DNA of 64,000 bases, from positions 10,701,817 through 10,765,816 of the forward strand of contig CATQJL010000001.1 in the NCBI GenBank assembly GCA_958299035.1, written 5' to 3'. Under the pieces are notes generated by a model, which was given only the letters and a program-made list of their open reading frames with translations, had not been told where the DNA came from and did not search any database. The stretch comes from Cylicocyclus nassatus. Taxonomy: Eukaryota > Nematoda > Chromadorea > Rhabditida > Strongylidae. The position numbers and the translations under genes are program-made. Positions 1 through 64,000 of the stretch are shown here, one piece after another (position 1 is the stretch's first letter; every line of letters starts with the position of its first letter).

Positions 1-1832
1 AGTACGTCATCTACATTGCCAGTTGGTTCATTCATGGGTCTTAACGAATCAGGAGGAAGTCATCTGGAGACAGGCGGTTTTGTAGCAAGGAGTGCGTCGT
101 GGAACCAAGACAACTGGAGGTAATGTCGACATCATGTGACATTCTTTGAGCTCAACTTTTCCTGCGATTTCGCCAAATTCAGTTTCAGTTTTTTTTTGCC
201 TCTAGTTCTTGGTGTCTTTGCGATCATATTCTTGTTTAAGGTCTGATAGGCCCGTGCCGCCATTAGAGGAGTTGAAAAGTATGGAATGGAATAGTGAAGA
301 TAGTCCTTCCGGGATACCCGCTATTCAAGTTGACGACGACACGACAACACGGGCGGTGCACAGAGCTCCGGACCGCAAACGGGTGTAAAAGATTATTTCC
401 CCCTTCTAAACCTTTTTCCATCTCCTTTTTTGGACGCATTCTTCTTCGCCCATCTCTTCTTTTACTGTCTGTACAGTTCTCATTTGGCTCGCATTGCGCG
501 TTCTGATCACTTATCTAGGGTGTTAATTTTTCCACTGCACAGATCTCAGGCATTTGCATCGAAATTGTTTTGAGACTTTTTACATTACTTATGGTCAATG
601 ATTGCTCAAAGAATGTGCAATTCACTCTGGCAAGAATGAATTTTGCACATTTTCATTTACATAATTCTGTAGAACGGGATTAAGGCACTAGTCTTGCTCG
701 TTATGGCATGTTAATGTTCTCAAAAATACATTGTGATTTTCCAGTGTGCATTTCTTCCTTATGTCGACTTGCTCGCCATTCAGCTACATTTCAAGATGTT
801 TTCACTTATGCTTGGATCGTAATGAACATAAGCCATAGACGTATTAAAGTTTTATATGACCAGAGTACAAGCACACTCAAACACATTCGGAACGAGCGAA
901 GATCTGAAATGCTGTAAACATGTAGTGCTATGGATAACTATAACTTGGCTTGACACTTAAATGATGTCCAAAGCATACTAGCCCTTTTCAGTGATCTAGA
1001 AGTCAAGCAATTGGAGGCTCACAATCATTTTCCAAATCTGAAGCAAGAAAAATTTGAACTAAGCTATTTTCAGAATTGATTGAAAATCTAATCGATTCTG
1101 AAGATCCATTCATTTTGCTTTTTTTTCGCAGGTACATAAGCTTTAAATAGTCTAATAGATTTGCAAAAATTGTACATAGAGCGATTGCTCATCAACTTCA
1201 CTCGTGTTAGGAGAAGAACTATAATGCTTGCTAGGTTCTTTTAAGTTCAGTTACTGTATGGCAAAACAGTTTCTTAAATGCTCGTATTCATTCTCAGCCT
1301 TTTACCTTTGGCTTTTCTTAATTGATAAGTGGTGATCACTTCATATAATGTTGAGTTGTCCTCATGACTTGAAACATAGTTGCTTCTGTCTGAAAACCAT
1401 GCCTTTTGGCGCTATTTCTGCGAAAAAAGTGCTTTGAAGTGCAAATATAAACTGATAACTGCTACCATAACTAGCTTAGATTTTATTTCAAATCTTGCTT
1501 TTGAAATACTGGAGGATTCTCAGGGCGATCAAAGTTTGAGATGATTTAGCATTAGCACTAGGCATCCTTTGCCAATGAAACTTATCAGATTTGTCGGGGG
1601 AGGAGGACAAAATTGAAGAGGCGTGGCGTCAACCACAAATTCCAATTTATAAGGTTGAAACGAAAGTTCTATCTCGCTGCTGCTTACGCACGTACCGCTT
1701 GTCTGAAACTGATCCACATTAAACTCTTTCTGCATTTGCATTTTTTGTTAGTCACCTCATGATCCCTTCACTCGTCATTTCGCACATACACTCGATACAC
1801 AGAGTCATGTACTCTGGTGAGCTTCACTTTTA
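1..1832. other. No recognisable gene
   Basis: I found no gene, RNA or repeat here that I can support. Reading frames are short and have no recognisable motifs. The composition is AT-rich with scattered T and A runs, as in the rest of the intergenic DNA of the window. An exon too short or too diverged to recognise could be missed. Confidence 0.5.
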
Positions 1833-2235
1833 AGGCAGGGTCCGGCCAAAAATACGTTTTCTAAAAAATCTACTCACCGGGGTTATCTGCAACACTGAAT
1901 CCGAAAATCCACATTAGAAGGCGCAAAAACGGCAGGAACATGCGTCTTCCAAAGTTGTACAATTTTGAAATTCGTTGGTCCCCGCCAGACAGAGGCGCAG
2001 AGTCGCTGCGGGACCCTACTATTGACTGTGGCGGCATGCATACTCTACCGCATAGCAGGAATTCGCAGAGGTCGGAAGAACTCCCTCCCCATGCGTGAGT
2101 TCCCCCACTTTCCGGTCGTTTTTCTTGCATTAGGTCGAACGTTATGACCTCTTGTTTGCGCGATGTTGTGTCTGAGGGGGTCCACTTTCGCATGGCACTA
2201 AAATCTAAAGCCCCCACCTTGCCCGGACACTGCCT
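1833..2235. mobile_element. Short inverted-repeat element, AGGCAG termini
   Basis: The left end reads AGGCAGGGTCCGG. The right end, read on the minus strand, is AGGCAGTGTCCGG. The block is about 400 bp, richer in GC than its surroundings, and has no transposase-like frame. An element at 51961-52309 has closely related ends (AGGCAGCGTCCAGG), so this is probably a family of non-autonomous DNA transposons. I could not fix a target-site duplication, so the superfamily is open. Directly after it, at 2236-2250, is a second terminus-like string (AAGGCACCGCCCACC) related to the end of the 8491-9003 element. Confidence 0.6.
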
Positions 2236-2250
2236 AAAGGCACCGCCCAC

Positions 2251-3362
2251 CTAAATCATGGATGGTGAGTCTTGATGCATTATAGTAGCCGCTAGCATAG
2301 TGATGCAAGATTTCTCAAGTGTTGAAGTTGCATAAAGGTATGCGTCGATAGTTAGATTTTGATTTTACATGTTTCGAATTCCGCACGAATTTATGCTTTA
2401 GAGGAAGATTTGGGTTATGTTGGCAAAAATCAAATAAAGTCGGGAATCTTTTAGTGATATTGCAGCTGTCGTCTGCTGATAAGTCAGATATTTAGCATTT
2501 GCGATGACTGAAAGACGGTAAACGGTGCTTTCTGTCCAGCAGCATACCCACTGTGGCGGTTGAGTGACACTTTTTTGATGGAGATGAGCTAAAACATAAA
2601 CTCAGAAGAGTTGAACACACTACTTACCACCACGATACATACATTACTTACCATCACTAATACGAGAAGAAAGCACAACAGCAATCCAGCGCACTCCCCT
2701 AATATAGAAGGGGAAGAAGAAGCGTCGTATTCTTGGTCGATTTCGGGATAAACTCTGTGAATCCATTCCCTTGAGAGTGCCGTTATAGGTAATTGGTAGA
2801 GCATCATATCAAGCAACCTGTGGAAGCGGAGCTATAAGGCTGTATGTTGTAAGGAAAAGTAAGCCAGCAAAAAAGCAATAGTGTTAAACATATGGCAACG
2901 CTGAGCTTCTGTTTTGTGAAAAGAGTAGTTTTCTAAAGTGCCATTAAAAGAGAAAGTCGTTATAGACTTATGCGTTTGGGAACATAATTGAAAGACCGAA
3001 GATGACATACTTCAGGTAAAAGACTAAACATACACAGATGTCACGATGTGCGCACGCATCATGAATGTGTGGAGCACAGGATATAAATGTGCCAGAATGA
3101 TTCTATTTGTGCGCAATGGATCACACAAGTTGGATTGCCACTGTGTGTATCGTTTACAACTAAACCTCTTTTCACGTAAAAAATCTCTTGCAAAGAACGG
3201 AGAAGAGACCAAATTAACGTGTATTAGGAACCAAATTTGTAAATATGTGCAAAGTTTTCTAGAAGTTTGTTCTAAGCACAAAAGGCAAGTTCGACATTTT
3301 CACCGAGCAGATTTAAAAGTATGTCATAATTCTAATCACGCTTGAGTTTGTATTGATTAGCA
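2251..3362. other. No recognisable gene
   Basis: AT-rich sequence with only short unmatched frames on both strands. The two overlapping frames at about 3024-3345 lie on opposite strands and show no family resemblance, so I treat them as chance. Nothing else can be supported. Confidence 0.5.
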
Positions 3363-3607
3363 GTACTTATTTATTTATTAATTCGTTATATGTGCAAGCC
3401 CATGTGGCAATGAAACAAAAGAAATTAATGCCGGAATAGTTGAAAAGAAACTAGAAACATAGCAACGAAGAAGCAATTAGTAAAAGAGGAACATCCAAAC
3501 ATTAACAAAACAAAACAACACATGTCACGAACGATTTGATGTTGAAAGCAGATAGTTTTCAAGAGTAGCTCTAAACTGAATAGGTTTTACTGGGAGCATC
3601 TGCATTC

Positions 3608-4421
3608 TTAGAAGCTTATCAAGGTCACGGTGACTCTGTTTATGAAAAAGTTTTTCCTTACAATCCTTCTCGTTCTAAATATTACAATCTTACTTGGACC
3701 GCCCCTAATTTCAGAGTTCCTGCGCTCAAAGAGATCTGCCGAATTCATTCGACAACCTCCAAATAATATTTTATGTGTCATCAAAAGATCAAACTTCAGT
3801 CGTCCAACGCTCAGATTTTCCAGCCCCAACCTTTCATTGCGAATGTTGAAGCCCGGTAATTGACTGTACACAAATCCGGCCAGCAATCCGGCCAGCTACG
3901 TACCAGCAATTTCCTGGTGAAGCTGCTTTGAACTTTCTTTATCCGGTAGGCGGCGTAACTCAAAGAAGGATTGAAAATGAAGTACCATATTCAAGTAACT
4001 ATCGAACGTAAACCTTATATGCTCGAATTAAAATTTCCATATCATTAGTTGTAAGAGCTCTGAAAAGGTATGTACTGCAACGGTGCCCTTTCCAGCAGTT
4101 CTCTCTCTTTTCTTGGGAGAATAGTCCTTGTTCTTGACCAATCGACCACGACATCAAAACTCCTTGCAATCTCTTCCTGTCCCCAAGACGTGATACATCA
4201 CCATAAAGTTTGAAATCATCAGCAAGTGCAAACATGACAGCGTTGCAAACAATTTCGGGTAGTTCGTAAGTGTAAATATTGAATAGGATTGGAGAAAGAA
4301 CTTCACCTTGAGATACACCACTGGTCATATATCTTGGACTGGAAAAAGCTTCATTCACAAGAACTCTGAAAGTGCGATTGGACAGAAACGCTTGAATCCA
4401 CGCAATATTAGGCTGCTGCAT
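3608..4421 (-). pseudogene. Reverse transcriptase fragment, CR1-like LINE
   Basis: The first frame (4421-3999) contains WIQAFLSNRTFRVLVNEAF, then GVSQGEVLSPILFNIY, which is RT motif B (normally G-x-PQGSxLGPxLF), and then FALADDFKLYG, the catalytic motif C with A-DD in place of Y/F-ADD. After a frameshift the minus strand continues with YLFRALTTNDMEILIRAYK and then the thumb/tail frame 3886-3608. At least two frame changes and in-frame stops separate these pieces, so it cannot encode a working enzyme. The RT is split upstream of 4421 by a mariner copy, and its motif A lies at about 5400-5503. Confidence 0.8.
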
Positions 4422-4499
4422 AATATCTGTCCGATTTTTTTGTCTTATTTTTGGAACAGCTTTTCTAAGAGAATTTCATCTCTAATGCGGTATTGTTAG

Positions 4500-5396
4500 T
4501 ATCGTTAGAAGGCGCTTTTTTTGCTCTTTCTAAAGCATATCAAATTACAATAAATTACTTGATGTGAGGAGAGTTCAGGCCTAAAATCTCAAGTGGTTGA
4601 GGTGCGTTCTCACCCTAGAAGTATGTTCTTGCGAGAAATCTCCACAATGCGCTCTTCAAGTCAAGTTCTTTCATCAATGGCGGAATAAGGGTTAGAAGGC
4701 TAGTGTATGCAGAAGCTCAGTTTCATGAAGAAAACGTCTTGCTAGTAAAATTTTCGCCAGAGAGCGGAGCAAATGATAATCTGATAGAGCGAGGTTTAGA
4801 GAGTATTTTGGGTACTGAAATACCTTCCAGTCAAGTTGTGCAGGAGAGTTTTGACGACGTTTGCCGTATGAGGCCATGCTTCGTCATGCAGAAAACCTCA
4901 CCGGATCTGTCTCTTAGGCTTTTTCAGCGGTAGGACCTGGTTTAAACGCTGCAGTTGGATTGCTTACGATGTGGTTGATCGTCGCCTACTTGTCCAGCAA
5001 TTTACAGTGCAGGACGTCCTGCCCGTCCCCCGAAGAGTCTTGTTCAGGGACACCCTGTTCAGCTCCTGCTCTTTTGTATCAATCTCATCCTTTTTTTGTC
5101 TCATATTGATGAGCGAACGCCATGTTCCATAAGTGACACAAAAATTTGTGCAAAAGCGCTTCTTTTCATAAGGAAAAAGGCGCAAATGCCGAAATTGCTC
5201 CTTTTTTCCTTTCAAGATTTTCATCTTTGGAAGCTGCTAGATCCGAGTGAATCAGCTTTCCACCGGAATCAGTAGACGTATTTCAAAGAGCACATTCAGC
5301 CCTTCCAAATGATACACACATCTTGCCGCAAATCAACCGCTCCTCAAAGATATGAGTACGAAAATGAAAACGCTACGAACTTATGGAACGACCTAA
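4500..5396 (-). mobile_element. Decayed mariner transposon nested in the LINE
   Basis: The right end at 5396 is a TTAGGTCGTTCC-type inverted repeat (minus-strand reading) followed by TA, the mariner target. The left end near 4500 is degraded and only approximate. Inside, on the minus strand, are mariner transposase remnants. The insertion splits the reverse transcriptase of the surrounding LINE, so mariner arrived after the LINE. The TIR matches the ends of the larger non-autonomous element 5589-7280 and scattered ends at 15.2 and 16.4 kb, which suggests this mariner lineage mobilised them. Confidence 0.65.
4692..4905 (-). pseudogene. Mariner transposase fragment
   Basis: On the minus strand, about 4905-4820 reads LHDEAWPHTANVVKTLLHNL. 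This corresponds to the mariner block around the second catalytic Asp (HDNARPHxA...), with the acidic D kept and N/R changed to E/W. A frameshift follows, then VFQYPKYSLNLALSDYHLL, matching the hallmark HPPYSPDLAPSDYHLF with the third D replaced by N and P by L. Upstream (5224-4964) only weak traces of the helix-turn-helix half remain. The frameshift and the lost catalytic positions make it inactive. Mariner identity is secure from the YSxxLAxSDYHL signature. Confidence 0.8.
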
Positions 5397-5588
5397 TAGT
5401 TTGTAAACTAATTTTTGGTGCAGAACCTTATCAAAGGCTTTAGTGAAATCGATGTGTACAACGTCCGTAACTTTGCCAACATCTAAGGAGCGTGTCATTC
5501 GTATGGTTCCAACCTTAATCAAAACTTTAGTAAGCTCAAAAAAGTGCTAATCATGAAAACTTAAAAAAAGCAGACAAATGACATGGTA

Positions 5589-7280
5589 TTAGGTCGTTCC
5601 GAAAGCAATGTCGTTTTGTCCAAGTGAACGCTACATTTCGTGGAAGCAAGATTTCTAGGAGATCTTGGTAGCATTCGATGCAGCATTTCATTCTCTTTCT
5701 AAAGGTTATATGAACATTGCACAATATTCGATGAGCTCCAAAAAATTATCGAAATCTGTGACTCATGCTTTTTGAGAAGGTCAAATTTCACAATTATCCT
5801 AAATTTTTACAACAATCCTCCGAAAGAGTCCAAGTAACATGCGGATTGAGAACCCTATAGAAAACAGCACAACTTTTTTCTACTTTCTAGTGCTCGTCAT
5901 AATTTTTATAGAAAATTTTAATGAAACTAAAAAATTTAGCAAGCTCGTCTCAGACACAAATGCATCAAACATCAATAAATTTTCGGATCTTGAAATTTAC
6001 AAAGGTGGATTATGGTTGGACACTAAATTTACAAAGAATGAGCGTTTACCGCTTCAGATTAGCAACTTTCGGAAATTTCGGGTAAAGCCTGGGGCGCCCT
6101 GGAAAACCTGAATTATGATGATTCTATCTTGGAAAAAGTGATGAATCGGAAACCAAAAACAACTGATAAAAAAGGAGAAAAAGCTGCGTCGAGTGACACC
6201 CAAGTTGCTTGCCAGTTGTGTTCTGTGAGGTTTGAGTTGACCATGTATGGAATTTGATGGCACTGAAAAATTGATTCTACAAACTCTGAGAAGCAAACTA
6301 AGGAAAAGAAAAAACTGTTTTGTGTCCTATAGAATTTGCTCTGTTTATGTGTTACTTGTACATCTTCGGGGAATCATTACGAAAATATACAAGGTGTCCC
6401 AAAAAAATGTGAACACAGTTTGATTGGTAATAACTTTCTTATTTTGATGTATTTTGCCGAGCTTGAGGCACCATTCTATAGAGCAAGATCTAACTTAGAT
6501 TTGCAGTATGGAGCGAATCGTCGATCTCTCTTCATTACTGTAGGATCACGGTAGAAACTTCGACAAGGATTTTAGGCCCTTGGAGGCCATATTCTGCCTA
6601 GGAACAAAACCAAACAAGCCAAAAACTCTCATACTATGGTAATGGAAGCCGCTGATTTCGAATATGAAATTTTCGCCGCACTGTGATGCTTCTTTCCAAG
6701 GTTATCCCAGGTAAATCGTAATAACTGAATTCCCAGCATTTGTCAGAAAGGTGATTACACCGTCAAAAAAGCTAAAAACACTTACAAAAAGTTGCGTAAT
6801 GGAATCAGCGTGCGCGAAAACCCTAGTACACAAATTTTCAGATTTCTTGAAAAGAATTTTGTCAAATGGCATATTTCACAATAGATCCACATGCTAGAAG
6901 TTCATACCGTAATCCTACAGTAACAAACACCGACCGATGATTCGCTTCATACTACAAATCTAAGTTGAACCTCGCTCTACAGAATGGTGCCTCAAGCTCG
7001 GCGAAAGACATGAAAGCAACGGAGTTATTAACGATCAAACAGTGTTCACATTTTTTGGGACACCCTGTAGAAAAATAGCCGAACTTGACCATGACAAAAA
7101 GCATGAGTCGCAGGTTTTGGTAATTTTTTGAGAGCTCATCAAATATTATACAATGAAGTTGCAACCATTACAAAGAGGGCAAAATGCTGCATCGACTGAT
7201 CCCAAGAGCTCTTAAAAATCTTGGTTTCACGAAATGTGGCTTCATTTGAAAAAATTAACATTACTTTCGGAACGACCTAA
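5589..7280. mobile_element. Non-autonomous mariner-like element, TTAGGTCGTTCCGAAAG ends
   Basis: TA flanks both sides (5587-5588 and 7281-7282). The left end TTAGGTCGTTCCGAAAGCAA is mirrored at the right, and similarity continues about 130 bp inward (ACATTTCGTG..., GATGCAGCATTT...CTCTTT). There is no transposase frame. A second complete element, 6390-7067, is nested inside, so net length is about 1 kb. Related ends occur at 15139-15273 and 16270-16393. Confidence 0.8.
6390..7067. mobile_element. Non-autonomous TA element, CARGGTGTCCC ends, nested
   Basis: It is flanked by TA (6388-6389 and 7068-7069). The ends CAAGGTGTCCCAAAAAAATG and, in reverse, CAGGGTGTCCCAAAAAATG continue into long arms of about 180 bp that share GTTTGAT..TAATAAC, GAGCTTGAGGCACCATTCT and TTCATTACTGTAGGAT. 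No coding frame is seen. The element at 20948-22484 has the same arm plan, so they form one family of long-TIR non-autonomous elements, best placed in Tc1/mariner by the TA target. Confidence 0.85.
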
Positions 7281-7282
7281 TA

Positions 7283-8078
7283 TTTGCATTATTTGCAAAT
7301 ACCATGTCCTTTGCAAATATTTCTGTCTACGTCTATACGATTTTTATTTGAAACTAATCATGCAATACACTCTGTTCCAATCAGATGTTGACAGGAATAT
7401 CATACTTGAACACTACGTCCGCTATGCAGTACGAGATTTTGCGAGTCACAGATTCTAATAGCGAAGAAAATGAGGAGATGTAGATTTTCCTTTAGCACTA
7501 TATGACATATTGTACTTGCGAAAGGGAGAACCATAACGAGACCTACGCCCGCCATCCAAATCTTGGCTTGAGCATCAAACATTGACTTCTGCCACCCTGC
7601 GGCTAGCACGAAGCACTGCACTAGAGAGTGCAGGCTGAATTTTATCGAAATGCTGGTCAGAAGATTTGCAATGAAGTAGGGGTCGTAAGCAAAAGCAAAA
7701 GCACCGAAGGCTCCTTTTTTCCAAATAATTTGGAAATAAAAGAGAGAAATCGGTAAAACGAGTCACAGATTAATGTGATGGCCTGTGAGGCCCAAAACAC
7801 AAATTTATGCATTTCTTTATACAAGCCTTTGTTTTCAATGCCTATCCAATCAACTTCAGCAAAAATGCCGAGACTACTATATAATCGCAACGGAACTGCT
7901 CCAACAAACTCTTATAAGCACACTATTAACTCCTCCAATAAAGTGGGAGATGAGTAGTTTGTCGGTAACTGTATGGTCGCTATGGATCAATTTCAAGTGT
8001 TAACGACGCAGAAGGCAGCTCCTGCTTTGATAGCTCCATGAAAAATAAGCAACCCCTACAATCTGACTCAAACCCGTA
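7283..8078. other. No recognisable gene
   Basis: Short, overlapping frames on both strands (about 7400-8003) carry no motif I recognise, and several overlap each other antisense. I see no repeat or RNA. The stretch lies between two TA-flanked elements and is probably ordinary intergenic DNA. Confidence 0.45.
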
Positions 8079-8290
8079 CAGTCGAGTAGATTTTCTGCTT
8101 AATATAGTGTGCTCGCACTGAAGGTGAAATGCGATAAAATTTGCGGATAAAAAAATAGCTACCCCTGTAATGCCGGCATTTGCATACGCAAAATGTTGGC
8201 ATTACTGGCGTGGCTACTTGTTCACGCGCAAATTTTACCGCATTTCTCCTTCAGTGCAAGCACACTATATTCAAAAAACCTACTCGACTG
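8079..8290. mobile_element. Tc1-like MITE with CAGTCGAGTA ends
   Basis: TA duplications (8077-8078 and 8291-8292) bracket a 212-bp near-palindrome. The ends are CAGTCGAGTAGATTTT and its counterpart CAGTCGAGTAGG. The arms extend inward (TATAGTGTGCTYGCACTGAAGG, AATGCGRTAAAATTTGCG). The CAGT start with a TA target is the Tc1 plan. The whole element folds on itself and carries no frame. Confidence 0.85.
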
Positions 8291-8490
8291 TAATTCGAAT
8301 CTAACTTGGTTAGAATGTCGATCATCGACTCTGCCAGTACGCCTGCGCACGCCTGCAGGATAGTACGCTTTTACATAATGTTTTGCTTAAAAAATTTCTA
8401 TTAGTCGAACGTATCGGTGACATACATATGAGATCAGAATTTAGAATCAAAAAAGCTTCAGCTGTTTTGGAATTGATGGTAGCTGTTTGA

Positions 8491-9003
8491 AGGCACCGTC
8501 CACCCACATTTTCAACCTCCATGTTTTGGTCGTTCCGGGGCCCTCTCATTTCCTTTCCGAATAAGAAGTCGAAAATTCGCAAACCCCAACAATTCCCGTC
8601 TCGGAGAACCCGCAAGCCGGCTTTCTGGAACGGTGATTGGATAGGCGCCCACGGATGAGCGGGCATTACTGGAGAGGGCGGCGTCGACTTGGGGTCCTCA
8701 TGCATCTTCACAATTCGGAAGCGATTTTCTTGTTTCCGAAACAACATTTCGAGCCGCGGTTTGGGCATTGGCTAAATAGAGGGTCCTACTATCACAAGCT
8801 GCCAAAAGCTCAAGACTTCTAACTTAGGGGGGGGGGGTGGAGGACATTAGGTCGCCGAAAAAGGGGGTCCCGGCGGTCATTTGCGACAAATACGCACTCT
8901 TGTACATGCGCGGACATGCGTTCCTGCAGGGAATCCGCGCGGGACTCTTCCAAATTCGGCGACCTAATGTCCTCCACCCACTTAGGGGTCCTGAACGGTG
9001 CCT
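8491..9003. mobile_element. Inverted-repeat element, AGGCACCGTYCA ends
   Basis: The left end reads AGGCACCGTCCACCCAC and the right end, reversed, AGGCACCGTTCAGGACC. No transposase is visible. A second, smaller element (8828-8979) sits inside with its own target duplication. The terminus string recurs at 2237. The overlapping frames across this block are on both strands and look like chance products of GC-rich inverted repeats. Confidence 0.6.
8828..8979. mobile_element. 152-bp fold-back MITE nested in 8491-9003
   Basis: The arms GGTGGAGGACATTAGGTCGCCG (left, after a G run) and their reverse complement (right, TCGGCGACCTAATGTCC...) are nearly perfect. A six-base direct repeat ACTTAG lies at 8822-8827 and 8980-8985, so this is a clean insertion. 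The superfamily is not clear from the ends. Confidence 0.75.
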
Positions 9004-12000
9004 TTAACGCACTACCGCTCAATGGCGTGTGGCAGGCACCCAGTCCTTGAAAAGACGTGGTGCCTAAGTTGCTTAGTCGATCTAATTTGTGTTCATGTAT
9101 TGGATTTAGGCTTGAGAGTACTTTGGGTTGTCTTATACTGTCGCAATGACCACAGCAGTCTGCAGCAGACTGCACCTAACTGCAGCTGAAGGCATTTACC
9201 GCTGCGGCCGCTGCGGCCGCAGCGGCCGTAGCATGTTTGCTAAAAGAAAGAAAATTTTGGTTCAAAAAGGAGAGATGGGAACTTTTGATTTTCCTAGACG
9301 TCATTCAAGATGTCTCGGTTGTGATGGAAGTCGTTCCGTCTCTTTACGTAAACATGATGCGGTCGTCACTGCGGCAACATGAAACAACCCGATGTTAGCC
9401 CGCCACTCTTCTAGCAAGGTCCGCCCACTCCGTTTAGTTCTATAAGAAACTTTTTCGCGCTCAAAGTGCATAGAATAGTGGCTTTGAGGTAAATGACTGC
9501 GCAGCCTCATACAAAAACTCAGCCCCGCCCCGTCAGGTGACCCCCTCAGTGGCAGGCTCTGCCCACCTTTCAAAAATAATGAAATGCGAATAATATTTGA
9601 GCAAATTCTAGCAATTTTGCCGAGTGGCTGGAGCCTGCCACAAAGAGCGAGGTGGCCCTGTTCATTTGAAAATTCATACTTGATGCAAAGGTGAATGCGT
9701 ACATACATGCAGCGAGGCGTAGAAATGCGCGGAAACGTCTCTTCTACAAGGACAAACTTTGAGAGGATTGTCGACGTGATTTTCGGATCATCGTAAGGAA
9801 AGTGCAAGTGAAAGAATGGCAACAAATGTCATATTCAGGTCGTTAGTGATTCTGAGATTGAGAGTAACAATGATGATTTCGATACTAAATTTTGATACAT
9901 TTACAGTTCTCAAACGTAAGAACATTGCTATGCAGAGATAAACTGAGATTTTTGACCCGTTAAGTGTAGAGTTACTATCGTTGAAGTGAAAGCATAAAAA
10001 AATGGGGAGAGGCTAATTTAATGCTGGATTCCAGTGAATTTGCCACACAATTCTATGCTGAGATCAACGCATTGTATTCTAAAGCGTCGCAATTTTTGAG
10101 TGGTTAGTTTTCGCTCGCGCAAGTTTTTCGCTGTCTCTATTTCACAAATCGTAAGAGGACATCAGCATGCCAGCTCTTCCTGTACTGCGTGAAGTAACGG
10201 TAGGTGCTTGTATGAAGTGCCATTTATTGCGACGCTAAGAATATCACGAAAAATGAGCGATACATCATACTAGAACCTTTTCATCGCGTAAACATGCTTA
10301 ATTAATTATATCAATGCTACTACTATCATATTGGCTTCAAATATGGAGACCTGGATTCTCCACTACGCCAAATCGATGATAATAGAGGGCGAAAACAGCA
10401 AGCAAACTTTCTTCAGGAATTTGAGTTTAGAATCAAAATAAGTGGAACAGCTCTAACAAATCGAGGCGCAGAGTCGCTGTAGGACCACATGGCTTTAGCT
10501 TTGATGACATGCGCAGTCCACCAATGAAGAGAATAATAAAATGGACGAGGCTAACCGGCTAATGCGCAAGTATTTTAACTTCTCGAGCGAGTTTTCCTCC
10601 CCTATTCTAACATTTGGGTTCTCCAAAGCGCAGTTGTTTCCGAGAGTTTACTTGCACATAACAGTAAAATCCCATAATCCTACCTTATTCCGCACAACGT
10701 CCTCAGAAAAGCTTTGCTCCGATTTAAAGATCGCCAGCGTTTTCTTATTGTTCTATTTAAAGGATACTGATAAAAACATAAAATTAACAATTTTGCATGT
10801 GAAGAAAGAAACTGAATTCATGGTGCGGTAGTGCCCCATGTGCATTCAATGGTATATTGCCGGACAAGCCATAAAATAGGTGCCGAAAGCATTGGACAAG
10901 GGAGATATTAGCTTTTCCGTTATACGATATCCTAGCTTAACAGCCGAGTGGGGCAAACAGCTTAGAAAGGTCTGTAATTAGGAGAAATAACATTTAAAAC
11001 ATCTGCTGCTGACAGATGTTATAGAACACCAACTTCAAGGTGAGCAAAGTTCACATGGAGAGATGTCACAGCAGCAAGGCTATGTGTAGCGGCAAAGCTC
11101 TGAATCCTTTCAGGAGAAACTGTTTTTCAGCTCTTTCATGTCATGCCCGCCACTTCATGTTACTTGCTTCGTGCTGCTTATATAATTGCGGCCGACATAT
11201 CATCATTACGACGATGTTTGCTACATATATTACGGAGCTTCATCTTTTTTTGCAATATTCGCGCTCCATTCCTAACCTACAGACAGAATTAGGCTTGAAA
11301 AACGTCTCATAATAGATTTTAGCTAAGTTGATACATAGATGTTTTTGCAGGGTGGTCCAATAAACTGAACTCATTAGACTATCCGCGCACCAACCACTAC
11401 ACTTTGATCGAATAATAATTAATTTCACTCAGCACTCAGAATAATTTATTCAACAAATTCAAAGTGACCGTGCCAGTTTCAATTCAAGCATCAGTCAACG
11501 TATATCGCATCCGTTTTCATGCATATAAAAATTGCTTCGTAGTGCCCAGATCGAGAAAGGGGATCAATGCGTTTTCAACCAACCCTGGTTAGAGAACGAT
11601 ATGTCGCCAATGGACAATCTCCACCCTTTGCGTACATCTAGCACGACATGCAGCTATTTATGTGTGCAGATTTTGTTGCAGACGTTCAGTGGTCCGTGTC
11701 CTCTCCTTTCGACGACATGGCGTCCTCAAACCAGTAGCTCTTAAATCAACTATTATAGCTTGTTGTGCCGATCTCAGCATTTTCGCCTATTCATAAGATG
11801 TTTTATGTTTGTTCAGTAAATAGATTCAAAGGACATATGAAGGTTATGGGAAAACGTGTCACGTCTTCGCGAAGTGTAAGCAAAAAAATGTCAAAATTCG
11901 TACGTCTCATAAAATTTTGAGGTGGAATATGGAGGTTGAAAGTATTATTCCAGTACGTAGTACCAATGTCGAGGTTTTAAAGCACTGATTACGATCAAGC

Positions 12001-12221
12001 CTAGGCTGTACCAATTATTCTTTAAGAAAGTTACCCCTTTTCACATCACCTAAACGACCTTTCTTTGCTTTACCATTTTCAGTAGCTCGTAAGGCTTTAT
12101 GAATGGTAATCTTTGCAGGATCTTTGGGTGCTTCAACGATCTCTTTAGTTTGCCTGTGACAAATGGCTTTACTATAATTTCATGTTAAGAGCGTGAGACC
12201 ATCAGTCATTATCATTAGGTT
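9004..12221. other. Intergenic stretch with minor palindromes
   Basis: No gene is recognised. Noted items: a GC-rich NotI-type palindrome at about 9201-9226 (GCGGCCGC occurs twice); a small inverted repeat at 9549-9559/9629-9639 (GTGGCAGGCTC / GAGCCTGCCAC); and at about 10462-10485 a string (GAGGCGCAGAGTCGCTG) also found at about 1991 inside the 1833-2235 element, probably a stray fragment of that family. A 96-codon frame at 10541-10831 matches nothing I know. Confidence 0.4.
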
Positions 12222-12310
12222 GTCTCATAACTTTTTCATTTTTACATTTCTCAGTTCAAATCAGGAAGCATACCATTCGATAGAGCAGAGCAAGCTCTAT
12301 AAGTAGCGTG
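12222..12310. mobile_element. Orphan end of a TTAGGTTGTCTCATAA element
   Basis: TTAGGTTGTCTCATAACTTT at 12223 matches the ends of the 18803-19488 element. About 55 bp further in lies GATAGAGCAGAGCAAGCTCT, the subterminal motif shared by several elements in the window. I do not find the matching right end nearby, so it is probably a truncated copy. Confidence 0.6.
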
Positions 12311-12374
12311 TTATGCACCTGCTTCAATACAACTTGAGCTGGTAGCCAAAGCTAAAGTTCCAGATACTCACAAA

Positions 12375-12922
12375 CTAAAAAAATTTATATCTTCGTTCAA
12401 AAGAATCTTACCGGATCTCGCACTAACTCACGCACATACATGCTTTATGTTAGACATTCGTATAAACCTTTTCTGTATTTTTTCTCCGAGCAAAAATCGA
12501 ATAAACGAGTTTTCATCACGAAAAGATGCTGCGCTGTACCCGCATAAGTAGAAGTATATTACAAGCCTTCAAAAGCATTGCCGCAAATTTCCAGCTTTCT
12601 ACAAGCCCTAGTTCCATAGGAAAAATAAATTTTGACATCAAAAACTCAATCAAGAAAAGCTAAACTTGATATTTCTTGTAAGCTAGCGTTTGTGGAAAGC
12701 TGAAATTCTACGGTTATAGTTGGAAAGGCTTGTAATATACGTTTACCTGCTGGTAACAGCACAGCATCGCTTTTTCAAAAGCATAAATTTCGCTTCCTGA
12801 AATTTTCGCTCTGGAAAAAATACAGTAAAGGCATACAGTGTGACTGTTTGGTGTAAAGTGTGTAGTGAGCCAGTGGGGATCCGTTAACTTTGAACGAAGT
12901 ATAAACTTTTTAATTTCTGGGG
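12375..12922. mobile_element. Old 550-bp imperfect palindrome (fold-back element)
   Basis: The left arm (12375-12590) and right arm (12720-12922) match as reverse complements with gaps. Shared pieces include ATCTTCGTTCAAA / ACTTCGTTCAAA, CTGTATTTTTTC, GATGCTGYGCTGT and TATATTACAAGCCTT. The many mismatches suggest age. No frame, and no clear target duplication. Confidence 0.65.
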
Positions 12923-13707
12923 AGAGTAGATCCAGAGTAGATCTTGGCTTCTAGCATGAGTTGTACTGAAGCTGCTGCATACGCTTACATGCCATCTCAT
13001 AAAGCCTGCTTCCTTACTCTTACCCTGCTTTCTAGTCAGAAATGAGAAGTAAATGACTTATTTCCTTAAAATGTCGAAGTTTAAAAAACTTTAGGAACAA
13101 CCTAATAGACATGGTTGCATTAGTGGAATGAAAGACGTAAATGTAAAATAACAGTAGTCGATGCAATGCAATGAGTTCTGCCCATGACCGCTTCGCAGCG
13201 TCCATCTGATTGTGTTCGCTGTCAATTGTTCTCAAAACTTTTTCGATTAGAACATTCTTTGGGCATGTGTATATGTGCGTGAAATATCGTTCTCTCTTAC
13301 ACATTGAACCTCTTAAAGGGTAATGTTAGATAAGTCTCAATCAGTGGCTTGCATGAGCCTCAACCCACTTCGATTTTGGGCATGCGCGAAACGCCCGCGC
13401 TGCTCAAAATTGCTTCAAGTGACTGAAAGATTAACATTTTGATGGCAGAAAAGTATTTGAGACGAGAAGGAGAAGAGGAAGCCCTGGAAGCCTGTACGTG
13501 AGCAGTTGCCGCCTTCACCAATTATCAGGTACAATCCTATAAATTTAACAGAGAAAAACAGATTCAAGGGCGCGATAGTTAGCACCGCGACATCATAAAA
13601 AAGAATGAAAGTTGCGCTTGAAAAAGAAGTTCTAGACTTGCCAATGATAAAAGACAGTCGAGTTACTTGGGGATATACGAGCGATTTATTTATGTAGGTA
13701 TATCTAA
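12923..13707. other. No recognisable gene
   Basis: A mariner-like end fragment (GGAACAACCTAATAG at 13090-13104) is the only recognisable item. The minus-strand 90-codon frame at 13032-13304 has no recognisable domain and crosses that end, so I do not call it a gene. Confidence 0.4.
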
Positions 13708-13922
13708 CAGTGGCGGTCGCAGGACTTCCGCCCCGGATGCGGGGGGGGGTTGGTGTTTCTTTTTTACTAGGCTAAATTAAATTTTTGAAATTTTTCGAAT
13801 TATTCTAATCGTTACAAGAACAGAGAGGTCACTTGCATATTTTTATAACCCATGTAAGTACATGTCAAAAATTCGCGATCCATTTTGGGGGGGGGGGGGA
13901 GGCTCTCCCCGCCGCTCTATGT
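13708..13922. mobile_element. hAT-like MITE fragment, CAGTGGCG end, G-run family
   Basis: It begins CAGTGGCGGTCGC and contains two long G runs (about 13741 and 13887) around an AT-rich centre with TTTTTGAAATTTTT. This is the plan of the complete hAT element at 29359-29703. The right end (CTCTATG...) is truncated or diverged, and I cannot find the 8-bp duplication here. Confidence 0.5.
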
Positions 13923-14283
13923 AATGGGTGTATCCCGAGGGTGTATCAGCGTATCAGGGTAGTGGGTGTATTAGTCTTTGTTTACTACAATAACGTGACC
14001 CCTAAGCACTTCCTCTGGGACATTTCCTTTGTACCTGCTGCCTCTCGCCCGTGTTACTGTAACGCCGCTCGTAGCAATTTCTAATTGACACCCACAATTA
14101 ATGGGCCTCCTCTCCCTATCTGATTACCAAGCTCCGGTAACCCTCTGGTGGGAATTCTCACGCATGCGGCGCATGATAGAAAAACAGCCGATATGAATGA
14201 AGTGATTTTTTGTGATCTGTACTAGCAATCACTGCGGCACACTACCGTATAGAAGCGAACTACTGATCCTCAAAAGCCCATGA

Positions 14284-14576
14284 CAGGGCTCGGCAAGGGC
14301 TGGCACCAGGTTTTTCAAGTCGAAGTTCCCCTTGATTTTCGCTAAATTTTACGAAGTCCCCTTTGACTCTAAACCCCGAACGTAAGGGTTGAGCCAGAGT
14401 GCGCCGCGTATACGGGCGACGTATACGCTCGGTATATTTCATTATAGGAGCGTATGCCGCGCAGTCTGGTCCAACCCTAAAATAATCCCAAAAAACGAAA
14501 CGTCGACTAAGAAAACGTCGCAATTTGTCGACAAAAACGATATCCAGCTTGCCCGTTCAGCTGGTGCCAGGCCCTG
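14284..14576. mobile_element. hAT-like MITE, CAGGGC...GCCCTG
   Basis: A 293-bp block starts CAGGGCTCGGCAAGGGCTGG and ends with the mirror ...CCAGGCCCTG. The flanking octamers GCCCATGA (14276-14283) and GCCCATTT (14577-14584) agree at six of eight positions, consistent with an old hAT 8-bp duplication. Frames across it overlap on both strands and are not supported as genes. Confidence 0.65.
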
Positions 14577-14997
14577 GCCCATTTATTTAGCAAAAAAATT
14601 GATAAAGAAATTTAAAGTCAGTACGAGTGCAGTTTTAGTTTTACCGCAAAAATACAGGTGTGGAAAAATTGGGTTCTTCTTTTTCAGTAGGCCTTGTCAA
14701 ACTTGAACTGCCACGCGAGACTATATTGTAGTGTTTGAAGTCGAAGATCCAAATACGTTTATTCCCAATCTCCAAATATGTACAGATACTATATACAGGA
14801 TCCACTCACAGGCCGTATAGTCGGGAGTCAGGATTGCAAAAACTTGAGACTAAGCCGAACTTGATGATCGTCCAGCGAACTTGAGAATAAGCCGAACTCA
14901 ACGTGAACTTGCTTGAAGGGATAGACAAACTTGAGTTGGGAGCATGCTCATACGACGATATGGGCTCTTTTCATACAAGCACAGATCTGATAAAACT

Positions 14998-16395
14998 TAG
15001 CTCTCAAAATATCTTTTAAGGGAAAATAAATAAATAGCTAGAATTTATACGGCGAGATACGAGGAAGAGAAAAAAGTAGCACTGTATTCTATAAGGTTAT
15101 AAGCTATTTATTTATTTTATCTATTTATTTATTATTTCAACAATTTCATAACCGTTAGAAAGAGAATGAAATGCCGCATCGAATGCATCCAAGACCTCTT
15201 AATAAACTTTGTTCTATCAAATGTGGCGCCCGTTTGAAAAAGGCGAAATTACTTTCGGAATGACCTAATAGTTATAATTACATAATTATATCATATAAAT
15301 AGTATAGGCAACAATCCTTCTGATCATGTCAAATCATTTATTTGATGAATCATCTCGAATTGTACGGTTTTCTCATGTCAAGTTTTGTTTTGCCTTTCGT
15401 AAAGCTTATCAGCTCACTTATAGATAAAATAAATAAATAGCTTATAACCTTATAGAATACAGTGCTACTTTTTTCTCTTCCTCGTATCTCGCCGTATAAA
15501 TCTTTTGGATTTTTTAACAGAACTACCGGATTTTGGCAGGCCCACCTCAGCCACAATCGCATCAAACATCATAATTCTTTGGAATTTGAGACTACCAAGA
15601 TGGTACTATGAGTTAGCATTGATTTTACAAAGCAAGTGAGGGTTTACGGGTTCGAAATATCACATTTCGAGTTTTTCGGGCACAGCCTGGGCTCGCTAAA
15701 AAAATGAGTTAAGATGATTTCTCCCCGGAAACTAAACGAATTGGAAACAAAAAACACCTATTAGAAAGAGGAGAAAATGCTGCATCGAATAATGCGCGAG
15801 CTGCCTTTCTTTTGATGTTCTATGAGGATTTAGCTGCTCAAGTATGGAAATCGGTAGCATCAGTTAAAATTCTGTTAAAAATGTATGACAAGCTAAGGAA
15901 AGGAGAAAAAAGGAGTACTGTATCCCATAAGGTTTACTCTATCGAATTGTTGCTTGAACTCCTTTTGAGGATTGATATGAAAGTTTCAAAAAATCGTGAA
16001 ACTTGACCATCTCTAAAAGCATAGGTCGCAGATTTTGGTCATTTTCCGGTAGTTCTGTTAAAAAATCCAAAAGATTTATACGGCGAGATACGAGGAAGAG
16101 AAAAAAGTAGCACTGTATTCTATAAGGTTTACTCTATCGGATCGTTACTTGAACTCCTTCTGAGGATTGATATGAAAGTTTTAAAAAATCGTGAAACTTG
16201 ACCATCTCAAGAAACATGGGTCGCAGATTTTGGTAATTTTCTGAAAGCACATTGATTGCGCTGCAACATTTTCATAACCGTTAGAAAGAGAATGATATGC
16301 TGCATCGATTGCATCCAAGATCTCTTAACAAACTTTGTTCCATCACATGTGGCGTCCGTTTGAAAAAAGCGAAAATACTTTCGGAATGACCTAAT
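14998..16395. repeat. Mosaic of mariner-like ends and a repeated 60-bp block
   Basis: Two right ends of the TTAGGTCRTTCCGAAAGT family (ending at about 15268 and 16392) are present, each preceded by the long arm (ATAACCGTTAGAAAGAGAATG..., GCATC, AAACTTTGTTC). A block reading TTTATACGGCGAGATACGAG followed by AGTAGCACTGTATTCTATAAGG occurs at 15047-15105, inverted at 15440-15500, and again at 16075-16130. The pair at 15047/15440 forms an inverted repeat with ATAAATAAATAGC ends. A shorter degraded copy lies near 15900. The region looks like overlapping insertions and local duplications, with no intact element. Confidence 0.6.
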
Positions 16396-16579
16396 ATATA
16401 TATGATATAATTATGTACAGTTGTAGTCGACACTCCCCACGCCGTCACTGAGTTAGTCTGCGATAATTTTTCAGTGCTTGTTTAGCGTCGAGGATTCTTT
16501 GCTTTGCTCGTGGTCTCATGTCCGGTACATTGCACAGCGCGCAATGGCGTGCATTTCCTCAAAATGTTTCTCTCAGTCT

Positions 16580-17150
16580 CTAGCAGTACCAACATTCGCT
16601 CGCGGCGTAAGCGCACTCCTTGTCTGGAGGACAATCTTCAGGACAAAATCGACAAAGTCCTTTCTGGCGGATTAGTTCCACCTGTCTCTGTTGACGTAGT
16701 GTGGGCAAGAATCTGAGAAGTCTTCGCTGGCTTCGTCGCAGAAAGCACATTGGACTCCTTTTACCCCAAGGTTCGTTTCTCTTTTTTTCCGGCAAAAATA
16801 CTCTTGCAAAGTTTTTTCCATCTCGATTATTTCACGCTCGAACCTTATCTCCCAACTTTCCGGTCTGTGAATTTTCCGGGTTTTGGCCGAGGGTCCTTGA
16901 TACTGATCGGGGAGAGGCGACATGCATCCCTTTTTCATTCTCCTTTCCTTATGTGAGCGTTTTTCTTCCTCATGTGAGCGTTCTTCTCTTGGTCTGTTTG
17001 TTTGTTGCAGATCCCTTTTGAATCGTTCATTTTCCTCGCGCAGTCATTCTTTGTCGCTTCTGTCTCTTGATCTCGCGCTCTGATTGATCGATTTCTTGTG
17101 ATGTTGGCGCTGCTTCAGCGTCAACAGAGTTTGAATACAGTAACCATCAA
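16580..17150 (-). pseudogene. Broken zinc-knuckle (gag-like) ORF
   Basis: On the minus strand a charged region rich in Arg, Glu and Lys (about 17110-16890, frames shifting) leads to GVKGVQCAFCDEASEDF..., then after a frameshift near 16680 ELIRQKGLCRFCPEDC, then ECWYC. The pattern of CxxC followed by a Leu-Cys-x-x-Cys knuckle resembles the zinc-knuckle end of retrotransposon gag proteins of the BEL/Pao style, where a C-x-F-C box precedes R-x-x-L-C-x-x-C. At least two frameshifts break it. The element around it is not identifiable, so the transposon origin is an inference. Confidence 0.5.
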
Positions 17151-18560
17151 ACATTTGCGAACAAGCCGCCCTCCTTTTTTCATCGCGCATTTTCATAAAA
17201 AACAGAAATGGAAAACGAAGTTGTCTCGGGGGATAGAGCTCTTCAAGAGCTATAAGCACACTCTACGTTTTCCGCAAAACATGAATTCTAAAAAATGCAG
17301 AAATTTTTAACAAAGGAAGTCCAAAATGGCAGCATTGAAATGTCGCGGGCAGCAGTTCTTGAAATGCAATTTTTTGAGTCCGATTTTGAAGCGAAAGTCT
17401 AAATACTTGATAGATGAGTATACCAATAAAGGACTATAATGTGGTTATAGTTACTTCCTAGAAAAATACAAGCTTGAACTTTATTTTGCATTTTCTGGAA
17501 ATCAACTTCTATCCCTTTCTCAAACCGCATTTCTTCTCACGGAAACCGATTCAAAGCTTCTCAAGAAAGCTCAAGATGATGTTCTTTTCTATGCATCGGA
17601 CATGCGCTTCTTTGCTAAAATGGCTTTTTTAGTGCGCGCTAACCTCGTCTGCACCTCGCACTGACTTGCAGAGTTTGCAGGCTTGTAGCTCAGCCACAGT
17701 CACTCAATAAGCCTTTAGGTATGCTTTTTTGAAGGAGCGAGACTTTTTTGACACGGCGATTTGCAATAGAGGAAAGACTAAGAAATTCTGAAGATTTTGA
17801 GGATGGGTTGAAAAAGCGCACACTTGATGGCAGGTTTGAGATTTTTCGGATGATTTCAAGCAGAGCTCCATTTGTCACCAGTTTCATTATGGGTCGAAAC
17901 TGACAAGGCTCTTGTAGATTTAGTTTCAAAGAATGGAGATTTTGTGTCGAAGCCTAAGCCAACTTCACTCCAATCACCACTGAGGCTACGCTTTTTCAAC
18001 CCATCCTCAAAATCTCCGGTTTCTTAAGCTTACCTCTATTGCAAACCGCCGTATCAAAAAAGTGTTGCTCCTTTGGCTTACCTTTACCCTCATAGAGTCA
18101 CTGACGGCTTAGCAATAAGCCTGCAAATGCTACAAGTCGGTGGTGAAATGCAGGTGAGGTTATGTGCACGCACTAAAAAGAGAAGCTTGTGTTTTTAAGA
18201 GAGTAACCATGATCAGATTACAGTCTTGATGAGCTCTATATACTAGTATAATATGCTCATCTCAAATACCTTTGTTTTCGCTTCAAAAAAGAACCCGAAA
18301 GGGAATTTTGCGCTCGAAAATTTGTTGTCCTCAACGTCGTGATGCAGTCATTTTCAAACTTTTTTGGTGAAATGTTCTTGAATATTTTGGGAACCATGTT
18401 TACCAGACAGCGTGATGTGGATGTTGTACCCCTTGAAGTATTCTACCAGATTATGCAATCAAATCATTTTTTCACGTCTGTTTTCCATCTAAAAATGAGC
18501 GATGAAAGGAGGACGGCTTGTCAGCAACTTTTTGGCTGTCGCTGTATGTTCTCTAAAAGG
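17150..18560. repeat. Large imperfect inverted repeat with homologous peptide-coding arms
   Basis: The arms mirror around about 17.9 kb. Clear pairs: 17724-17838 with 17985-18080 (TTCAACCCATCCTCAAAATC, CTATTGCAAA.CGCCGT.TCAAAAAAGT), and 17160-17260 (minus) with 18420-18545 (plus). In the outer pair both arms encode related peptides, FMKMRDEKRRAACSQMF on minus and FHLKMSDERRTACQQLF on plus. The divergence with a kept reading sense suggests an old coding sequence that was duplicated head to head, or the ends of a large fold-back transposon. I do not recognise the peptide family. Confidence 0.5.
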
Positions 18561-18802
18561 TTTGGCATATGACTGTTTCCAATAATTATTCGAAGGAAGG
18601 ATCGACATGTAATGCTTAGATTGTTCAGAGACTACAGTACAGTTACTAGGATAATCGATTACCCTTATCGATCTTATCGATTACTTGAAAACATTAAGCT
18701 ACAGGGCTGGGAGCGCTAGCACAAGGAGGTAAGTGAGCATGCTGTTTACTCCGCAAATTCACGATGTTTGTTAGAGCCTACCTCGCCCCAAGTAGGCTTT
18801 AT

Positions 18803-19488
18803 TTAGGTTGTCTCATAATTTTTTTACCGTTTTCTTGGACGTCAGCATTTCTCGAGAACTGGGGCAATAACAAAGGGTATAAGTCCGTGATCGTACTTTT
18901 GTTTGGGGAGGAGCTCAGCGCGTCTAGGGACGGAGTTTACCATTTTGTTCCACTCATTTTTTCTTGATTTCTAGCAGTGGAAAAATACGGAAAGTGTACA
19001 ACTGAATGTTAAATATGTTAAGCATGTACTAGATTGATGGCGAATTTTTCGAAATTTTTTGGCCGAGATAGTATTTTTGGCGGTAAAGTTTGTTTTCAAC
19101 TGATATCATATTGAAGCTCAAACTTTACGCAGAATACGACTTAGGTAGACTCTTGATAGCCATCTTGTAAAGAGGGCTACTAAGAGTCTGCCTAACTCTT
19201 ATAGTCTTATTATTTGTGTCAGAAAAACTAAGTATAACATCTTGTAAAGCTTGCTTTACTTTACGCGGAATACGACTTAGGTAGACTCTTAATAGCCATC
19301 TTGTAAAGAGGGCTACTAAGAGTTAGCCTAAGTCTTATAGTCTTATTATTTGTGTCAGAAAAACTAAGTATAACATCTTGTAAGGCTTGCTTTACTCTGT
19401 CAAATCATGCAAGCCGCATCAGTTTGAAGGAAAAATACAAAAAGACGGCAATTGTAGTAAAAACGGTACAAATTATGAGACGCCCTAA
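18803..19488. mobile_element. Non-autonomous mariner-like element, TTAGGTTGTCTCATAATT ends
   Basis: The left end TTAGGTTGTCTCATAATTTT continues to ACCGTTTT. The right end, reversed, is TTAGGGCGTCTCATAATTTG continuing to ACCGTTTTTA. No transposase. It contains a 136-bp tandem duplication (19124-19395) and three inward-facing copies of the CTTGTAAAGCTTGCTTTACT-type subterminal motif. A plus-strand frame at 19352-19597 runs across the right end and is not a gene. Confidence 0.75.
19124..19395. repeat. Two tandem 136-bp repeats
   Basis: TTTACGC(A/G)GAATACGACTTAG starts at 19124 and again at 19260. The copies differ at a handful of bases and each ends in CATCTTGTAARGCTTGCTTT. The duplication lies wholly inside the 18803-19488 element and multiplies its subterminal motif. 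Confidence 0.85.
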
Positions 19489-20052
19489 TAGTACGATAAT
19501 TCACGAAGCGGACTGGAAAACTGCATTGAAAATGGGAAATGTTGCTCGGATTGCTCATTTTGCAAAAGTTGTGCTTTTCATACTTGACATCGATTAAGCT
19601 TGAAAAAAGAAATGAGTACTTGAGTGGTAAAAATGACTTTATCTTTGCGGCCAAGTTTTCGTATTTGTAAACACGACTTCCGAATTTAGAATGTATTTGA
19701 AGAAACTTCAAAAGTCGAGATTTCATAAATGAAAATTATACAAGAAATTATGCAGGAAAAAGCAAGTTTTAGCAGTTCGCAATGATCTAAAAAAATCCTC
19801 CTGCATTTTCATGACCAACTCTTTAATGTGTACAAGAGCCACTCATTTTCAACTTCACAAAAATGTAAGACTCATTGAGAATGTCATGCAAAATTGTAAG
19901 CGGAACAAATTGATGGAACAGTAATCCCCTCACTCATACATAAGGTAGCAGCGACAGTGGAAGCTGGAAAACGTCAAACCGTTCAACTTGGCTGTAATAA
20001 TTGCCACCATCAATTTACTTTTCATCAATTTAATTGCCACCATCAATTTTAA

Positions 20053-20522
20053 GATAGCGCCGAGATTCAGGCTCTTTAAAAAACAGGTGAAAAACCGCTT
20101 TTCGAAATTCAACAGCTCATAACTTCTTCAGAATTGCATGAGTCATGTTGCGACTTCATAGGTTAGATTGTTCTCATCAAGAGCTTTCAGAAGATATATA
20201 ATATGTGGGGGTTTCGAGCCTCTTACGGCATATGCCCGGGGGTGGAGACTTTTTACCCCAAAGTCTCCACTGGCGGTCTCCGGCCAATACATTAACATGG
20301 GCGAGGTGGAGACTTTGGGGTGAAGAGTCTCCACCCTGGGTTAAAGCCGCAAAAATTATTGTACCCCCCACATATTATATATCATCTGAAAGCTCTTGAT
20401 GAGAACAATCTAACCTATGAAGTCGCAACATGATTCATGCAATTCTGAAGAAGTTACGAGCTGTTGAATTTCAAAAAGCGGTTTTTTACCTGTTCCTTTG
20501 AGAGCCTGACTCTCGGCGGTAT
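20053..20522. mobile_element. 470-bp fold-back palindrome
   Basis: The left arm (GCCGAGATTCAGGCTCT..., AACAGGT.AAAAAACCGC, CAGCTC.TAACTTCTTCAGAATTGCATGA) is repeated in reverse on the right, and the inner part around 20147-20432 is almost perfect (ATAGGTTAGATTGTTCTC, GAGCTTTCAGA). The centre is a smaller hairpin of GTGGAGACTTT/AAAGTCTCCAC units. Short strings from it (AACCTATGAAGTCGC) recur at 20579 and 24698. Frames on both strands are by-products of the palindrome. Superfamily unknown. Confidence 0.8.
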
Positions 20523-20947
20523 TTTGATGGATCGGTACGGCTAAGGCACAGCCCGATAGAGCAATTCTTACCCTACAGAACCTATGAAGTCGCAACATTG
20601 CACACTTTCACATTCCAGTGGCCGTATTCATCAACGAACCTTGAGGTCAAATTTTACCTTGAGAGCACGTCTTAAGGTAGATTTTAAACTCAAGGTAACT
20701 TTGCTATTCACAAATCTACCTTGAGGTTAAAATCTACCTGGTAGTCAACAGAGTACTCACTGACGTTTATTCGGAACATGCCATGACGTATCAGCGGTGC
20801 ACGAAATCTTCTACTGCTAGTGATTTTCCGACTGCCATGTTGATAATGCCGTGCATCTTGTAGGTGCACGTTACCATGTTTTGGCAGGAAAGTCTTCTGA
20901 GGAAGTGAGCAATCATGTTTCAACATGATTGAACGTGGCAATTGATA

Positions 20948-22484
20948 CAGGGTTGTCTCAAATGTTAGTACACACTTTTTGATCGTTAATATCTCTTCTC
21001 ACACAAAGTCTTTCGGTTAGATTCAACGGCCATCCAGTAGAGAAGGCTTGAACTTAGATTGCTGGTATGGAGCAAAGCACCTATAGCTCTTCATTACTGT
21101 AGTATTACAATAGAAATTGAAGAGGGTTTCAAACAAAGTTAAAACCCTCTTTAACTTCCTATCAAATTTATATATTAGGTTGTCCGGAAAATAATGTCGC
21201 TTTTTATTTTAACACGCAAAATCGTGGCAGGGTGAGCACAAAAGTAAGTAAATGGGGTACCAACCGATAGATCAAAGCAAGCTCTACAAAATGAAGCTCA
21301 AGCCTTAGCGCCAGTTGATTTGCATGAAGTTTGGAGCCAAATTTCACAAGGCATTAAAGATCTAAAAAAACGAAAAAAAGCGTATCTCTGTTCAGAAAAG
21401 TCCTGGGAACCCCTAACTTGCTCACGCGTGGACTCACTAGACGAGACACACGTATGCACATTTTCGCGGTTTTTCCATGGCTGAAAATTGAGAAAACGTA
21501 ATTCGGCACATTTTTGCCAAAACAATCCTGAGCTTCTCTCACATGGGTGATTCTGTAGCACGAACCTTTAGGAGTATAACCATGAATTTTCAGCTTTAGA
21601 CAAACGCTAGTTTTCGAGAAAAATCAAATTGTTTGCAAAAAAACCCGAAAAACGCGACATATTCGCACTTTTGACCTATTTTTATTTCTCGTACTGTAGC
21701 CAAGGAAAAATACCACAAACTATACAGGTGAATGTCTAGTGTAGAGAGTACATGCCTGTGCAAATTGGAGATCCATAAGACGTCTATGAACCGAGATACG
21801 ATTTTTCGGATATCTAAAATTTTTTACATTTTGGATAAGAACTTCAGGTGGAGCAAGATTTCCGTGTAAGTTTGTAAACTATCTTGTAGAGCTTGCTTTG
21901 CTCTATCAAATGATGCCCCGTTCGCTATTTTTTATGGTCATTCTGTCGCGGTAGGATGCCATGCGACATTATTTTCCGGACAAGCTAATAAAAATATACA
22001 TTGATGGTTGAAATCAATGTATGAATTTTGGCCCAAAATGGGCACTCAGCAAGCTGAAAACTCTACCACAAGACTAAACAGAGTCGCTGACCATGAATGT
22101 GAAGTTTCCAATTTACCAGAAGGCTTTTTTTCATAACTTATGCCAAGTAAACCGCAGTTGCCTTTTTTCAGTGCTTCAAAATCTAAGCCAATTGGAACGC
22201 GTAAAAACTCTCAGCAAGGTTGTCTAATGGTGTTAGCACTTCTGAAAAACTGCTACACAACTTTCCAGCTTTTTGGAAGCTTTTCTTGCTGGCCTATTTC
22301 AAAATGGCGCTGTATATTTTCCTACCGATCTTACAGCAATTAAGAGCCATAGGTGTTTTGCTCCATACTATAAACCTAAGTTGAAGCCTGCACTACTGCA
22401 TGGTACTTGCAGCTAAGCAAAAGGCTTCTTGAGTAGAGAGTTACCAACGATCAAAGAGTGAGTACTTACATTTGGGACACCGTG
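20948..22484. mobile_element. Long-TIR TA element, nested (same family as 6390-7067)
   Basis: TA at 20946-20947 and 22485-22486. The ends are CAGGGTTGTCTCAAATGTTA and, reversed, CACGGTGTCCCAAATGTAAG. The arms are about 150 bp and share TTTGATCGTT, GTATGGAGCAAA.CACCTAT and GCTCTT. It carries element 21175-21988 in its middle, so its own length is about 720 bp, close to that of 6390-7067. Non-coding. Confidence 0.85.
21175..21988. mobile_element. Mariner-like element, TTAGGTTGTCCGGAAAATAA ends
   Basis: The left end TTAGGTTGTCCGGAAAATAA-TGTCGC is mirrored on the right (GCGACATTATTTTCCGGACA-AGCTAA). About 85 bp inside each end lies GATAGA(G/T)CAAAGCAAGCTC. The flanking TA suits mariner. No transposase. 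The minus-strand frames at 21298-21561 overlap each other in two frames and I do not support them. Confidence 0.8.
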
Positions 22485-23140
22485 TACACTAGGAAGAAGA
22501 ACACGCTTCATGGCCATCAGAGTATAAGTAGAGTTAGAATTGAGCTGTATCATATGAAACGCAAATACCGCAAAGATTCACATAAGTTTTCGAAATTTTT
22601 ACATAACTCTGTTTCACTCTTATAGTTTAGTATGTAAAACTTTGGTCCCAAAACTCCTCCCCGCCTCTTTGTTAGAATCCGGAACAGCACGACGCCGGTC
22701 CTTCTAAGGAGGGAATCGCCCAATCGAACAACCTACATCGCCCTATCGAACAACCCCTTTCTCCCACGAACCCAGGATGGGGACGCCAAAGGTGAACTGT
22801 GTGTGCAATGACACACATGATCATATGAAATGAAGCGACTGTACGCAACTGGCGAGATCAAGCGGGAAATCATAAGAATCGATAGTGGCAAAGGCGAAGT
22901 CGTTTCACGGGTGTCTGTTTGCCACCGTCGTGCTGGGCTCTGATACCATGTTAAAAGGCTTAGAACGCTGATGCCACTGTTTTCCTTAGCTGCGGAATTT
23001 ATGGACAAAGTATGAGCGTTTTTTGCAGCGGAAATTGGATATGCAAGTAGGACAAAAATGGTTGCAATATATTTTCTAGCGCTTCAATGGAACAATGATA
23101 ATCATTAAAGTACTTTATTTAATAGATACTCCAGTAATCA

Positions 23141-23940
23141 AATAGTTGGAAACTAAGTTTTGCAACTCATTCAATGCTTTCCTCTCTCTCGACATATGCA
23201 CTTAAATTTTGCGATTGTGTAGGCTGTGACGTAAGCTACAAGCGTAGCTGCTGTTCTGCCATATTCTAGCTTCACAATGAGGGTTAAGCTAAGTATATGG
23301 TATAAAATAAAAAAAATAAAATATGACAGATTTAGCTGAAACTTGGTATAGGTGTTATCCGACATGCTGATCACAAAAATGATAATGAGTTTGCGTGATA
23401 AAGGCTTTTTTGTAAGGTTACTGTAAGTTTGATATATAGGGTCCCACCCTGAACAAAGAAAGAGGCGTTATATAACCAATGAATATGATATTCGTATCTG
23501 GTAGGTCAAGTAGCCTTATGTCAAGTCTCGGCGAAAATTGAGCTTCTGACTCTTTAGTCATTGACGGTCGTCCCCAGCAGCGCTTGCGGACTGCGACTTG
23601 GTCGACTTTATGGGGGCGCCAAATCTCGACTCCCCTAAATTTTGTTTATTTCTTACTAAGCCAATGAGTCAACTACTAGCCATAATTCGTAGACGATTCC
23701 GGATCACTGCGCATGGTCTAGGCTGGTAACGGCTTCATTTCAGCTTGAAACTTTAGAAATTCTCAAAATTTACTAGTTTTCGAAAAATGCCTGAAACTTT
23801 CCTATTTCATGTCAAAATTTGAGCAATCTGCGCGCAGTTGTGTCACATATTACTCTTTACATATTGCCAAAGTTTGAATGCGCCATAACTAAAGAGGTTG
23901 AATTTATGAAACTAGGTGCAAAACTTAGTGTCCAGCCTAA
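23141..23940. mobile_element. Mariner-like element, diverged copy of 26286-27050
   Basis: The left end (TAGTTGGAAACTAAGTTTTG) and right end (reversed TTAGGCTGGACACTAAGTTT) resemble TTAGGTTGGCACATAAGT. The interior aligns with the 26.3-kb copy through CTGAAACTTGG, GACATGCTGATCACAAAAATG, GAATATGAT..TCGT and ATTGACG. It is older than the 26-kb copy judging by the differences, and nested in 20620-24550. Confidence 0.65.
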
Positions 23941-24550
23941 TATATCCTACAATTATTGCTTTATTTGAGGACTAGTGAGATTCAGCACCTCCATCCTAAA
24001 TGTATATGTAAATTCATGCTGCAATAAACGCTCACAACTCCTCGTCAAGGAACGTTCCACAAATAAAAAGACAGATTTGGAATGTTTTCTGCTAAACTTA
24101 TACATTCCCATCTAAAAAGGTAAATTCGACAAAAAAGGTTTCCTTGTAAGTAAACAAGTGAAATTTGAGCTAGTATTGATATAATATATTCGTCCTTGAA
24201 AACGGTTGCGTCAGAATAAGGTCCTCAGAAATTAGAATGAAGGAGGTCCTTATAAAGAGTTCAACTCTTATGTGCAAATTCAAGGTAGATCTTAACCCTA
24301 GCTATCCTAGGGTTAAATTCTACCTTGGATGCATAATAGAAAGTTAGTGGAGAAATGATGATTGAGGTAAAATTCAACCTCAAGGTAGAATGATGAATAC
24401 GGGTTTATGCGTTTAAAGGTTCATTTCTACCTCAAGGTAGACTTAACCCATGAGAGAATTTCATTGCGATCATGTTGTGAATACGGGTTATAAACTAAAA
24501 TGCTAGCTGAGGTAACTTTTAACCTCGAGGGTTCGTTGATGAATACGGCC

Positions 24551-26283
24551 ACAGATTTATAGGAGTCACGAACTGAACGCCAGCTGTCACTAAGTAACCT
24601 AAAATCGCTTAATTTTTTAAAATTTTCGTTCTCGGCGGCCACCCCTCAAATCAAACTGATTGTTTCACTATCTCGTAGAACAACACTTACCCTTTTAAAC
24701 CTATGAAGTCGCATTTGCTGACATCTTCAACCGCAAGATTTATAAAAGTGGAAATTTCGCATAATTTATCGTTATTTTATCATTCAAAATTCTGGTTCTC
24801 GGCGGTTACTGCCTGGATCAACCTACTTCCTTTGCAGTGCATTATAACAAAATTTACTTGATAAAACCTGTGAAGTCTCACTGACTCTCACTTCAAAACA
24901 CACCATTTACTAAACACGTTTGTTTTAAATATACATATATGCCGCCGTATACATAAAAATATGCTTTCAATAATCTTTTTTTGCGTTTGTTTTGCTTATT
25001 TTCCGCGCACTGTCGGCAACGACCTGGAAGGATAGGCTCAGTCGTGAAATTGTATAAAGTTCAGCAACTTTTTGCATAAAGCGATGCATTTATCAAAATA
25101 GCATCAACCCCTTTTTATTAATGGGAGTTTATGACATTCGTGCAACTTAAATCGCCATCAATGCGCTGCACAGTCATGTGAACGTCTAAGATTCGCAGAT
25201 TCAAGCATCAACTTGGAGTAAATCAAAAATCACTTTAGGACAAAGATAAATGAGAAGACAGTAAAAGAAGATTTGATAGACAAGCTTGGAGTAAGATGTG
25301 AAATTTTGGAGGTGCTTACTCAACAAAAAAAGCCAGAAACGGATTTTCCTGATGCTCAGAATTACTGAACACTTACAGTCTCAGAGTGATATATCTGCTA
25401 CACGAAGGCTATCGCAACAAAGAATTTGAACTGTTCTTTTCTTGTTCTTATCTTAAGGGATTTCAAATTAGAATCGCTTGAAAAGGCCCAGTCACTAAAG
25501 TTTTGAACCCTTACGCAGCGCGCCCGCTGACTTTGAGATTGAATGGACCTTTCTGGAATTTGAGGACTGGTACTTAAAAGAAAAGTGTTAGTGCTGTCGT
25601 GTTCAGGAGTTCAAGTTGAATGGCACAATTTCTACACTGCTCTAACACACACTACAATACGACCCACTGGTGGGTCGACGTGTTCTGCCGTTTCGGATGA
25701 TAAGACCCACCTGTGGGTTGTAAGATTCCTGAAGCTTTAGTTTTGCCGTTTATGAAGGAATATTATGGGGTTATGGCACACGATTGGGGACACCTGGACG
25801 AAGCTTTAACCAGAGTGGTCCGGGCTCAGGATACTGTAATGTTACGGTAGGTACATCGTAGATAGAGATAAGGCATAGACTTTGGCTCATTCTTCGCAGA
25901 ATGATGCTGTCTCTGAAAATTCGAGTGATTTGCAGAAGAAATACGGAACGAGCAAGAAATTGATGTTAGATTTCAATTTCACTGCTTTTTTTTATTGTCC
26001 ATCCCAGGAAGCTCAAATCTTACATATATAAGTTTTGTAGTGTGCCGATTGCGAAAATGATAGGCTCAAGTTTAGATACCGCCTTCTTATATTAGTTTTT
26101 ATTTTACGAAAAACCTATCGTACTGCTACCTTAGCCCACCTGTGCGGCAGTAGTGAACAAAGTGGACATCATAATCGTGATCAGCCCGTAAAATAACTCC
26201 AAAACACGGTTTTTCTTCAAATTCAATGATGTTGGGCTTGGAATGACTGTCGCAACTTTGCCGTATAATGCCGAAAACTGAAC
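24551..26283. other. No recognisable gene
   Basis: AT-rich with no supported gene. At 25655-25680 there is a palindromic string (ACGACCCACTGGTGGGTCG) that also occurs at about 27149 and, altered, at 31683. Two short strings at 24698 and 24865 resemble the AACCTATGAAGTCGC piece of the 20053-20522 palindrome. Confidence 0.4.
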
Positions 26284-26285
26284 TA

Positions 26286-27050
26286 TTAGGTTGGCACATA
26301 AGTAATGCAACTTTTTATATAACTTTTGTCTAATTGAACGTAGCGCATTCATTTTTTGGCAATATAAGGAATATGATGTAAGCTTCTAATGCACACATTT
26401 TTGCCGAATTTTACTATCTTATGTGAGGATTACGGTAGGTTTACGGTACCATGGGAAAATTTTTAGAATGCATCAGATTTTGCTGAAACTTGGCCTATGG
26501 GGCTTATTTGACATGCTGATCACAAAAATGAGATCCGTTTCGCATGAAAAGGCCTCGTTCGTGAGATCAAAAGATGAATTTCACTTTAGCGACAAGTGAA
26601 TATGATACTCGTGTTTACCGCATAGGATTGCCCTAAAGTGCAAAGTTATAGCGAATTCTGACTTTTCGCAGCTTAGTTATTGACGAATTGCCTTCAAAAC
26701 TTGACGCATTTGACTTGTTCAATTTCTCAAAGGCGCCCCTCCTTAATTTGTGTTTAAATTTCATTTCTTTTTCACTGATTCCAATGTGCCAACTTCCAGC
26801 TACATTCTGCCTATAATTGCTTTTTCATATATTTGAATCAGGTTTCATGTTTGCCGAAAAATCGTGAAACCTCGATTTTCAACAGTTTTCGAAAAATGCT
26901 TGGATTTTTTGTACTACGTTATCAAAAATCAAATGGTTTGCGCAGACATGCAGCTTACATCACGATCTACATGATGCCACAAAATGAGATTGCTACATAA
27001 AATAGGAAAAAAGTTACGGGAAAAGTTGCAAAACTTATGTGCCAACCTAA
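26286..27050. mobile_element. Mariner-like MITE, TTAGGTTGGCACATAAGT ends
   Basis: TA duplications at 26284-26285 and 27051-27052. The left TIR TTAGGTTGGCACATAAGTAA-TGCAACTTTT is matched on the right by AAAAGTTGCA-AAACTTATGTGCCAACCTAA. The 765-bp body has no transposase-like frame. Presumably mobilised by a mariner elsewhere in the genome. Confidence 0.85.
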
Positions 27051-27804
27051 TAAATCATGCTTTGACAATCAGCGCCTTTAATGCCCCCTCTGAGGAGATT
27101 CCCGAAGACATGCTTTGAATTTCTTCCAAAAAGACTATCATTTTGGACAATACGACCCACAGGTGGGTCGTAGCTTTAACAAAGCGAAAACGGCTCTGGT
27201 CCGAAACGGCAGTAACAGAAAAATCGGCTTTGTTGTGAATGCGCCAAGATGTATGAATTCGCACCGAAGTTGCAGGAGATTCTACGGTTCTATCACGAAG
27301 ACACCGGCTAGATTCGACACAGCTACTTGATTCTAATCAACAATAGATTGATACCAGAGCATCCTGCAAAACAGATCAAAAAATGGTTGCGACCAGGTAT
27401 GTAAAACTGGACATTCGATTTGAAGCCATCAGGAAGCCTATTATATATGAACTCCCGCTTTGTAGCATAATGATACTTAATATGGCTCTAGTGTCTATTA
27501 TGACCGTTTTTAGCAAAGCAATTTTGTAACGGAAAACCTTTACGTAAGTGAACTGACAGTGCTTTTTCTAAAAAGTTTGCTTGAAACGTGAGACCCGATA
27601 TTCTTCACATACCTTGGATTTTACAGAATAGCTCTACATTTGATTCACTTCAACGGACCATATTGCTAAAATATTTGCACATTTATTGGCACATCCACCC
27701 GATGCAGTACAAACAATAAACGAGGTAATTATGACATAAAAACGCAGATGCATACCAGAAAAGAGATAACCACATGAATTAGATGGGCGCAGTGGTGATA
27801 GAGA

Positions 27805-30800
27805 TCATCTGTTGAAAATTATGAATGTAAGTAACAATAACAACAATGAAGGCAGTGGAAAATCACAAGTGTTGCGAAATCGCCAATCAGATGCATAGGA
27901 CGAATACTGTAATCGCTTTCCTATATATGATCCAGGATACTCGCTGGAGCCAAATGGACGACTGTAGCATGTTTGCGTGTTACAGTAGTCGGTGGCACAA
28001 AAACACCAGTGCTCGTAGATTTCCAGCTAAAGTATTGAGATTAGGCAGCGTAAATATCGTTCAAAATGAGTATCCATAAGACAAATAATGAGCCTCGTTG
28101 TAGGTATATTATTATGAACTTATTGTGTCAGTTCATTATTTAATCAAATTATTTTGATACTAGCTTACTGTAAAGAGCACCAGGGAATTCTGTAACAAAT
28201 CCCTTCCAAATATTCAGATGTTTTCACGAACTTCCTGTTGGAATCAAAAATGTACACAAGGCTGTGATAGCCGGAGAAATACTTAGAAAAACGATCTCTA
28301 CTTTAGGGCAGAACATTTAACTTTATATAAATCGACAATCTGTATTTTGTCTCAGTTTCCAACTTTAGGAAATTTTCACCTGGCTAAAATATTTATTACA
28401 TTATTTATTTACTCTATTATTTCAAACTCATTGTCAGTTACTGTTTGATCAGATTATTTTGGTATTGGCTTACTGTAACGAGCATCAGGGAACTCTGCAA
28501 CAAATCCCTTCCAGATTTTCAGATATTTTCACGAAGTTCCCGTTGGAATCAAAAACGTACACAAAGCTGTGATAGCGGGACTGAAAAATACTAAAAAAAG
28601 ATCTCTAGCGAAGTAGAAGATTGTTTACTCTATAAAAGTTGACAATTTGCATTTTGTCTTAGTTTCCTACCTTAAGAAATTTTCACCTGGCTAGAATATT
28701 ACATTTTACCTACTCTTACTTTGAAAAAAACGCGTAAGTTTTTCAAACAAGTACCTTATCGAAATCTGCCGGTAGATACGTGCCAACTTCAGATGGCTTC
28801 GTATGCGTGCCTAATCCCAGGTGCATATGTTGGTCATCCGTGAGAAAGTTACTCGAACATCCTCTACCAACGCCTGAAACTTCAGAACTAAGAGCACCTA
28901 AACACACAATAAGATGTCAAGTTGAGGTGTTATTTTCCTAATAAGTTTTTTAGAGACGCAAAGAACACTCATCTTCTGCGCGATACCCTTAAATAGGAGT
29001 TTGAAATTGGAAAATTTGCAAGTTTTCCGGCAATTTTCAAAAACTAGAAGTTCGACCTCGCATACCTACCATGTGCTCGCAAACTACGTTGAGCCTTAAA
29101 CTCAATTTTCTCATTAAATCAAAACCATTATTGTAGAAGTTTGGTTCCATTGAGAGATCTCTTTTTCCTTTTTCACCCGTTCTTTTTCAAACTCACCGAG
29201 GTTCCTAGTGATGCCTGTTTCTCTATTTGTCCCATTTAAAGAGAAAATAAAGCATGTCGAGTGGCAATTTTGGGTCGACTCTGGTTTATAGTCCCTGAAA
29301 ACATCAATTGAGCTTGTATGGAAAGCACGTTCTAGGTATCTTTGTAATATGTTACAGACGGTAGCGTACCCTGGATTTCCGCTCGGGGGGGGGGAACAAA
29401 AAAAATTTCTGAAAAAACAAAACGTCGCTTGCCGCTCACTCCGAAAAAGGGTGCTTCCGAAAATTTTTGCAGGCCCATAACAATGAAATTTCGGGAAAAA
29501 GGAGATAGCGGCAGTCGCGCCCCCCGAAAAAGATTCTTTGAAGTTAATTTGAATTTTTAAAAATTTTAGAAATTATTTTGTTTATTGCAATTATACACAA
29601 CTCACTTGCACATTCTTACAACCCATGAAAGTAACTTTCAAAAATTTCGAGACCCATTCCCTCCCCCCCCCCCCCCCGCCCCCTTCCCCTCTATACGCCA
29701 CTGGTTACAGAGCAAGAACATAGTGAGGCGATATTAACTCACCTAAGCACGCATTCTTGGTCACTTGAAGCCAAAGCGTAATTTCTCTTTAGGAAAAAGT
29801 GTCTCCATTGCTGAAATAACATGCATATAGAAAAAGCCAATCTCTATTCTACTGGTTCAAATATGGTTTTCAATTTATCAAGTAAAGACAAAGTTATTGG
29901 ATATCACTGTAGCTCATTCTAGCTTGACCCAAGCAAATGTCATGAAGTTGGTTTATTGCTGCGAAAGCATTTGTGTTAGGAGATGAAGAAATCCTCACGT
30001 AGAACAATCTGGGAAAAGCACCAAATAAACTTACAGAGTTCAGGTTCAGCTTTTCTTATACCTTAACAAAGACTTTTCTTATAGCTTAACAAATACAATT
30101 TTCCATCCGTTACACCTTCTATCTGTCATTTTAGGTACAGGCCATTTGAAAAATCTTGACGATGGCGCGATCGCGCGCGACACGCACGCCACTTCCGGAA
30201 ATCGCATTTTCTTGATTTTCGTCTCTTGCCGAATGGTTTTATGCTTACGTATGATAATATTTAGACACTGGAAGTGACTGAGCTGAAAGTTGAGCTGATG
30301 GTTCTTGTATGAGCATTTTGTGCCCCTGTGGGCGCAATGTCCGCAGTAAAAGCCGTCGTCACGATTTTATAAATGAACTATACCTTGATCGTCAGTGGTT
30401 TGCTTTTTTATTTCCACGGCTTTGAGTTTTATGCCGTTCTTCATTGCTGGTACTTTTTTTTGTCAATACTTGTTGCCATATTTCTTACTAATTCAGTTTT
30501 ACCATCACCTTATTTCGAATCTATTTCGTTTCGGATATCTAACATAATAGCACGACTCGGGTTCAGCTGAATTTGGATGTGCAACTGTACTTGCACTTTT
30601 CTTCGGTGTTTTTGCCACCAGGGTACTGGTTAGAAGAAGTTGGTCAGTAGACCCGCCATATAAAACTCCGGTTTTCTTTTACAAACGACATTAAAGATAG
30701 TTTTGTAGGCACATAAGGGACCATAACATCTCCGTGGAGTACAGTTACCATAATAACTTATATTAGTGCTTACTATTACGTTCTCCACGCAAGCCATTCC

Positions 30801-31124
30801 TTACCAGTTTGCGTAGTCTGAGATTAGGCTCAGACATGATGAGCAATTCATTTTCGTTCCTGTTCACTGCCTAATATTGTTGATTTGTTGTAAATGTGGA
30901 ACGCCTTAGACGTATAAATGAAAATGAAAGTGAAAATGTAAGGTCATCAGCATCAGAAAGGCTGAGACTATCTTTACAGAAACTGATAAAAGCTGCAAAG
31001 AAAAGATCCGACTTACCCAAACTATGAACTCATTAGCGCATGAGTAACATTTGATAGCAACCAGGATTTCAAATCGCGTGATTAGAATCAGAAGAAATAA
31101 TAGCAAATACTGCAGCTCTCTCAT
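27805..31124 (-). CDS. Spliced gene for a secreted Ly6/three-finger-like protein, probably GPI-anchored
   Basis: Exon 1 (31124-31017) starts at an ATG and encodes a Leu-rich signal peptide (MRELQYLLLFLLILITRF...) followed by IKCYSC, the usual start of a Ly6/uPAR domain, and ends at a GTAAGT donor. A middle exon (28755 up to 28873 or 28897) encodes VGRGCSSNFLTDDQHMHLGL and ends PADFDK at a GTACTT donor. The last exon (28026-27805, TTTAG acceptor, phase 0) continues LEIYEHWCFCATDYCN, the C-x-C...DxCN end of the fold, and finishes in PLPSLLLLLLTFIIFNR then TGA, a tail like a GPI-anchor signal. The middle and last exons join in phase. A candidate second exon near 30690-30760 (NCTPRRCYGPLCAYKTIF) supplies more cysteines, but I could not join it to exon 1 in a consistent phase. 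Function unknown; such proteins act at the cell surface or outside. The start frame, signal, cysteines and tail together make a real or recent gene likely. Confidence 0.6.
28120..28712. repeat. 306-bp tandem duplication inside an intron of the Ly6-like gene
   Basis: The GTCAGTT anchor is at 28127 and 28433, and the copies align along their length (ATTATTTTG, GGCTTACTGTAA / AGCTTACTGTAA, AACAAATCCCTTCC, TGGAATCAAAAA.GTACACAA, GCTGTGATAGC). On the minus strand both copies keep an open stretch in the same frame (YHS.VY.FDSN..FVK.SE.LEGIC) next to an AG and a GTAAGC, so each could be an alternative exon. Copy 2 has an in-frame TGA where copy 1 has TGG. The gene also joins cleanly without them. 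Confidence 0.75.
29359..29703. mobile_element. hAT MITE with perfect 8-bp target duplication
   Basis: GTTACAGA occurs at 29351-29358 and 29704-29711. The element starts CGGTAGCGTACCC and ends ...TATACGCCACTG (reversed CAGTGGCGTATAG), a hAT-type terminus. Long G (29385) and C (29662) runs face each other inside. It lies in a long intron of the minus-strand Ly6-like gene. The perfect duplication suggests fairly recent insertion. The fragment at 13708 belongs to the same family. Confidence 0.85.
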
Positions 31125-32744
31125 TCTCACATGACCATCTGAAACACTGGATAGAAGCTTTAATTAGATGAATATTCACTGACGAAGACACGCTTTGTTT
31201 ATAATTCAATAAGATTTTTTATTTGCAACCAAATGAATGAAGAGGTATGTGGATGCTATGACGAGGAAGGGGGAAAAAAGTGACAACATTGCAGAATCTA
31301 AGGCGGAAAGCTTCGAATTGTCTGGCTGATATATTGAGTGCATTTGAGCAGCAAAGTCAAAATGAGGCACTTAGTGGGGTCTTGAACGGCTGTAATTTGC
31401 ACTCGCCTGCATTATCGTCAATCATCGAATATCTACATCAAAGAGCACAATCAACAAAAAGCAAGGGGTTCTTGTGCTGTGCGGGGAATTTGGACGCGCT
31501 TCATCGGAGGCAAATTTCGTCTTCTTGGATGCGTCGGCTGACGACTAATGAGTGCTCATTCGTTGAAGGGGCAATGCCCTCGGATTAAGAAAGGCTGCGG
31601 GTAATGACGTGCATCTCGGTTCCATAGGTTGCTCTGAAAGGCAATTCACACACATGTTGGTGAAAATACTTATCCAGGACCTAATACGACCCATCGATGG
31701 GTCGTATTGTCTTGAATGTTTAAGACTACAAAAATACCGTAATCAAGGAGCACTTTCCTCGAAATCTGTTTGCTAACAATGAGTAAAATAAGTTCATGTG
31801 TACTTATTTACCGACTTATCTGCTATGCGTATCCACAGCACAAAAGCATGCTAAATTAACACATTGACGACAAAGTGACCCACATGGTAGGTCATGGGTT
31901 AAATTTTGTCAAAATGAATACAATCTTGAGGTATATTCGTTTCAAGAGTTCTCTTAAGCTTTGATTCTAGCGACTACTTCGGCGTCTCTTTCCTGCTTCT
32001 TAGAATTACCGTAGATTCAGCGTAGATGACGATCTGCTTAATTTTAGCTGAAAATTTTCAATTTTTTCGTGGAAGGCATTGTCCCACAGGGCAGACAAAT
32101 GAAAATGCGCGTTGTCGTCAACGTGCTAAATAGCAATTTAAGAAAGCTGAAAATTTTTATAGTTAATTGCATTTCTGTACTGACCAAAAGCAGGTGGAAA
32201 CACGATGAAAATTTCAGCAGTAAATGATATCTTCGGTTCTTTCTTCCTGTAAATTTACACGATAAGTGTATCTGCTACCCGATTTTTTGATGGAATTGTA
32301 AATGAATATCATCAAGCGAAAAAGAAAAATCAAAGTAAAGCTGGTGAAATCATGGAAGTAATCAACAATTTATTACAAGCTGTGACAGCTTGATGCATCA
32401 AATCGGGTATAAAAATCTAGATCGCTTTATTTGGTCTCCGAAACATAAAATCGTTTTTTTTATCATCACACAGTTGTAACATCTTCCAAAGTGTCAAGAT
32501 ACAAAAAAGGTTGAGACATAACAAGCTAGAGAAGCGGAAGTTCTTGATGGAGCCCCTTGTCATGGTAGGGTAATAAAAATTGAAAAAACCATGGCAATGA
32601 AATCATGCGACCATGGACATATTGTCCAATAAGGAACTACTTCCCAAGCTTCAGATTGCGCTGTTGTAAACTTAGAACGAAGTCATGTTCGGAATTACCG
32701 CGGTCGATTAGGTTAATGTCTGAGCACTTTAGGGACTAGAATTA
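31125..32744. other. Upstream region of the Ly6-like gene; no other gene recognised
   Basis: This holds whatever promoter the minus-strand gene has, but I see no clear TATA or initiator. A 26-bp perfect palindrome with ACGACCCATCGATGGGTCGT at its core lies at 31683-31708. At 31856-31905 two TTAA sites bracket a short piece with GTGACCCACATGGTAGGTCA. A 102-codon plus-strand frame (31280-31588, first codon GTG) has no recognised motif. Confidence 0.4.
31683..31708. repeat. 26-bp perfect palindrome
   Basis: AATACGACCCATCG followed by its exact reverse complement. Near relatives with the same outer TACGACCCA...TGGGTCGTA arms but different centres occur at about 27149 and 25658. See the findings for interpretation. 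Confidence 0.85.
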
Positions 32745-33305
32745 ATTCACTAAAAGTGGGTAGTCAGTAAGTACTTATTGAGGAGTTCTTCTAACAAGGG
32801 AAGGATACCAGCTTAGATTCGCTTTTGGAGATGTGACACATATATTCGGAATCAGCTTTGAACGCTGATTCCAAGGCACTGTCCCTAGCTGCTTAGCATT
32901 ATTCTAAAGCGAGTTATGGGCTTGCTGTTGTGAGTGACTAAGAAACTTCTGAATATCGTAAGACGGCGTGTAGCTAAGAATCTGCTCGAAAAAAGTGCTA
33001 GGGTGTTAGAAAAGCATCAGATTAATTTTTCCAGTCCTGAAAGGGGCATTATGACCATTGCAAAACCACCTAGACGTCAACAGCGTAGCATCAATAGGTC
33101 GAGGAGCACGCAAACTTCGCGCAGAAAAAAAATCATAACTTACTTCAAAAAAACGCTAAGCAGCTATGAATAGCAGTTTTGGAATCAGCGTTCCAAGCTG
33201 ATTCCAATCATATGTGTCCCATCTCAAAAGGCAGATCTAAGTTAGTATCTTTCCCCTGTAAGTACCGTTTCTGTCGCAATATCAACGCACAAGTAAGAAA
33301 AAACT
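32745..33305. mobile_element. 560-bp fold-back element
   Basis: The arms mirror across about 33.02 kb: GGAATCAGC(T/G)T..AACGCTGATTCC on both sides, TGTGACACATAT / ATATGTGTCCCA, TACCAGCTTAGATTCGC versus TAACTTAGATCTGCC in reverse, and CTAGCTGCTTAGC in the inner part. The enclosed 79-codon basic frame (32934-33173, GTG start) is the loop of the palindrome and I do not call it a gene. Confidence 0.7.
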
Positions 33306-33598
33306 CACAGCGTTTTTGATTTTTTCTTGAGTTTCCTGGGTTCTCAAGTTTGAACTGTCAACATATGCAGTACTCAATTATAGCTCAATACAAGTGAAAA
33401 GATTTCAAAAGGTCTAGAGAAAGGCGTTTTTTTAGTGAGTTCTGTTAGAGCGTCCAATAAAACCCAATGAGAACAAGTAAAGAACATCACTTATGATAAC
33501 CAACTATACTGGCTGACAAAAGAATTACAGTTCGAAAGTCTCTTTGAAGGAGGTAAACTTGAGAATTTCCAGGATAGGTAATTCTTGAATCAACTGAT

Positions 33599-33733
33599 TG
33601 ACGGCTGAAAGGGGGGCTTTGTGACCTAATTGAGGGCTAGGTGATGATAGAGAGCACGCGTGTGTTAGAGACGCAGATGCGTCGCGGGCGCGAGCGGCCT
33701 CATTAGGTCACAAAGCTCCGCCTTCCAGCCGCC
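33599..33733. mobile_element. 135-bp fold-back MITE
   Basis: GGCTTTGTGACCTAATTGAG at 33615 is mirrored by CTCATTAGGTCACAAAGCTC, with outer GACGGCTG.AAGG / CCTTCCAGCCGCC. The loop is GC-rich (GCGTCGCGGGCGCGAGC). It lies just upstream of the first copy of the tandem segmental array. Confidence 0.75.
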
Positions 33734-33927
33734 AAGCCAGTTAAATTAAAGGATACATATTGGAGCTTGTATATGAGAAATTTATGATTGTGCATCAGAT
33801 GCGAATAGAGGAAGAAGGAGACAGGGAAGACGTGACACTGAACAAGATTAGTTTCCGAGATTATAAGAAAAAAAACTTGAATATGACGAATTACCAGCTG
33901 CTTTGCTTGGCACGAGAATGGACTTTT

Positions 33928-34110
33928 ATGAGGACTCTCATTCTTACGCTTGCCGTTACCCTTGTACAATTTGTTGAAGGAACAAATACTTTCAAAACAT
34001 TCACAACACGACGAGGGGGAGTTCAATATGCTGTCATCGCAAATACTAGGACATTACCCATAACTAAGGGAATTTTTATTGGATTTTGCATATGCTACTT
34101 GGAGCCATAG
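33928..34110 (+). CDS. Candidate small secreted peptide exon (unrecognised)
   Basis: An ATG at 33928 opens a 60-codon frame starting MRTLILTLAVTLVQFVEG, a good signal-peptide shape, then TNTFKTFTTRRGG. In copy B (about 47840-47930) the same frame is visible as RTLILTLAVALAHLIKG...TFKTFTARR with many third-position changes. That copy has an extra base at the ATG and a 2-base loss after the RR. The synonymous bias suggests the ancestor was coding, while the indels suggest B is dead. I do not know the family or the downstream exons. Confidence 0.35.
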   Translation: MRTLILTLAVTLVQFVEGTNTFKTFTTRRGGVQYAVIANTRTLPITKGIFIGFCICYLEP

Positions 34111-34672
34111 AGCTGGCGAGAGTCCACATACAAATTACAAAAATATTTAGATTATCAAATCTTAGGTATCCTCGCTATCGATATGTCAAATCTTACAAGT
34201 ATTACAAAGGGATAGCAAAATTTTACAGTACTTTGAATTACCATAACTTTACAGAGCAAATGCGAAATCATGATCAGCACATGAAACATAAACAGATCAA
34301 TTTACTGCAGAAGAGCAAAAGCTAATTTTTACCAACAAAAAATCTTTAGTAACCTATTTCAGCGAAGTTATAAACTTCGCGGACTACTGGTCCTGCAACG
34401 ACATGCAACAATATCGTAAAAGGACTAGTTGCCAGCGAAGGCTGGCTCAAACTGGGGCGAGTTAGTCCCCCTACCCCATTCTTTGTAGCTTTCCCGGGAC
34501 ATTACCACTTTGATGGATTTGCCCTCGACGGCTCATGAATTTGACGAAGGGTGATTCTATTCCAGAATGGCAGAAATTAAAAAGGCATTGTGGTGAATAC
34601 GATAGGGAAGGCTTTATTTTTTAAAGCTAAAGCAGCCAAATAACTTTAAAGTTGTCTCTACTTTTCCAAGAA

Positions 34673-35324
34673 TCTTATATATAAAGCTGAATGTCTGTTT
34701 GTATGTATGTATGTCTGTCTGTATGTATGTATGTCTGTCTGTACGTATGTTCCGAATAGAAAATTCCATTTCTGAACCGATCGGGACCAAACTTGGCACA
34801 CATACACTTCGGGCCCCGGCGGGTGTCATAGGCTACTTTTCGTATCGATCGATGTCGATTTTATCGATTTTTTGCAAAATTTGAGCTACGGGGCTGGGAG
34901 TTGGCACAGGGGGGTAAGTGAGCATGGGGATTCCGAATACAACATTAGTTTTTGAAATCGTGCATTACTTTTATCGATTTTATCGATTTTTTGCAAAGTT
35001 TGAGCTACGGGGCTGGGATTTGGCACAGGGGGGTGCTCAGCATGCTCGATTACCCCCCTGTGCCAAATCCCAGCCCCGTAGCTCAAAGTTCGAAAACTAA
35101 TATTGTATTCGTAATCAGCATGCTCACTTACCCCTCTGTGCCAACTCCCAGCCCCGTAGCTCAAATTTTGCAAAAAATCGATAAAATCGACATCGATCGG
35201 TACGAAAAGTAGCCTATGACACCCGCCGGGGCCCGAAGTGTATGTGTGCCAAGTTTGGTTCGGATCGGTTGAGAAATGGAATTTTCTATTTGTAACATAC
35301 GGCGGAGCCGGGTAAGCCAGCTAG
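34673..35324. mobile_element. Helitron-type non-autonomous element with long inverted arms
   Basis: The element starts TCTTATATATAAAGCTG and ends CGGCGGAGCCG...CAGCTAG, with A before and T after. The paralogous copy B (48552-48562, AAGAATCATAG) has the uninterrupted A|T site, so the insertion is precise and made no duplication. That is the Helitron pattern (TC...CTRR in A|T). A CGGC-GGA-GCCG hairpin lies close to the 3' end. The left side has a TGTC/TATG microsatellite. The rest is a large inverted repeat (ACACTTCGGGCCCCGGCGGG, ATCGATTTTTTGCAAA, GGGGCTGGGA.TTGGCACAGG) whose arms run outward from about 35.05 kb. No helicase; a second copy begins at 63420. Confidence 0.85.
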
Positions 35325-38300
35325 TCATAGTATAATTTGCGCCGCAAATTATACTATGATTTTCCATTATTTCAGAGTATGTCGAAAAAAGTATCAGTCT
35401 TATAAGTACTGCATAAACGCGATCTACCACATAATCAGTTCCTTGTAGGTCAAGAAATTACTTCCGTTGAGATATTTGGTGCAAAAATTATTCTTATCTC
35501 TCTTTTGCTTTTCCATAGAAGGGAGAATAAGCGCCAAAGTTGAGAAAATTCAGTGCTGTTTTGAACCAACTACCTAGTAGCTCTGGTAATCAAGGAAAGG
35601 ATGCAATTCTCACAAAAAAACTGAATCCTTCACTTCGTAGCCATAATTATGGTGGCAATTTAACCTCCACTGATTAAAAAAATGCTCTTTGGCGTTCTAA
35701 TTTTGGTTTTTTATCTCATAGATTTTATTCTACAAAACGAACTTCGTGATACAGCAATTAGTTTTTTAAAATGCCTCATCCAATTGTCTACGGCAAAGAA
35801 AAGAGTTTGTATAAATTATGCAAAAAGAAAGAATGTGAAGTGCAGCAAGCTGGCTTATAGACGAACACAGCGAGACTTAGCTGCTAAGCCGAGTGCTTAA
35901 CGAACTTGCAAAAACTGCGTGCTCATTCAGAAAAGAAAGTTGGAACATATGTCTTGACAAACAATGAAGAATTCGAGATGATGAAAATGGATTCGTGGGG
36001 CAAAAAGATAGGAGATGGATAAAGAAATATTATGTTGCGAGATAGAAAAAACGGAAGTAAAATAGGCAGTAAAATACTTTGTCCATAAGAAATCTGTACG
36101 ACCTAAAATAACCAAATTGTCTATAATCACGAAGACAAGTAGAAAGAGAAGAAGGTAAATATATTTTTTGGCTCAAAAATTTCATCCTGCCCTTATTTCT
36201 ATAGCAAGCTTTTTTCCTCCCAGGCTTTCCAATCTGGGCTACTGTAGAATAAGCGTTCATCACGCGTAAACCAGTATAATAAAAAATTTATTGCGCAAGA
36301 AGCTTCACGGTTTTAACCTTTGGAAACTGTTTACACTATTATCTGATTCTTTGATTTTTTTTGCTATTACCGTGGGTCTAAATGCGAATTAAGTTCAGCC
36401 CGTCGACTGTGGAGCAAAGTGAAGTTTGCGATCGGGTGGCTAGTGGGAACATCAAATTTTCGCAATTTCCGGCCCACGTTTCCGGAATCTTGATGCTAAA
36501 TATAGAAAACGTCAAATTGTCACCGTCTTAAGGCGTCGTCTTTGGGTCTTAATGCTTGCTAAATATAGGAAACTTCAAATTTTCACCGTCTGGTTTATTT
36601 TAGGATATTTGCTAGCGCTAAATTTCAAACATCACTGTTATTTCATATAGAAAAAAATACCTTGATATTAAGTCGCTTCCTAAATCTTATACCAAAAACA
36701 TGAAAAATTCTTATGAAATGCTTAGTTAAATGCAGATTTTGAGTTTTTGTACACTTACAAGCGCGACTTCACCCTGATTATAGATAAATAGAAAGATTTC
36801 CCTTGATGGAAGCGTAAAAAAAATAAAAAATCATAATTTTTGGAAGAAACTTCCATACATAAACTATGTACATCGGGCATATTGACCAACCAAGCACAAT
36901 TTGAATTTTCCTTTTATTAGAAATATTAGAAATAACAGAAATAGATAATTGGAAATACTCAATCTTCAAAGGCACAAGAGAAAGCAATGCAAAATAATTT
37001 TAAGCAGATGTAAACTGATGTTGGTTTTTTCCCCGATCGACACAATGAAGGGCATTTTAGCTAAGGTGTTCCTTTACCAGAATAATGCATTCACTTCCGT
37101 AAATCCTAAAATTCAGCGAAATCAGATACTGAAAAGAAAATAGAAAGCATCTCTGCAGCAAAACGAGCAAATGTAAGAGTTTTTCTTCTCGGTGCACTAA
37201 GCAAATTTCGTTCTCTGAGTCTTTTCTGCATTTTTGCGTTGATGTTCGCATGCAAAAGTACCTGCAGCAAGCGAACAATAAGGCATTTATCCTTCTGCAA
37301 AGATTTCGTGCCTTACGAAGACGTTTTGAATGACACAATGAACATTCAAAGTTGAAGAGAAGGCTAGTGAAGCTAACACAGCCTAAGAAAATTTTTGAAA
37401 AATCAGAAAAATTGACTTTTATTGGTATTTTGCTGGCCACTTCCAAGGTTCGAGAGCAAAATAATACTCAGAATGGTTCAAATACCACGCTTTTGTTTGC
37501 GACTCCATTTGTTTTCTTCGCTATTTCCTGTTGTCAGTCACTGAAAAGGTTCAGTTACCCAAGTACCATAGGTCCACCTCAATGATCAAAGAAAAATATA
37601 CCAATTTTGACAAAGAAGTTATGCAAATCCGTCACGTTATTTGTAAAAGAACCATAAGAAGAAACGCTCCAAATGGAAAGCTTGAGGGAGGAGAGGAGGA
37701 CTGCAGTTTGCGCATAAATTTTCGTGTTGAATTATAATGAGATGTTCATAAGAAGCAGAACATACTTCAGCAAAGAGACGTCCAGACAATTATTGGAAAA
37801 AATTAAACCAGACGAGATAAAAAAAAACACTACAAAAGAACCAAAGAGACCACCTACATACATATGTAAGAGCTTAAATAGGGCCTAAGACGGTTAACAT
37901 GGTTAAGAAACGAGAATACATACGAAATGTAACAAATGTCAGTAGAACGATTGTTCTCACTGAGAATTTAGCATCTTTGTGGGTAATTTTGATAATTTTC
38001 TCTTTTGTGCCCTACCTCAGAAAACTCACAACTGTACGCCTGAGTTTTACATTACATTTAAAATGTGGTTTAAATGATGTTTATGAAAACTCATGATCTA
38101 AAAGTCGAAATATCGCATCAACGGTGGGCATGTTCTCCAGAGCACGAAATGCATATGAAATCAAGGGTGTTCGAGCGAAAAAATGCTTACTCATGCGTTT
38201 TGAAAGTAGTACATGTTTCATAAAAAAAGAAACAAAATCCGGCTTTTTTCTACTCTTTTTTAGAATTTCCTATGTAGGCTATCACTCCTCTGATATCACT

Positions 38301-38455
38301 CAAATTTATGTGGGTAATTTGTTTTTTGCTTGTAAATAAGTGAAAAAACTCACATTTCTTCCAAAAACTCACGAGAAATTTTCAAAAAAATTCCTGACTT
38401 GGCTTAGCTTCGTCACTCCTTTGCAAAATTTCAATGTTACCAAAGTTCTACAAGT

Positions 38456-38820
38456 TGTTGATGATTTCTGGATCATCAACCATTGATGAACTCTATAATC
38501 TGTATAGCCTACGGGATCCCCGTAGGCTAAATGGTGAGCTACTCACTCTCGAGTATCTAATCACTCAAGAGTGAGTGGTACCTGTGCGCCAGGAGTGTAG
38601 CCAATCGGCGGCATCTCCTTTTAAGCACAACTCGTATACTTTGTACCTTGTATTCGGTTTGGCTCCGCCTTTCTTCCTATATAAGGAGCCTCCGAATGTA
38701 TTAGAGGTTGCTCCCCGGTCCACACCGGGACACCTCGATAATCGCTCTCAACTAATCTACGCCAGTGTGAATAAATATTCCACACTACTTCGTCTACCCT
38801 AATTCACTTGGTACACACCA
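38456..38820 (+). repeat. 5' LTR of the BEL/Pao-like element
   Basis: TG...CA ends. The U3 side opens with three successive palindromes: GTTGATGAT-ttctgg-ATCATCAAC (38457-38480), AGCCTACGGG-atc-CCCGTAGGCT (38508-38530), and ACTCACTCT...AGAGTGAGT (about 38541-38577). A TATA box and a polyadenylation signal follow. A 75-codon frame inside it (38575-38802) occurs in both LTRs and begins with a non-ATG codon, so it is not a gene. Confidence 0.9.
38678..38775 (+). promoter_or_regulatory. LTR promoter TATA box and poly(A) signal
   Basis: TATATAAGG at 38678-38686 and AATAAA at 38770-38775 are spaced about 90 bp apart in the 5' LTR, and again at 42744 and 42836 in the 3' LTR. The order TATA then AATAAA places U3-R-U5 in the usual way: transcription would start about 25-30 bp after the TATA, and R would include the AATAAA. 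Confidence 0.65.
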
Positions 38821-38823
38821 AAT

Positions 38824-38836
38824 TGGTGCATCGGCC
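38824..38836 (+). promoter_or_regulatory. Primer-binding site for tRNA-Gly
   Basis: TGGTGCATCGGCC, three bases after the 5' LTR, is complementary to the 3' end of a metazoan tRNA-Gly (…GGCCGATGCACCA). From family knowledge, BEL/Pao elements often prime from tRNA-Gly. The 13-base perfect match is strong support for the orientation and for the LTR boundary. Confidence 0.85.
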
Positions 38837-38845
38837 AGTGAACTT

Positions 38846-39534
38846 CCTTGCAATTCCTGAGCGACTCCTTTACCTAAGGAACGGGAATTCAAGGCCTAAG
38901 ACCCGCGTGGCAGGTACTCCACTAATTGATTGAACCCTTCTGAGCTCTCTCTTCGTGAGACGACCAGAAGTTAGTAAAAGCGTTAGTTGGCAGGCTTCTT
39001 CACTGATTAATTGAACCCCTCTGAGCTCTCTCTTCGTGAGACGACCAGAAGGTAGTAAAAGCGTCAACCGAAGAAATTTCACTGGTCAATTGAACCCCTC
39101 TGAGCTCTCTCTTCGTGAGACGACCAGAAGGTAGTAAAAGCCCCAGCTGAATACTTCTGCACTAATTAATTGAACCCTTCTAAGCTCTCTCTTCGTGAGA
39201 CGACCAGAAGGTAGTAAAAGCGTTAGTTGGCAGAAAATCACTGATTAATTGAAACCTTCTGAGCTCTCTTCCCGTAAGACGACCAGAAGTTGGTAAAAGC
39301 GTCAGCTCAAGAATTCTCACTGGTTAATTGAACCTTTCTGAGCTCTCTTCCCGTGAGACGACCAGAAAGTAGTAAAAGCCCCGGTTGAAGAACTTCTCAC
39401 CATTGATTAATTGAACTCTTTTGAGCTCTCTTTTCGTAAGACGACCAGAAGTTAGTAAAAGCGTCATTTGGTAAGACAAACACCACTGCAAATTGAACAT
39501 CTCTGTGCTCTCTTTACATAAGACGACCAGAGAT
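38846..39534 (+). repeat. Array of one divergent plus eight tandem covarying hairpins in the leader
   Basis: The eight hairpins lie at about 38937-38970, 39017-39052, 39096-39131, 39176-39211, 39256-39289, 39334-39369, 39418-39451 and 39499-39534, with a period of 79-83 bp. Each is an outer stem (CUUCUG/CAGAAG), an internal loop AGCUC/CGAC, an inner 4-bp stem and a 5-base loop (UUCGU, CCCGU or UACAU). The outer stem covaries (CUUUCUG/CAGAAAG in copy 6, AUCUCUG/CAGAGAU in copy 8). The inner stem is UCUC/GAGA in copies 1-4 and UCUU/AAGA in 5, 7 and 8, with a U-G intermediate in 6. GUAGUAAAAG-like and UUAAUUGAAC-like strings flank each. A ninth structure (38846-38894) after the primer site has the same plan with different stems (CCUUGcAAUUCC with GGGAAUUCAAGG, UCCUU/AAGGA) and keeps UGAGC. 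The role is unknown. Confidence 0.8.
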
Positions 39535-39870
39535 CAATAAAGGACCAGTTGGCAATAGCTAACAAGTTCAAAGTTCATCCAGAATTTGAGCTTCAATTGC
39601 TATCAATCCTCACGGTACAGGTTCAACACACCTCACCGCCCAGTACAGCGTACAAGCCAACCAGGCACGCTTGCTGACAGCTAGTAGAAGCTCGGCACTC
39701 AATTGCCAGCTCACTAGAAGGCTTCCTTGCACCCAGTAAGGACAGCTGTTACAAGAGGCCAGCCTTGCTGTCGTCCTCTAAAGTCTACAACGAGGATACG
39801 CATCTCACGTTGCGACGCTCGCCATCAGCACTTAACGGAAGCACCGAACACAACTTTGTGCGATACAAAA

Positions 39871-42363
39871 ATGGCAGCGCTCCAAATCTTCAAATCGAAA
39901 ATCAACAATGCCTGCGCACTTGTGAAATCATACGAGTCGGAAGTGAATAAAATTGACACACCATTCACTTTTCCTGTGGACAAGACTGAATGCGAAACAT
40001 ACATCAAAAGGAAAATGGGAGAAATCACGCATTTGCTCAATTCTCTCCAAAATGCCGTCAGACTTCAAGACACTCAAGTAAATGCCGCAATTGAATATGT
40101 CGGCTCAAGAAACGAGGAAAAAGAGAGAGAAAAGCTGATGACTGAACTCAGCAAACACCTTGAGTTAGAGTCTCTTCATCTGGAGGTCATGGCAGTACAG
40201 TGGCAGAACAAGATCCAGTTCCGACAACATGAACTCAAGGAACAAAGTGCGCTTGTGCACTGCAGTACTCCGAGCATACCGAGTCAGCCAAGTAGCGAAG
40301 TTGGGCAAGCTGGAACTCCGGAACGCAACGAAAGGCAGATCAAAATTCGGAAGCCCATGCTTGAAATTCCGACGTTCTCAGGCAACTTCCGGGAGTTCAA
40401 CAGTTTCTGGACTGTCTTCGAATCACTTATTCACACCGACGAGGAGCTATCCAACACGGACAAGTTCTTGTTTCTGAAACAAGCCTTGAAGGGAAAAGCA
40501 GCAGACACCCTGAGCTGCATTCCCGTTGTTGGAGAAAGATATCAGACAGCGATAGATATCTTGAAAAAACATTTCGATCGCTCTGCCAACATGGCAGACA
40601 TACTCATCAACGAGATCGAAAAACTACCCAGGGCCTCAGATGATCCGAAAGATTGTCGTGGCACCTTTGAAGCAATCAACTCAAGGATTATCCACCTGGA
40701 GCAAACTGGGGCAAAGATGAACGCAGACAGAATTTGGCGTCGAATAATCTTCTCCAAATTTCCCGAATCCATCTGTACGACCACCATCCAGAAAGAAGCG
40801 GTACAAGATGATCCATTTGATGTCAGCGAAATACTGAACACCATCGACAGCATCATTTTACTACGAGAAACAATCTCGCTAACGACGGAGACTCTCTTTC
40901 CAACCGACTACCACTCGAATAACCAAGAAAATGAAAGGAGTACTACATACGAAGAAAACGAACACTTTACGAAACCAGGACGCTTGCGTTTATGTGGACA
41001 ACCACATTCGCCTTATACCTGCCCGAGATACACCACTCCAGAAGCTCGGCGACGTGAAGCGACAAACCAAGGAGCGTGCTGGAGATGTTTCGTAAGAAAC
41101 CACGACTCAAACGCTTGTACGAATACTGGAGTATGCCCTAAATGCCAGAGGTCGCACCACGGATCTCTTTGCATGCCAGAAGAAAGACGACGCAGTGGAT
41201 TCTTCGCACAATCCCGCGATCCTGCAGTCGATCATCAACATTCACCTCCTTGGACACAACATGACACCAACCAGGATTGTCGCGAGATTAGTAACATGCA
41301 CGTCGTACAAGGCTCGGAGAATAAACAAGGAGTCCACATCTCAGACGTACTTCCACTTGCGCACAATCAGTGCGTTCTTCAAATCGCCTCAGCATTGATT
41401 TTCAATGAAGCAGAGTGGGACTACCAACCAACGACCATACTTCTTGACTCCGGGGCGCAACGAAGCTTCATCGAAGCAAGACTCTGTGAAGAACTAAAGC
41501 TTCCAATCGCTCGAACTACTTCTTTCACTACATCAGGAATGGGCGAACATCAAGAGAAATTCAACTCATCTGAAGTGCACATCACCTTGAAGAGTCTTCA
41601 CAGCTCCGAGAAGCTCAAGAAGTTGTCATTGCATACAAAGCAGAAGCTGACTACCGATATGCAGACGGCAAGCCTCACGGAGGCCGACTTGCGTTTCATC
41701 GAAGACGGAAAGCTGATGATTGCTCAGGATACGCTCTCTCACAAAAGCCTTCTACCGGACCTGATCATCGGGCAAGACCTCATAAATCTTGTCATCCTTC
41801 GAAATGAGAGAGTGCTCACGCTCCCCTCAGGGCTCATTTTGACCCCAACAATTTTCGGATACGTCATATCAGGAACAAGTCGCACCGCCACTACAGCAAG
41901 ACCCGTTAGTACCTTCGGCTGCATATCAACGCCACAGGAAACATCTCCGCCAACAAAACTACAACAATTCCCTTCATCTAAAGGAAGGAAACCCAGAAAG
42001 ATGGGGCAGACGCTCAGAGCTTTCATCTTCCGTGAAGCTCAAGCAGACAGACAACGTTGGCTGAACACAATCCGTTCCCTTTCAAACTCTTCCGATGGCT
42101 CTGCGATGATGTCGAATGAAATGACCACCACCTCGTCGTATCTTAGGAAGCAAGCAGAGACAATGATGACAAAGGGCAGACATCACAGAAGTTCACGCTT
42201 TATCAAAACGGCGCCTACCGGGAAGATGACCGTCAATAATGCTTCTACTATGAATTCAAAATCAATGACGAAGAAGAAAAGGCGACGACGACGAGCAATG
42301 CCAAAACGAAATTCGCCTCCATCAACCACCTCAACTGATCATACCATTGTGCATATATTGTGA
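39871..42363 (+). CDS. Gag-protease polyprotein of the BEL/Pao-like element
   Basis: The first in-frame ATG (39871, after AAAA) gives 830 residues; the frame is open upstream to 39727 without an ATG. Domains: an N-terminal helical part; a DUF1759-type gag core at about 155-310 (KPMLEIPTFSGNFREFNSFW, LKGKAADTL); a zinc region at about 375-435 with CGQPHSPYTC, a knuckle CWRCFVRNHDSNAC (CX2CX4HX4C, 403-416) and CPKCQRSHHGSLC; and an aspartic protease (DUF1758 type) with catalytic LLDSGAQRSF (Asp526), ending near GYVISG (663-668). The last 160 residues are not the reverse transcriptase expected there. They form a Ser/Thr/Lys-rich tail with KKKRRRRR at 801-808, possibly an accidental frame beyond a deletion. 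Gag would form particles and package RNA; the protease would process it; pol must come from another element. Confidence 0.85.
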   Translation: MAALQIFKSKINNACALVKSYESEVNKIDTPFTFPVDKTECETYIKRKMGEITHLLNSLQNAVRLQDTQVNAAIEYVGSRNEEKEREKLMTELSKHLELESLHLEVMAVQWQNKIQFRQHELKEQSALVHCSTPSIPSQPSSEVGQAGTPERNERQIKIRKPMLEIPTFSGNFREFNSFWTVFESLIHTDEELSNTDKFLFLKQALKGKAADTLSCIPVVGERYQTAIDILKKHFDRSANMADILINEIEKLPRASDDPKDCRGTFEAINSRIIHLEQTGAKMNADRIWRRIIFSKFPESICTTTIQKEAVQDDPFDVSEILNTIDSIILLRETISLTTETLFPTDYHSNNQENERSTTYEENEHFTKPGRLRLCGQPHSPYTCPRYTTPEARRREATNQGACWRCFVRNHDSNACTNTGVCPKCQRSHHGSLCMPEERRRSGFFAQSRDPAVDHQHSPPWTQHDTNQDCREISNMHVVQGSENKQGVHISDVLPLAHNQCVLQIASALIFNEAEWDYQPTTILLDSGAQRSFIEARLCEELKLPIARTTSFTTSGMGEHQEKFNSSEVHITLKSLHSSEKLKKLSLHTKQKLTTDMQTASLTEADLRFIEDGKLMIAQDTLSHKSLLPDLIIGQDLINLVILRNERVLTLPSGLILTPTIFGYVISGTSRTATTARPVSTFGCISTPQETSPPTKLQQFPSSKGRKPRKMGQTLRAFIFREAQADRQRWLNTIRSLSNSSDGSAMMSNEMTTTSSYLRKQAETMMTKGRHHRSSRFIKTAPTGKMTVNNASTMNSKSMTKKKRRRRRAMPKRNSPPSTTSTDHTIVHIL

Positions 42364-42521
42364 ATTGAATTAATTTCGTGTGAATGTTAACATTATTTGC
42401 AGCTCTTATTCAAGATCGCTGTTCTGTATACATAATGCTCACTAACTTACTAGTCAACCTCACATGTGTCCACACTCATCAAGATCTTACCAGATCTCAC
42501 TTTCCTCTCGCTCGCCCGGAG

Positions 42522-42886
42522 TGTTGATGATTTCTGGATCATCAACCATTGATGAACTCTATAATCTGTATAGCCTACGGGATCCCCGTAGGCTAAATGG
42601 TGAGCTACTCACTCTCGAGTATCTAATCACTCAAGAGTGAGTGGTACCTGTGCGCCAGGAGTGTAGCCAATCGGCGGCATCTCCTTTTAAGCACAACTCG
42701 TATACTTTGTACCTTGTATTCGGTTTGGCTCCGCCTTTCTTCCTATATAAGGAGCCTCCGAATGTATTAGAGGTTGCTCCCCGGTCCACACCGGGACACC
42801 TCGATAATCGCTCTCAACTAATCTACGCCAGTGTGAATAAATATTCCACACTACTTCGTCTACCCTAATTCACTTGGTACACACCA
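42522..42886 (+). repeat. 3' LTR of the BEL/Pao-like element
   Basis: A direct repeat of 38456-38820 at an offset of 4066 bases. I see no differences over 365 bp, including the palindromes, TATA box (42744) and AATAAA (42836). It is followed by AAATCCCAAAAAGAAGAG, which is segment-A sequence homologous to 60814 onward in copy C. Confidence 0.9.
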
Positions 42887-44121
42887 AAATCCCAAAAAGA
42901 AGAGATTACCCTTCCTTTCAAAAATATTTTCTCGTATTTATTTTCTGTTTTTTCCGACTAATTTTGGGCTTAAAGTAGAGTAGGAAATACCGCCACACCC
43001 CTCATAATTTCCTGCAAACCGCGAAAGGTGTCGGTGAAACAGCAAAATGTTGCACATGGGAAACTTTCCTTCCATGCAGGATGCTAGGCTTTTTTCTTCA
43101 TCGCATGGAGTTAATTTAGCTTTCTGATTCTTCTCTGCATTTTTGCGTCGGCAAACGCAGAAAAAAGCTTCTGCAACAGCTAACAATAAGGCATTTCATC
43201 CTCCGCAGTATTTTTCAATGCACTGTCAAGCGCGCCCCAAAACGACATTCGTAAAGATCACATATTTCTAAGTTTGGAGAATGGCGAATAAAAACCGAAT
43301 TTTTATATCCTGCGATTTTCGTAGAATTTTCACCTCTGTTTGACCAAAAAATGAAATAATGTGATGCTGACCGAATGACATATGTACTAACGAGAAATGG
43401 CTTACATTATGGGCTCAACAATTAATCCATATGGATTATAGGCTCCAGTTCGCAATTTCACTCTTTCTTTCAATGTTAGGACGGTTAGAATCAAGTACTT
43501 GAACCGATTTCTAACTTTTTTCACAAGGATCTTTAAATGAACAAATTTTTAGCAGTTTGAACAATAATATAAGATTTGACCAGAAATACCCTATATAAAA
43601 TATTTTTAAAAAAATGGAGCGGGCGAACACCACTTTTAGAAAAGAAACTCACAATCAGTTGCGCGACATGAAATGGATACATGAAAAAAAAAATAAATGA
43701 GACTGAAAAGAAATGCCAAATCAAGGTCATATCTTTTATGAATGCCTAAGATAAATATAAGCGATTGCTGCATATTACTTACATGACTATATGTGTGGAT
43801 TTAGGCTTTCTGCACACCATTTATAGGATTGATTATACGAGGGCCTAGTCATTTTTACGAAAAATCCGTTTGATACGATGAGCCCTTATGGAGTCACAAA
43901 GCACTAAAATGAAAGGAGCTACCCGCTTATGGGGTTGTTTACTCATAAAACTCAACTTATATGTGTATGGCGCATGTTGAGCAAAGGGAAATAACAAGTG
44001 CAAATGTTGCCCTTGAAGAGAACTTCCATGGTAGAAACGTGCTTGCTTAGAACAGAACTGTTTCGAACAAAATCGGAAGTGCAACAAAGCGAAGTCGAGG
44101 CGTCGACAACGAAGACGAAGT

Positions 44122-44226
44122 GAGCAGTGGCTGCAATTGACGAAATTCAATTGAGGTCGAATGCCGAGTGATGGACGAGCAGCTCGTCGCCTTCTATGGT
44201 GCTTGTGAAAAGCATCCCCAGAGCAA
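44122..44226. other. Near-identical 105-bp block (copy A)
   Basis: From GCAGTGGCTGCAATTGACG to CATCCCCAGAGCAAC. The same block is at 52796-52900 and 62466-62570 with one or two differences each, although surrounding DNA is much more diverged. It contains the palindrome GACGAGCAGCTCGTC. On the minus strand it can be read as a short last exon (VALGMLFTSTIEGDELLVHH..., stop) after a TTTTTTAG in A and TTTTTCAG in B. Copy C has lost that AG, and the A-B differences are non-synonymous, so coding is doubtful. Confidence 0.6.
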
Positions 44227-47200
44227 CGTATCTAAAAAACAAAAATAAATATTTGTCGATAGCGGTCATGCGAGGTTACGAAAACATATACATATGCGCA
44301 TATGAAGGGTGATAGGTGCCAAGAGTAAGTATGCGAAATTGATGAAAAGCTTTACAAGTGCAAATAATAGGTAAGATGCAAAGAATGGTCACAGCTTCTT
44401 CGAAAAAAAAAGACAAATAAATGCGGGTGCTGTTGGATAAGACGACTACCGTAGCCAAGCAAATATTGTGTGGGAAAATTTACAGATGTGTGAAAACTTT
44501 CCCATAAGTAATTGTGTTTTTTGCAGATATTTGTAGCTTTGGCAAGTTGTTACAAGTGATGTATGCACACTAGCAAAGGATCCAATGGATTCAAATTAGA
44601 TAAAGATTATATTTATGGTTAGGTGCTTTCAGAAAAAAATAGAAAGAAGTGCACAGGCTGTGCCAGATTTTTTGAAATGGAGAAAGGGAGGTGAATTTGT
44701 TTGTAAAAGAATTTTTTGGGAAAATTTTTCACAATATGGATGTATTTTACGGAGCTCTTTGAATGTTAAAAATCAAAAAGTTAATTCAATTATTCACGAG
44801 TAAACTCTAGTCACATGCACAACCCAACGAAGCTTGTCGTAAAAGACAGTCTTAGAAAAATTCTTCTTGTTCTGCAAAAATCAGTAAATTTACCCCTAAT
44901 TCTGTGATTCATTGAAAGTACACGGGAAGCCGAATTCTGTAATATTTGTGTAATATAAGGCTATAAGAATTAGAGAGCTTTTGCAAAAAGCCCAATAAAA
45001 GTTCCAGCACAACAACTGAATTTTCTAAATTGCATGGCTGGCATGCCCTTTGAGACATCGAAGGCTCATTTTTTATATAATTGAAAAAATCCAATCAAGG
45101 ATTGTACTAAACAAATGAGTGCTTGCTAGAGCATGCAGCATTAGCACGCAGTCAAAAAAAAATTCCCTCCAAAAATAAAAGCGCTTCTATTGTACTTAGT
45201 ACGCACAAATTAACATGAAATGCATGCATGTGGAAAGAACGGTAAAAGAAAAAACTGCATTAAGAGCTTAATGAGAGCTGCAGAAGAATGAATTTCAAAT
45301 GCTTACTGAAGATTCAAAAAAAACCTGGATGACTTTCAATCAAAAGTCCATTGCACCATGCTTACGGATTGTTTTCCTATAATATTTGCCATTGTACCAG
45401 GACGCTTTAAAGACCTATTTTTGACAAGGTTAAATCAAACCCATTGGTCTGTTTTTATTTCCTAGACCGAATTATACCAACTATTGTTGTTGTTAAAATC
45501 AGAAGGAAAATTAGTAAACAAAACATGATTGATTTTTATTATGAGTCGTCCTAAATCCATTTTACCATGTTTTTTCCTAAATATGGGCGAATAACGAAAT
45601 GTTTGAAAATAGTGAACGAGAAATTGGTTCTGCTAGAAAAACCAAATTCTTCCATTTCCTCATCCATATGAGGTTAGTTTTAAGATTGCAGAAAACCTCT
45701 ATATATAGCTAAGAATAATTTTAGAATTGGTAATTCTGCCAGTGTCTCGAATTTCCTACCGTAATCTTACTGTGTTGGCGGAAATTTTGGATCCATTTGC
45801 AGAAATACCACATTGGTGCGAGCACTATTGCACAGGATAAGTATTACTACTATCTGGAAGTTTAGTGCATTACGATGGCTAATGGTTCATGCAAAGCAAA
45901 AGTACAGGCCTTTAGCCTCTATCTAACATTCTTTGCATTTTATGCAAGAAAGTTATTCTTTTTTTGTGAAGCACTGCTTTTCGCTGCTCTTTTCAAGCAT
46001 AGCAAAAGGCTTTCGCCGCCTTTGATTGCACTTTTGGCAGAGCTGAAAAGATTGAAGATTTTCAAAGGATAAGCTATGATCTACAATGAGTCGTATAGGC
46101 ATAAACTTCACGTTATCAGTTATATCATATATGTATTCAAGATGGATTTGAAACATTGCAAAAGCATCCAGGAGAGGGGTGCAAACATTTTCAAAAAATT
46201 TTGACAGGTGAGATTGAAAGCAGTACGAAATAAAACAGCTGTCGACGGGATAAACCGACGAATGGGCTTGGGTATACGAGATTGCAAGCGAAACATACGT
46301 TCGTCGTTTTACACTACAACTTTGCCAGTCAAGTTCGTAAAAAGAGCTTAAAACAGAATGCATGGTAGAAGGGCAAAATATATCCAACCTTTGATAAATT
46401 CCGATCTAAGCTTTCGCTTTGCTCGATAGATGAGTTGAAAACTGGTTGGAAGTGCCTTCAAGACATATGAAAAAAAAACTTTTTCAGCTAATGAAGTAAA
46501 TTTGCAAAAAAAATCCTCAAGGTAACCCAACAGTATCACCACTACAAATTACCTCAACTGTTGAAATAAGATTTGACGGTAAAAATTAGGACGAGGCATG
46601 ACACGATAGATGAGTAGAGTCATATTCCACCTTTGCTCTCATAGTATTTATTACAGAGTAGTTTGAATGCAGTGAGATTCCGCTCTAATTAAGGGCAGTT
46701 GCATTTTCTGAGCTGAGATTTTAATGCAGATAACGAAATGAGACGCTCACTTCTTTCACTCGAGCACAAAATGCAGTTGTAAACTGAGCTGTCCAAGCGT
46801 GGAAATGTTTACTCACGTGCACTCATGCCAGTCAACTACATGGTGAATTCGAAAAGAAAAAGAGCAGCATCTACAAATCTTCTTTATTCGTTAGCCTTTA
46901 GAGATGGGGAGGGTTTTTGTGCGTGGTCACAGTAAAGATCTTGAATCAAAGTGATCATAGATGAAGGAAATAGTTTCCGGGGAGTGTTTATCAAATTTTC
47001 AAAGAGAATGCATCCATGCTAAATAGTTCCAAGCCTTACTGAAAGCATGAACAGAGGTTTTCTCTTCAATATCCAAAAAATGAGAAAACCTAATGGAAAT
47101 CAGAAACTTCGACATTATGTACATTGTGAAGATTAGTCTTACTCCAAAGCAGCCCTAGTACATACCCAATCCTATAAAAGGATGTGTTCTCATGCATTTT

Positions 47201-50200
47201 TTTGTTTGCTACCAATACCATATATTTTATGCATTGCCTATTAATCTCATTGGTTATGCAGACGCAAAGCAGCTGTCAGCACATTTGTCTGCAGTTAATG
47301 TTTACTTTTGCAAAAAAACGAAGTCTGCATACTGTCATTTTTTGGAAATTTGTATAATTATGGCGTGCACTTTTTTATCTGTTCAAACAGCGAAACAAGC
47401 ATTACTGCTGTGAAATTTGAGATGGAGAGCTTCCGAAGACTTTTTTGAGTTGTTCCAGGCAAAGTAGATGAGAAACTTTGGAATGCGAAAGAGTTCTCAA
47501 ACGGCAACAATGATGTAAAATGCGTTTTCTAAGAATCAAGATCCTGATTGAATGAAGATTTAGTTTACTGATGGCAACGAAAGATACCGGCTAACAAAAA
47601 AAAAATTAGAGTACGAAAAATCCCGCAAAGCTGATAAACCTGCAAATTCTATGACAAGTTTGGGGCCCAAAAGTATGAAAAATTCATATTTATTAGAATG
47701 CATGAGGAGAGAAGAAAGAGACATGGAGAAGTTGACTGCAAATAAGATTAGTTTCCGGGATTATAAGAGAAAAAATCTAGATATGAAGAATCATCAGCTG
47801 GTCTGCTTGACATAAGAGCGTTTCTCCATGGAGGACTCTTATTCTCACGCTTGCCGTTGCTCTTGCACACCTTATTAAAGGGATAAATACGTTCAAAACA
47901 TTTACAGCACGACGTGAGGGATCAATATGCCGTCGTTTCAAATACTAGGACATTTCCTGTAAATAATGGAATTTTTGTTGAATTTTGCATATGCTACTTG
48001 GACCCATAGAGCTGGAGAGAGTCCACATACAAATTACAAAAATATTTAGAATATCAAATCTTAGGTATCCTTGCTATCGATATGTCAAATCTTACAAATA
48101 TTCGGATAAATGCAAAATTTGACAGTACTTTGATTTACCAAGATGCAAAGCAAATACGAAATCATGATCAGCACATGAAACATAAACAGATCATTTTACT
48201 GCAGAAGAGCAGAAGCTAATTTTTACCAACAAAAAACCTACTTCAGCAAAGTTATAGACTTCGCGGACTACTGGTCCTGCAACGACATGCAGCAATATCG
48301 CAAAAGGACTAGTTGCCAGCGAAGGCTGGCTCAAACTGGGGCGAGTTCGTTCCCCTACCCCATTCTTTGTAGCTTTTCCGGGACATTACTACTTTGATGG
48401 ATTTGTCCTCGACGGGTCATGAATTTGACGAAGGGTGATACTATCCCAAAATGGCAGAAATTAAAAAGGCATTGCGATGAATGCGAAAGAAAGGCTTTAT
48501 TTTTGAGAAGGAAAGCAGCCAAATAACCTTAAAGGTACCTCTACTTTTCCAAGAATCATAGTATAATTTGCGTCTCAAAGCTTTCCATTATTCAGAGTAT
48601 GTTGAAAAGGGTACCAATCTTATGATTTCAGCATCAACACAATTTACCTTCTAAATCAGTTCCTTCTAAGTCAAGAAATTACTTCTGCTAAGATATTTGA
48701 TAAGAATATTCTTTTTACCTCTCCTTTGCTTTTCCATAGAAGGGAGAAAACAAGCGCCAAAGTTGAGAAAATTCAGTGCTGTTTTGAACCAACTACCTAG
48801 TAGCTCTGGTAATCAAGGAAAGGATGAAATTCTCACGAAAAAAAAACCGAATCCTTCATTTCGCAGCCATAATTATGGTGGCAATTTAACCTGCCGTGAT
48901 AAAAAAAAATGCTCTTTGGCGTTCTAATTTTGATTTTTCATCTTTTAGATTTCATTCTGCAAATCACGTGCCTCATAATTGAAAGTCCTGAGCAAACTCC
49001 GTGATATGGCAATTAGTTTTCCAATATGCCTTATGCAATTTTCTACTGCAAAGAAAAGAGTTTGTATAAATTATGCAAAAAGAAAGAATGTGAAGTGCAG
49101 CAAGCTGGCTTATAGACGAACATAGCGAGACTTAGCTGCTAAGCCGAGTGCTTAATGAACTTGCAAAAACTGCGTGCTCATTCAGAAAAGAAAGCTGGAA
49201 CACATGTCTTAGCAAACAATGAAGAATTCGAGATGATGAAAATGAATTCTTTGTGCAAAAAAAATAAAAAATCATCAAGGAGATACCAGGCCGTAATACA
49301 GGAAAAAAAAGAAACGCCCGGCAGTAAAATGCATCGTCAGCAAAAATTTCCAGGATAGAAAATGATAAATCTTGTCCATCATCAAGATGAGATTCGTATA
49401 GGAACCTACAACATAAAAGACATTTTTTCGTTTTTCAATCTATCTCATGTCGAATATTGTAGCCCAAATGTTTATCTACCCACTACACCTGAATCTGCAG
49501 AAGAGCCAGCCCTTGCTTTTCATGCTCTAGCTTCAACTCTAGCTTTCTTTTTGAAATTTGTATAGCCTAACTTCTCCGCTTTTCTAGTTTTTGGTAACGG
49601 ATAGATAAGTATTTGGACTACAATATCACAGGCCAGAAAGCTAGAAGGCTTCAAATTCATAGAAAAAGAGGAAAGGTCTTTTCATGCTTCTCTTTTTTCG
49701 AAACTCAGAAAATTCGCATAGCTTGCTTTTTTGACTTTTCCTCTGAAATTTCCATTGAGAATCAGAGCGAAGTGAGAACTAGTCGATCAGGAGTTTGTGG
49801 TGGGTTTCCCAGAAAAAGTCCAAATATTCGCAACTTCCGGTTCACGTTTCCGGCCTCTTAATGCCTAGCTAAAAATATAAATGTCAGATTTATCAATGTC
49901 TGGTTTATTTTGAGATATTCGCAATAAATTTGTTATCCGCTTTACACGCAGAATGTCGAACATCACCGTTGCTTAATACAGAAAAATTTCTCTCAATATT
50001 AGGTCGCTTCCGAAGCCTTATACCATAAACATGGAAAATACTTATGAGATGCTTAGAAATTCGTTTGAATACAGATTCTGAATTTATGCAAATATAACAA
50101 GCGCGACTTCACCATGATTGAAGAAAAATGGAATCGATGAAGCGGGTGAAAAATAAAAAAATCACAGTTATTTGTAGAACCAACCATACAGCATAGATTA

Positions 50201-51960
50201 GAGCATGTTGGCCAAAAAGACAGGATTTGAATTTTGATCCTCGAAAAACTCAGTTTTCAAAAGCACAAGAGAAAGCAATGCAAGATCAGCAGATGTTAAC
50301 TGATGTTGATTTTTCCCGCTCAACACAATGAAAGGAATCTTAGCTAAGGTATACATTTGCAAGAATAGTGCTTTCACTTCCGTAATTCCTAACTGCGAAA
50401 TAAGATACTGAAAGCGAATGCTGAAAAGCATCTCTGCAGCAAAACGAAGTAGATACAAGAAGTTTTCTTCCTTGAATGCACAAAGCAAATTTTGTTCTCT
50501 GACTCTTTTCTGCATATTTGCGTAGATGTTCGCATGAAAAAGTATCTGCAGCTAGCGAACAATAAGGCATTTCATCCTTCTGCAAAGATTTCAATGCCTT
50601 CTGAAGACGTTTTGAATGGCACAATGAACATTCAAATGTTGCAAGGAAAGGCTAGTGACGCTAACATAGCCTAAGAAAATTTTTATAATCAGAAAAAATT
50701 GACTTCTTTTGAAATTTCGCTGACCACTTCCAAGGTTCGAGATCAAAACACTTAGAACAGTTTAAACACCTTGGATTGTAGACTTTATTTGTTTTCTTTT
50801 CAACTCTTGTAGTCATCACTGAAAGGTTAAATTACCCAGGTCCTATAGATCCAGCTCATATCGCTTGATCGAAGAAAACTATGCCAAATTCTTGACAAGT
50901 AAGTTATGTGAATCCGTTACACTATTGCGGAGAGAGACCACTGTAAGAAAAAACTGCTCTAAATGAAATGTATGAGGAAAGGAAGAGTGCGTTTGCGCAA
51001 GAGTTCTCATGCTTTTTATGAACATCTCATTCTCATGAATTATAATGAGATGTTCATAAAAACGCAGCATACTTCAGCAAGGAAACAACCAAACAATGAC
51101 TAGAAAAAAACCGGACGAGATCAGGAAAACTACAAAAGGACCAAAAAGACCACCTAAAAGTGCTATAGCTCAAGTGGGGCGGTGGAGGCAAATGTAACGA
51201 ATGTGCATCACTTTGTCAGTAGAATAAAAGTTCTCTAGCAGTTTAGCAGTCTTTGTGGGTAAATTTCTTGATTTTTCAAAAATTTTCTTTGAACTCGCTA
51301 AGCAAACGCCGAAAACTCATATCTATAAACCTAAGTACATTGATAAAATGTTGTTTAAGCGAAGCCTGTAAAAGGTCATAATCTAAAAGTCGAAATATCG
51401 CATCAAGATAGGGCATATGTTCTGCAGAGCACAGAAGGCATACGAAATCAAGGGTGTTCGGGCGAAAAATTGCTTACTCACGCGTGTTGAAAGTAGTAGG
51501 TGTGTCACGAAAAACGAAACAAAACCAGCCATTCTTCTACTCTCTTCTATTCCCTCCCCCCCCCCTTTCTCCCTCCAAGAATGGGTCGTAGGAATCTTCC
51601 AATGTTGACCACCACTTAATTTAGCTTTCTGATTCTTCTCGGCATTTTTGCCTCGGCGATTGCAGAAAAAAAGCTTTTGCAACAGCTAGCAATAAGGCAC
51701 TTATCCTCCGCAGCATTTTTCGATGACTGTCAAGCGCGCACCAAATGATATCCGTAAAGTTCAAATGTTGCTAAGATTGGAGAGTAACGAATAAAAAATC
51801 GAATTTTTTTACCCTATGATTTTCTTGGAATTTCCTCCTCTATATGACCTGCAGACAACGAGAAATGGTTTACATTACGCGCTCAGCAATTAATATTTAT
51901 GGATCAAAGTTACTTCGCAATTCCAGTGCTTTCCTTCAATGCTAGGACAGTTAAACTTGA

Positions 51961-52309
51961 AGGCAGCGTCCAGGCAAGTCTGGACACATGGGGATCTCAC
52001 GTGGTTAGTAATTTTGGGGCCCTAACTAAGCCACTGCCCAACCGGTAGCTCAGGTAGTGCTCTGACGGCTGTGATATTCCCCTCGAAACTGGCCCCGCGA
52101 TCGTATTTCGCATGGCTTCATGGCGCAAAGCGCTGGCGCGAAACTGCCATGAATTCATGCGAATACGATCGCGGGGTCCAGTTTCGAGGGGAATATCTCA
52201 GCCATTAGAGCACTACCTGCGCTGCCGCTCGGGCAGTGTCTTGGTTAGGGCCCCAAAAGTACTTTCCGCGTAAAATCCCCATAGGTCCAGATCTGCCTGG
52301 ACGCTGCCT
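51961..52309. mobile_element. 349-bp fold-back MITE, AGGCAGCGTCCAGGCA ends
   Basis: The insertion is absent from the corresponding place in copy A (about 43480). Ends AGGCAGCGTCCAGGCAAGTC and reversed AGGCAGCGTCCAGGCAGATC. The arms stay nearly perfect to the centre (TAGGGCCCCAAAA, GAGCACTACCTG, CCTCGAAACTGG, CGCGATCGTATTCGCATG). It is GC-rich and non-coding, and by its ends related to 1833-2235. The well-kept arms suggest recent activity. Confidence 0.85.
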
Positions 52310-52795
52310 TTAAAAAAGAGTTTACTTTTGGGACAACCTTATACATATATCAGAATCGGACCAAAGGCATGGGTAGAGTAAATTATGCAAGCGACTTGTT
52401 TTTAATTTTTGTTGTCGATTGTTACATATTACTTATACCATTATCACGTGTGTATAAAGGCTTTTTTGCACACCATTTATACGAGTAATTATAGGAAGAG
52501 CATGACATATTTTCAAGAGAAATGTTAATTTTTGGTCTAATACGATGAGCCCTCTTGGAGTCACATAGTACTAAAATGAATGGAGCTGCCCGCTTATGGG
52601 GTTGTTTATTCATAAAAGTACTCAACTTATATATGTTTGGCGCATGTTGAGCAAGAGGAAGTAACAAGTGCAAATGTTGCTCTCAAAGAGAACTTCTTAG
52701 GTAGAAAGATAGTGCTTGCTTAGAACAGAACTGATTTTGACGAAATCGGATGTGCAACAAAGCGAAGTCGGGGCTCGACAACGAAGACGAAGTGA

Positions 52796-52900
52796 GCAGT
52801 GGCTGCAATTGACGAAATTCAATTGAGGTCGAATGCCGAGTGATGGACGAGCAGCTTGTCGCCTTCTGTGGTGCTTGTGAAAAGCATCCCCAGAGCAACA
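52796..52900. other. Near-identical 105-bp block (copy B)
   Basis: Second copy of the block at 44122-44226. The differences I see are CTTGTC for CTCGTC and TCTGTGG for TCTATGG. It is preceded by the same GACAACGAAGACGAAGTGA string as in A and C. It is read against a TTTTTCAG acceptor-like site on the minus strand. Confidence 0.6.
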
Positions 52901-54258
52901 TGTCTGAAAAACAAAAATAAATATTTGTCGATAGCGGTCATGCGAGGTTACGAAAACATATACATATGAGCATATAAAGGGTGATAGGTGTCAAGAATAA
53001 GTATGCGAAATTGATGAAAAGCTTTACAAGTGCAAATAATAGGTAAGATGCAAAGAATGGTCACAGCTTCTTCGAAAAAAAAAACTTTGACAAATAAATG
53101 CGGGTGCTGTTGGATAAGACGACTATCGTAGCCAAGCAAATATTGTGTGGGAAAATTTACAGATGTGTGAAAACTTTCCCATAAGTAATTATGTTTTTTG
53201 CAGATATTTGTAGCTTTGGCAAGTTGTTACAAGTGATGTATGCACACTAGCAAAGAACCCATTAGATACGACGTAGATAAGATTTATATTTATGATTAGG
53301 GTCTTTCGGATACAAAGAGAAAAAAATGCGGAGGCTGGCTAGACTTTTCGGAATGGAGAAAGAGAAAGGGAAGTGGATTTGCTTGTGGAAAATTTTTTTT
53401 CGGGTAATCATTTTTCACAATATGGGTGTAATTTACAGTTTTTTGAATGCTTTTAGAACTCAAATTATTCCAATTATTTACGAATAAACCCTATTCACTT
53501 GCACTGCTCAATGAAGCTTGTCCCGAAACTGTTCTGAAAAATTCTACTTTTTCTGAAAAAAATAAATTCATCTCCAACTTTGTGATTCATAGAAAGCACA
53601 TGAAAGGTCGAATTCTGTAAGATAAAAAGAATAATGTATAATCGAAATCCATAAGAATTAAAGACCTTTTGCAAAAAGCTCATTGAAACTTCCTGTACAA
53701 CATCTAAATTGTCTAAATTACATGGCTGACATGCCCTTTCAGACATCAAAGACACATTTTTTATTGAATAAAAAAAATCCAATCAAGCATTGTCCCAAAC
53801 AATTGAGCGCCTTGCGAGAGCATGCAGCATTAGCACTCAGTCTTAAAAAAATTTCGATCCCTCCAAAAGTAAAAGCTTTTATTTAGTACGCACATACTAA
53901 CATGAAATGCATGCATCTGGAAAGATTGGTGGAAGAAAAAGCTGCATTGAGAGCTTAAGAGAGCTGCAGAAGAATGAATTTTGATGCTCAGCGAAAATTC
54001 CAAAAAAAACCTGTAGGACTTCCAATCAGATGTTTCTTGTACCAAGTCTATGTGTCAATTTTTTCTATCATGATTGCAACTGAACCATAACGTTTTAGAG
54101 ACCTATTTTTTGAAAGGCCTAAGTAAGCCCATTGGTCTATTTTTGTCTATAAACCGAATTTTATCAACTATTGTTGCTGCCAAAACTAGAAGGGAAATTT
54201 AGTCAACGAAGAAGCTATCGAGTTTTGCCCATTTTACCATTTTGCTTTCCTATAAATA

Positions 54259-55010
54259 TGATGCCTTGTCGCGGCTCCGCGATGCGAGCAGCTCCTCGAA
54301 ATAGCGAGCCGAGAGCATTGGCTACCGCAATGCCAGTCGCTCTGCTATTTTCGCGGCTGAACGCCTCTTCTGCTGGCGCACTGCCAAGCAGATGGCTATA
54401 TGTAGCCGCGTCCAAAGCGGCCTATTTTTCCCTCTGTCCATTGTCTTCTTTTCAAGTGTTGTTTATTAATTGAATTCTCACTGTTCTTGGCAGCGTCTGG
54501 CAAGCTCCCGCATGAATGTTTTATGTGAGCGGTTAAGCAGTTAGTTGGAGTCTGATTGAAGGGTTCGTTTGTGGTCTGAGGTTTCTAGCAAGTACCATCC
54601 GCGGGAGTGAAAGGTATGTACCGTTCCGTACGGATCAGGCGTCGTGCGGCGGACATGAGAGGAACCGTGAGTACGTTTGGCAGAGAAAGTATCTTCGGCC
54701 ATCGGTGGAGCGGGGTATCGCGGCTCGCCCCGCGAGGAAAGGATTTGGTTCCTATTGTAGTTTTAGTATTACGTTTAGTTTAGTAGTTTTCTGTGTTATT
54801 TAAGGGAAACTCATGTGATGTACTAATTGTCATAACATCTCTTGCGTTCTTGTCGTACCGAGTATGCGGATGGGGTAGTTATATCGACACGGTTGCGCAA
54901 GCAAGAGCTCAGCTTGTTCGAGCGTTTGTAACATCTTAGAAACACGGAATCAAGTTGTATGTGGCGAGCGGTGAAAGGTGCTGAGCCCTTAGGAGACGCA
55001 ACACCTAGCA
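54259..55010. mobile_element. GC-rich 752-bp insertion, possible solo LTR
   Basis: Compared with copy A (about 45585-45600) this block is extra. It starts TGATGCCTTGTCGCGG and ends CACCTAGCA, so TG...CA in either orientation, with AAATA on the left and AAATG on the right as an imperfect 5-bp duplication. On the minus strand an AATAAA lies at about 54457, followed by a GC-rich 190 bp, which would suit R-U5. Composition is clearly unlike its surroundings. The frames inside (54171-54473 plus, 54415-54215 minus) overlap antisense and match nothing known to me. A solo LTR is the best guess. Confidence 0.45.
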
Positions 55011-57367
55011 AAATGTTTGGAAATACAGAATGTGAATTAGGTTCTCTAAAAAAAACAAACTTTTTCATTTCCTCATCCATATGAGGGTATTTTCAAGATT
55101 GCATGATAATCTCTACATATCGCCCATTTTAACATTGGCAACTGTGCTTGTGAAATTCTGCTGTAATAAGCGATAATGAAAACAATCCACATCATACCCA
55201 TGTATAGCCTCTTTTTAGCTTATTCCTTGCATGAAACCAAGGAATTACAATTGTAAAGAAACTAATAATGGCGCAATTCTTGCAGAGTTTGTTATCTCAT
55301 GGCCAAGTGCTTGGAATGGAAAATAATTCATTACCATGTCAATGTGAAGTTCTTATAGTAATCCTACAGTAATGGCACAAGTTTTAGATTTCTTTGCAGG
55401 AACACTTTTATACATTGGTACGTGCACTATAGTACGCAGCATAAAATATTACTATTACCTGAAAATTTAGTGCATTACGATGGCTAATGTCTCAGGCAAA
55501 GCGAGAGTACAACAATTTAGCCTTTCTCTAACATTCTTTTCATTTTTTTTGCAAGAGAGTTGTTCTTTTTTTTGTTAAGCAATGCTTTTCGCCGTTCCTT
55601 TCAAGCATAACGCTCACAATTTTTTCGCCATTTTTGACTGCAGTCTCGTCAGAGCTGAAAAGATTGAAGGTTTTTCGAAGGGTAAGCTGATCTACAATGA
55701 AAAACGAATCGGAGCGAATAAGCATAAACTTCAAGTTATCTACATGTTTTCAAAAGTGGATTGCGAGAAGAAAAACATTGCAAAAGCAACCAGAAGAGGG
55801 GGCCTTGAACATTTTCAAGATATTTTGATAGATAAGATTAAAAGCAGTACGAAACTACAAGAAAACCCTCTAAAAAAGAGTGTCATAGAATTTAAGGAGA
55901 GCAGAACAGCTGTCAATGGGAAAAACCGACGGATGGGCTTGAATACACGAAATTGCAAGCGAAACATATGTTCGCCGTTTTACACCACAACTTTGCTAGT
56001 CAAGTTCGTAAAAAGAGGAAAAAAAGAGAAAAGCATGATAGAAGGGTAAAACTTATCCAAACTTTTGTAAATTCCAATCAAAGCTCTCGCTCTGCTCAAC
56101 AGATGCGTTCAAAGCTTGTCAGAATGACTTCAAGACACATGAAAAATTTCTGAGCTAATGAGGTAGATTTGCAACGAAATCACCTCAGAGTAAATCCGAA
56201 ACTAAGCACTAATACGAATTACTTCAAGTTCTAAAAAAGATTTTACTCTCAAAGTAGGATGGGGCATAACAGGATAGAAAAGTAAAGCCATATCGATACC
56301 TTCTCTTTCGAAATCATAAATCAGTTTGGATACAGTGAATTACCACTGTAATTAGGAGTGGTTGCTTTTTTTGGACGAGATTTTGATGCAGATAACGAAA
56401 TGAGACGTATGTTCTTCTACTCAAGCACAAAACGCAGTTGAAATTGGAGCTGTCGAAGCGTAGAATTGTTTACTCACATGCGCTCATGCAAGCCACTCAT
56501 GTAAGAAGTCTTAAATAAAAGGAGCAAAATTTACAAATCTAGTTGATTCGTTAATCTCTGGATATGAGAGAGGTTTCTATGTGTGTTCACTATAGATACT
56601 TTAAATGGAAGTAATCAGTGATAAGGTACATAGGAAGTATTCGAAGAATATTCAAGGATTACTTATCAGATTTTTAGAGAAAAACAGCGGTTGGATAGCT
56701 CCAAGCATCACTGAATGCATGAAAATAGGGTTTTCTTCAACATTCCATGAAAAAGATGAGAAAAAGCAATAGAAAATTAGAACAACCCTCGACATCATGC
56801 ACACTGTGCAGGTCAGTTCCACTCTAAAATGGCCCAACCAGTCATTTTCTGTCTTATGAAAGGAAATACTTCATGCATTTTTTGTTTGCTACCCATACCA
56901 GATATTTTATGCATTGCCCATTATTCTAATTGGTTATGCAGACGCAAAGCAGCTGTCAGCACAATATATCTGCAGTTAATATTGTTACATTTGCAAGGAC
57001 ATGGGGTCCACATACTGTCATTCTTTTTGTTTGTAAATGTAATTTTTGGCAAGCATTTTTTGTTTTTGGTCAAACAGTGAGATGAGAGTTACTGATGTGG
57101 AACCTGAGAGCGAGAGCTTCCGAAAACTGTTGAGTTGTGCCAGGCAAAGTGAATGGGAAACTTTGAAATGGAAATTTGCAAAAAAAAGTGAGGCCGTGTA
57201 AATCTGGAAAATAAAGCAGTTATAACATTCTTGTTGTACAGCTTCTCCAAGGTATGATGGATATTGAGTAGATGATGCAGCTTAAAAATGGAGATCCTCT
57301 AAACCACTATAACATCTCTAAATATATTTACAGTCATAAGTGAATACTAGGGCTGTTGATGTAAATA

Positions 57368-58066
57368 TTAGGTTGGCCCGAAAATTCTGTCGTTTCATTC
57401 TTGAAATAACGTAACTTCCCGCTGTCTCAACAAATTTACTTTATTATATTTTTATTAGAAAGAGCAAGTCTTTCTCTTTCAAATACTTTTTGCCTAGCCC
57501 CTGCTTTGCACAGAATGCAGAGATAAAAATAGAAAAATAAGACCATATAAACTTTGCTCATTTTAACTTAGCTCGTCAAAATCTGAAACGCTGCAGAAAA
57601 ATCTGAAATTCTCAACACATAAGTTTTTTTACCCACACTTTCCAGCTGTGAAAAAATTGGGTTGTTTGGAAGTCTCTGTGAGAAGTTACGAATTACCAGT
57701 TTACTACAGAAACGAAAATCAATTAATTTGACAATTTTCTCAAAAATCATAACTTTTTAAAGAGACGTCCAAACAGGACGAACTCTTCACAGTTGGAAAG
57801 AGTAGGTCAAAAAATCTATTTACTGACGATAGATTTTTCTGCACCGTTCCCGATTTTTCGCGCCTAAGTTAAAATGAACAAAGTTTGTACGGTCTTCTTT
57901 TTCTATTTTTATCTCTGCATTCAGTGCGTAGCAAAGGCTCAGCAAAACAGCATTCAAGCGATAGAATTACCCTTTTTAATAAAAATATAGCAAAGCAAAT
58001 CTGTTAAGGGAGCACAAAGTTATGAATTTTCAAAAATGAAACGACAGAACTTTCGGGCCAACCTAA
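57368..58066. mobile_element. Mariner-like MITE, TTAGGTTGGCCCGAAA ends
   Basis: The left end TTAGGTTGGCCCGAAAATTC-TGTCGTTTCATT is mirrored on the right (AATGAAACGACAGAACTTTCGGGCCAACCTAA). TA precedes it; the right flank is TTTC. Both arms contain GCATT and AAAAAGTATTTG-like strings and a TTTTTATCTCTGCATTC / GAATGCAGAGATAAAAATAG pair, so the arms are several hundred bases long. It separates segmental copy B from fragment D. Non-coding. Confidence 0.8.
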
Positions 58067-58099
58067 TTTCAGCAGTTACAATTATATAGCAAAATAATC

Positions 58100-58685
58100 A
58101 AAATAATGGGTCCATTCACAATTAGCAGTTACTTTTCAGATGTATGTGACGAGACCATATGCATGTAGCTTTTGGTGTTGTTTTCATATTTTCTTTTGCA
58201 ATTCAGGCAGTGGGAAGAGAATCTGAATTCGATTTGCTCTAGCGAAAAAGTAATAAGAAGAATGTTTTCCCGGCTTGGTGGAAATTCCTTGGAGTCATGC
58301 AATGCAGTCTCAAATAGCACGAATTGCTTATGAAATTTGAGCTGGCCCGCATGGAGTTGCTTACTCGTAAACAAACAACTTATACGGATATGGCGCATGA
58401 AAAGCGAAAAAGGAAGCAATAATGTATGGTTCCCAAAAAGATTTCTAATTTTTGAAGCTCTTCTCTCAAAAAAAAAACGCTGGATCCTTGAAGGTTCCCA
58501 CAGCGGAACGAAGAAGTCAACGACGAAATTCGAAAACTATAACATGCTTGTCTACAGTCCAGCATGATGAGAGCATAAATATGCATAGAAGATGATAAAC
58601 ATGTAACATGGAGGCGTTGAAAAATTGAATCGTTGAAATTGGAATTGGAAAAAAATTGAAAAAACAAATTGTTAATTTAAAATCA
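58100..58685. repeat. Fragment D: diverged fourth copy of part of the segmental unit
   Basis: Around 58340-58400, GGAGTTGCTTACTCGTAAACAA, then ACTTATACGGATATGGCGCATG, matches the segment part at 43915-43985 (copy A), but is more diverged than A, B and C are from each other. It joins directly to the CATGTTGGCCAACCAAACAC marker that opens copy C, so the junction between B and C is not simple. Minus-strand frames here (58129-58419, 58380-58667) are not kept elsewhere. Confidence 0.55.
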
Positions 58686-61600
58686 CAAATCATGATTTTT
58701 GGAACAAACATCTATATTAACTACATAGGGCATGTTGGCCAACCAAACACAATTGAATTTTGAGTCTTGAAAAACTCAATTTTCAAAAGCACAAGAGAAA
58801 GCAATGTTAGATAATTTTTAGCAGAGGTAAATTGATGTTGGTTTTTTCTCAACACAATGAAAGGCATTTGACATGAGCTAAGATATAAATTTAGCAGACT
58901 AATGCATTCACTTCCGTAATTCCTTAAATCCAGCGAAATCAGATACTGAAAGCGAATGCTGAAAAGCATCTCTGCAACAAAACGAAGCGGATCGAAGCGG
59001 ATGTAAGAGTTTTTCCTTTGAATGCACTAAGCAAATTTCATTCTCTGACTCTTTTGTGCATTTTTGCGTCGATGTTCGCATGAAAAAGTATCTGCAGCTA
59101 GCGAACAATAAGGCATTTTAGCCTTCTGCAAAGATTTCAATGCTTTCTGAAGACGTTTTGAATGGCACAATGAACATTTAGATATTGCAAGGAAAGGCGA
59201 GTGATGCAAGAAAATCTAAAGTGGAATAAAAATCAATTTTTATTTCAGTTGGTTTTCATAATTACTGCACGTTCTTTTGTCTCTTTGTATTGCTAGTTTC
59301 TGAAGAATTGTTTCGAAACCTTTTCAAAGATTTCAAAAGCTCGCTTCTTCCATTTTCCAACATAGGCTTTGTTTTTCAAAATCTAGTTGGAATCGAGGTT
59401 CCAAAACTTCAGAAATAAGGGACTTAAACTCAAACTTCACACTGATAACGAAATTTTGTGCTACGATATTTTACCAAAATTGCACCTCAATCCTGAGCAA
59501 AGAAATTCTGACTCGAATTAGGGTAATCGTTATGGCCATTCTATTCTTTTAACAAATTTGAGAGTAAGTATGTTTTCTTAATTTAGACATTCACAGAAAA
59601 AGTTGGCAAATTCGGAGAAAGTCTTCCTCCTAGCGGCTCCGATTATAAAAAGTACGTGTGCAACCAAAGGTCTGCTGTTTAGGAAAGTTTTTATTGCGTT
59701 TAGAAAGAGGATTTGGGAAAGATTTATCTTACTCAAATGAATTTTGGATAGCGTGCATTATACGAAACATCCCTAATATTTTGCAGACTCACTCGTTTCA
59801 AAGTAAGGAAACTCTCAGAATGGTTCAAATACAACCTTTTAGTTTGGAGCTCTATTTGTTTATTTTTGCTACTTATTGTTGTTAATCATATTGGTTCATT
59901 TAATCAAATTCCATAGATCCAGCTCAAATCCCTTGTTCAAAAAGAAAATAACGAATTTTTGCGAAATAAGTTATGCAAATCCATTACGTTATTTGGAGAA
60001 GAACCAATGTAAGAAGAAACAGCTCCAAATGAAATGCATGGGAAAGGAGAGCTGGACTGCAGTTTGCGCATAAATTTTCGTGTTGAATTATAATGAGATG
60101 TCCATAAAAAGCATAGCATACTTCAGAAAAGAGAAATCCAGTTGCTGGGGAAAATTAAACCAGTCGAGATAGAAACACTATAAAACAACCAAAGAGACCA
60201 CCTAAGAGTGCCATAGCTCTAGTGTGGGGCGGAAGACGGTTAACATGGCCAAAAACTCGAGAATGCATACGAAATGTAACGAATGTGCATCACTTTGTCA
60301 GTGGAACAGAGTTCTCACTAATAATTGAGCAGTCTTTGTGTAAAATTTTTTTGACGATTTTCCCTTGAGTGCGCTAAAACGTAAAACTCATAGTTATACA
60401 GTTGTTTTACATTGTCAAAATGTGGCTTAAGCGACACATGTAAAAGATCATGATCTAAAAGTCGAAATATCGCATCAAGGGAGGGCTTATGTTTTTCGGA
60501 GCACGAAACGCATATGAAATCAAAGGTGTTCGAGCGAGAAATTGCTTACTCACGCATGTTGAAAGTAGTACATGTTTTACAAAAAACGAAACAAAACCCG
60601 GCTTTCTTCTAGTCTTTTCTAAAATTTGCAGTGTAGACTACCACTTACAAATTTGTGTAGGCAACTTGCTCTTGCTTGTAAATAAGTGAAAAATTCTCAA
60701 AATTTCAAAAACTCATAATGCCCTTGTAAGAAAATTCCTAACTTGGCTTAGCTTCCTCAAGGCCTTTTCTTTGCAAAATTTCAGGGTCACCAAAGATTAA
60801 AAATTCTACAAGTATTCCAAAAAAAAAAAGAGAGGTCGCTGTCGCTCTTCCTTTCGAGACTATTTCCTCGGATTTTTTTCTGACTAATTTTGGGCTCAAA
60901 ATAGTTAGAAAAATGTATCAAATACCGCCACACCCCCAAAATTTTGCAAACAGCGAAAGGCATCGGTTAAACAGCAAAATGTTGCAAACAAAAGAGGCGT
61001 TTTCCTTCGCTGCAGGATGCTAAGCTTTTTCGTCAGCACATGGAGTTAATTTAGCTTTCTGATTCTTCTTTGCGTCGGCGATCGCAGAAAAAGCTTTGCA
61101 ACAGCTAACAATAAGGCATTTTATCCTCCGCAGCATTTTCAATGCCTTGTCAGGCGGTCACCAAAGGCATCCGCAAGGTTCAAATATTTTTGGCAAAACA
61201 GCCTAAAGGGGTCAAAAATCAGTATTCTGCGTCTGAGTTGAATTAGCACATTTAGTATGAAGAAGAAGTTTGAAACAAAATGGTGCTGTTCAATGACTTA
61301 TCAAGAAAGGGCTTACATCATCGGCTCGCCAATTAATCCATATGGATTATAGGCTCCAATTCGCAATTCCACTCTCTCTTCCTTTGCCCTTCAATGTACT
61401 AAACACACATGCTTTCACTATTTAAACTGCTATGATACTTATCTTACTAAAGATTACTAAATGAATGTTTAGAAAGCATACACTATATATGCACTAATTT
61501 TTACTGATAAAAATCAGCAGCGGCAAAAGCTTGAGCTAAAATTAAGTAACTTTCTTATTCCTTGAAAACGTTTTTGAAATCATAATTCTCTTCGCTTCTC

Positions 61601-62465
61601 TTTCGAAAGTTGTGGAGTTCTAGACCCATTCAAAGTTAGCATGCATCTGAAAAATTTTTTCGAGGCACTGGCTTACGCCATGCCATGCCCTTCAATTTGC
61701 AACAAAAATTTCTGTGCCCCTGACGAAATTTTTCGGACCACCACTGAATGATATAATAGTGCATTCCATGTCAAGATTTTTAGCAATATAGGTAACGCTG
61801 AAAATCTTTCAAACTGACCCAATGACAGCTCTTCATCTTTTCAAGATCAAAAATTTTCAGGGGAAAAAGTGAAGAACTAAAGTGAACCAAAGCAGAATCT
61901 GTTCGGACTCTGAACGTTGCGGATGGCAAAAAAATCGATCTATAATATATCTCCAAGTAAAGAAGACGAGAGGAAGACGTGAGTTGTAGCAAGAAGCACA
62001 AAAAAATAAGAAAATCGAGCAAGCTGCCAAAAAAAATCTTGTAGCAAGGTTATTTATATGGGAGTTGAGTTATACGCAGGAGTTACTAATCACCTGAATA
62101 ATTATGATTTGTGGTAGTATGTTATCTTTTTTCTCCCTTTCATAGGATCAAGAAAACAGGCTAAACCACTAGATGGGAAAAATCCTTCAGAAAAAGTTTC
62201 ACAGGTGATCTTTTGAGAGTCTGATGGAGTGACTGAGGCGCAAGAAGTACATAAAAATGGAGCTGCCCGCTGTGGGGTTGTTTAGTCATAAAAGGCCCGA
62301 CTTATATGTTTTGGTGCATGATAAGCATGCAAGAAACGTGCAAGCGTTGCCCTTGAAGAGAACTTCCTTGGTAGAAAGACACGTGCTCGCTCAAAATAGA
62401 ACTGATTTTGACAAATCGGATGAGCAACAAAGAAGAGTCGAGGCGTTGACAACGAAGACGAAGTG

Positions 62466-62570
62466 AGCAGTGGCTGCAATTGACGAAATTCAATTGAGGT
62501 CGAATGCCGAGTGATGGACGAGCAGCTCGTCGCCTTCTATGGTGCTGGTGAAAAGCATCCCCAGAGCAAC
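62466..62570. other. Near-identical 105-bp block (copy C)
   Basis: Third copy of the block at 44122-44226, with GGTGCTGGTG for GGTGCTTGTG as the visible change. Here the minus-strand acceptor-like AG seen in A and B is gone (CTCTTTAAATACG). Confidence 0.6.
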
Positions 62571-63419
62571 GTATTTAAAGAGCAAACAAAAATAAATATT
62601 TGCCGAGAGCGGTCATGCGATGTTACGAAAATAATTATGCGCATAGGGTGATAGGAGTTAAGCGTAAAAGTATGCGAAATTGATGAAAAGCTTTACAAAT
62701 GCAAACAATAGATGAGATTCAAAGAATGGTCATAGCTTCTTCGAAAAAAGTCTTTGACAAATAAATGCGGGCGCTGTTGGATAAGACGACTACCGTAGCC
62801 AAGCAACTATTATGTGGGAAAATTTACAAATGTGTGATAACTTTTCCAGTAGTTATGTTTTTTTGTAGATATTTTTAGCTTTGGCAAGTTGTTACAAGTG
62901 ATGTATGCACATTAGCAAAGAATCCATTAGATTCGACGTAGATAAGAATTATTTTTTATTTATGGTAAGATGCTTTCGAATAAAAATATTAAAAAAATGC
63001 GGAGGCTGTATTAGAATTTTCGGAAGGGAGGAAGGGAAGTGAATTTTGCTTGTAGAAAGATTTTTTTCGGGAAATCATTTCTCACAATATGGGTGTAGTT
63101 TACAGTTTTTTGAATGCTTTTAGAACTCAAAAAGTTATTCCAATTATTTAGAGTAAGCTCTAGTCACATGCACAACTCAACGAAGCTTGTCGTGAAAGAC
63201 AGTTCTGAAAAATTCTTCTTGTTCTGCAAAAATCAATAAATTTATCCCAAATTATGTGATTCATTGAAAGTACATGGAAAGTCGAGTTCTGTAGAATTTG
63301 TGTAATATAAGTCTATAAAAATTTAAGAGCTTTTGCAAAAGGCCAATGAAAGTTCTTGTACGACAATCGACTTCTCTAAATTGCATGGCTGGCATGCCCT
63401 TTGAGACATCGAAGGCTCA

Positions 63420-64000
63420 TCTTATATATAAAGCTGAATGTCTGTTTGTCTGTATGTCTGTATGTATGTATGTATGTATGTACGTATGTTCCGAATAGAA
63501 AATTTTCTGAACCGATCCGGACCAAACTTGGCACACATACACTTCGGGCCCCGGCGGGTGTCATAGGCTACTTTTCGTATCGATCGATATCGATTTTATC
63601 GATTTTTTGCAAAATTTGAGCTACGGGGCTGGGAGTTGGCACAGGGGGGTAAGTGAGCATGCTGATCACCCCCGTGGGGGTGATCAGCATGCTCGATTAC
63701 ACCCCTCTGCCAAATTCCAGCCCCCTAGCTCAAATTTTGCAAAAAATCGATAAAATCGATAAAAGTAATGCACGGTTTCGAAAACTAATATTGTATTCGT
63801 AATCAGCATGCTCAATTACCCCCCTGTGCCAAATTTCAGCCCCCTAGCCCAAATTTTGCAAAAAATTGATAAAATCGACATCGATCGATAACGAAAAGTG
63901 GACTGTGACACCCGCCGGGGCCCGAAGTGTATGTGTGGCAAGTTTGGTCTGGATCGGTTAAAAAATGGAATTTTCTATTCGGAACATACGGCGGAGCCGG
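63420..64000. mobile_element. Second Helitron-type element, cut by the window end
   Basis: Starts TCTTATATATAAAGCTG straight after an A (GAAGGCTCA|TC). Copies A (45069) and B (53755) read on without it, so the A|T target is again visible. It has the same TGTC/TATG microsatellite, CCGGACCAAACTTGGCACAC, ATCGATTTTATCGATTTTTT and long inverted arms as 34673-35324. The last visible bases GGCGGAGCCGG correspond to the 3' hairpin, so its CTAG end should lie within about 20 bases of the edge. Confidence 0.85.

Follow-up and report, generated by a model that had tools for sequence, protein, structure and literature searches.

A BEL/Pao-type LTR retrotransposon in the strongylid nematode Cylicocyclus nassatus carries, in the leader between its primer binding site and gag, a tandem array of hairpins, and we have hardly any doubt that this array is kept as a fold. 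Moreover, the leader contains, outside the primer site, a second 13-nt stretch complementary to its tRNA-Gly(GCC), and it is very likely that the leader captures the tRNA at both sites. The element lies within a 64,000-nt stretch of contig CATQJL010000001.1 (called the window hereafter), and its features are collected in Table 1.

Table 1. Features of the element in the window.
Feature	Position	Strand	Basis
5' LTR, 365 bp	38456..38820	+	identical to 42522-42886
Primer binding site, 13 nt complementary to tRNA-Gly(GCC) 3' end	38824..38836	+	Drosophila tRNA-Gly + CCA
Primer-site hairpin (earlier 'ninth structure')	38846..38894	+	folding, leader-type comparison
'Anti-anticodon' site, 13-nt complement of tRNA-Gly(GCC) anticodon arm (tRNA nt 30-42)	38902..38914	+	complement search, loci comparison
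Array unit r1, three-storey hairpin	38919..38999	+	unit alignment, pairing test
Array unit r2	39000..39078	+	unit alignment, pairing test
Array unit r3	39079..39158	+	unit alignment, pairing test
Array unit r4	39159..39237	+	unit alignment, pairing test
Array unit r5	39238..39316	+	unit alignment, pairing test
Array unit r6	39317..39398	+	unit alignment, pairing test
Array unit r7	39399..39480	+	unit alignment, pairing test
Array unit r8, most diverged	39481..39558	+	unit alignment, pairing test
Post-array region common to leader types with different arrays	39611..39778	+	leader alignments
Stem-loop within post-array region	39643..39674	+	predicted on 46 of 64 distinct sequences
gag-protease ORF, 830 aa	39871..42363	+	DUF1759 + weak DUF1758
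3' LTR	42522..42886	+	identical to 5' LTR

The element has direct LTRs with a tRNA primer site, as is typical of BEL/Pao; the LTR end was set by reading at a CA dinucleotide, the run of identity being 367 bp, and no target-site duplication is visible on reading the flanks. The ORF encodes a BEL/Pao-type gag (DUF1759, E 3.3e-25, 89.3 bits against a cut-off of 25.4) and scores slightly below the cut-off of 22 for DUF1758 (aspartic protease, 21.1 bits), and its relatives include an entry named 'Tas retrotransposon peptidase A16'. The best named relatives come from Ancylostoma, Haemonchus and other strongylid nematodes, with an overall identity of 36–58%, and the last 141 residues have no relative at E ≤ 0.01. 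This C-terminal tail (690–830) is basic, and by reading the Ancylostoma relatives P0002 and P0003 likewise end in unrelated basic tails. The pol parts of 22 relatives, with reverse transcriptase and integrase, find no match in the window, where the tblastn matches stop at 42000, and judged by its sequence the window copy is a gag-protease-only member. Elsewhere in the window, positions 19122–19396 hold two copies of a 136-bp unit (95% matching), which are unrelated to the element.

The array comprises eight units of about 80 nt at 38919–39558, with a start-to-start spacing of 79–83 nt, as had been claimed in the initial annotation, which was made from the letters alone. The outer stems named there (CUUCUG/CAGAAG, CUUUCUG/CAGAAAG and AUCUCUG/CAGAGAU) are present in the units, the inner stem runs through the series UCUC/GAGA, UCUU/GAGA and UCUU/AAGA as described, and the middle internal loop, which had been called almost fixed, is invariant in 8 of its 9 columns against 3 of 16 in the basal stem. 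This basal stem (CCA-CUGAU/GUCAG-U-UGG) corrects the picture of a two-storey hairpin with drifting linkers, since it is the linkers that hold it and it covaries as well; RNAalifold, from the alignment alone, returns a nested fold of the two stems already described plus the basal one. One outer pair is broken in each of units 2 (C.A), 3 (C.A) and 4 (A.C), and unit 2 additionally has two broken basal pairs. The words AATTGAAC and AGACGACCAGA are nearly fixed across the units, the apical loops vary, and neither r4 nor r8 keeps the GAGCUC palindrome intact. Within the large internal loop, GAA facing AGUA (38950–38960 and like places in each unit) may form what we take to be a bulged-G (loop E) module; it fits six of the eight units, r5 having GGUA and r8 AAUA. 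A K-turn was set aside, as no tandem G.A pairs are seen by reading, and the idea that the repeat loops are complements of the tRNA T arm (AAUUGAACCC with GGGUUCGAUU, one G.U) was rejected, 54 of 500 shuffled units reaching 10. No match was found in the outside collections searched, namely viral contigs, genome contigs and plasmids.

The support for the array fold is covariation, not energy. Seven units are not unusually stable relative to shuffles (z -0.10 to -0.77; -2.06 for unit 8), nor is the 640-nt array as a whole (z +0.22). In the window units, 92.0% of the 175 cells of the 22 pairs are paired, falling to 29.7–50.6% when the partners are slid, and seven pairs are changed on both sides. 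The 14 double-changed cells compare with 5.0 ± 1.9 in shuffles (0/500 reach this value), with 4.4 ± 1.9 when the null preserves the tree of the eight copies (0/4000) and with 5.6 ± 2.2 when the tree is built from unpaired columns (5/4000). Counting the pairs that show such a change gives the weaker statistic, these two tree nulls reaching the observed value 32 and 128 times of 4000.

The same holds far beyond the window. A DNA search of the 514.7-Mb genome gave at least 46 matches at at least 40 places, and a covariance model built from the eight units gave 310 matches in these 40 stretches, each of which has 6–11 full units. From 310 nhmmer matches, 10 with more than 12 gaps were dropped and the remaining 300 collapsed to 169 distinct units. 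Covariation is not lost across these many elements, and the relatives do not keep the repeats with broken stems, two outcomes that the initial annotation had named as fatal to its proposal: 92.8% of 3507 cells are paired (30.1–52.2% with slid partners; 85.2% in the null on their tree, 1/1000), and there are 240 double-changed cells against 72.9 ± 35.4 in the tree-aware null (0/1000). In the 169 units, 10 pairs show at least one double change where the null gives 7.7, which is not unusual (155/1000).

Moreover, other leader types carry comparable arrays. Of 1879 candidates from a gag protein search, 67 were scored, and the stretches fetched from them, together with the first 40, make 90 stretches, which fall into types A (33), B (16), C (9), D (30, by exclusion) and E (2); tandem hairpin arrays occur in all five leader types of this genome. 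Type C units pair in 96.7% of 307 cells, with 39 double-changed cells against 13.3 (0/500) and six pairs with a double change against 4.6 (80/500). In type E, 95.2% of 126 cells pair, with 5 double-changed cells against 1.1 (0/500) and three such pairs against 0.8 (6/500); the slid control at +2 gives a covariation score of 0.169 against 0.171, yet only 53.2% of its cells pair. Types A and E have a common plan: an outer stem of seven pairs, a single G-C pair set between two bulges, an inner stem of six pairs interrupted on its 3' side by a lone bulged base, and a loop of five bases. In type D a hairpin with the loop CAGGUCNUAUCC occurs at 132 sites in 30/30 stretches, and its stem pairs are mostly kept, 2 of 11 positions pairing poorly; the type D hairpin D3 was excluded from these figures. 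Thus the conserved fold claimed initially stands, while the sense RNA as the folding molecule does not follow, since the wobble counts give no strand: the sense strand has 8 G.U against 6 C.A cells in the window, no clear excess, and about 65 G.U against 99 C.A (hand-summed) in the 169 units of types A/B. These counts are not decisive between sense RNA, the other strand and single-stranded DNA.

The primer site and the anti-anticodon site are the only complements of tRNA-Gly of at least 11 nt on either strand of the window; the tRNA letters were taken from Drosophila (PMC6587125, the part available) with CCA added, and may differ from those of the host's own tRNA. A 13-nt complement was reached by 2 of 3000 shuffled leaders. 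Duplexes at the two sites have predicted energies of -29.4 and -28.0 kcal/mol, compared with -5.0 for the anticodon arm on its own, and the leader's own predicted fold partly hides both (mean unpaired probability 0.25 and 0.41). The primer site was found in 86 of the 90 typed stretches, the others being L053, L063 and L064, where the stretch apparently starts within the array, and L085. In all 86 with a primer site the second site is present with at most three mismatches, 57–79 nt downstream when counted from start to start. Among 78 distinct loci, the anti-anticodon 12-mer is exact in 71, with one mismatch in six and three in one, and it is kept across the five leader types. Most primer sites match the tRNA over 13 nt or fewer, and 75 of the 78 loci fall below the full 18 nt. 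In the other three (L005, L018 and L048) the primer site is the full 18-nt tRNA-Gly complement, as if reverse transcription had freshly copied the primer into it, and, so read, it is evidence of which tRNA serves as primer. Each of the 16 type B stretches (L021–L034, L036 and L038) has an additional T in its primer site (TGGTGCATTCGGCC).

Between the two tRNA sites lies a hairpin that the initial annotation had counted as a ninth structure of the same plan as the repeats. The covariance model of the units finds no match there at E ≤ 10, and the hairpin belongs to the primer site, with a history apart from that of the units; its stem letters and length differ among leader types while a hairpin is kept. 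When ten such spacers were folded, no more than 6 in 300 shuffles matched each of seven, and the other three were not unusual. Downstream of the array, the region 39611–39778 shares 87–89% identity with two leaders of type D, although the arrays of that type cannot be aligned with the window's; it lies within a 93% block shared with type C, part of it is 79% identical in type E, and it is 70% identical to one B leader. Its stem-loop (types A–E) is kept mainly by sequence, with little covariation, and the region is a better candidate than the array for any core packaging signal common to the types. In addition, the leader avoids AUG. From primer site to gag the window leader has none (7.7 expected; 0/1000 shuffles), and across 46 leaders drawn from types A, C, D and E there are 6 AUG in 51,276 nt, 41 leaders being without any, against 614 CAT, which is AUG on the other strand; this is expected if ribosomes scan through to gag.

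The array, the LTRs and gag differ in how similar they are between copies. One B leader is 92% identical to that of the window over units 1–6 (447/484) and 66% in unit 7, with unit 8 unaligned; its primer-site hairpin is 38% identical and its anti-anticodon site matches in 12/13. The gag of one B locus is only 37.9% identical to the window's over the first 252 residues, falling to 30.2% in the zinc-knuckle part, and the window LTR has no match in any of the 16 type B stretches. Likewise, among type A leaders whose arrays are 96–98% identical, L003, L009 and L014 have gags only 76–78% identical to that of the window, in the range seen for type D. Type D gag is 71–81% identical to the window's, with similar LTRs and different hairpins, and type E gag is 63–64% identical. 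The window LTR is 95% identical in one C stretch and 89% in two D stretches, against only 74% and 69% in the type A stretches L005 and L040, and because of these last values the LTRs too seem to be exchanged or to diverge fast. From such different identities across types, array, LTR and gag seem to have separate histories, the array behaving as a cassette. Thus it does not follow Gag/NC, as a packaging signal would, and array types cross gag lineages (for NC, at one B locus). The array had initially been proposed to bind Gag or a host protein; strict Gag specificity is weakened, because array type is independent of gag type.

We propose, tentatively and at slightly less than an even chance, that the leader is a modular structured RNA with a two-site hold on the tRNA, a hairpin cassette and the post-array stem-loop region. 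The two sites would together hold the primer tRNA, since the primer site by itself gives 13 nt of pairing where 18 is usual. The cassette of 6–11 tandem hairpins, with changeable stems and nearly fixed internal loops, would most likely be a multivalent platform for an RNA-binding protein, and internal loops more fixed than stems fit protein binding. The conserved stem-loop region ahead of gag would be the third module. As for what the platform would serve, selection of element RNA for the particle is the likeliest use, and we regard packaging as a possible, still doubtful, main role of the array. The leader holds structured RNA, as a packaging signal does, and the position between primer site and gag, the many copies and the exchange between elements fit packaging; such exchange needs two RNAs in one particle. 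A host-protein use comes close behind, because the type of array bears no relation to the gag downstream of it: the array might bind a host RNA-binding protein for export of unspliced RNA, stability or translation, and hence be freely exchangeable between Gags. Arrays crossing gag lineages fit a host protein as well as Gag, or better, and the free stems around fixed internal loops and the AUG-avoiding leader in the transcript ahead of gag agree with it. We nevertheless think it somewhat unlikely, as it comes with no named partner, as Rfam families give no match at gathering score in the window (the best in the leader having E 0.95) and as type D, with other hairpins in the same place, would require several host proteins or a loose recogniser.

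It is quite improbable that the array mainly aids reverse transcription, through polymerase pausing, strand switching between co-packaged RNAs, or holding of the minus strand or a dimer. The mosaic leaders do point to frequent switching, the number of full units varies among copies, and the conserved pairs exist on either strand, G.U counts showing no preference for the sense strand; pausing, however, needs no fixed internal loops, and the broken palindromes of r4 and r8 and the variable apical loops speak against simple dimers formed by kissing loops or palindromes. A DNA-level array binding transcription or insulator factors, as in the 5' region of gypsy of Drosophila, would also be expected to show tandem sites close to the start of the element with two nearly fixed words, but in types A/B, C and E the letters of the stems change pairwise, which duplex DNA does not need, and this reading is very improbable. 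The least credible account is a functionless tandem duplication whose covariation is inherited relatedness. Basal stems are indeed shared by r1/r4, r2/r5 and r3/r6, like a duplicated triplet, shared ancestry inflates cell counts, and pair counts alone are matched by the nulls as often as given above; but the double-changed cells exceed the tree-aware nulls (0/4000, 5/4000 and 0/1000), and the same bulge plan recurs in type E despite its divergent gag. Returning to packaging, we mention a bolder form of it, which we consider unlikely: the arrays would be interchangeable packaging tags, swapped by strand switching between gag lineages, and gag-protease-only copies would live on them. If this were true, an element could be packed by another's particles, and the leaders would record the trade in tags within one genome, beside a common two-site tRNA-Gly lock.

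To our knowledge, there is no account of the role of BEL/Pao RNA leaders, and in the open-licence literature we found neither such a leader array, of which the initial annotation likewise knew no description, nor a BEL/Pao anticodon site; the available parts of the descriptions of Sinbad and Achilles elements mention neither. If the array reading is true, this is a natural multi-copy RNA-protein binding array with modules swapped among elements; if the tRNA reading is true, there is a conserved anticodon-binding second primer site in a metazoan retrotransposon group, parallel to a debated interaction in HIV-1. Both can be tested with short RNAs. Retroviral packaging leaders (psi) contain several hairpins and are likewise structured RNA between primer site and gag, whereas here tandem copies of one hairpin, variable in number, are exchanged as a cassette independently of gag, and their binding is putative. 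The gypsy insulator of Drosophila, an array of 12 Su(Hw) sites, also places tandem repeats in an LTR element's 5' untranslated part, but its sites are DNA sites, while here the letters of the stems change pairwise. PMC554778 counts BEL/Pao elements among the least studied LTR elements. For the tRNA sites, the closest known systems are HIV-1, in which, in the parts of the reports available, an A-rich loop interacts with the anticodon of tRNA-Lys3 and the pairing between tRNA and genome is extended (PMC3185550, PMC7793103), and Ty1/Ty3, for which the available text of PMC5371799 describes bipartite primer sites for initiator tRNA-Met that involve its T and D arms. In contrast to HIV-1, the second site in the window lies downstream of the primer site with a hairpin between, and is a perfect complement of 12–13 nt whose pairing is predicted here. 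As in Ty1/Ty3, the RNA of an LTR retrotransposon would pair with its primer tRNA beyond the 3' end, here with tRNA-Gly and the anticodon arm, and in BEL/Pao. The predicted tRNA capture would thus parallel those of HIV-1 and Ty1/Ty3, with a different tRNA, arm and order.
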